DNA from: Methylobacteriaceae bacterium
GTDB taxonomy: Bacteria > Pseudomonadota > Alphaproteobacteria > Rhizobiales > Beijerinckiaceae
DNA: 39,606 nt
NCBI GenBank assembly: GCA_019233695.1
Contig: JAFAME010000242.1
Coordinates: forward strand, 1-39,606
Direction: 5' to 3'
Shown: positions 1 to 39,606 of the stretch, in pieces
How positions within the stretch are numbered: position 1 is the stretch's first letter
Layout: every line of letters starts with the position of its first letter
Program-made: the position numbers and the translations under genes
The notes under the pieces: model-generated
What the model saw: only the letters and a program-made list of their open reading frames with translations
Databases searched by the model: none
What the model was told of the DNA's origin: nothing

Positions 1-570
1 GCCTTTGCCTTTCGCCTTCCCGCTGCCGGTATCGCCCCATGGCTTGGGATCAAACTGAACTGTACAGGTGATGTCCATGGCGACAGCCATGGCGATTCCC
101 TTCTCTTGATCCCACAGATCAATTCGGGTCATAGCCGAACGCATCGCAATCACGTACCCGTAGGGATCGCCAGGTAACGGTACAACTCTGTACAGTGTCA
201 TTCCATGAATCGACGGCGAAACCCATTCGACGACTCGAAGGTCAGGAGGCATGGGCCGCGGAGCAGAAACCTGGACACCTGGTATCAGACTGGTAATGTT
301 TGCTTGAACGGCTAGATCCGGGTTGGCCAGTTGGGGATTGAACATGATCGTATTGGAGCTGGTTCCCCATATCGAATAGTAGGCTGAGAGAGTCATGCCT
401 GCATCGGCGACACCTAACACGTCGCCTTCAGGTCGACTATCTACAACTCGCCAGCCAAGCGGAGCGATAGCCACACATGACTGACCTCGCACGAGTTGAC
501 CGGGCATCGGATCAGCTAGTGCTCCAGTTGTCAGTGCAGAACACATTGCCGCTAGCACGATTTTCTTCAT
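1..570 (-). CDS. Secreted hypothetical protein, 3' end outside window
   Basis: An uninterrupted frame of 190 codons runs from an ATG at 568-570 off the left edge, so the C-terminus is missing. AGGAGA lies just upstream at good spacing and fixes the start. The product begins MKKIVLAAMCSALTTGALAD, a typical Sec signal peptide with likely cleavage after residue 19, so it is probably periplasmic or exported. The mature part has two cysteines (in GQSCVAI and ITCTVQF) that could pair; the visible end is Lys/Gly-rich (KAKGKG). I do not recognise the family. Codon use is clearly more A/T-tolerant than in the genes from ftsH onward, which suggests a recent arrival. Sure that it is a gene, unsure of its role. 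Confidence 0.7.
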   Translation of the reverse strand, partial: MKKIVLAAMCSALTTGALADPMPGQLVRGQSCVAIAPLGWRVVDSRPEGDVLGVADAGMTLSAYYSIWGTSSNTIMFNPQLANPDLAVQANITSLIPGVQVSAPRPMPPDLRVVEWVSPSIHGMTLYRVVPLPGDPYGYVIAMRSAMTRIDLWDQEKGIAMAVAMDITCTVQFDPKPWGDTGSGKAKGKG

Positions 571-940
571 CTGTCTCTCCTGTGTTGAAGCAGGTCATAA
601 CGGAGTATGACCCTTTACCTACTGCTATTTCATCCGGTTAGACAGAAAAGCTTCATTGCTTTCCTTCTACCCGCTTCCCCACTGGGCTTGAACACTATTT
701 TAATCTGTTGCACACAATGGAATGTTTTGTTGTTCAAGGCTGCCCAAACAGAATCAGCACAGGTCAGCGCGCCGGGGGCCGCCAGAGTTGAAGCCGCACC
801 AGGGTGGTCAAGTTTGGTCACAGCCGCCCTTTCAGGACGACCTGAGCGCTCACGATTCAGAGTGCCCGCAGACTACAGTTCATTGCAGGAATTCAGCTGT
901 TCCCTCGGGAACACCCGCTGCGGAGCTTGTTCGCCGATGC
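571..940. other. Intergenic gap, no gene seen
   Basis: This 370-nt stretch separates the left-edge gene from the 3' end of the beta-helix gene. The part at about 600-740 is visibly A/T-richer than the rest of the window. Short frames cross it on both strands, but none has a ribosome-binding site or a recognisable product. I see no RNA gene or terminator. Confidence 0.5.
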
Positions 941-1913
941 TCAGTGCAGGCCGATGGGCGTCAGCGAGGCGATGCCGTCATTCGAATTGCCGTTGATCTG
1001 GTTCGTCCCGTAGGACTCCAGCACCCCGCCGTTGCTCACCCCGACGCCGGTCGGATTGCCGGCAATGGACGAGCCGCCCAGGCGGATCGTGGTCTTCGGA
1101 CCGTCGGCGATCACGCCGAAGCCGGCAGCGTTGTGCGATGAGGTCGACCGGTCGATCATCATGACAATGGCGGGGCCAGATGCATTGCCCGTCGCGACGA
1201 TCCCGTTTGATGCGTTGCCGGAGGAAACGCTGTCGCGGATGGTCATCTGGATCACCCCACCGCTCACCTGTGTTGCGTCCGCCTTGATACCGAAGAAATT
1301 GCCCTGAACCTCGACGCGGTTCAGCACGACTTTGCTCACCGTGTTCGATACCCCAGGCTGCACGATGATCCCGCCTCCCGCTACCGTAAAGCCATTGTCG
1401 GCAAGCACCGTGTCCGACACATACAGCTCGGCCTTCGTCGAGGACGCCTGGGTTTGCACGAATATCCCCCAGCCGGTGGGGAAGAGGTGAATCACGCATT
1501 TCTCGACGTGCACGGTTGGACCGCCGGTCACAACGATCCCGTTGCCCGCGCCTTCGAACATGTCGAGCCCGCGCAGAATCACGATATCGGTTGGCGCGCC
1601 ATTCACGACAATCCCACCTAAGACCCCCGTAAAGTGCGCCTGTACCCCCTCGCAGTCGATGGTGAGCGACTTGTCGATGGTCAACCCAAAGTTGCTGCCA
1701 AAGTCACCCTGGTCGACGCAGTTGATCTCTCCTCCAGAGAAGGTCGCCGAGAGCGCTGTCGCGAAATCGGCGCATGGCGCCGCCCGAGTGCATGCAGTGC
1801 CACTACCGAAGCTCGCAACCCATGAACGATGATTTCTGTGCATGAGCGGAGGTTCCGGGAAGTGCCAGGGCAAGCATCGCCGCGAGGGCGGCAAGTGGCA
1901 GTGCAATTCGCAT
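941..1913 (-). pseudogene. Right-handed parallel beta-helix secreted protein, frameshifted
   Basis: The body of the protein (WVASFGSGTACTRAAPC to GNSNDGIASL) is a parallel beta-helix protein with repeated Asn/Gly/Val rungs, a family common in Bradyrhizobium-like genomes and of unknown function. Its expected signal peptide (MRIALPLAALAAMLALALPG) starts at the ATG at 1911-1913 behind a GGAGATCGATC ribosome-binding site, but lies one frame away from the body. Removing one base from the T3 run at 1833-1835 (AAA on the coding strand) joins them as AHAQ-NHRSWVASF. The span of 973 nt equals 324 codons plus one extra base. It is either a true frameshift or a sequencing error. Without correction, the body frame has only poor alternative starts and no signal peptide. 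Confidence 0.7.
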
Positions 1914-2182
1914 GATCGATCTCCATTGCTGACCCGCTGGCCAAGTTCCAGCTTGAGCAGCATAGTCGAGAACGATCAGGCCGGGTCGCTCCCGTGGGAC
2001 GTTGCGACTATCAAGGCCCGTAACGCCGGCGCCAAGTCGAATGCGGGACGCCTCAGATGTGGCGTGCCGGCAACAAATCCGGAAAAAGCGCTTGGCCATG
2101 CCCGCCATCCCAGGCCCGCGCTTTACTGTGACACCGCCTTCGTGTCCGCTCCCCCAATCGGCCATTCCGAGGGGCATCGGGG

Positions 2183-2581
2183 ATGAGCGGGCGTCTGTGG
2201 GGGGTCGCGGCGCGCTGCCAGCGGGCTGCGAGTGCTCGAGGAGTCACGTTCCGTGCGCGGTGGTATGGGGCCTCTCTCACCCCGCGGCTGCGTGTCTTGC
2301 TGCGGGCTGCCTTGCCGGCGCTTTGCGCCGGCTTTTTCTTTGGGGTCGCCGGCAGCACCGCCATCGCACAGGGCACCGATCCCTACGGGATCCCGCTCGA
2401 CGATTTCGTCTTTTTCGACGGCGTCCTGAAGGGCGGCATCGGCGGCGGCAGCGTGCGTCTCGCCATCGGCGGCGACAACCGCAACCCGCAATCATATTCG
2501 AGTCATCCCGGCCGGAGCGAAGCTGAGAGCCGGGACGAGGGGCAGTGCGCCACGGTTTTGGTTGCGCCAGATCCCGGATAG
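2183..2581 (+). CDS. Doubtful small exported protein
   Basis: A 132-codon frame with a hydrophobic stretch at about residues 38-61 that ends in AIAQ, like a signal peptide, then a short Gly-rich segment (DDFVFFDGVLKGGIGGG). The last 28 or so residues are read from the palindromic repeat at 2502-2606, so the natural C-terminus was lost or never existed. An intrinsic terminator lies inside the frame at 2314-2341, and no good ribosome-binding site is seen. It may be a degraded gene or a chance frame over an RNA gene. No family recognised. Confidence 0.25.
   Translation: MSGRLWGVAARCQRAASARGVTFRARWYGASLTPRLRVLLRAALPALCAGFFFGVAGSTAIAQGTDPYGIPLDDFVFFDGVLKGGIGGGSVRLAIGGDNRNPQSYSSHPGRSEAESRDEGQCATVLVAPDPG
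2195..2341 (+). ncRNA. Structured RNA candidate (6S-like rod plus terminator)
   Basis: 2217-2232 and 2296-2311 can pair over most of 16 positions with an internal loop. Between them, GGGG at 2267-2270 can pair with CCCC at 2280-2283, giving a rod of about 100 nt. Directly after it stands a perfect intrinsic terminator (2314-2341). This length and shape resemble 6S RNA, but I identify it by structure only and have not matched it to a family. It overlaps the first part of the doubtful ORF at 2183-2581; both are unlikely to be right. The 5' end is a guess. Confidence 0.4.
2314..2341 (+). terminator. Intrinsic terminator
   Basis: Perfect stem GCCGGCGC / GCGCCGGC with a TTT loop, followed by TTTTTCTTT. 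No plus-strand protein gene ends just upstream, so the most economical reading is that it ends a small RNA. Confidence 0.6.
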
Positions 2582-2606
2582 CCGCAAGCGCGGCTTCCGG
2601 GATGAC
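2502..2606. repeat. Palindromic intergenic repeat next to ftsH
   Basis: The element is bounded by GTCATCCCGG (2502-2511) and its complement CCGGGATGAC (2597-2606). Its right half folds as a strong hairpin, ATCCCGGA (2571-2578) with TCCGGGAT (2596-2603), with inner GCCGC/GCGGC pairing. It ends 10 nt past the ftsH stop codon, so it may also serve as the ftsH 3' hairpin, although no T-run follows. Confidence 0.65.
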
Positions 2607-2615
2607 AATGGTTGG

Positions 2616-4538
<1,923 letters not shown>

Positions 4539-4687
4539 CACGGACCTGCTGTAGGCAATCTGTCTTAAGAAAGCGCCTCCCGCCTACCGGTTGCGCAGAC
4601 GTAGGTTAATGTAGGCTGCGTCGTCCCGGTTGCCAAGGTAATCGGCCGGCCGGGACAAATACGGGTACGAGCGTGGCATTGGCCGGG

Positions 4688-5749
4688 TCAGCCCCCCGCT
4701 GCCGCCGATCCGCCGCGGCGTCGCGGCGCTTCGCGCATGAGCGTCAACGTGCCGTCGGATCGCGTCCAAACCAAGGCACCGGCGAACGTGCGCCGGATCG
4801 GCTGGCCGGTGGCAAGCGCCGCCTGAAGATCGGCGCAGAGCCGTTCGAGCCGCTCCAGCCGCAGCGGGCGCCGGGCTTCGCCCGTGTTGCCGAGTCCGGC
4901 AATCGCCCGAGCAAGGACGCGCAGGAAGATTTCCGCCGGCAACGCGAGGAGCCTGCCTCCGTCATAGACCACCCGCCCTGCGACTTCTTCGAGACAGGCG
5001 GCGGCTTGGGCCGCCTGTGCCGCCGCTTCGAGCGCGGCTTCCGCCCGTGCCACCCGACCCGCAAGCACGCCGAGGCGCTCGGGCCCGAGGCCCTCCTCTT
5101 CGAGCCACGCCACGACCGCGCGCCAGCGCGTGCGCGCAAAGCGCGGGTCGCGATTGGAACCGTCCTCGAAGAACCGCCAGCCCTCGGCCCGGCAGGTGGC
5201 CACGAGGCGCGCCTTGCGGATGCCGAGAAACGGCCGGGCATGAACGATCGTGCCGAGCATCGTGCGCGGCCGCATGCCGGCGAGGCCCGAGATCCCCGAG
5301 CCGCGCGCCATGCGCATCAGGATGGTCTCGGCCTGATCATCGAGCGTGTGGGCCGTGACGAGATGCGTCGCCGTAACATCGCGCGCATGGGCGCTGAGCA
5401 GCGCATAGCGTGCCGCGCGCGCCCTCTCCTGCAAGCGCGTCGCGGGCTTGGGTCCGACCCAGTCGAGAATGGCGTGGTCAAGGCCGAGATCGGCTGCGGC
5501 TGCGCCTACATGCTCGGCTTCGGCCCGCGCCTGTGGGCGCAGGCCGTGGTCGACGGTTGCAACCGCCAGCGGCGGGCCACCGGTCCGGAGGGTCCAGGAC
5601 GCAGCCAGATGCAGCAGGGCGATGGAATCGGGGCCGCCGGAGACGGCGAGGAGTACGCGCCTGGCGTCGCGCAGCCCTTCGAAGAGACGGTCGCAGATCC
5701 CGGCATCGAGCGGCTCGGCCGCGTCCTCGCTGCCGGATCGGCTCAGCAC
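4688..5749 (-). CDS. tilS: tRNA(Ile)-lysidine synthetase TilS
   Basis: Cytoplasmic enzyme that uses ATP and lysine to convert C34 of the minor tRNA-Ile(CAU) to lysidine, so that the tRNA reads AUA; essential in most bacteria. The PP-loop SGGPDS is at residues 37-42. VDHGLRPQARAEAEHV, HTLDDQAETILMRMARGSG and RPFLGIRKARL follow as in the family. At 353 residues it is a shorter form with a reduced C-terminal region. Translation starts at a GTG (5747-5749) that overlaps the end of cpoB by 7 nt, which implies translational coupling. The neighbourhood cpoB-tilS-ftsH is the usual one in Hyphomicrobiales. Confidence 0.93.
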   Translation of the reverse strand: MLSRSGSEDAAEPLDAGICDRLFEGLRDARRVLLAVSGGPDSIALLHLAASWTLRTGGPPLAVATVDHGLRPQARAEAEHVGAAAADLGLDHAILDWVGPKPATRLQERARAARYALLSAHARDVTATHLVTAHTLDDQAETILMRMARGSGISGLAGMRPRTMLGTIVHARPFLGIRKARLVATCRAEGWRFFEDGSNRDPRFARTRWRAVVAWLEEEGLGPERLGVLAGRVARAEAALEAAAQAAQAAACLEEVAGRVVYDGGRLLALPAEIFLRVLARAIAGLGNTGEARRPLRLERLERLCADLQAALATGQPIRRTFAGALVWTRSDGTLTLMREAPRRRGGSAAAGG

Positions 5750-6990
5750 TTGGCGCGTTTGATTTCGCGATCGACGCTCGCTCTCACCGTCACCGACGCA
5801 TTGGGATACTTGCGCGACACCTCGCCGAAGGTCGCGCAGGCCTGTTCCTTGGCGCCGATGGCGTTGAGCGACATGCCGAGCCGTACGAGCCCATCCGGCG
5901 CCCGCGCCGACTTCGAATAGTCCGTCGCGACCTTCAGGAACTGCTCGGCGGCCTCGCGGTGGCGGCCCCGCTGGAAGAAGCTTTCGCCGAGATAGAAGAC
6001 GGCGTCGGGGACGAGCCGGTCCTTCGGATATTTCTGGATGAACGCCTCGAAACTGGTCTGCGCCGTTTCGTACTCGCCTTGTTTCAGGAAGGAGAAGGCA
6101 AGGTCGAAGTCCTCGCGCGGACCGCCGCCCGGGCCGGGCGCGATGACGGCCCCGCCGGGGGCGACGACGCCGGCTTCGGGACCCGTAGCGGCAATCGCGC
6201 CCGGACCAGGCAGGGCCTCGCCCGGGGGACGTGTTCCAGGAACGGCGCCCGCCCCCCTCGACAGATCGAGCGGTCCGCTCGGATCGGTGCCGAGCGGCGC
6301 TCGGCCCTCGGGTGGCGGTCCCGCCTCGACCGGCGGCGTCGGCGCGGGCAACGGGCCGGCAGGCAGGCTGCCGAGCGTACGCGGTGCGCCGGGCGCATTG
6401 GGCTGCGCCTGCGGATCGAAGGCATCGCCCCGCTTGACCCGGCCGGTGAGCCCGCTCGTCGAGGGCAGCGGCGTCGGCCCGCTTGGCGCCGCCGGCGGTG
6501 TGGCGGTCGGGGGGTAGTCGGGCAAGGCGGTCGGCGGATCGAGGGCGTCGGCGCGCTTCTGCGGCCCCGGGCGGGTCGAGGTGCGTCCGTCCTGCAGGCG
6601 CAAGTCGACGTCCTGCTGGAACTTCTTGAGCTGGTCTTCCAGCCGCCGGATCTCGAACTGCGTCTGCTCGATCTGGCCGTTGAGGGTGCGCATCTGGTTT
6701 TCCAGGCGGTCGACGCGCACGTCGAGCCCGGCCGCGTCCGAGGCGCGCCCCACCGGCCTGCCATAGTCGTCGCCCTCGGCGTTCGGAATTTCCTCTGGCG
6801 GCCGATTGAACAGCTGCGCCGTCTGGATGCGCCGCAGGCCGGCGCCCGCATCGGCCACTTGGCCCTCGAGGATCTGCACCCGGCGGAGCGTCGCGGCCAT
6901 ATCGTCGGCGCCTGCCGCCGAGGCGAGCGAGAGCCCGGCCCAGATGCCCGCAACGGCAGGCAAGAATCGTCGCATCGGGAAGCGCGTCAT
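5743..6990 (-). CDS. cpoB: Tol-Pal coordinator CpoB (YbgF)
   Basis: Periplasmic protein that works with TolA/Pal and links outer-membrane constriction to peptidoglycan synthesis at division. The 415-residue product has a signal peptide (to about residue 28, SAAGA), an N-terminal trimerising coiled coil (about 88-135), a long Pro/Gly/Ala linker (about 135-292) and C-terminal TPRs (about 293-415, starting DFDLAFSFLKQGEYETAQTSF and ending in KRAKC). The linker of roughly 155 residues is far longer than in E. coli CpoB. The ATG at 6990 is used; MRRFLPAVAG at 6975 is an alternative start. It follows pal across a 312-nt gap filled mostly by a dispersed repeat, and overlaps tilS. Confidence 0.9.
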   Translation of the reverse strand: MTRFPMRRFLPAVAGIWAGLSLASAAGADDMAATLRRVQILEGQVADAGAGLRRIQTAQLFNRPPEEIPNAEGDDYGRPVGRASDAAGLDVRVDRLENQMRTLNGQIEQTQFEIRRLEDQLKKFQQDVDLRLQDGRTSTRPGPQKRADALDPPTALPDYPPTATPPAAPSGPTPLPSTSGLTGRVKRGDAFDPQAQPNAPGAPRTLGSLPAGPLPAPTPPVEAGPPPEGRAPLGTDPSGPLDLSRGAGAVPGTRPPGEALPGPGAIAATGPEAGVVAPGGAVIAPGPGGGPREDFDLAFSFLKQGEYETAQTSFEAFIQKYPKDRLVPDAVFYLGESFFQRGRHREAAEQFLKVATDYSKSARAPDGLVRLGMSLNAIGAKEQACATFGEVSRKYPNASVTVRASVDREIKRAKC

Positions 6991-7094
6991 GGCGGTCTTC
7001 GGTCCTGGTGGTGAATCCTGGCTAGCATATCGGCACCTGCGGCCAAAATGCGAAGATAGTTTGACTGCGTGGGGGCGAGCCGCCTCTGTTCCCG

Positions 7095-7273
7095 AACTGA
7101 AGGGCCGCCGTCATGCCCGCCCTTGTGGCCCTTGTGGCGGGCATTCCACGCGGTCGAGCCGCTTCGCTGTCCGAAGGAGCCAACGGCCTCACGCTGCGGC
7201 AGCCCGACCGCGTGGATGGCCGGGACAGGCCGGACAGGCCCGGCCATGACCATTGGGCCTTCAAAGTGGATCC
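7095..7273. repeat. Dispersed palindromic repeat, copy A
   Basis: One of three related elements (others at 13199-13353 and 16947-17120). It carries TCATGCCCGCCCTTGTGGCC near one end, CGCGGTCGAGCC and GACCGCGTGGATG as inverted inner arms, and GGCCTTCAAAGTGGATCC at the other end. It lies between pal and cpoB, inside the tol operon, and fills most of that 312-nt gap; I see nothing else there. Confidence 0.75.
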
Positions 7274-7302
7274 ACCCTGGTCTCTAGGCCGAAGGCCCTC
7301 GA

Positions 7303-7794
7303 CTAGGACGTCCCGCCGTTGAGCACGGTCACTGCGCGGCGGTTCTGCGACCAGCACGAAATGTCGTTGCACACGGCGACCGGCCGCTCCTTGCCGTAGC
7401 TGATCGTCTTCATTCGCCCGGCGGCAATGCCGTGCGCGATGAGGTAGTTCTTCACGGTATCGGCGCGCCGGGCGCCGAGCGCGAAATTGTATTCGCGCGT
7501 GCCCCGTTCGTCGGCATGGCCCTCGATGGTGAAGGCATAGCGCTGATAGCGGGTGAGCCATTGCGCCTGCTTTTCGAGCGTCCCTTGGGCGGTCGGCGTG
7601 AGCTCGGTCGAGTCGGTGTCGAAGAACACGCGGTCGCCAACGTTGACGGCAAAATCCTGCATGCTCCCGGGCACCGCCGCGCCGGCGGCGTTGATCCCCT
7701 CGTCGGCCGTGTTCTTGGCGCAGGCGCCGAGCGCCAGGGCGGCGGCGACGGCAAAGGCGAGCGTCAGACCGCGCGGTCTTGCAGCAAAGGTCAT
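7303..7794 (-). CDS. pal: Peptidoglycan-associated lipoprotein Pal
   Basis: Outer-membrane lipoprotein that binds peptidoglycan and is relocated by TolB/TolA during division. The 163-residue product has a lipoprotein signal with lipobox LGAC (lipidated Cys25), then an OmpA-like domain: VFFDTDSTELTPTAQGTLEKQAQWL and the peptidoglycan-binding TIEGHADERGTREYNFALGARRA with the expected Asp and Arg. Length and motifs match alphaproteobacterial Pal. GGAG precedes the ATG at 7792-7794. It follows tolB after a 205-nt spacer, longer than the other tol gaps, so it may also have a promoter of its own, though I cannot point to one. Confidence 0.96.
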   Translation of the reverse strand: MTFAARPRGLTLAFAVAAALALGACAKNTADEGINAAGAAVPGSMQDFAVNVGDRVFFDTDSTELTPTAQGTLEKQAQWLTRYQRYAFTIEGHADERGTREYNFALGARRADTVKNYLIAHGIAAGRMKTISYGKERPVAVCNDISCWSQNRRAVTVLNGGTS

Positions 7795-7999
7795 TCCGGC
7801 ACTCCTTGTCCAAACCGGCTAGACGAGTCCTAACCGGCGATGGTTAAGCGAAGGTTCCGTCAACCTTGATGGAAGCTTCACGCGACAGGACGCATTCGAT
7901 CGACCCGCCTTGTTGCTTAACGATCGGTTGATACCGGAGGAACGGACGACCGACGACACCTGCGCTCCTCTACGGTCCCCGGTTCTTTGTCCTCCGTCC

Positions 8000-9325
8000 T
8001 CAACCCAACAGCGGCCCCCACGCCGGATCGGAGGCATAGGACGGCGTCGGCACGGGGAATTCGCCGCGGCCGAACAGGTCGATCATGAAGATCCTGGCGC
8101 CGGACTGGCCGCCCGGATCACGGAAGAACATCAGGAAGAGGCCGTTCGGCGCCCACGTCGGGCCCTCGTTGTGGAAGCCTTCGGTCAGGATGCGCTCGCC
8201 CGAGCCGTCCGTCTTCATCACGCCGATGGCGAAGGCTTCGCCGCGCTGGCGGGTGAAGGCGATGTAGTCGCCGCGCGGCGACCACACCGGCGTCGCATAG
8301 CGGCCCTCCCCGAAGGAGATACGCCGGGCACCGCCCCCGTCGGCTGCCATCGTATAGATCTGCTGGGACCCGCCCCGATCGGATTCGAAGACGATCTGGG
8401 ATCCGTCGGGCGAATAGGACGGTGAGGTGTCGATGGCCGGCGTGTCGGTGAGCCTCGTGGTCGTGCGCGAGCGCAGATCCATGCTGTAGAGGTTCGAGGA
8501 CGAGCCCTGCGAGAGGCTCATGACGATCCGGTCGCCATCCGGCGAGAAGCGCGGCGAGAACGTCATGCCGGGAAAATTGCCGACCACCTCGCGCTGGCCG
8601 CTCTCGATGTTGAGCAGGAACACCTTCGGGTCGGCCGAGCCGAAGGACATGTAGGTCACGTCCTGCGAGGTGGGCGAAAAGCGCGGCGTGACGACGAGGT
8701 CGTCGCCGCGCGTCAGGTAGCGCACGTTGCCCCCGTCCTGGTCCATGATGGCAAGGCGCTTGCGCCGCCGTTCCTTGGGCCCGGTCTCGTCGACGAACAC
8801 GACGCGCGAATCGAAGAACCCCTTTTCGCCGGTAATGCGGGTGAAGATCGCATCCGAGATGATATGGGCGACGCGCCGCGAATTGCCGGGATCGGTGACG
8901 TATTCCTGTCCCGCGACCTGCTCGCCGCTCGTGACGTCCCACAAGCGGAAGTCGGTCTGCAGGCGTCCGTCGGAGCTGCGGCCCGTGCGCCCGGTGACGA
9001 CGAAGCGGGCATTCACGGTCTTCCAGGCATCGAGCTGGGGCTGCTGGTCGGGGTTGTCGATCTGTTCGGGGAAGCTGCGCGGATCAATGGGCGCGAGATA
9101 GACCGAGCGGTTGAAATTGTTGGTGACGACGCTCGTCAGCTTGGGGCCGAGGTCGCCCTCACTCTGGAAGGTGGTGACCGCGATGGGGACCGGTTTGAAC
9201 TGGCCGCCGCGGATGGTGATCTCAGGGTTGGCGTCCTGCCCGATGCTTCGGGTCGCAACGAGCGGGAGCAGGGCGACACTGCCGAGGAGCGCTAGACCAG
9301 CGCGGCGCGTGAATAGAGACGACAT
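8000..9325 (-). CDS. tolB: Tol-Pal periplasmic protein TolB
   Basis: Periplasmic beta-propeller that links TolA to Pal. The 441-residue product begins with a signal containing a twin-arginine pair ([12 protein letters not shown]) and ending near ATRSIGQ. An N-terminal alpha/beta domain (about 35-165) is followed by propeller blades recognisable as [46 protein letters not shown] and [11 protein letters not shown]. Length is as in the family and nothing is missing. Translation starts at the ATG at 9323-9325. It sits between tolA (119-nt gap) and pal in the standard order. Confidence 0.96.
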
Positions 9326-9444
9326 GAACGAGGCCCTGAACCTTCATTGCGAGAGAGCGCCAAACCGCCGATCGAGCCGAGGCCTTTCGCCTGCCTCGCC
9401 CGACGATGCGGCTTGGAGGGCAAGCGTGTCAGCATTGAGACCGC

Positions 9445-10641
9445 TCACCCGTTCGCATCATTGGGGTCGAAGTTGATGCGCACCCCCCTTCCCCTCCACT
9501 TGTCGAAATAGGGGGCGAACGCAGGCGGGATACGCAACGGATTGCATTTGCGCACCGCCGCAAGGGCGCTCTCGGCAAGCGTGCGCATGGCCGGATCGTC
9601 GGAGCCGTTGACAAGAACGGGCTGGGCGGCAAGCGACCCGTCGGAATTGTACTGGACGGCCACCTTGGGCACATATGTGCCCTCGAACTGCAGATGGTCC
9701 CAGCAGTTCATGTACTGGTCGTGAATGAGCTGGACGAGCTGGTCCATCCAGTAGACCGACATTTTCGCGGCGCTGGCGTTGGCCGCGCCAACCGAGGGGA
9801 CCCTGTTCAGCTGGCGTCCCGTCGAGCCGGTCGATTGCGGGTCTGCACGATCGAGGAGCTGGGCGATGCTCTTAGGATCGAAGGAGTTGTCTTCGCCGGA
9901 CTTCGGCTTTGCCGGACGGGGCACGGGCTTGACCGGCGGGTCGTCGGCCGAGGCGAGATCCTCGAGCTTCCTGGCATCGAGGACCTTCTTGATCTCGTCC
10001 CTCTTCATCCGCGCTTCGGCTTTCGGCTTCGGCTCGTCCTTCTTTTCCACTGGACGCGGCTTGACCGGGGGCAGGGGCGCGGGCGTCGCATCGGCGTCCT
10101 TCTTCGGCGCCGGCTTGGCAACCGGTTCGATGGGCTCGGCATCGGGTTTGTCGGGCGGCGGCGGCCTCTTGGCCTGCGGCTCGGCCTTCGGCGGAGCCGG
10201 CGGCGTGGGGTTCGGCTCGACCTTGGGCGGCTGCACGGGGGGCGGATCGGGCGGGCGCGGCGGCGGCAGCGCCGCTGCCGGCTCGGCGGGCTTGGGCGCC
10301 GGCGGCTGATTGTCCTCGCCCGGATCGCTGGTCGGCTTCAGCGCCGGGGGCGGCGGCGGCAGGTCGACCTTCGCCTCGGGCGTCGGCGGCGCCGGTTTCG
10401 ACACTTCCGCCTCGGCGATCCTGTCGACCCGCGGCAGGGGCTGCGGGGCAACCTGCTTGGCGCTCTTGTCGCCCTTCATGAGTGCGCTGAAGTCGGCATC
10501 GCTGATCATTTCGACGGGAACGGCTTCCTTCGCCTCGTCGAACTTGCCGGCGTCAGAAAAGGCCATGAGGGCGCCGATCAGCAGCGCCGCATGGGCTGCC
10601 GTGGAGACGATCGCGCCAGGTTCGGACCACGAGACTTTCAA
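9445..10641 (-). CDS. tolA: Cell-envelope protein TolA, Pro-rich form
   Basis: Inner-membrane protein that spans the periplasm and passes TolQR energy to TolB/Pal. The 398-residue product has a short N-terminal membrane anchor (about 10-28, [19 protein letters not shown]), a long middle section dominated by Pro, Lys and Asp/Glu (about 60-260), and a C-terminal TolA/TonB-like globular domain (about 290-398) with two cysteines (NCWDHL, KCNPL). E. coli TolA has an Ala/Lys-rich helix in the middle; this one looks like an extended Pro-rich spacer closer to TonB. It starts at a TTG (10639-10641) 13 nt after the tolR stop; no ATG fits better. Confidence 0.9.
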
Positions 10642-10654
10642 GGTCGCGGCTCGT

Positions 10655-11098
10655 TCACTTGTTCTCCCGGTTGGTCACCAGGGCGACCTTCTTGTAACCC
10701 GCCCCGGTGATGACCGTCATGACCTCCGCCACCCGCCCGTAGGGGACATCCTTCGAGCCGCGGACGTAGATGCGCTCGTCGAACCCGGCCGTTGCCGCGG
10801 CCTTCAGCTTGTCGGGAAGCTCCTCCAGCGACACCGGCGCATCGGCAAGGTAGATCGCGCCCTTGTCGTCGACCGAGATGGCAAGCGGCTTGGCATCGAC
10901 GTTGAGCGGGGCGGCCTTGGTCTGCGGCAGGTCGACCTGCACGCCCGAGGCCAGCAGTGGGGCGGCCACCATGAAGATGATCAGGAGGACCAGCATGACG
11001 TCGATGAACGGCGTCATGTTGATTTCGGCCATGGCGCCGTAGCGCGGCACGCCGCGCCGGCCGCGCCCGATCCGCGCCTTTGCCGCCGTCATTGCCAT
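10655..11098 (-). CDS. tolR: Biopolymer transport protein TolR
   Basis: Inner-membrane partner of TolQ that forms the proton channel driving TolA. The 147-residue product has one TM segment at about 32-50. The proton-carrying Asp33 lies in [21 protein letters not shown], the family signature, and is intact. The periplasmic ExbD/TolR domain contains [19 protein letters not shown]. Start ATG at 11096-11098; a second ATG two codons later is possible. It follows tolQ by 24 nt and precedes tolA by 13 nt, so the three are clearly co-transcribed. Confidence 0.96.
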
Positions 11099-11122
11099 GG
11101 GCGAAGGTCCCCCGCCATCGCG

Positions 11123-11860
11123 TCAGGCCGCCTTGTCCCGCCCGGGCGCGACATGCTGGTCGATCTGGCGCGACAGGATCGAGGAGAACTCGTCGGCAAA
11201 GCCTTCGAGCCGCGCCTGCGTCTTGGCCACCTGTCCCTGCAGCTTGTTGTAGAAGACGAGCGCCGGAATGGCGGCAAAAAGGCCGATCGCGGTTGCGAGC
11301 AGCGCCTCGGCGATGCCGGGTGCAACGACGGCAAGCGAGGTGTTCTTCGACGCCGCGATCGAGCGGAACGAGGTCATGATGCCCCAGACCGTGCCGAAGA
11401 GCCCGACGAAGGGGCCGGCGGAGGCGACCGTCGCCAGGACGAGAAGCTGCGATTCGAGCCGCTCGATCTCGCGCTGGATGGAGACGTTCAGCACCTTCTC
11501 GATGCGCGCATGAAGCCCCATGAACGAGGCCGTCGGATGTTCGAACGAGCGCTTCCACTCGCGCATGCCCGCCACGAACAGCGCCGCCATCGCCGTGGTC
11601 GAGCGCTCCGAGAGGGTGCGATAGAGCTCTTCCAGCGACTGCCCCGACCAGAAGATCTGCTCGAACCGGTTCATCGAGCCGCGGATGCGCGCGAACAGGA
11701 TCGATTTGTTGATGATCACCGCCCAGCACCAGACCGAGGCCAGGAGAAGGCCGATCATGACGAGCTTCACGACGAGGTGCGCCGCTAAGAACATGCCCCA
11801 GAGCGAGAGCTCCGGAACCGGCGAATTGAGAGCGCCGGTCGCCACGTCGGCTGGATTCAT
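11123..11860 (-). CDS. tolQ: Tol-Pal proton channel subunit TolQ
   Basis: MotA/TolQ/ExbB-family inner-membrane protein that with TolR harvests the proton motive force. The 245-residue product has TM1 at about 20-50, a large cytoplasmic loop, and TM2/TM3 carrying the signatures [20 protein letters not shown] and [21 protein letters not shown]. It is the first gene of the tol cluster. The ATG at 11858-11860 is preceded by an AAGGAACG ribosome-binding site. ybgC, often upstream of tolQ, is absent here; a divergent EamA transporter gene lies there instead. Confidence 0.97.
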
Positions 11861-12228
11861 GAAGTCGTTCCTTGCTGCCCCAAAATCGACGCTGCGGTTG
11901 CGGTTTCACGTCGAAGACAAGCGTTACTCGCCCCGAAATCGGTCATTTCTGGGGCTCGGTCACGGTCCGGCATCGACGGCTTTCGCTCCGGCCACGACAG
12001 TGTAAGTCCCGGACAAGGTTAACGCGAGGTTACGACAGGACTATTTCGGCTGCAAATGCGGCGGGTGGTGGGCGGGCTGCGCACGGATACCGGATCGCGG
12101 GGGGCGCGGAAACCTGCTCGGCCGGTCCGCCCTGCGCAGGGCAGCCCAGCCCAGGGGCGCCGGCTCGCTCGGCCACCAATCCCTCAGCAGAGGAGTTGTC
12201 GGAGCAGGGACGGTGGCTGGAGCAGCGC
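11861..12228. other. Divergent tolQ / eamA intergenic region
   Basis: This 368-nt gap must hold the promoters of both the tol cluster and the EamA gene, which point away from each other. I could not find a convincing -35/-10 pair on either strand. An open frame crosses it in phase with eamA from 11872, but that part has no ribosome-binding site and no conserved content. Confidence 0.4.
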
Positions 12229-13197
12229 ATGACAGGCAACAAAACGCCAATGGGGCCGCCCGCCACGCGCGGTTGGGTCATCGCCGGGTTTGCTGCAATC
12301 TACGTCCTTTGGGGCGGCACCTACCTCGCCATCGCCCTCGGGCTGCGGTCCATTCCGCCATTCCTTCTCATGAGCGCCCGCGCCGTGCTTGCGGGGCTCA
12401 TCCTTCTGGCGCTCGCCCGGCTCTGGGGTTTCAAGCTGCCGAGAGCCGATGAATGGCTTCGCGCGGCGGTTGCCGGCATCTTGCTGTTTGGCGGCTGTCA
12501 CGGGGCGCTCGCTTACGCCGAGCAGCACGTTCCCTCGGGCCTCGCTGCCGTCATGCTGGCCACCATTCCGTTCTGGATCGTGCTGATCAACCGCCTCATG
12601 CCGGCCGGCGAGCGCCCGAAGGCGGCAAGCCTCATCGTGCTCGTCCCCGGCTTTGCAGGAGTGGCGCTGATCGCCTGGAGCGGATCGGCGGCAAGCGACA
12701 GGGCGATCGACCCGACGATGCTGCTCCTCCTTCTGGGCGCTGCCTTCTCGTGGGCGCTCGGCTCAGTCTACTCGCAGCGCTGCGCGGCCGATATACCGGC
12801 CATGTCGCTTTCCGGCATGCAGCTCTTTTGCGGCGGGTCAATTCTGTTCGCCGTCAGCGGCTTTGTCGGCGAATGGCGCGATTTTGCGCCCGAGAGAATG
12901 TCGACGGTCGCGATCCTGGCGATTGCCTATCTCACCCTTGCCGGCGGCGTGGTCGCGTTCACCGCCTATGTGTGGCTTCTCGACCATCTTCCCGGCCCGA
13001 TCGTTGCGACCTACACGTTCGTCAATCCGGCAATCGCTATCCTCCTCGGATGGTCCGTGCTTGGCGAGCGCCTCACCGCCTTTATGATCCTTGGCGTCGC
13101 TCTGGTCGTCGGCTCGATTGTCGGCCTCTCCATCCTTCCGTCGCACGAGACCGCGGCCCGCAGCCGTGCACGGCGCACGGGTGCCAAACTAGACTGA
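12229..13197 (+). CDS. EamA/DMT-family transporter
   Basis: Inner-membrane exporter of the drug/metabolite transporter superfamily; the substrate cannot be read from sequence. The 322-residue product has about ten hydrophobic segments in two EamA halves (about 20-145 and 165-300), beginning GFAAIYVLWGGTYLAIALGLRSIPPFL, the typical first helix pair of YedA-like members. GWSVLGERLTAFMILGVALVVGS marks the end of the second half. I chose the ATG at 12229 (MTGNKTPMGPP) because GGAGCAGCGC sits right upstream and the extra 119 codons of the longer frame look non-coding. It seems monocistronic, with a repeat directly after the stop. Confidence 0.9.
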   Translation: MTGNKTPMGPPATRGWVIAGFAAIYVLWGGTYLAIALGLRSIPPFLLMSARAVLAGLILLALARLWGFKLPRADEWLRAAVAGILLFGGCHGALAYAEQHVPSGLAAVMLATIPFWIVLINRLMPAGERPKAASLIVLVPGFAGVALIAWSGSAASDRAIDPTMLLLLLGAAFSWALGSVYSQRCAADIPAMSLSGMQLFCGGSILFAVSGFVGEWRDFAPERMSTVAILAIAYLTLAGGVVAFTAYVWLLDHLPGPIVATYTFVNPAIAILLGWSVLGERLTAFMILGVALVVGSIVGLSILPSHETAARSRARRTGAKLD

Positions 13198-13198
13198 G

Positions 13199-13353
13199 CC
13201 GAAGGCCCCCGCGGTCATGCCCGCCCTTGTGGCCCTTGTGGCGGGCATCCACGCGGTCGAGCCGTTTCGCTCTCGCCGCGTTTTGCGGTAGCTCGACCGC
13301 GTGGATGAGCGGGACAGGCCCGGTCATGACGGGGGAGGCCTTCAATTCGATCC
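13199..13353. repeat. Dispersed palindromic repeat, copy B
   Basis: Same family and orientation as copy A. It has the TCATGCCCGCCCTTGTGGCC arm, the inner CACGCGGTCGAGCC / GACCGCGTGGATG inverted pair, and ends with GGCCTTCAATTCGATCC (13337-13353), the exact reverse complement of the start of copy C. It begins immediately after the eamA stop codon. The rest of the gap to 13571 shows nothing I can name. Confidence 0.8.
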
Positions 13354-13571
13354 TGCTTGGGCGCCAATGGCGAGACGGAGGGCCTAGGGCCGAATGGAGT
13401 TGCCGGCACGCCGCGGGTTGCGATAGGTGACAGGCCCCGCCGGATGCGGACCTTGGCCGCATATTCTTCATCACAGCGAATTGTCCGCGGGCCCGCTATG
13501 CGCTCTCCATCCTCCCCGCCTCCGCCGCGTCCACGGCCGCGCCAAGTCAGGCACGTGCCAAGTCGGCCGAC

Positions 13572-14885
13572 ATGACCACCTCCGATCGGGCAAGGGACTC
13601 CCCGCACCGGGAATTGCTGCGAGGCCTCTATGAGGAGGCCGTCGCCGCCGCCCACCCGTCGCGCTGCCTTCCCCCGCATCTGCCGGCCCCGCCCGCCTCG
13701 GGCCGGATGATCGTCCTTGCCGCCGGCAAGGCCGCCGGCTCGATGGCGCACGTCACCGAGGCCTTCTATCGGGACCGCATCGGCCGCGGCCGCATCGCCG
13801 GCATCGCGGTCGCACGCCACGGCTACGGCGTTCCCCTCGACACTCTGAAAATGATCGAGGCCGGTCATCCTGTGCCGGATCAGGCCGGGATCGAGGCGAC
13901 CGGAGAGGTCATGGCGCTCGCCGCGAGCGCATCGGCCGAGGATTTCGTCCTCGTGCTCCTGTCCGGCGGCGGCTCGGCCAATTGGATCGCGCCTGCCGGC
14001 GCCCTGACGCTTGCCGAAAAGCAGGGCATCACCAGGGCGCTCTTGCGCTCGGGAGCGCCGATCGGCGACATCAATTGCGTGCGCAAGCACCTGTCGCGAA
14101 TCAAGGGCGGCCGGCTCGCCCGGCTGGCAGCCCCGGCGCGTCTTCTTACGCTGGCGATCTCCGACGTGCCGGGCAACGATCCTTCGGCGATCGCTTCCGG
14201 GCCGACGGTCCCTGATCCGACGACCCTCGCCGATGCCTGCACGGTGCTGCAGCGCCGCGGCATCCCCCTGTCGGCGTCGGCCGAGGCGATCTTGAGCGAT
14301 CCGGCAATGGAATCGCCGAAGCCCGGCGACCTGGTTTTCGCGCAGGCCGAATACCGCGTCATCGCGACGCCTGCAGACAGCCTCGCCTCGGCAGCAGCGC
14401 GGGCGCGCGGCGAAGGCTACGAGGTCCTCGACCTCGGCGCGGATGTCGAAGGCGAAGCGTGCGACGTCGCGGTCGCGCATGCCCGGCTCGCGCTCGACCT
14501 CGCCCGCGCCGGCCGGCGGGCCGTCATCCTGTCGGGGGGCGAACTGACGGTGACGATCCGCGGCCGCGGCCGCGGCGGGCCCAACCAGGAATATGCGCTG
14601 GCGCTCGCCCTCGCGCTCGACGGGGCGCACGGCATCGCCGCCGTCGCCGGCGATACCGACGGCACGGACGGGGGCGGCGGCAGCGCCGGCGATCCTGCCG
14701 GCGCCTTCATCGATGCAACGACGCTTGCCCGGGCAAAAGCCCTTGGCCGCGATGTCGCCGCCTTCCTGGCCGACAACGATTCGACCGGATTCTTCGAGGC
14801 GCTGGGCGATCTTCTGCGCCCGGGCCCGACGCGGACCAACGTCAACGACCTTCGCGCCATCGTCATCGAACCCGGACAGGAGTGA
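13572..14885 (+). CDS. Glycerate 2-kinase (DUF4147/MOFRL family)
   Basis: Phosphorylates D-glycerate to 2-phosphoglycerate with ATP, feeding carbon from glyoxylate, tartrate or serine routes into lower glycolysis; related genes are called gckA or ttuD. The 437-residue product has an N-terminal DUF4147 domain with the nucleotide site near VLAAGKAAGSMA and LLSGGGSANWIAP, the GDINCVRKHLSRIKGGRLA segment, and a C-terminal MOFRL domain (GPNQEYALALALAL, AGDTDGTDGGGGSAGD, DSTGFFEALGDLL). All look intact. Start ATG at 13572; the region upstream is repeat-derived. The pyruvate kinase gene two positions downstream uses the product of the same path after enolase. Older annotations of this family as hydroxypyruvate reductase are the main alternative. 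Confidence 0.92.
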   Translation: MTTSDRARDSPHRELLRGLYEEAVAAAHPSRCLPPHLPAPPASGRMIVLAAGKAAGSMAHVTEAFYRDRIGRGRIAGIAVARHGYGVPLDTLKMIEAGHPVPDQAGIEATGEVMALAASASAEDFVLVLLSGGGSANWIAPAGALTLAEKQGITRALLRSGAPIGDINCVRKHLSRIKGGRLARLAAPARLLTLAISDVPGNDPSAIASGPTVPDPTTLADACTVLQRRGIPLSASAEAILSDPAMESPKPGDLVFAQAEYRVIATPADSLASAAARARGEGYEVLDLGADVEGEACDVAVAHARLALDLARAGRRAVILSGGELTVTIRGRGRGGPNQEYALALALALDGAHGIAAVAGDTDGTDGGGGSAGDPAGAFIDATTLARAKALGRDVAAFLADNDSTGFFEALGDLLRPGPTRTNVNDLRAIVIEPGQE

Positions 14886-14899
14886 GGGCGAGGCAATGT

Positions 14900-14919
14900 T
14901 GACAGGGAGTCACCTGTCA
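14900..14919. promoter_or_regulatory. Inverted repeat TGACAGG-N6-CCTGTCA
   Basis: Perfect 7-bp arms with a 6-bp spacer, overlapping a TTGACA at 14899-14904, in the gap between the glycerate kinase gene and the DUF1036 gene. The symmetry suits a dimeric repressor, and the position suits control of the downstream genes. No matching -10 is evident, so this is only a candidate operator. Confidence 0.3.
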
Positions 14920-14988
14920 TGTGATGCCGCGAGCGCCCGCATGCTTCGATAGGTGGGAACAGCCGTGCCTCTCCCCTCGCGATCGTTC

Positions 14989-15420
14989 ATGTCCGCGCCG
15001 ACCGGCCGTCTCGTCCTCGCCGTTGCCGGCCTGCTTGCCGTCTCGACCGGTGCGCGCGCCGATTTCCGCCTGTGCAACAACACGGCCGTTCGCGTCAGCA
15101 TTTCGCTTGCTTATACGAACGGCCAGACCTGGGTGCAGGAGGGCTGGTGGAACCTCAAGCCCGGCGTCTGCGAGGTCCTGCTGCGCGGGCCGCTGGCGGC
15201 CGAATTCTACTACGTCTATGCCATGGACGAGCGCGGCGGCGAATGGAAGGGCAAGACCTTCATGTGCACGAGCAACATCGAGTTCAAGATCGAGGGGCGT
15301 GAGAATTGCTTCGTGCGCGGCTACGACCGCACCGGTTTCTTCGAGATCGATACCGGCAAGGACGCCAAGGACTGGACCGTGCAACTCACCGAGCCGACCA
15401 AGCCGCAGGCTCAGCAATAG
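14989..15420 (+). CDS. DUF1036 secreted protein
   Basis: Small exported protein of unknown function found next to pyruvate kinase in many Hyphomicrobiales. From the ATG at 14989 it has 143 residues: a signal peptide (MSAPTGRLVLAVAGLLAVSTG, cleavage after ARA), then the DUF1036 domain with FRLCNNTAVRVSISLAYTNG, WVQEGWWNLKPGVCEVLLRGPL and four cysteines in all (LCNN, GVCE, FMCTS, ENCFVRG), likely forming two disulfides in the periplasm. The frame could also start at a GTG at 14953, but that adds 12 residues ahead of the signal peptide. It is 26 nt from the pyruvate kinase start, so the two are probably one transcript. Confidence 0.88.
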   Translation: MSAPTGRLVLAVAGLLAVSTGARADFRLCNNTAVRVSISLAYTNGQTWVQEGWWNLKPGVCEVLLRGPLAAEFYYVYAMDERGGEWKGKTFMCTSNIEFKIEGRENCFVRGYDRTGFFEIDTGKDAKDWTVQLTEPTKPQAQQ

Positions 15421-15446
15421 GCCGGAGCTGTCGTGAGTTTTGCGCC

Positions 15447-16880
15447 ATGAGGCGGCTGCGCCGCGTCAAGATCGTCGCCACGCTCGGGCCCGCCTCGGCG
15501 CAGCGTGCGGTCGTGGCCGAGCTCTTCCGGGCAGGGGCCGACGTCTTCCGCATCAACATGAGCCACGCCACGCACGATGGCATGCGCGAGCAGGTGCGCA
15601 TGATCCGCGCGCTCGAGGAGGAGTTCGGCCGCCCCATCGCCATTCTCGCCGACCTGCAGGGCCCGAAGCTTCGCGTCGGCGAGTTTGACGGCGGTGCGGC
15701 GATGCTCGCGGAGGGCGCGACCTTTGTTCTCGACGCCGACAAGGCCCCGGGCGATTCCAGCCGGGTGCAGCTCCCGCATCCGGAGATCCTTCGCTCGCTC
15801 GAACCGGGCCACACCATTCTGATCGACGACGGCAAGGTGCGCCTGCGCATCGAGGAGGCAACGCCGGAGCGCGCAATGACGCGGGTCGAGGTCGGCGGCA
15901 GGGTGTCGAATCGCAAGGGCGTCAACCTGCCCGACACCCTGATCCCGGTCTCGGCGATGACGGGCAAGGACCGCTCCGATCTCGAAGCGGCGCTGAACGA
16001 AGGCGTCGACTGGATCGCCGTCTCCTTCGTCCAGCGGGCCGAGGACGTCGCCGAAGTGCGCAAGATCGCCCGCGGCCGCGCCCTCGTGCTCGCCAAGATC
16101 GAGAAGCCGCAGGCGATCGCCCGGCTCGACGAGATCATCGACATGTCGGATGCCCTGATGGTCGCGCGCGGCGACCTCGGCGTCGAAATGCCGCTCGAAA
16201 AAGTGCCGGGCCTGCAAAAACGCATCACCCGCACGGCGCGGCGCCTCGGCAAGCCGGTGGTCGTCGCCACCCAGATGCTGGAGTCGATGATCAATGCGCC
16301 GGTGCCGACGCGCGCCGAGGTGTCGGATGTGGCGACCGCCGTCTACGAGGGCGCCGATGCGGTCATGCTGTCGGCCGAGAGCGTCGCCGGCAAATACCCG
16401 CAGGCTGCTGTCGCCACGATGAACCGCATCGCCGAGGAGGTCGAGAACGACCCGAACTATCCCGGCATCATCGCCGCGCAACGCACCGCGCCCGAGCCGA
16501 CCGGCGCCGACGCCATCGCCGTTGCCACCCGCGACGTCGCCGAGACGCTCGATCTCAAGGCGATCTGCGCCTGGACCTCGTCGGGTGCGACGGGGCTGCG
16601 CATCGCGCGCGAGCGTCCGCGCACCGGCATCCTGGCGCTGACGCCGAGCATCAACACGGCGCGGCGCCTGGCGCTCGTGTGGGGCGTCCACGCGCTCGTC
16701 TGCGCCGACGCCAAGGACACCAACGACATGACCGATCGCGCCTGCTCGATTGCGGCGCGCGAGGGGTTTGCCGCGCCCGACCAGCGGATCATCGTCGTCG
16801 CCGGCGTGCCCTTCGGCACGCCGGGGGCAACCAACATGGTGCGCATCGCCTTCATCGGACGGGATCTGGCCGCGAGCTGA
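15447..16880 (+). CDS. pyk: Pyruvate kinase
   Basis: Converts PEP and ADP to pyruvate and ATP, the last step of glycolysis. The 477-residue product opens MRRLRRVKIVATLGPAS, the standard start; the frame is open further upstream, but the DUF1036 gene ends only 26 nt before. RINMSH, the catalytic-loop signature LAKIEKPQAIARLDEI (Lys217, Glu219), VARGDLGVEMP (about 239-249) and KPVVVATQMLESMI are all present. The C-terminal regulatory domain (about 350-477) is full length. With glycerate 2-kinase upstream it completes a glycerate-to-pyruvate segment, enolase being elsewhere. Confidence 0.97.
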   Translation: MRRLRRVKIVATLGPASAQRAVVAELFRAGADVFRINMSHATHDGMREQVRMIRALEEEFGRPIAILADLQGPKLRVGEFDGGAAMLAEGATFVLDADKAPGDSSRVQLPHPEILRSLEPGHTILIDDGKVRLRIEEATPERAMTRVEVGGRVSNRKGVNLPDTLIPVSAMTGKDRSDLEAALNEGVDWIAVSFVQRAEDVAEVRKIARGRALVLAKIEKPQAIARLDEIIDMSDALMVARGDLGVEMPLEKVPGLQKRITRTARRLGKPVVVATQMLESMINAPVPTRAEVSDVATAVYEGADAVMLSAESVAGKYPQAAVATMNRIAEEVENDPNYPGIIAAQRTAPEPTGADAIAVATRDVAETLDLKAICAWTSSGATGLRIARERPRTGILALTPSINTARRLALVWGVHALVCADAKDTNDMTDRACSIAAREGFAAPDQRIIVVAGVPFGTPGATNMVRIAFIGRDLAAS

Positions 16881-16946
16881 AGGGCGCGGAGGGAAGTTCC
16901 GGCAGCGTTTCGAGCTGGCCGCGACGCCCGCGGACGCGCTAAGCTG

Positions 16947-17120
16947 GGATCGAATTGAAGGCCCCAACGGTCATGGCCGGGCTTGTCCCGGCCATGCACG
17001 GGGTCGAGCTCCCGCAACATGGGGCAGCTGGCCTCTTTCGCGGACAGCGAGGCGGCTCTACCGCGTGGATGCCCGCGACAAGGGCCACAAGGGCGGGCAT
17101 GACAACGTGGGCCTTCAGTT
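16947..17120. repeat. Dispersed palindromic repeat, copy C (inverted)
   Basis: Reverse-oriented relative of copies A and B. It starts with GGATCGAATTGAAGGCC (16947-16963), has inner GACAAGGGCCACAAGGGCGGG and ends with GGCCTTCAGTT. It also contains a local hairpin, GGCCGGGCTTGTCCCGGCC at 16976-16994. It fills most of the 297-nt gap between pyk and the acyl-CoA synthetase gene. Confidence 0.78.
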
Positions 17121-17177
17121 GAGCTGCAAGTTGGCGCCCATGCGCGCCCGCGGCTAAGATCGCCGCCCGCGCAAGAT

Positions 17178-18815
17178 ATGGCGACCATGCCCAAGACCAT
17201 CTACGACCTCGACCTCGACCGCAATCCGGCCAATCACCAGCCGCTGACGCCGCTTACCTTTCTGGAGCGTGCCGCCGCCGTCTTTCCCGACCGCGTCGCC
17301 ATCATTCACGGCGGGCTCTCCCGCACCTACGCAGACTTCTATGCCCGCGCCCGCCGCCTCGCCTCATCGCTCGCGCGACTTGGCGTCAGGCGCGGCGACA
17401 CGGTTTCGGTCATGCTCGCCAACACGCCGGCGATGCTCGAAGCGCACTACGGCGTGCCGATGACCGGAGGCGTGCTCAATGCCCTCAACACGCGGCTCGA
17501 CGCCGGCGTGCTCGGCTTCACCCTCGATCACGCCGAGACGAAGGTGCTGATCGTCGATCGCGAATTCGCCCCGGTGATGAAGAGCGCCTTGGCGCGGGCC
17601 AAGGCCTCCCCGTTCGTCATCGACTACCGCGATCCCGAATATGCCGGGCCGGGGGAAGGCATCGGCGACATCGACTACGAGGATTTCATCGCCGCCGGCG
17701 ATCCGGGCTTTGCCTGGCCGATGCCGCAAGACGAATGGGACGCCATTTCCCTCAACTACACGTCGGGCACGACCGGCGATCCGAAGGGCGTCGTTTTTCA
17801 TCACCGCGGCGCCTATCTGCTCGCGACCGGCAACATCCTGACGGGCGACATGGTGCGCCATCCGGTCTATCTCTGGACGCTGCCGATGTTCCACTGCAAC
17901 GGCTGGTGCTTTCCCTGGTCGCTGAGCATCGCGGCGGGCACGCATGTGTGCCTGCGCCAGGTCCGCGCCGCCAGGATCTATGAACTCATGGCAAAGCACG
18001 GCGTCACGCACATGTGCGGCGCCCCGATCGTCATGTCGACGATCCTCAATGCGCCGGCGGCGGAGAAGAAGCGGCTGCCGCGTACGGTCGAATTCTTCAC
18101 CGCCGCGGCGCCGCCGCCCGAAGCCGTGCTCGCGGCGATGAAGGCCGCCGGCTTCAACGTCACGCATCTCTATGGCCTGACCGAGACCTATGGACCGGCG
18201 GTCGTCAACGACTGGCACGTCGAATGGGACGAATTGCCGGCCGCCGAGCAGGCGGCCATGAAGGCGCGCCAGGGCGTGCGCTATCTGCCGCTCGAAGCGC
18301 TCGACGTGATGGACCCGCAGACCATGACGCCGGTGCCGGCCGACGGCGCCGCGATGGGCGAGGTGATGTTTCGCGGCAACGTCGTCATGAAGGGCTACCT
18401 CAAGAACAAGGCGGCCACCGAGAAGGCTTTTGCGGGCGGCTGGTTCCATTCGGGTGATCTTGGGGTCAAGCATCCGGACGGCTACATCCAGCTCAAGGAT
18501 CGGTCGAAGGACATCATCATTTCGGGCGGTGAGAACATCTCCTCAATCGAGGTCGAGGAGGCGCTCTACAAGCACCCGGCGGTTCAGGCAGCCGCCGTGG
18601 TCGCCAAGCCTGACGAAAAGTGGGGCGAGACGCCGTGCGCCTTCATCGAGCTGAAACCCGGTGAAGAGATCACCTCGCAGGACATCCTCGACTGGTGCCG
18701 GCAGCACCTTGCGGCCTACAAGGTTCCCCGCCACGTGGTCTTCGCCGAGGTGCCGAAGACTTCTACGGGCAAGATGCAGAAATTCATCCTGCGCGAGCGC
18801 GCCAAGGATATTTGA
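17178..18815 (+). CDS. Acyl-CoA synthetase (AMP-forming)
   Basis: Activates a carboxylic acid with ATP and CoA through an acyl-adenylate. The 545-residue product carries the P-loop YTSGTTGDPKG (194-204), HLYGLTETYGP, the hinge-region GWFHSGDLGVKHPDGYIQLKDRSKDII and the C-terminal catalytic Lys532 in PKTSTGKMQKF. The overall pattern (NALNTRLDAGVLGFTLDHAETKVL, PMFHCNGWCFPW) is that of the medium-chain or methylthiopropionate/benzoate-type ligases related to DmdB, but the substrate cannot be fixed. ATG at 17178 is used; MPKTIYDL at 17187 is equally likely. No acyl-CoA dehydrogenase or thiolase lies nearby. Confidence 0.9.
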   Translation: MATMPKTIYDLDLDRNPANHQPLTPLTFLERAAAVFPDRVAIIHGGLSRTYADFYARARRLASSLARLGVRRGDTVSVMLANTPAMLEAHYGVPMTGGVLNALNTRLDAGVLGFTLDHAETKVLIVDREFAPVMKSALARAKASPFVIDYRDPEYAGPGEGIGDIDYEDFIAAGDPGFAWPMPQDEWDAISLNYTSGTTGDPKGVVFHHRGAYLLATGNILTGDMVRHPVYLWTLPMFHCNGWCFPWSLSIAAGTHVCLRQVRAARIYELMAKHGVTHMCGAPIVMSTILNAPAAEKKRLPRTVEFFTAAAPPPEAVLAAMKAAGFNVTHLYGLTETYGPAVVNDWHVEWDELPAAEQAAMKARQGVRYLPLEALDVMDPQTMTPVPADGAAMGEVMFRGNVVMKGYLKNKAATEKAFAGGWFHSGDLGVKHPDGYIQLKDRSKDIIISGGENISSIEVEEALYKHPAVQAAAVVAKPDEKWGETPCAFIELKPGEEITSQDILDWCRQHLAAYKVPRHVVFAEVPKTSTGKMQKFILRERAKDI

Positions 18816-19398
18816 CGGCGAGAGATCTGAAGCGGATCGAGAGCCGGCGGCGGCGCAGCGTTTTATGCCCCGGCGGTCGAACTCCTCCCATTGGCCCCTC
18901 ACTCTCACCTCTCCTGCCCAGGGCGGCGAGAGGGGGCACAAGCGTTGTGCCCTCAAGCGCGCCGGGAGCGGCCAAGCGCGGGCGCACTCGGTGAGTCTTT
19001 GTTTACTATGCCGCGACAGTAATCACACTTTCGTGATCTCCCGAATCAAGCTTTAGCGTGGCAGTTCGGGCACGCCGAATCCATCCGCTCGCGAGCCCTT
19101 CTCTCAAATAAATGACTGATAAGATGCGATATTTCATCCTCCGGAGAAGCTGGATCGCTGGTCCGATCTCCAGATGACACCAAGTTGCCACACAATTTTC
19201 ATCTTTCCGAACCGATTCAACCCCGCCGCAATACCGGGATCTCACTCGGTGTGGGGTATTTACAACAGCTAAAGCCCCCGCTTCCGAGTTATAAGAACGC
19301 CACGGGGCAAGCAACGACCCCACATGGCAACGACACGGAGGAACTTCTTGGACAAGGGGCAGGGGCGAACCAGGCTTACATTTTTGAAGGGTAACAGA
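18816..19398. other. 583-nt gap upstream of the beta-barrel gene
   Basis: Contains a strong hairpin, GGGCACAA (18934-18941) with TTGTGCCC (18945-18952), without a T-run, preceded by CTCACCTCTCCTG, which recurs at about 35090. A symmetric ATCAC-N6-GTGAT lies at 19022-19037. The stretch from about 19005 is A/T-richer and probably holds the promoter of the outer-membrane protein with a long leader, but I cannot place it exactly. No gene seen. Confidence 0.4.
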
Positions 19399-20172
19399 AT
19401 GAAATCTCCACTGCTCGCGCTTGCGATCGCGTCCTTGGCGGTGCCGGCTGTTGCGGCAGACCTGCCTTATCGCAAGGGGCCGCCTGCCCCTTACGTTCCG
19501 CCGCCGCCGATTTTCACGTGGACCGGACTCTACGTGGGCGTCAACGCCGGCGGCATCTTCGATGAGTCTTCCCGGGGGGCTGAGACCAATCCGGGCATTC
19601 TCGCCTTGGCGCCGGCGGTGCCGACGAGCTACAGGGCGCGCGACACCGGCTTCCTCGGCGGCGGCCAGATCGGCTACAACTGGCAGATGGGCAGCATTGT
19701 TGCTGGCCTCGAGGCGGACTTCCAAGGAACCTCGCTCAGCAGCACCTCGACCGTCGTTGCTCCGAGCGCCACCGGGACCTTCAAGAAGACGCTTGACTGG
19801 CTGGGAACGGCGCGCGGCCGCTTGGGCTATACCTTCACCCCGCAGTTCCTGGTCTACGTGACGGGTGGTCTGGCCTTCGGCGACACGAAGCTCACCCACA
19901 CGCTCACCGACACCACCGCTGGCGGCGTTCTCTTCGGCGGCACGACCCTGAGCGGAACGCACTCCACGACGCAGACCGGCTGGACGCTCGGCGGCGGCGG
20001 CGAATACGCCTTCGCCAACAACTGGTCGGTCAAGGTCGAATACCTCTACTTCGACCTCGGCCGGCGCAGCGTGACGGCGATCAGTGCCGCCGCGCCCGGA
20101 GTGGTCTCGACCGTTCGCGAGAACGAAAAGGGAAGCATCATTCGCGCCGGCCTGAACTACAAGTTCTGGTGA
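19399..20172 (+). CDS. Outer-membrane beta-barrel protein
   Basis: Small porin-like surface protein of the OmpA/Omp25-type beta-barrel family common in Hyphomicrobiales; likely structural. From the ATG at 19399 (AAGGGTAACAG upstream) it has 257 residues: signal peptide MKSPLLALAIASLAVPAVAA, the linker DLPYRKGPPAPYVPPPP, then alternating strands starting FTWTGLYVGVNAGGIF and ending IIRAGLNYKFW with the terminal aromatic expected for BAM-dependent insertion. Repeated GxxxGY and GGLAFGDTK segments fit an eight-stranded barrel. An in-frame ATG at 19324 would put 25 extra residues before the signal peptide and is rejected. An intrinsic terminator follows after 20 nt. Confidence 0.93.
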   Translation: MKSPLLALAIASLAVPAVAADLPYRKGPPAPYVPPPPIFTWTGLYVGVNAGGIFDESSRGAETNPGILALAPAVPTSYRARDTGFLGGGQIGYNWQMGSIVAGLEADFQGTSLSSTSTVVAPSATGTFKKTLDWLGTARGRLGYTFTPQFLVYVTGGLAFGDTKLTHTLTDTTAGGVLFGGTTLSGTHSTTQTGWTLGGGGEYAFANNWSVKVEYLYFDLGRRSVTAISAAAPGVVSTVRENEKGSIIRAGLNYKFW

Positions 20173-20191
20173 TCGGCTGCGTCATGCAAAC

Positions 20192-20223
20192 AAAGACCCG
20201 GCTCCCGAGCCGGGTCTTTTTCA
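20192..20223 (+). terminator. Intrinsic terminator of the beta-barrel gene
   Basis: Stem AAGACCCGGCT / AGCCGGGTCTT around a CCCG loop, running into TTTTTC. It lies 20 nt after the beta-barrel stop codon and also faces the convergent aminotransferase gene, so it may work in both directions (A-run on the other side). Confidence 0.9.
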
Positions 20224-20289
20224 TGAGAGACGGCGGACAAGAGAAGACGGAAGACCCTCTCTGTTATTCCTCTGCATTTTATCGTCCGA

Positions 20290-21640
<1,351 letters not shown>

Positions 21641-21804
21641 AACGTCGCGATTGCGCTTCGTCCCGGCCTCGAATCGCCGTCCGGCCTATGGCTATGCGGC
21701 GCGCTCAGGTCTAGATCACGCGTGCGCCGGGCACGGCTGTGTGAGCCGCCGACGCTGCATATTGCCGGCCTCTGGCCGGCGCCGATTTTTGTGTGGAGGG
21801 AAGC

Positions 21805-22257
21805 ATGTTCACTCTGCGCGTCAATGGCCAGACGCAGACCTACGACGGCGATCCGTCGATGCCGCTGCTCTGGTATCTCCGAGACGTATTGGGCCTGACC
21901 GGAACCAAGTTCGGCTGCGGCGTCGCCGCCTGCGGCGCCTGCACCATTCATCTCGACAGCGACGCCGTTCGTTCCTGCCAGACGCCGATCAGCGACGCCA
22001 ACGGCAAATCGGTCACCACCATCGAGGGTCTCGACGCTGACGGCAACCACCCGCTGCAGAAGGCCTGGCGGGCGTTGAACGTGCCGCAGTGCGGCTATTG
22101 CCAGGCCGGCCAGATCATGCAGGCGGCAGCAATGCTGAAGGAAACGCCGCACCCGACCGACGATGACATCGACAATGCCATGCAGGGCAACATCTGCCGC
22201 TGCGGCACCTATCAGCGCATCCGCGCCGCCATCAAAGAAGCAGCGAAGGGAGCCTGA
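21805..22257 (+). CDS. iorA: 2Fe-2S subunit of a molybdenum hydroxylase (IorA-like)
   Basis: Small electron-transfer subunit of an isoquinoline 1-oxidoreductase-type enzyme of the xanthine oxidase family. The 150-residue product (start [11 protein letters not shown] at 21805 behind GGAGGGAAGC) has the plant-ferredoxin cluster cysteines Cys38, Cys43, Cys46 and Cys58 ([14 protein letters not shown] ... SCQ) and the second cluster Cys96, Cys99, Cys131 and Cys133 (CGYCQAG, ICRCGTY). There is no signal peptide; it would travel with its partner. The stop is 2 nt before the next ATG, so the pair is coupled. The natural substrate is unknown: many such pairs are annotated only as aldehyde or N-heterocycle oxidoreductases. 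Confidence 0.9.
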
Positions 22258-22259
22258 CG

Positions 22260-24578
22260 ATGACCAAGCATCTGCGTGATGTGCCGACTTCCGGCATAGA
22301 AAACCTCAGCCGCCGCTACGTGCTGAAGGGTGTGGCGGCGGCCGGCGGTCTCGTTCTCGCCGTGAGGCTCCTCGGGATTTCGCGGACCAGCGCCGACGAT
22401 GCGTCGAAATTTGGCGCCGCCGGCATGCCGCATGGCACGGTGAACGATCCGCGCGCTTTCGTGTCGATTGCCGCCGACGGCACCGTCACGATCGTCTGCC
22501 ATCGTTCCGAGATGGGTCAGGGTGTACGCACCGGCATGCCGCTGATTCTGGCCGACGAACTCGAGGCGGACTGGTCGCGAGTCAAGGTTGCGCAGGCGCC
22601 GGGCGATGAGGTCAGGTTCGGCAACCAGGACACCGACGGATCACGCTCGACCCGCCACTTCATGAAGCCGATGCGGCAGTGCGGCGCTGCCGCGCGCATG
22701 ATGCTGGAGGCCGCCGCCGCCAAGCGCTGGGGCGTCGACGTAGCCGAGGTCGAGGCCAAGAACCACCAGGTGGTCCACAAAACCTCGGGCAGGGCGCTCG
22801 GCTATGGCGACCTCGCCGTGGAGGCGGGCGCGATGCCCGTGCCGGCCAGCGACAAGCTTCGCCTCAAGGATCCGGCCCAGTTCCGCTACATTGGCAAGGG
22901 CGGCATCGATATCATCGACGGCTTCGACATCACCACGGGGCGCGCCAAATACGGGCAGGATGTCCGGCTGCCCGGACAGAAATATGCGGTCATCGCGCGC
23001 CCGCCGGTGCTCGGCGGAAAGGTTGTTTCGTTCGATGCCTCGCAGACCATGAAAGTGGCGGGCGTCGCCAAGGTGGTGCAGATCGCCGAGCCGAAGATCC
23101 CGTCGGCGTTTCTGCCGTCCGGCGGCGTGGCGGTCGTCGCCGACAACACCTGGGCGGCGATCGAGGGCCGCAAGGCCCTGAAGATCGAGTGGGACCACGG
23201 TCCGCACGGCGCCTACGAATCGAAGTCCTATCGCGGCGCGCTCGAGACGACGGCCCGCCAGCCGGGCAACGTGCTGCGCAGCGAGGGCGACCTCGATGCC
23301 GGCCTTGCCGGCGCTGCCAAGAAGATCGAGGCCGAATACTACATTCCCCACCTCGCCCATGCCACGATGGAGCCGCCGTCGGCGACGGTTCGCATCCGCG
23401 ACGGCAAGGTCGAGGCCTGGACCAGCGTCCAGAGCCCGCAGGCCGCGCATGACCTTTTGGCCAAGACCCTTGGCGTCGCGCCCGAGAACGTCACCGTCAA
23501 CGTGATGCTTCTGGGTGGCGGGTTCGGCCGCAAGTCGAAGCCCGATTTCGCCGTCGAAGCGGGGCTCGTCTCGAAGGCGCTCGACGGCGCCCCCGTCAAG
23601 GTCGTGTGGACGCGCGAGGACGACATCCACAACGGCTTCTACCACACAGTGTCGGTCGAGCGCCTGGAAGGCGGGCTCGACAAGGACGGTAAGCCGGTCG
23701 CGTGGCGCCACAACAGCGTCGCGCCGACGATCATGTCGATCTTCGCGCCTGACCCGAAGCACGAGGTGCCGTTCGAAGCCGGCATGGGCCTCGTCGACAT
23801 GCCCTTCGACGTGAAAAACCTCCGAATCGAGAACGGCGCGGCGGAGGCCCACACGAAGATCGGCTGGTTCCGGTCGGTGTCGAACGTCTCGCACGCCTTC
23901 GCCATCCAATCCTTCGCGGGCGAACTCGCTGCCGCGGCGGGCCAGGATCAGAAGGAGTTCATCCTCGACCTCATCGGTCCGGCCCGCATCGTCGATGCAA
24001 AGAACACGACAAAGGACTTTTGGGACTATGGCGAGAACCCCGACGTCTATCCAATTGACACCGGAAGGTTGCGCAAGGTGGTCGAGCTCGTCACCGAGAA
24101 GGCGGGGTGGGGGCGCAAGCTCCCGCCCGGCCATGGGCTCGGCCTTGCCGTCCACCGCAGCTTCGTCACCTACGTCGCCGCGGTGGTGGAGGCGGCGGTC
24201 GACGACAAGGGCAACGTGACGGTGCCGCGCGTCGACATCGCCATCGATTGCGGCCCGACCGTCAATCCCGACCGCGTGCGTTCGCAGATGGAGGGAGCGG
24301 CCATCATGGGCCTCAGCCTCGCCATGAAGAGCGAGATCTCGTTCAAGGACGGCAAGGTCCTGCAGAGCAATTTCGACGACTACGAGGTGCTGCGCATCAA
24401 CGAGGCCCCAGGCGAGACGCACGTGCATATCGCGCCGCACGGCTACGACGTGCTGCCGGGCGGGGTGGGCGAGCCGGGCGTGCCGCCGATCGCGCCGGCC
24501 CTCCTCAATGCGATCTTCGTGGCGACTGGCAAGCGCATTCGCACCCTGCCGCTCGGCGATCAGCTGCTCAAGGCCTGA
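22260..24578 (+). CDS. iorB: Molybdopterin-binding subunit (IorB-like)
   Basis: Large catalytic subunit that hydroxylates an aldehyde or N-heteroaromatic substrate at a molybdenum-cytosine-dinucleotide centre. The 772-residue product starts with a twin-arginine signal (SRRYVLKG at 17-24 followed by a hydrophobic run), so the enzyme is probably folded in the cytosol and exported. Family motifs include [34 protein letters not shown] (molybdopterin contact, about 418-430), [13 protein letters not shown], and the catalytic glutamate Glu738 in [15 protein letters not shown]. It is full length and shows no damage. A cytochrome c subunit or an XdhC-type chaperone, often adjacent, is not present in the window. 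Confidence 0.92.
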
Positions 24579-24934
24579 GCGCCGGGGGGCCTCTTCGTCC
24601 TCGCGGCTCACTGCGGGGCAAGCGGCGCATTGGCTCGCCGGCGAACAGGCGTCTGGTAATCTTGCGGCGACTGTGCAGGACGCGGATCACGCGCACGACG
24701 GCCGGATCGATGCTGCGATCGTAAAAGATCAGGTACGGGCGCACGACGCGGAAGCGGGTTGCCATGCCGAGTTCGGCGCGGCGCGGCATCCGGCGTCACA
24801 CGAGTGGCGTCCATCGCTCGAGCAAAGGCGATCGCGTAGCGAATCGCCACCCTGCCTCCTGTCTCATCTCGAAGAAACCTGATGATCCGATCGATATCGC
24901 GAACGGCCGCCGGCGCGAGCGCCAGGCGCGTCAT
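24568..24934 (-). pseudogene. parE: ParE-type toxin, frameshifted
   Basis: RelE/ParE-superfamily toxin; intact ParE poisons gyrase. The N-terminal half (MTRLALAPAAVRDIDRIIRFL to MDATRVTPDAAP) and the C-terminal half (ELGMATRFRVVRPYLIFYDR to VVRVIRVLHSRRKI) lie in different frames. They join if one base is added near 24785-24800, inside a GCCGCGCCGCGCC run that invites slippage. The ATG at 24932-24934 overlaps the parD stop as ATGA, the normal coupling. The second half runs past the usual end to a stop at 24568, so its tail is longer than in typical ParE and overlaps the end of iorB. It is inactive as written unless the frameshift is an error. Confidence 0.7.
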
Positions 24935-25180
24935 GACCCGCGCAATGTTTCGATCTTCTCGGCCATGAGACGCTGGAACTCCTCGTGCGTGACCGCCTCC
25001 CTGCGATCGAGCTCGGCGCGAGCTTCGTCGAGGAGAGGCTTCGCCCACGAGAGATCATCGTCATCCCAGATGTGTTCCTCGATGATCTGGCGCACGGCCT
25101 CTTCGACGGAGCCAAAAGTCGCCCTGCGCGACCTTGGCATGCAGCCATGCTTCCTGCTTGGGATCGAGAACGATGTTCAT
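24931..25180 (-). pseudogene. parD: ParD-type antitoxin, frameshifted
   Basis: Antitoxin partner of the toxin gene that follows. The N-terminus MNIVLDPKQEAWLHAKVAQGDF starts at the ATG at 25178-25180. The rest (GSVEEAVRQIIEEHIWDDDDLSW to MAEKIETLRGS) is one frame away. Dropping one base from the A4 run at 25114-25117 (TTTT on the coding strand) restores QGDF-GSVEEAVRQ and a protein of about 82 residues, the family's usual size: an N-terminal DNA-binding part with an acidic toxin-wrapping tail. An alternative start at 25140 would give a 69-residue fragment lacking the DNA-binding beta-strand. Confidence 0.72.
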
Positions 25181-25455
25181 GGCTCGAAGCCTATCGCAAA
25201 TGGGCGCGTAGACCCAGTGCCGTTGGCGAAATGGCAGGCGGGTTTCAGTCCCACATGAGGCAAGCAAAGACCCCGCCCGCCACCGCAAGGTAAAGTCCTC
25301 CCTGAACCCTCCCCGATTCATTAACCGTGCTCCATAACGAATGTCTGTCGCGACCGGCAGAAGGGCGGCGCAGAACCAATTCTTAGCCGGCCTCGCGCAT
25401 GCTTTCGACAAGGGGCGCCGGCCAGAGAGCGGGCCGCCGACGGGGCCAGGCGTCG

Positions 25456-26718
25456 ATGATCGAGAGTTTCAGGCGTGGAGACTGGCTGACGCAAGCTCGC
25501 CTGATCTTCTATCCGCGCCTGCTGTTGGTCGGATTTGCGCTTGCCGTCGCCTTCCTGTTCGTCACCTCCGACGGCAGGATGGACATCGCCGGTCGGCCGC
25601 TCGGCACCGATTTCAGTCAGGTCTGGGCGGCAGGAACCTTCGTTCTGGAGGGCCGGCCCGAGAAACCCTTCGACAATCCGGCCCATTTCGAACGCGAGCG
25701 CCAGCTCTTCGGCGACAAGACGCAGTTCTACGGCTGGCACTACCCGCCCTATTTCCTGGCGATCGCGGCGGTCTTTGCCCTGTTTCCGTATGCGCTGGCG
25801 CTGATCCTGTGGCAACTTGGCACACTGCCGCTCTATCTCGCCACGGTCGATGCGATCCTGCGCGGCCTTGCCCCGCGCGGCCCGGTCATCGTCGCGGCGC
25901 TGGCGTTTCCGGCCGTGTTCGTCAATCTCGGTCACGGCCACAACGGCTTTCTCACGGCCGGGCTCCTTGCCGGCGGCCTGATCCTTCTTCCAAAACGATC
26001 GCTCATCGCCGGCGTGCTGCTGGGACTGCTTGCCTATAAGCCGCAGTTTGGCCTGATGCTTCCGGTGGCGCTCCTCGCCGGTGGATATTGGCGCAGCATT
26101 GCCGCGGCGGCAGCAACGGTCGCTGCAATGACCGGGGCCACGCTGCTCGCGTTCGGCGACAAGACCTGGCTTGCCTTCTTCGACAGCCTCACCTTCGCGC
26201 GGCAGGTGGTGCTCGAACAGGGCAATACAGGATGGGAAAAGCTGCAGAGCGCGTTCGCGGCGGTGCGGATGCTCGGCGGCTCCATTCCGCTCGCCTATGC
26301 CGTCCAGAGCGCCGTCACTCTTGTTGTGGCGCTCTGCCTCGCCTGCCTCTGGCACGGTCGCGCCGACCTGCGGCTGAAGTCGGCGGCGCTGATGGCGGCA
26401 ACGCTGCTCACGACGCCCTATTGCCTGGACTATGACATGATGGTGCTGGGCCCGGCGATCGCCTTCGCCCTCGCCCACGGCATCGAGGGGGGATTTGCAC
26501 CTTACGAAAAGAGCGTGCTTGCCCTGACCTGGGCGATGCCGCTCATCGCGCGCACCGTGGCGGGGCTGACCCTGTTGCCGTTCGGCTTCCTCACCATCTC
26601 CCTGTTCTTTTCGACCATCATCTGGCGTGCGGCGCAAGACGGCGCGGCGCTGCCGCGGCCATCGCCTGCCGGCTCCGCCGCTTCTCTTTCGCCGACAGAG
26701 CCTCGCACGGGATCATGA
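25456..26718 (+). CDS. GT87-family membrane glycosyltransferase (DUF2029)
   Basis: Polytopic inner-membrane protein of the GT87 family, whose known members are polyprenyl-phosphate-mannose-dependent mannosyltransferases in actinobacteria; the substrate in alphaproteobacteria is unknown. The 420-residue product (start MIESFRRGDWLTQARLIFYP, ATG at 25456) has about ten hydrophobic segments. An acidic residue in the first external loop (GRPLGTDFSQVWAAG) is in the place expected for the catalytic Asp, followed by FYGWHYPPYFLAIA. NLGHGHNGFLTAGLL, YKPQFGLMLP and TTPYCLDYDMMVLGP are further family motifs. The frame is open from 25399, but the shorter start gives the normal topology. The C-terminal tail of about 30 residues is Pro/Ser-rich. 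Confidence 0.85.
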   Translation: MIESFRRGDWLTQARLIFYPRLLLVGFALAVAFLFVTSDGRMDIAGRPLGTDFSQVWAAGTFVLEGRPEKPFDNPAHFERERQLFGDKTQFYGWHYPPYFLAIAAVFALFPYALALILWQLGTLPLYLATVDAILRGLAPRGPVIVAALAFPAVFVNLGHGHNGFLTAGLLAGGLILLPKRSLIAGVLLGLLAYKPQFGLMLPVALLAGGYWRSIAAAAATVAAMTGATLLAFGDKTWLAFFDSLTFARQVVLEQGNTGWEKLQSAFAAVRMLGGSIPLAYAVQSAVTLVVALCLACLWHGRADLRLKSAALMAATLLTTPYCLDYDMMVLGPAIAFALAHGIEGGFAPYEKSVLALTWAMPLIARTVAGLTLLPFGFLTISLFFSTIIWRAAQDGAALPRPSPAGSAASLSPTEPRTGS

Positions 26719-26749
26719 CCTGGCTCCGTCCGCATGGTTTCCGGATGCT

Positions 26750-26770
26750 TTCGCATGTGCGCCAGCGCAC
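26750..26770. promoter_or_regulatory. Shared inverted-repeat motif, copy 1
   Basis: TTCGCA-TGTGCG-CCAG-CGCAC, in which GTGCGC and GCGCAC form perfect arms at 26757-26770. The same arrangement recurs at 27174-27195 before the paralogous gene, at almost the same distance from the start codon (62 and 61 nt). The conserved spacing suggests an operator or promoter element. Confidence 0.45.
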
Positions 26771-26832
26771 GCCGATGGCGATGTGCGCCGGCTACACCGC
26801 CAGCATCAAACAACGCGGTTAGGGAGGGGGCC

Positions 26833-27135
26833 ATGTCGATTGCCAGACATTTTCAGAAGACCGAGGGCTCGGATGCGTTGCGCTGCGACCGCCCGGACGT
26901 CGCCCGCCGCCAGCTCGAAACGTCGATCGGGCTCGTTGTGGTGCTGCTGATCGCAAGCCTTGCCGCCTTGCTGACCATTCCCATGCCGGGCGAATCGAAG
27001 TCCGATCCGGTTGCCGCAGCCGCTCCGGCGGTCATCCCGGCGAAGCCCGCCGGCGTGACCCGGGCGCAATTGCGCGTCATTCCGATCTTCAACCGGCAGG
27101 CGTCGGACGAGGCCGCGCCGGCGCGCCGCAGTTGA
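26833..27135 (+). CDS. Small single-TM protein, tandem paralogue 1
   Basis: A 100-residue protein from the ATG at 26833 behind AGGGAGGGGGCC. Residues 15-36 read ALRCDRPDVARRQLETSIGL followed by VV, then one TM helix (about 32-50, ending TIPMPG), then an Ala/Pro-rich region and a basic end (PARRS). By the positive-inside rule the N-terminus should be cytoplasmic and the C-terminus periplasmic. The next gene is a clear paralogue with residues 15-36 aligning without gaps. I do not recognise the family. The conserved cysteine in LRCDRP just before the membrane could bind a ligand or be modified. Confidence 0.75.
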   Translation: MSIARHFQKTEGSDALRCDRPDVARRQLETSIGLVVVLLIASLAALLTIPMPGESKSDPVAAAAPAVIPAKPAGVTRAQLRVIPIFNRQASDEAAPARRS

Positions 27136-27173
27136 AGCGCAATCGCGAGAACCGAGGCGTCGGCGGTGATGTG

Positions 27174-27197
27174 TTCGCAATGTGCGAAAACGCACAT
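27174..27197. promoter_or_regulatory. Shared inverted-repeat motif, copy 2
   Basis: TTCGCA-A-TGTGCG-AAAA-CGCAC. The core ATGTGCGAAAACGCACAT (27180-27197) is a perfect palindrome with a 4-nt loop, and TTCGCA-N3-TGCGAA is a second, overlapping inverted repeat. It lies 61 nt before the start of the second paralogue and matches copy 1 in content and spacing. Confidence 0.5.
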
Positions 27198-27256
27198 GCG
27201 TATCGCGCGGCAATCCCTATATGCGCGTGATCCCCGAGCACTGCGGAGTGACGATC

Positions 27257-27556
27257 ATGTCCATCGCGAGCCGCCATGAGCGCGCCGACGCTGCGGTTGC
27301 GCTTCGCTGCGACCGGCCCGAGGTGGCGCGCCGCCAGTTGGACATGTCGGTTGGGCTCGTCGTCGCCCTGCTGCTCGCCACGTTCGCTGTCACAATCGCC
27401 ATGCCGATCATGAACCGCAATGCGAAGGAGGCCGCGGCCACCTTCGTCAGTGCGGTGGCGCCGGCAAAGCGCCAGGCGGTTTGGGCGCCCGTCAGGGTGC
27501 TTCCGAGCTCGACCATTCAGGCCGAGGACCGCGCAAAGGCCGCGCCACGCGGCTGA
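27257..27556 (+). CDS. Small single-TM protein, tandem paralogue 2
   Basis: A 99-residue protein from the ATG at 27257. It shares ALRCDRP-[DE]-VARRQL-xx-S-[IV]-GLVV with the preceding gene at identical positions, followed by a TM helix (about 32-50, TIAMPIM), then an Ala-rich stretch and a basic end. The C-termini keep only RV-[IL]-P and QA-x-D. The two genes arose by tandem duplication that seems to have included the upstream element. The frame is open from 27182, but this start matches the paralogue exactly. Function unknown. Confidence 0.75.
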   Translation: MSIASRHERADAAVALRCDRPEVARRQLDMSVGLVVALLLATFAVTIAMPIMNRNAKEAAATFVSAVAPAKRQAVWAPVRVLPSSTIQAEDRAKAAPRG

Positions 27557-27594
27557 TCGGCCGACCAAACCAACCCTTCCGCCCATCATCCGAG

Positions 27595-27632
27595 GCCGCC
27601 GGCAACGCCAACCGGCGGCGCTGTCATTTTTT
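27595..27632 (+). terminator. Probable intrinsic terminator
   Basis: Stem GCCGCCGG / CCGGCGGC with a 9-nt loop, then TTTTTT starting 7 nt after the stem. It lies 39 nt past the second small membrane-protein gene. The T-run is further from the stem than is ideal. Confidence 0.5.
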
Positions 27633-27745
27633 GCCTCCGCCTCTTGCAATTGCTGCAAAGATTTGCGCATTGCCGCCGACGAATCGCAGCCTCGCAAGCC
27701 GCGAGCCGGGCGGCGATCTGATCGTTCCTGAGAGGATGCCGGGAC

Positions 27746-28750
27746 ATGCCGCACGTTTTGGTCGCCGGAAGGATTCACGACGCCGGCATCGATCTCTTGC
27801 GGCGGGCGCCCGACATCACCTTCGACTATGTCGAGGAGGTCTCGCTCGCCTCCTTTGCCCCGCTTATCGGATCGGCAGACGGCTTGATCGTGCGCACCCA
27901 GCCGGTGTCGGCGGATCTGGTTGCCCAGGCGCCGCGGCTGCGCATCGTCGCCCGGTTCGGCGTCGGCTATGATGCGGTGGACGTCAAGGCGCTGTCGGCG
28001 CGAGGCATTCCGCTTGCCATCGTCGGCGACGTGAACTCCCGATGCGTTGCTGAACACGCCCTGATGCTGATGCTCGCCACGGCGCGGCGCCTTGACCGCT
28101 ACGACGCCGGTCTGCGCGCCGGCGACTGGCAGCGGCGCGATTCCCTCGAAGCGATCGAACTCTACGACAAGACGCTGTTGATCGTCGGCTTCGGCCGCAT
28201 CGGGCATCACGTGGCCGCCATGGCGCAGGCCTTCGGCATGCGCATTCTCGCATTCGATCCCTACCAGCCGGCCGAGGCGATCGCGGCCGGCGGCGCGCAG
28301 GCCGTTGCCGATCTGAGGGCGGCGCTGCCGCAGGCCGATTTCGTGACCCTGCATGCCCCCAAGACCGACAGCTGGCCACTGCTCGGCGAGGCGGAACTGC
28401 GCCTCATGCAGCCGAGCGCCATCCTGGTCAACACCTCGCGCGGCGGCGCGGTGGACGAGGCGGCGCTGCTGCGGGCGCTCGACGACGGGCGGCTTGCGGC
28501 CGCCGGTCTGGACGTTTTCGCCGCGGAGCCGCCGCCGTCGGACGATCCGCTGCTGCGCTCCGACCGCGTCATCGTGACCCCGCATTCGGCGGGGCTCACG
28601 CGCGAATGTGCGGCGCGCATGTCGGTTGCCGTCGCGCGCAATGTCCTTGCCGCCTTCGAAGGGCGCCTCGACCCCGCCCTGGTCGTCAACGCCGGCGAGC
28701 TTGGCCTCAATACGATTGCCGCTCCGGCGCGCGGCGCCGCCTCCGCCTGA
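27746..28750 (+). CDS. D-2-hydroxyacid dehydrogenase (SerA-like)
   Basis: NAD(P)-dependent oxidoreductase that interconverts a 2-hydroxy and a 2-oxo acid. The 334-residue product has the nucleotide fold GFGRIG (148-153) with Asp171 at the end of the next strand, which favours NAD over NADP. The catalytic triad is Arg232 (NTSRGGAVDE), Glu261 (DVFAAEPPP) and His280 (TPHSAGLT), complete. The N-terminal half contains RFGVGYDAVDVKALSARGI as in phosphoglycerate-dehydrogenase-like enzymes. It lacks the ACT/ASB C-terminal domains of true long SerA, so a role in serine synthesis is doubtful. The SET gene follows after 16 nt and iolD after that, so its substrate may be linked to IolD chemistry. Confidence 0.88.
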   Translation: MPHVLVAGRIHDAGIDLLRRAPDITFDYVEEVSLASFAPLIGSADGLIVRTQPVSADLVAQAPRLRIVARFGVGYDAVDVKALSARGIPLAIVGDVNSRCVAEHALMLMLATARRLDRYDAGLRAGDWQRRDSLEAIELYDKTLLIVGFGRIGHHVAAMAQAFGMRILAFDPYQPAEAIAAGGAQAVADLRAALPQADFVTLHAPKTDSWPLLGEAELRLMQPSAILVNTSRGGAVDEAALLRALDDGRLAAAGLDVFAAEPPPSDDPLLRSDRVIVTPHSAGLTRECAARMSVAVARNVLAAFEGRLDPALVVNAGELGLNTIAAPARGAASA

Positions 28751-28766
28751 CTTCGCGGACGCGAGA

Positions 28767-29123
28767 ATGCTCTACGTCGCGCCTTCCGGCATCCATGGTG
28801 TGGGCGTATTCACTTCCGCGTCGATCGCGAAGGGCAGCGCCATTCGCCTCTTTGCCCGCGGCGACTACCGCTTTACGCCGCGACCGGTCGGCGTTGCCCA
28901 GCGCTATTGCGTCGAGACGAACCGCCCGGCGGGCGGCTATTGGCGCCCCCGCGACTTCCACCGCATGTCGATCGGCTACTATCTCAATCATCACGACCGG
29001 CCCAATGTTCAGGCCTGCCTCTGGCGGGCGCTCCGCCGCATCGAGCCCGGCGAGGAACTGACGATCGACTACGCCCGGCTCTGGCCTCCAAGCCGCGGCA
29101 GGCCTAAGAGAAAGTCGCAATGA
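28767..29123 (+). CDS. SET-domain protein
   Basis: A minimal 118-residue SET protein, a fold that methylates lysines using S-adenosylmethionine. It has the entry motif SGIHGVGVFTSASIAKG (7-23), the SAM-binding NHHDRPN (74-80, matching the NHxxxPN pattern) and EELTIDY (96-102, the catalytic-tyrosine motif). No pre- or post-SET zinc cysteines are present; the C-terminus is basic (RGRPKRKSQ). Start ATG at 28767, 16 nt from the dehydrogenase stop; the longer upstream frame overlaps that gene and is not conserved-looking. Bacterial SET proteins are known, but their substrates mostly are not; ribosomal or DNA-binding proteins are possible. Confidence 0.82.
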   Translation: MLYVAPSGIHGVGVFTSASIAKGSAIRLFARGDYRFTPRPVGVAQRYCVETNRPAGGYWRPRDFHRMSIGYYLNHHDRPNVQACLWRALRRIEPGEELTIDYARLWPPSRGRPKRKSQ

Positions 29124-29196
29124 GTGACGTCGGCTCGGCCGGTCGGGCGACGTGCCCGCGGCCGCGCAAGCCGTCGGATTGTTCGGGAGGAACGAC

Positions 29197-31038
29197 ATGA
29201 ATACTGTTCGGCTGACGATGGCTCAGGCGCTGGTGCGCTATCTGTGCAACCAGTTCACCGAGATCGACGGCAAGCGGGCCCCGCTCTTTGCCGGCGTGTT
29301 CGGCATCTTCGGCCACGGCAACGTCACCTGCCTTGCAGAGGCGCTCGAACCGGTCAAGGACGTGCTGCCGACCTGGCGCGGGCAGAACGAGCAGTCGATG
29401 GCGCTGGCCGCCGTTGCCTATGCGAAATCGAAGCGCCGGCGCCAGATCATGGCCTCCGTATCCTCGATTGGCCCGGGGGCGCTCAACATGATGACCGCCG
29501 CCGGCGTTGCCCATTCCAATCGGCTGCCGGTGCTGCTGCTGGCCGGCGACATCTTTGCCAACCGCCGACCCGATCCGGTGCTGCAGCAGGTCGAGCACTT
29601 CCACAATCCGACCATCAGCGTCAACGACGCCTTCAGGTCGGTGAGCCGATACTGGGATCGCATCACCCACCCCGAACAGATCATATCCTCGCTGCCGCAG
29701 GCCGTCGCCACCATGCTCGATCCGGCCGATTGCGGCCCCGCCTTCCTCTCGCTCTGCCAGGACACGCAGGAGCTTGCCTGCGACTATCCGGTTGAATTCT
29801 TCGCCCCGACCGAGCACCGCATTGCGCGCCCGCGTCCCGACCGCCGCAGCATCGCCGCGGCGGCCGAGCTCCTGCGGCAGGCGAAGCGCCCGCTCGTCAT
29901 CGTCGGCGGCGGCGTGCGCTATTCGCTTGCCGAGGACGCGTTGAAGAAGTTCGTCGAGCGCACGGGACTGCCCGTTGCCGAGACCATCGCCGGACGCGGC
30001 ATCCTCCTCCACACGCATCCGAACAATGTCGGCCCGATGGGCGTCATCGGCTCGCAGTCCGCCAATTGCCTCGCCGCCGAAGCCGACGTGGTGCTCGCGA
30101 TCGGCACGCGGCTGCAGGATTTCACCACGGGCTCGTGGACGGCCTTCAGCCACGATGCCAGGTTCATCTGCCTCAACGCCGCCCGCTTCGATGCGGTCAA
30201 GCATCGGGCCCTCGCCGTCGTTGGCGACGCGCGCGAGGGGATCGTCGAGCTCGACGAGGCCGTGGGATCCTGGAAGGTCGACCAGACCTGGGTGCGTCGC
30301 GCCAAGGACGAATATGCCGCGTGGAACCGCATGGTCGAGGATGCGGTCCGCCCGACCAATGCGCAAATCCCGAGCTATGCGCAGGTCATCGGGGCGATCA
30401 ATGCCGCCTGCGGCGAGCGCGACGTCGTGGTGTCGGCCGCCGGCGGCATTCCCGGCGAGATGACCAAGGTCTGGCGGGTCAAGGGGCCCGACACCTTCGA
30501 TTGCGAGTTCGGCTTTTCCTGCATGGGCTACGAGATTGCCGGAGGCTGGGGCAAGGCGATGGCCGACCCCGATCGCGACATCATCGTGCTGACCGGCGAC
30601 GGCTCCTATCTGATGATGAACTCCGACATCTATTCGTCGGTGCTCACCGGCCACAAGCTGATCATCGTGGTGTGCGACAACGGCGGGTTTGCCGTGATCA
30701 ACCGGCTGCAGAACTTCAAGGGCGGGGCCTCGTTCAACAATCTGATCAAGGACAGCCGCGTGAAGCAGGTCTTCCCGGTCGATTTCGTGCGGCACGCCGA
30801 AGCGATGGGCGCGCTCGCCCGCAAGGTCGAAAGCCTCAACGAGCTGCCGGCGGCGATGGAATGGGCGAAATCGACCGACCGCACCACCGTGATCAGCGTC
30901 GTGACCGACGGCTTCATCTGGACGGCGGGCGATGCCTGGTGGGACGTCGGCGTGCCCGAAACGAGCTCTCGCGGAGAGGTGCGCGCGGCGCGCGAAGCCC
31001 ATGTAAAGGGCCGCGAGCGCCAGCGGGTCGGGATCTGA
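29197..31038 (+). CDS. iolD: THcHDO acylhydrolase IolD-like ThDP enzyme
   Basis: Thiamine-diphosphate enzyme that opens the ring of 3D-(3,5/4)-trihydroxycyclohexane-1,2-dione in myo-inositol breakdown. The 613-residue product has FGIFGHGNVTCLAEAL (36-51), the cofactor glutamate Glu65 in RGQNEQSMA, SVSSIGPGALNM, RRPDPVLQQVEHF, VSRYWDRITHPEQI, and the ThDP/Mg motif beginning GDG at 467-469 with DNGGF downstream. The ending DAWWDVGVPETS matches IolD rather than acetolactate synthase or Gcl. Ribosome-binding site GGGAGGAACGAC precedes the ATG at 29197. No other iol gene (iolB, C, E, G) is in the window, which is unusual, so the annotation is firm for family and less so for pathway. Confidence 0.88.
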   Translation: MNTVRLTMAQALVRYLCNQFTEIDGKRAPLFAGVFGIFGHGNVTCLAEALEPVKDVLPTWRGQNEQSMALAAVAYAKSKRRRQIMASVSSIGPGALNMMTAAGVAHSNRLPVLLLAGDIFANRRPDPVLQQVEHFHNPTISVNDAFRSVSRYWDRITHPEQIISSLPQAVATMLDPADCGPAFLSLCQDTQELACDYPVEFFAPTEHRIARPRPDRRSIAAAAELLRQAKRPLVIVGGGVRYSLAEDALKKFVERTGLPVAETIAGRGILLHTHPNNVGPMGVIGSQSANCLAAEADVVLAIGTRLQDFTTGSWTAFSHDARFICLNAARFDAVKHRALAVVGDAREGIVELDEAVGSWKVDQTWVRRAKDEYAAWNRMVEDAVRPTNAQIPSYAQVIGAINAACGERDVVVSAAGGIPGEMTKVWRVKGPDTFDCEFGFSCMGYEIAGGWGKAMADPDRDIIVLTGDGSYLMMNSDIYSSVLTGHKLIIVVCDNGGFAVINRLQNFKGGASFNNLIKDSRVKQVFPVDFVRHAEAMGALARKVESLNELPAAMEWAKSTDRTTVISVVTDGFIWTAGDAWWDVGVPETSSRGEVRAAREAHVKGRERQRVGI

Positions 31039-31217
31039 CGCAGTGCTGCGAAGTTCGCCGACCGCCGTGCCGGCAAACCACAAGATCTACCCACGTCAGC
31101 CTCGTATTCATGGCCGGTTAAGGCGTAGTTGTGCTATGTGCCGGTAGCGGACAAATATCCCTTCCCGAAGAATAGGTCCGTTTGTGGACATCGTTCCACC
31201 GCAAAGAGGACATGATC

Positions 31218-31550
31218 ATGAACACTACCTTCAAAAAGCTTGTCGCGGGTGCACTTGTTGCAGCAACGCTCGTCGGCACGGTGGCCGTCTCCACCGAATC
31301 GGCCTCGGCACAGGGCTGGCGATACCGGCGTGGCGGTTGGGGCGGTCCGCTTGCAGCGGGCATCATCGGCGGCCTGGCGCTCGGCGCCATCGCCGGCGCC
31401 GCGACGGCCCCCTATTATGGTCCCGGCTATGGCCCTGGTCCCTATGGCCCCGGCTATGGCCCCGACCCGGGATGCTACTACCGGCGTGGACCCATCTACG
31501 ATCAATGGGGCAATTTCGCCGGCTACGGCCCCGTCGCCGTCTGCCCCTGA
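31218..31550 (+). CDS. Gly/Tyr/Pro-rich secreted protein
   Basis: A 110-residue protein starting at the ATG at 31218, chosen over the ATG at 31212 because the AGAGGA site is then 7 nt away. It has a signal peptide (MNTTFKKLVAGALVAATLVG, cleavage after ASA), a QGWRYRRGGWGG linker, a glycine-zipper-like hydrophobic stretch (LAAGIIGGLALGAIAGAA) and repeats of YGPGYGPGPYGPGYGP. A Cys pair (PGCYY and the penultimate VCP) closes the tail. Such small proteins are common in Hyphomicrobiales and are probably envelope-associated; function unknown. Confidence 0.78.
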   Translation: MNTTFKKLVAGALVAATLVGTVAVSTESASAQGWRYRRGGWGGPLAAGIIGGLALGAIAGAATAPYYGPGYGPGPYGPGYGPDPGCYYRRGPIYDQWGNFAGYGPVAVCP

Positions 31551-31684
31551 GGACGGTTCCAGCACGAGGGAACACCGGCTCAGCGAGGATCCGTCGCCTC
31601 TGCGACAGGTCCTCGCGCAACATGCATCCGGCGCCTAGGCACCCTCTGAAACGCCTCGGCTGAGGCGGTGAGGCGAATTTGGGG

Positions 31685-32026
31685 ATGAGGCGAAGAAACT
31701 TTGTTTGGTGCGGCGTCGCCGCCGGCCTTCTTGCGGCGATGTCTCGCGCGGCGAGTGCGGACAGCGCCGAGGCCGCCATCAAGGTCATTGCCGACATCAC
31801 GGCCATCCAGGTCACCTGCCGCAATCTCGATGTCCGCCCGGGCATTGCCTTCCAATATATCGAGAGCCAGGGTGTACGCACCGTCGACGTGCTGCCGGGC
31901 GGCCGGCGCCGCGCCGATTTCGAGGCGGCCTTCGCCAAGGCGAGCATGATCGACCGGTCCGAGCTTTGTTCGTCGATCGCGTCGAAATACGCCGCCGACC
32001 TGCCCGGGGTGATGGGCGAGCGCTGA
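31685..32026 (+). CDS. Small exported protein, unknown
   Basis: A 113-residue frame from the ATG at 31685 (a TTG two codons upstream is possible). The N-terminus [20 protein letters not shown] with cleavage near ASA is a convincing signal peptide. The mature part ([28 protein letters not shown]) is mostly helical with two cysteines (VTCRNL, ELCSSI) that may form a disulfide. No family is recognised. The ribosome-binding site is weak. Codon use fits the neighbours. Confidence 0.6.
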
Positions 32027-32081
32027 TTCGACCAAAATCCCTTTGCGGGGAGAGGGCGCGCGCCCCGCGTGCTGCGCCAAG

Positions 32082-32110
32082 TTGACAGGGGCGGCGCGGC
32101 GACGTACACA
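32082..32110 (+). promoter_or_regulatory. Promoter upstream of rplU
   Basis: TTGACA (32082-32087), exactly 17 nt, then TACACA (32105-32110). The -35 is perfect and the -10 partial. It lies 164 nt before the rplU start, and a terminator-like hairpin follows from 32124. Confidence 0.55.
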
Positions 32111-32123
32111 ACAGCTGCTTCGG

Positions 32124-32146
32124 CGCGGCGGGATGCCGCGTTTTTT
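32124..32146 (+). terminator. Terminator-like hairpin in the rplU leader
   Basis: Stem CGCGGC / GCCGCG around GGGAT, then TTTTTT. It stands only some 7-30 nt after the expected transcription start of the rplU promoter. It could be an attenuator, the end of a tiny RNA, or the terminator of the gene ending at 32026. Confidence 0.55.
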
Positions 32147-32273
32147 CATTGGCCCGCTCCGCTATCAGGCGCAGGGGTGCAAAGCCGAGGCAGATCGCGG
32201 GTTTCAGCTGCAAAGAAGCCGGCCGCCCGGACGTTTTGGCCGGGCAGAGCCGGATCGAACACGAGGAAGAACG

Positions 32274-32726
32274 ATGTTCGCAGTCATCAAGACCGGCGGC
32301 AAGCAGTACCGGGTTGCCGCCGAGGACAAGATCACGGTGATGAGCCTTGCCGGCGCACCCGGCGATGCCGTCGCCTTCGATCAGGTGCTGATGCTCTCGA
32401 ACGGGGGTTCGGCCGAGGTCGGCGCGCCGTTCGTTGCCGGCGCCAGCGTCGCCGGCCAAATCGTCGAACAGACGCGTGGTCCGAAGGTCATCGCGTTCAA
32501 GAAGCGGCGGCGCAAGAACTCCAAGCGCAAGCGGGGCCACCGTCAGGACCTGACCATCGTGCGCATCACCGATATCCTGACCGGCGGCGCGAGGCCTGCC
32601 GCCCAGGCGTCCGCGGCAGCGCCCGAATCACCCGCGCCTGCTCCGCCCGAAGGTGCGGCGAGCGAGCCGGTCGTGACGACCGAGGCGTCCGCCTCCGGCG
32701 AGCAGGGGCCGTATGAGCGCACCTGA
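32274..32726 (+). CDS. rplU: 50S ribosomal protein L21, extended
   Basis: Large-subunit ribosomal protein. The 150-residue product starts [20 protein letters not shown] and contains [26 protein letters not shown], the conserved 23S rRNA-binding end. The ordinary protein is about 103 residues; here about 45 further residues rich in Ala, Pro, Glu and Ser follow (to GPYERT). Such tails occur in other Hyphomicrobiales. ATG at 32274 behind GAGGAAGAACG; the open frame further upstream is leader. It is followed by rpmA after 67 nt. Confidence 0.97.
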
Positions 32727-32793
32727 TCGCGCGGCCAGTTTCTTTGATCGAGGTTTTCGGGTATATGGCGGCTGAGAGTTTCGGAGCACGGTA

Positions 32794-33060
32794 ATGGCTC
32801 ACAAGAAGGCAGGCGGCTCGTCGCGTAACGGCCGCGATTCGAAGGGGCGCCGTTTGGGCGTCAAGAAGTTCGGGGGCGAGCTCGCTCGCGCCGGCAACAT
32901 CATCGTGCGTCAGCGTGGCACCAAATGGCATCCGGGGGCCAATGTCGGCCTCGGGACCGATCACACGTTGTTCGCGCTTATCGACGGAAGGATCCAATTC
33001 AACACCAAGGCTAAAGGTCGAGCTTACGTATCGGTTCTTCCGATGCAGGCCGCAGAATAA
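32794..33060 (+). CDS. rpmA: 50S ribosomal protein L27
   Basis: Large-subunit protein whose N-terminal tail reaches the peptidyl-transferase centre. The 88-residue product starts [20 protein letters not shown], the family signature, without the cleavable extension seen in Firmicutes. Normal length, complete. ATG at 32794 behind GGAGCACGGTA. It is co-transcribed with rplU. Confidence 0.98.
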
Positions 33061-33169
33061 CGGTGGTGGTCGAGACGAGGCCTCCACCGGATCCCACAAA
33101 CCCGGTGGACCAAAGTCTCAACGAGCCAAGGCTCAGGGGCCGATAGTCCAAAGACCCGAGCGGGTCCGA

Positions 33170-33207
33170 CAGGGGAGGTGGGATGCCACCTCCCCTGATT
33201 GTTTTGG
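33170..33207 (+). terminator. Terminator after rpmA
   Basis: Stem AGGGGAGGTGG / CCACCTCCCCT with a GATG loop, followed by GATTGTTTT. It ends the rplU-rpmA unit about 110 nt after the rpmA stop. The T-run is interrupted but the stem is very strong. The preceding bases also hold a smaller hairpin, GACCCGAGCGGGTC. Confidence 0.7.
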
Positions 33208-33244
33208 GATGCCGCACCGCGGGTCCCTGGACTGGAGCCGGCCC

Positions 33245-33883
33245 ATGTTTCCCGAATTCGCTTGCGACGACGTCTTCAGGTTGGAAACGAGGCGGATGTG
33301 GCTGCGCTGGCCCCACCCCGCCGATGCCGTCGAAATCGCGCATCTCGCCGGCGATCGGGCCATCGCCGAGATGACGGGAACCATTCCCCATCCCTATCGC
33401 GACGGCGATGCGGTGCGTTACGTCGAGCGGACGCGGGCCCGCAATGCGAGCGGGCGAAACCTCGGCCTGCAGATGGCCTTCAAAGGCAAGCCGGGTGCGC
33501 CGATCGGCGCCATCGGTGTCGATTTCGATCGCGGCGATGCGCCGACGCTCGGCTACTGGGTCGGGCAGCCTTTCTGGGGAAGGGGGTTGGCGACCGAAGC
33601 CGTCCAGGCGCTTATCGACTTCGTCTTCACTTTCACCGAGGCGCGGGAAGTCGCGGCGATCGCCAGGGTCATCAACCCGGCATCGCGCCGCGTTCTCGAG
33701 AAATGCGGCTTTGCCTATACGGGCAGCGGCCTCGAAAGCCTGCCGGCGCGCGGCGGCATGCTGCCGTGCGACCGCTTCCGCCTCGACCGCAAAGTCTGGT
33801 TCAGCCTGAAGTGCTGGCGGATGCCGGGCCTGGCGCGAGAGCGCCATTTGGCAAGTGACAGCGAGGAGGCATGCCCCGCCTGA
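33245..33883 (+). CDS. GNAT-family acetyltransferase
   Basis: Acetyl-CoA-dependent N-acyltransferase of the RimJ/RimL type; the substrate is unknown, a protein N-terminus being the family's common case. The 212-residue product (start MFPEFACDDVFRLETRRMWLR, ATG at 33245) contains the acetyl-CoA loop GYWVGQPFWGRGLATEA (103-119) and the C-terminal INPASRRVLEKCGFAYTG signature. It sits after rplU-rpmA as in other Hyphomicrobiales, where such genes usually precede obgE; obgE is not next here. The frame is open from 32915, but that part overlaps rpmA and the terminator. Confidence 0.9.
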   Translation: MFPEFACDDVFRLETRRMWLRWPHPADAVEIAHLAGDRAIAEMTGTIPHPYRDGDAVRYVERTRARNASGRNLGLQMAFKGKPGAPIGAIGVDFDRGDAPTLGYWVGQPFWGRGLATEAVQALIDFVFTFTEAREVAAIARVINPASRRVLEKCGFAYTGSGLESLPARGGMLPCDRFRLDRKVWFSLKCWRMPGLARERHLASDSEEACPA

Positions 33884-33898
33884 GTCGGCCGGGTCGCA

Positions 33899-34037
33899 GC
33901 CCGGATGGAGCGAAGCGCGATCCGGGTCCTCACCCGCCACGGCGTCGCGAGCGGGGCACATCTCCGCGCGCAGGCTCATCCGAAGGCAGGCCTCCCGGCG
34001 GTCGCGGTCCCCGGATTTCGCTGCGCTCCATCCGGGC
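33899..34037. repeat. Long inverted-pair repeat before the DUF5996 gene
   Basis: Two 28-nt arms, 33899-33926 (GCCCGGATGGAGCGAAGCG...) and 34010-34037 (...GCTGCGCTCCATCCGGGC), are near-perfect inverted copies with only a few mismatches, separated by about 83 nt. The sequence type CCCGGATGGAGCGAAGC is a repeat common in Hyphomicrobiales. It occupies most of the gap between the GNAT and DUF5996 genes. Confidence 0.75.
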
Positions 34038-34079
34038 TACAGGCTTCGATCATCACCAGCCCTGCCTGGAGGAGCGCCA

Positions 34080-35039
34080 ATGAACGATGCCGCGGCCTGG
34101 CCCGATATGCCCTTTGCCGCCTGGAGCGACACCGTTGCCACCCTCCACCTCTGGACGCAGATCGTCGGCAAGACGCGGCTTGCCCTGACGCCGTGGATCA
34201 ATCACGGCTGGCAGGTGCCGCTATACGTCTCGGCGCGCGGGCTCACGACGTCGCCGATCCCTTTTGGCAATGAAATCCTCGAAATCGAGTTCGATTTCAT
34301 CGGCCACCGTCTCGTCGCGCGCACCAGCCGCGGCGAGGAACGCGCGCTGGCGCTGGAGCCGCAGACGGTCGCGAATTTCTACGCACGGTACATGGATGTC
34401 CTGACGGACATCGGGGTCGCGGTCGCGATCAACGAGATGCCCAATGAGCTTGCGAACCCCATCCGCTTTTCGCAGGACCGCGTCCACGCCGCCTATGATG
34501 CGGCCGCCGCCCGTCGTTTCTGGCGCGCCCTTGTCCAGATCGATCGCGTGCTGAAACGCTTCCGCAGCGGATTTCTGGGCAAGTCGAGCCCGGTCCACTT
34601 CTTCTGGGGCAGTTTCGATCTCGCGGTGACCCGCTTTTCCGGACGGGCGGCCCCGCTGCACCCAGGCGGCGTCCCTGGACTGCCCGATGCAGTTACGCGC
34701 GAGGCCTATTCGCATGAGGTGAGCAGCGCCGGCTTCTGGCCCGGCAACGCGGCCTTCCCTCAGGCCGCGTTCTACTCCTACGCCTACCCCGAGCCGGCGG
34801 GCTTTCGCGACCGGGTGGTGACCTCGGGCGCGCATTTCGATGACGCGCTGCACGAGTTCGTTCTGCCTTACGGCACTGTCCGCAGCGCCGCAGATCCCGA
34901 TGCCTTGCTCCTCGACTTCCTGTCGAGCACTTACGCGGCCGCGGCCGATGCCGGCAACTGGGACCGTGCGGCGCTGGAAGGCCCGATCGGCGTGCCCGCC
35001 CGGGTTCGCCCGCTCGCGGCGCGCGGCCGGCCAAAATAG
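34080..35039 (+). CDS. DUF5996 family protein
   Basis: A 319-residue cytosolic protein of unknown function. It starts MNDAAAWPDMPFAAWSDTVAT (ATG at 34080 behind GGAGGAGCG) and carries family-typical stretches LHLWTQIVGKTRLALTPWINH, PLYVSARGLTTSPIPFGN, VHFFWGSFDLAVTRFSGR and EVSSAGFWPG. No TM or signal segment. The many His/Trp/Phe residues in conserved positions suggest an enzyme, but no reaction is known. The open frame upstream is read from the palindromic repeat and is rejected. Confidence 0.88.
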   Translation: MNDAAAWPDMPFAAWSDTVATLHLWTQIVGKTRLALTPWINHGWQVPLYVSARGLTTSPIPFGNEILEIEFDFIGHRLVARTSRGEERALALEPQTVANFYARYMDVLTDIGVAVAINEMPNELANPIRFSQDRVHAAYDAAAARRFWRALVQIDRVLKRFRSGFLGKSSPVHFFWGSFDLAVTRFSGRAAPLHPGGVPGLPDAVTREAYSHEVSSAGFWPGNAAFPQAAFYSYAYPEPAGFRDRVVTSGAHFDDALHEFVLPYGTVRSAADPDALLLDFLSSTYAAAADAGNWDRAALEGPIGVPARVRPLAARGRPK

Positions 35040-35156
35040 CATCCCCGTATCTCTGTAGGTAAAGGTTGACAGAACGCCCGCCTGCTTCTCACCTCTCCTG
35101 CGTCGCAAAGCGCAGAGAGACGGGCGGGCGCTGGCGCCCTTCGGGGACGGATTGAG

Positions 35157-36050
35157 ATGGTGGAAATCGCGTCGGGAAAACTCGGCGTTGGCCTCGTCCC
35201 GGAGGTCGGCGGCAGCATTGCCTATTTCCGCCTGAACCGAAACGGGGCGTCGGTCGACCTGATGCGGCCTCTCTCGGAGGGCGATCGGGGCAGGCGCGAT
35301 CCGCTTGGCGTTGCCATGTTCCCCATGGTCCCCTACGCCAACCGGATCGCCGGCAACTGCTTCTCGTTCCGTGGCCGCAGCTTCGAGGTAAAGCCGAATT
35401 TCCCGCCCGATCCCCTCAACGTCCATGGCAGCGGCTGGCTCCTGCCATGGACGGTGGCTCGCGTGGCGGCGGACGAAGCGGTGCTCGAACTATCGCGCAA
35501 TGGTGCCGCCGAGCCGCACCAATATGTGGCGCGCCAGCGCTTCAAGCTCTCGCCGGAGAGGCTCCTCGTCCACATCGAGGTCCGCAACAGCGGCACGACG
35601 GCAATGCCTTTCGGCTTCGGCCAGCACCCCTGGTTCATCCGCGATGCCGACGTGACGGTGCGCTTTGTCGCTGGCGCGTTCTGGATCGAGGGAACGGACG
35701 GGATCCCCACCGAAAAGATCCGGACGCCGCCCGAGCTCGGCTTTACCGATCCCACCCACCTGCCGAAGGCCCGGCGAAACAACTGCTACGGGCTGTGGGA
35801 CGGCCTGATCGAGATCACCTGGCCGAGCCGGCGGATCGGGCTGCGCATCGAGGCCGACCCCGTGTTCAAGCATCTCATGCTGTACTGCGATCCGGCCCGC
35901 ACGGCGTTCTGCCTGGAGCCGCAAACCAACGTCGTCGGTGCGTTCAACATGGTCGAAGAGGACCTGCACGGCTATGATGCTGGCGTGATCGTCCTGGAGC
36001 CAGGCGCCGCGGCCGGCGGATCGATATCCTTCGTGCCCTTCGAGCTTTGA
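35157..36050 (+). CDS. Aldose 1-epimerase (GalM-like)
   Basis: Mutarotase-fold enzyme that interconverts sugar anomers. The 297-residue product has [10 protein letters not shown] (55-64), His90 in NVHGSGW, His157 in GFGQHPWF and Glu254 in CLEPQTN; these match the binding and catalytic His/His/Glu of the family. It resembles the shorter YihR/YeaD-type members; the sugar is unknown. The 117-nt gap upstream holds TTGACA at 35066-35071 without a good -10, and a GGGCGC-TG-GCGCCC hairpin. The threonine aldolase gene follows after 10 nt, so they are probably co-transcribed. Confidence 0.9.
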
Positions 36051-36060
36051 GCAGATTGTC

Positions 36061-37098
36061 ATGGAAGCGATCGATCTGCGCTCCGACACTGTCACGCAAC
36101 CCTCCGCGCCGATGCGGGCCGCCATGGCACAGGCGCCGGTCGGCGACGACCAGTACGGCGAGGATCCCTCCGTCAACGCGCTGCAGAGCCGGCTTGCGGC
36201 CATGCTCGGGAAGGAAGCCGCGCTCTTCGTGCCGAGCGGCACGATGGCCAACCAGATCGCGCTGAAGGTCCTCACCTCTCCCGGCGACGAGGTCGTTGTC
36301 GGCGAGGAATCCCACATCGTCTGGCATGAGGCAGGCGCAGCGAGCGCCAATGCCGGCGTGCAATTCAGCGTCGTGGGCCGCGGCGGGACATTTCGCGCCG
36401 AGGATCTCGACCGGGCGTTCAAGCCGCGCGACCACATCGTCTTTCCCGCGACCGCCCTTGTCGCCATCGAAAACACGCACAACCGCGGCGGCGGCGTGGT
36501 CTTTCCGCAGGCCGACGTTGGCGCCATCTGCGAGACGGCGCGGTCCCTGCAGGTGAGGACCTATCTGGACGGGGCGCGGCTCTTCAACGCGGCTGCTGCC
36601 GCCGGCGTGAGCCTTGCTGAGCTCGCGGCGCCATTCGACCTCGTGTCCGTTGCCCTGTCGAAAGGTCTCGGATGTCCAGTGGGCAGCGTGCTGGCGGGAG
36701 GCACCGAGCCGATCGCCCGGGCCCGGCGGTTTCGGCGGATGTTTGGCGGCGCCATGCGTCAGGCGGGTATCCTGGCCGCAGCCGGCCTCTATGCGCTCGA
36801 CAACAATCTCGAGCGCCTGCGCGACGATCACGCCAACGCCAAGCTTATCGCCGACCGCCTGGCGCCGCTGAGGGGCCTCGAGCTCGACCTCGCAACGGTG
36901 CAGACCAACATCGTGATCTTTCATCTTGGCGCCGGCGCGCCGGACGCTCAAGCCTTCGTTCAAGCCGCAAAGGAACAGGGAGTGCTTCTGTCCGCCTTCG
37001 GGCCGCGGACGGTGCGCGCCACGACCCACCTCGACGTCACCGCCGCGCAGTGCATGCGCGCCGCGGACACGTTGACCAGGCTGGCGAAGGCTTGGTGA
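36061..37098 (+). CDS. ltaE: Low-specificity L-threonine aldolase
   Basis: PLP enzyme that splits L-threonine or L-allo-threonine to glycine and acetaldehyde. The 345-residue product begins [22 protein letters not shown], the family signature, then [43 protein letters not shown] and the Schiff-base lysine Lys201 in [14 protein letters not shown]. It is full length and intact. It starts at the ATG at 36061, 10 nt after the epimerase gene. Confidence 0.95.
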
Positions 37099-37445
37099 GC
37101 GTCCCGGTCGCCGGCGGTTTGCGTTCAAGCTGCCCATTTGTCCGCTGATCCCGCAAGGGCGACACCTCGCCGGCCATGGCATGGCAAAACCGTTGGTAAA
37201 TCCCTCCGTTGGTCTTCCGCTCGCACGTCTCGCCGCGGGTTGATGCAGCGGGCTGTCCAGTGCCCTGCATCGCGACGGGGCCTCCTTGGGATCCGGCATC
37301 GATCATCGAGCCTCGCTCGGCGCCAACGAAAATGTCGCGCTTTGGTTGATTGAAATCATCAATGCCACCTTGACGAGCAATCAGAGTTCCTGTCTATTTT
37401 GCTTGGTTGGTTTTGAAGATCGAATTTTTAGGGAGGGAACTGATC
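37099..37445. other. 347-nt gap before the small peptide gene
   Basis: No gene. The last 130 nt are markedly A/T-richer than the flanks and hold the promoter at 37370-37398. The shift in base composition here marks the start of the right-edge locus. Confidence 0.5.
37370..37398 (+). promoter_or_regulatory. Promoter of the small peptide gene
   Basis: TTGACG (37370-37375), 17 nt, TCTATT (37393-37398): five and four matches to the sigma-70 consensus at ideal spacing, in A/T-rich DNA, about 40 nt before the start codon at 37446. Confidence 0.5.
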
Positions 37446-37727
37446 ATGGCATCCGCTGCTTCGCTTCAGGAGGTGCGTCGGGAGATCGACGCTGCGTTGA
37501 GTTTGCCGGCCGCGCGTCCACCGGCCAGCGACCGGGCCACGGGGACCATTGCGTCGGCATCTTTGGAAGGTGATTTCTGCTCGTTGTGGCCGGAGGCCAA
37601 GCCGATCCTGGAGGCGATTGGAGGCATCATCGGCATTATTCCCGGGCTCGGTACGGGCGCCGGCGCCATCCTCAAAGCATTGACGTCTCTCGGCGACCAG
37701 ATCTACGGGTCCACCTGCAATAAGTAG
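37446..37727 (+). CDS. 93-residue peptide with Cys-flanked Gly-rich core
   Basis: Starts at the ATG at 37446 behind a strong AGGGAGGGAAC site. The N-terminal 40 residues (MASAASLQEVRREIDAALSL then Pro/Ala/Ser/Thr) look like a leader: an amphipathic helix and a flexible linker, with no classical signal peptide. The second half holds Cys45 and Cys91 on either side of an amphipathic, Gly-zipper-like stretch (PILEAIGGIIGIIPGLGTGA ... LKALTSLGDQIYG, 53-88). That layout resembles class II bacteriocins, circular bacteriocins or small pore-forming peptides. No family recognised. The peptidase-domain gene begins 180 nt downstream on the same strand, which suggests a functional pair. Confidence 0.75.
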   Translation: MASAASLQEVRREIDAALSLPAARPPASDRATGTIASASLEGDFCSLWPEAKPILEAIGGIIGIIPGLGTGAGAILKALTSLGDQIYGSTCNK

Positions 37728-37907
37728 GCGTGAGGTGGGGGCGCCTTCGAGCTGGCGCGGACCAATCAACGACATTTCGGACGTGTCGAGCGGACGACAG
37801 ACGCCAGCCAGGCGGTGTTCTGTCTTCAGGCATGCCGCCACGGGCGCTGCGACACGTTCAACGGTTGCGGCGTTGCGCCGGCTTCTAAGAGCTCTCGGGA
37901 GGGACCG

Positions 37908-39606
37908 ATGCCGGGGACTGTGGAAAGGGGCGTGGTCCTACAACACATTGCATCCCTCTTGGCCGCGCTTGCCGAAAACGCGAAATCCGGAGACGGCTCC
38001 AGTCGAGAGGGCTCGCAAGCCGCCTCAATACGCTTCGCCGGCGCAGCGGCGATGGGCGACAACGATCCCGCCGCGCCCGCTAGCGACGAGGTCAGCGACA
38101 CCGCGGGCCTGGAGGCAGGCAGAACGCTCGCAAACCTCGGCGCCCTCGGGGCGACCGACGCGGCACCCGCCGGGGCACTGGCGTTCGCAGCCGGGGCCGG
38201 GGTCAGCTTCGACCTGTCGCGGGCGCAGGCGTTCCTCGCCGCCTGCATGAGCGCTAACCCCAGAGTGGCGTATGGGCTCGGTAAGAAGGCGCCATGGCTC
38301 GGCGCAGTTCCGGGTCGTGATTTTACGCAAATTGACTGCAGCGGTTTCGTGCGGGAGGCGGTGCGGCTTTCGACAGCCCCTACTCTGCAGTTTCCTGACG
38401 GCTCCGTGGTCCAACACGACTGGGTCCGGGCGCATGGCTTCGAGCGGTCGTCCATTGCGGATGCCAAAGCGAGCGACGGCGTCGTTCGCATTGCCTTTCT
38501 AAGGCCCCAGGATTCCGGCGAGGGGATCGGCCACGTCGTGCTGGTCGCCGAGGGCAAGACGATCGAGTCGCACGGCCACGTCGGACCGGATGCGCGCGCC
38601 TGGACAGGGACGGATTGGCAGGCGAAGGCGTTTGTCTATGTGTTCGCGCGCGATGGACGGCTTGCCCTGCCCAGCACGTCCGAAAGCTTTGCCGCGGCCC
38701 AGGCCGCCGCCCCGACCTTCACCGTTCGGCACGGCCACAGGTATGCCGCCGAGATCGTTTTGAGCGGCATCGAATCTTTCTTCGCGAGCAACGCTCAAAT
38801 CGAGGTCAGGCTGCAGGGTTATGGATTCAGCGATGTTACAGTCACCGGCAGCGGCCTGATCCGATCTGCGGAGGCGACCTGGAGCGGTGCGGACACGACG
38901 GCGCCGATCGACCCGCATCTGCGCAGCATCCGCGAAATTCCGCTGGCTCCCCCGGGGGATGCCCCGGCCCGCGCCGCCGCGGTGGCGGCGCCCGTGGTGA
39001 TCAGGGCCAGTGCAGGCCCGCCCGTCGTCCCTGGTCCGAGCCACGTGTTCGCCACGGCCGGGCTGCCGAAATATCATGAACGCGTTCTCGCCGTGCGCAT
39101 GCGCCCCGAACCCATGGACGAGGCGCCCCGCGAGGCGGCAAACGTGGGGGCAGCGGCCGCAATGGCGCTTGCCCAAACGGAAAGCGAGCCCGAGACCGCA
39201 GGGATGAGCGCGCTGTCCTACTATGACCGGGCCGGGAAGGTCGAGCGCGTCACGTCGTTACGGGGGAGAGCCGCCGTGCCACATCGGCGGGCACCCGCAG
39301 TGGCCGCCCTGACGGTCGCTTCGGCTTCGACAGGGCCAGCCGACGACATCGACCGGATCAAGATCATAGAGCTTCGAAGTGGTCAGGACACCGAGGCGCT
39401 GCATCAGGCGTTGGCAAAGGATCCGACCGTGGCCGACGTCTCGAGGGTCGCGGCTCGGTATCTTCTTGGCCGCCGCCCCGTGTCGACGGCGCCGATGAAT
39501 GCAACGCCGGCCATCGAGGCGCATCCGCCGCTATGGAACTTGAGCAAGATCCGCTGGCCTGAGGCGCGCGAAATCGAGGGCTTTCACGATGCCGACGAAA
39601 TCACCG
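37908..39606 (+). CDS. NlpC/P60-like peptidase fused to probable subtilase, 3' end outside window
   Basis: An open frame of 566 codons from the ATG at 37908 (GGGAGGGACC upstream) to the window edge. Residues 1-100 are Ala-rich without a signal peptide. Residues about 115-246 look like an NlpC/P60-type cysteine-peptidase domain: nucleophile Cys144 in QIDCSGFVREA, His209 in GIGHVVLVAEG, and His222/His224 in ESHGHVG as third-residue candidates. A beta-rich segment (about 271-325) and a low-complexity linker follow. At 478-566 there is a propeptide-like stretch (DDIDRIKIIELRSGQDTEALHQ) and PLWNLSKIRWPEAREIEGF, the context that normally comes just before the catalytic Asp of S8 subtilisins; that Asp would lie beyond the edge. 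The first domain is fairly sure, the second is inference. Confidence 0.7.
   Translation, partial: MPGTVERGVVLQHIASLLAALAENAKSGDGSSREGSQAASIRFAGAAAMGDNDPAAPASDEVSDTAGLEAGRTLANLGALGATDAAPAGALAFAAGAGVSFDLSRAQAFLAACMSANPRVAYGLGKKAPWLGAVPGRDFTQIDCSGFVREAVRLSTAPTLQFPDGSVVQHDWVRAHGFERSSIADAKASDGVVRIAFLRPQDSGEGIGHVVLVAEGKTIESHGHVGPDARAWTGTDWQAKAFVYVFARDGRLALPSTSESFAAAQAAAPTFTVRHGHRYAAEIVLSGIESFFASNAQIEVRLQGYGFSDVTVTGSGLIRSAEATWSGADTTAPIDPHLRSIREIPLAPPGDAPARAAAVAAPVVIRASAGPPVVPGPSHVFATAGLPKYHERVLAVRMRPEPMDEAPREAANVGAAAAMALAQTESEPETAGMSALSYYDRAGKVERVTSLRGRAAVPHRRAPAVAALTVASASTGPADDIDRIKIIELRSGQDTEALHQALAKDPTVADVSRVAARYLLGRRPVSTAPMNATPAIEAHPPLWNLSKIRWPEAREIEGFHDADEIT

Follow-up and report, generated by a model that had tools for sequence, protein, structure and literature searches.

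The right-hand end of the stretch of DNA analyzed here (hereinafter the window: 39,606 bases, the entire contig G000:C284) raises the question of whether a small peptide gene and the large two-peptidase gene that follows it form one functional unit and, if so, what such a unit might do. The peptide gene (37446..37727, forward strand; 93 aa), recognized from its translation and from homologs in other genomes, is preceded by a ribosome-binding site (AGGGAGGGA; 37430..37438, forward strand). After a gap of 180 bp the large gene starts on the same strand from the ATG at 37908, behind a ribosome-binding site of its own (GGGAGGGA; 37897..37904, forward strand), with 566 codons visible (37908..39605, forward strand) before it is cut by the contig end. 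Both are real genes. As the window is a whole contig, its right edge is an assembly end and not a biological boundary, and the encoded subtilase is truncated because the contig stops at 39606, a few residues ahead of the S8 catalytic Asp. Searches of the same genome with the S. meliloti S8 peptidase and with PF00082 returned no recognizable continuation of the S8 gene; the S8 matches on contigs C148, C100, and C31, considered as the missing piece, do not resemble it. A promoter that the original prediction had placed at 37370 did not hold up: a consensus scan of 37090–38100 recovered no promoter-like or terminator-like sites, and the TTGACG (37370)/TATTTT (37395) pair with its 19-base spacer (37370..37400, forward strand), read directly in the sequence, is doubtful. 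Upstream, at 33855–35036, the window codes for a DUF5996 protein (E = 4.5e-138) of unknown function.

The translation bore out the predicted features of the peptide, namely a leader-like front and a Cys-flanked hydrophobic core, and comparison with other genomes showed it to be a member of a family. Its leader-like part (residues 1–43; 37446..37574, forward strand) lacks cysteines, has a net charge of -2, and is poorly conserved among the members upon sequence comparison. It is followed by a conserved module (residues 44–91; 37575..37718, forward strand) with the pattern FCxxW...P...GD...C, defined by an eight-member alignment and an AlphaFold2 model. The window peptide has only two cysteines, C45 and C91, with the hydrophobic stretch between them. 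The model, computed from four sequences, places helices at residues 36–63 and 69–91 with a mean pLDDT of 60; the core is accordingly predicted, with modest confidence, to be a helical hairpin, for which a disulfide between the cysteines near its two ends is plausible. The putative membrane activity of the peptide, like the disulfide, is suggested by its composition and by this same mean-pLDDT-60 model. Searches with the window peptide gave no acceptable hit in NCBIfam, PADLOC, PHROGs, or Pfam, where the best was CFAP410_C at E = 0.13, and a profile of three members matched nothing in the PDB below E = 0.6, nor was there a fold match at E ≤ 0.001. The literature searches made surfaced no description of it, which does not prove it to be unpublished. 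The new part of the locus is thus an uncatalogued peptide family, and the enzymes found around it are of known kinds.

We recovered eight members of this family: the window peptide, one each in G072, in L035 (a Beijerinckiaceae MAG), on an S. mexicanum plasmid, in G640, and in G1156, and two in G1155 (G1155a and G1155b). They share the core consensus FCxxW ... P ... GD ... C, with C, W, L, P, G, and D as invariant alignment columns; all eight retain the last Cys, which in G1155a is shifted by one position. The leaders, with start codons chosen by us, span 29–62 aa and are uniformly Cys-free, and their net charge is negative in seven of the eight. The numbers of members kept were two from a draw of 100 genomes, one from 385, two and three from draws of 397, and three from a draw of 28 (G1155 counted twice); the draws overlap and these counts are not additive. 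To these were added one plasmid record among 72,556, in which the window peptide itself as query had no match, and one genome-contig locus (L035). Counted per genome, the E-values of the G1155 pair were 7.8e-12 and 6.7e-7; those of the G640 and G1156 members were 2.8e-4 and 2.5e-4, respectively. A profile of four cores scored each of four other members, themselves picked through profile searches, above all 5000 of its shuffled versions, G1156 only narrowly so (12.2 bits against 9.5 for the best shuffle). We left out six of the eight matching genomes in the 100-genome draw (E = 0.003–0.0082) and six of the eight in one 397-genome draw (E = 0.0012–0.009). The other two in the latter were the window genome and G1119, which was counted once with L035 because it agrees with that MAG in contig number and reading frame. 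Also left out were two Ensifer adhaerens records (E = 5, matching on the leader side) and a 35-aa match, L048 (E = 0.0025), whose place in G939 holds an internal stop.

The large protein had been read as an NlpC/P60-like cysteine peptidase joined to the start of a subtilisin (S8) domain, and both halves of this reading were upheld. The NlpC/P60-like domain (residues 101–251; 38208..38660, forward strand), with C144, H209, and H222, is recognized by its motifs, alignment, and relatives: DCSGF, FPDGSVVQH, GHV, and ESHG are present in all five aligned proteins (from the window, Rhizobium TH2, M. indicum, G008, and G525). NlpC/P60 peptidases have a Cys-His-His arrangement, which DCSGF, GHV, and ESHG fit. 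Its Pfam match falls below the cut-off (E = 0.087; 13.2 bits against a cut-off of 23), the NlpC profile matched nothing in the PDB up to E = 1, and an AlphaFold2 model from three sequences (mean pLDDT 39.7) was too poor for use in judging a papain-like fold. A linker domain of unknown function follows (residues about 265–345; 38700..38942, forward strand), of which residues 269–345 match an open frame in G090 (39% identity, E = 3.2e-9). Beyond it, the alignment of residues about 380–566 with S8 peptidases from S. meliloti and M. nodulans covers the pro-region of these enzymes and extends into the beginning of their catalytic domain, delimiting an S8-type pro-region (residues 380–540; 39045..39527, forward strand) and the first residues of the catalytic domain (39528..39605, forward strand). 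No signal peptide is apparent by eye, and a first scan of genome contigs that took the large protein in full as query gave no match. Small genes following S8 genes in S. meliloti, M. nodulans, Rhizobium TH2, and G640 were considered as free pro-domains inhibiting S8; they resemble S8 pro-domains by eye, with no acceptable Pfam match in those scanned. The small frame in G640 has no significant similarity to the S8 of that genome, and the idea stays an impression.

Relatives of the NlpC half turned up in 3 of 397 genomes of the order by profile, and the large protein matched 72 plasmid records, with 3 of the 20 matches listed lying in the NlpC part. In Rhizobium TH2 the NlpC region, recognized by alignment, is part of a 1716-aa frame with GDSL, amidase_3, M74, and S8 matches; in M. 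indicum the domain is joined to a weak pesticin/phage-lysozyme match and in G525 to a GH25 lysozyme. In G008 it is not fused, and its neighbors are a trypsin-Endonuclease_NS fusion, a protein with a weak match to lysozyme, and two more trypsin-like proteins; three viral contigs code for stand-alone relatives of ~160 aa (35–45% identity). Going by these relatives, which are joined to lysozyme, amidase, or S8 domains or occur in viral contigs, the NlpC half may most simply be interpreted as an endolysin-type wall hydrolase. It shares the Cys/His/His motifs with the NlpC/P60 endolysin-type peptidases but differs from them in scoring below the Pfam cut-off and in being joined to S8. The proposed role of maturation enzyme is hence doubtful for this half, given the fusions of its relatives to lysozyme, amidase, and endopeptidase domains. 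The viral relatives, one of which lies just after a small open frame that by eye contains a hydrophobic stretch, also raise the very unlikely alternative of a captured phage lysis cassette comprising a holin-like peptide and an NlpC endolysin. Against it, the window peptide is unmatched in the phage collection and in PHROGs, a pattern search with two members found no module in viral contigs, and G640 pairs its peptide with S8, with no NlpC seen beside it. Moreover, there was no significant peptide match in the three viral NlpC loci.

The genes adjoining the peptides bear most directly on the link between peptide and protease. In the window, the peptide is followed by the NlpC-S8 gene. In G640, an S8 gene (PF00082, E = 3.1e-23) lies 82 bp downstream of the peptide gene; it codes for an intact triad (motifs VDSG, GHGT, and GTSA), differs from the window S8, and is followed by a 107-aa open frame. 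In G1155b, the module makes up the N-terminal part of a 293-aa protein; the rest of that protein looks papain-like by motif and has no acceptable Pfam match. Neither PADLOC nor PHROGs, where scanned, gave a hit for G1155b, for the window peptide (P0001), or for the large protein (P0002). The L035 peptide gene is followed by a YcaO gene (PF02624, E = 1.5e-32) after 9 bp, or after 51 bp if the first ATG is taken. Thus, counting the window, four of the eight members have a direct link to an S8, papain-like, or YcaO gene; the remaining four (G072, S. mexicanum, G1155a, and G1156) have none directly adjoining. In S. mexicanum, a small open frame lies next to the peptide, and 1.1 kb away comes an Endonuclease_NS-trypsin gene in the opposite orientation; the neighbors of G072, G1155a, and G1156 read as ordinary. 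The peptide family, the NlpC motifs, the S8 relationship, the order of peptide then S8 in G640, and the papain-like fusion are all backed by sequence comparisons. As a separate observation, Neorhizobium galegae (L074, 5107–6521) combines a GDSL-like domain (E = 1e-5, below cut-off) with the papain-like domain of G1155b over two frames, with an amidase_3-like gene upstream.

The presence of a second peptide member beside a different protease suggests that the peptide is switched on or matured by the adjoining protease. The original prediction, which looked to recurrence of the peptide beside NlpC/P60-S8 fusions, stands for S8 as such, as seen in G640, and fails for the fusion, which was absent from all seven other peptide loci within the stretches fetched; conversely, no significant peptide match was seen in five non-viral NlpC loci (L013, L014/L040, L015, L018, and L054) or in the three viral ones. 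Hence, the absence of co-occurrence that was to count against it applies to the fusion only. Half of the members lacking such partners leaves room for mere coincidence, in which the peptide would be an independent small membrane or stress protein with unrelated, varying neighbors; the NlpC-S8 relatives without a peptide likewise fit this idea. We nevertheless consider it unlikely: S8 directly follows in two of the eight members (the window and G640) despite the scarcity of S8 genes in these genomes, with three PF00082 matches per genome in five member genomes and none in a sixth (G480), and a papain-like fusion and a YcaO neighbor occur in two further members. The chance of at least one S8 neighbor among the other peptide loci comes to a rough, post hoc 0.004–0.008, assuming about one gene per kilobase and a rate that excludes S. 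mexicanum. The module was absent from all seven fetched loci of S8 relatives (L016 and L061–L066).

The YcaO gene after the L035 peptide fits a processed peptide, as suggested in the original prediction. It also lends support to the main rival, namely export of a bacteriocin or RiPP against a target outside the cell. On that account, the leader would guide modification and/or export, the S8 would be the leader peptidase, the mature peptide would hit competitors outside, and the NlpC domain would be a passenger or have another role. This is possible, though we lean against it. The Cys-free leaders of the members and the YcaO and TfuA genes near the multidomain S8 gene of Rhizobium TH2 speak in its favor along with L035, while none of the other seven members, the window included, was found to adjoin YcaO or a different modifying enzyme. 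The G072 genome has no YcaO match, and the only one in the window genome is on another contig (C14). Most RiPPs have a leader that is better conserved than the core; the present family shows the reverse, its core being the better conserved part. The fusion of G1155b to a papain-like domain also sits poorly with a RiPP. In comparison with the YcaO/TfuA RiPP clusters, as excerpted (PMC8120280), the leader-core layout is alike and one member (L035) adjoins YcaO; however, the window gene has no adjoining modifying enzyme, and its core is conserved and its leader variable.

The reading that we tentatively prefer, while holding it at somewhat less than an even chance, is that of a membrane-active or antibacterial hairpin released by S8 from a pro-peptide, with a wall-cutting NlpC partner, in microbial conflict. 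In this pro-peptide, a variable leader would precede a hydrophobic hairpin of two helices, compact and with cysteines close to both ends. An S8 subtilase in the cytosol, lacking a signal peptide and held latent by its own pro-region, would remove the leader and thereby free the membrane-active hairpin, and the NlpC/P60 domain on the same protease in the window genome could cut the wall after the membrane is breached. The unit would thus act in conflict by killing its own cell (abortive) or, if exported, a competitor. In this scheme, we infer the cleavage of the leader, the disulfide, the membrane activity, the activation cue, and the target. It draws on the conserved module, the G640 pair, the scarcity of S8 genes, the papain-like fusion, the company kept by the NlpC relatives, and the PADLOC "subtilase" matches of two S8 relatives. 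Against it weigh the four members that have no such partner, the module's absence from the S8-relative and NlpC loci, the missing PADLOC and PHROGs hits, and an S8 triad that lies outside the window. A bolder and quite improbable version is a minimal gasdermin-like suicide switch, in which the signal-less subtilase would, by removing the leader, free a helical hairpin capable of a disulfide that opens the inner membrane, and the fused endolysin-type NlpC domain would then break the wall, the hairpin being a portable module that alphaproteobacteria combine with other proteases and wall hydrolases as well. In bacterial gasdermins, a neighboring protease releases a membrane-active effector; the likeness is one of shared idea, the present peptide being about 90 aa and helical. 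If the preferred reading is right, a small uncatalogued peptide family in Hyphomicrobiales would connect wall hydrolases, a peptide-modifying enzyme, and subtilases that lack a signal peptide. It would also represent a protease-released effector of very small size and give a role to S8 fusions annotated merely as peptidases.

Among known systems, the unit resembles the peptidase-rich conflict systems of alphaproteobacteria, going by the excerpted account of them (Kaur et al., 2020; PMC7159879). As described there, System 3 has a core of a NucA-type endonuclease and a trypsin-like peptidase, with EAD1 on a subset of effectors, and its alphaproteobacterial parts include NucA, trypsin, S8, lysozyme, and papain-like peptidoglycan peptidase domains. 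The mix of peptidases and wall hydrolases is alike, and the G008 and S. mexicanum islands have trypsin-Endonuclease_NS proteins. In contrast, neither NucA nor trypsin was found among the window ORFs looked at, the contig ending inside the locus, and neither the peptide nor the large protein matched an EAD in Pfam up to E = 10. The peptide module goes unmentioned in the excerpted description of System 3 (PMC7159879). The statement that the locus has no obvious place in a known system is therefore only partly right, since the peptidase/wall-hydrolase mix resembles System 3 as far as that excerpt goes. Signal-less S8 subtilases of the PADLOC "subtilase" and IetS kinds offer a further comparison: the S8 relatives P0003 and P0004 match the PADLOC "subtilase" model (E = 4e-23 and 2e-24), P0003 with a weak IetS match as well (5.7e-6), but the window protein has no PADLOC match and no partner ATPase was seen.

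Several further arrangements were observed around these genes. The S. mexicanum island (L055, 16308–28172) codes for the Endonuclease_NS-trypsin fusion, a caspase-like protein, a DegT aminotransferase, and an amidase_2-M23 protein. On an M. nodulans plasmid (L013, 5328–8514), parts of an NlpC-S8-type gene lie on opposite strands, as if an internal stretch had been inverted. In Rhizobium TH2 (L040, 7365–20486), the 1716-aa S8 gene is flanked on one side, at a distance of a few kilobases, by a YcaO-TfuA pair plus a BTAD-type regulator and on the other by a CHAT protein; in the window genome, the YcaO gene on contig C14 (L041, 1628–4812) adjoins a TfuA-like gene and is unlinked to the peptide. 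Finally, S8 genes related to that of G640 occur on R. leguminosarum plasmids, with a similar case in Mesorhizobium (L061, 4996–14583; L065, 4687–14274; L062, 2873–8071). On the R. leguminosarum plasmids, the S8 gene sits between a small Ala/Glu/Ser-rich protein on one side and FolE, adenylosuccinate synthetase, and adenylosuccinate lyase on the other; QueE, QueC, and IMP dehydrogenase are close by. In Mesorhizobium, purine genes accompany an S8 and a comparable small protein, and these loci look as if each combined a peptide, deazapurine chemistry, and a maturation protease of the S8 type.
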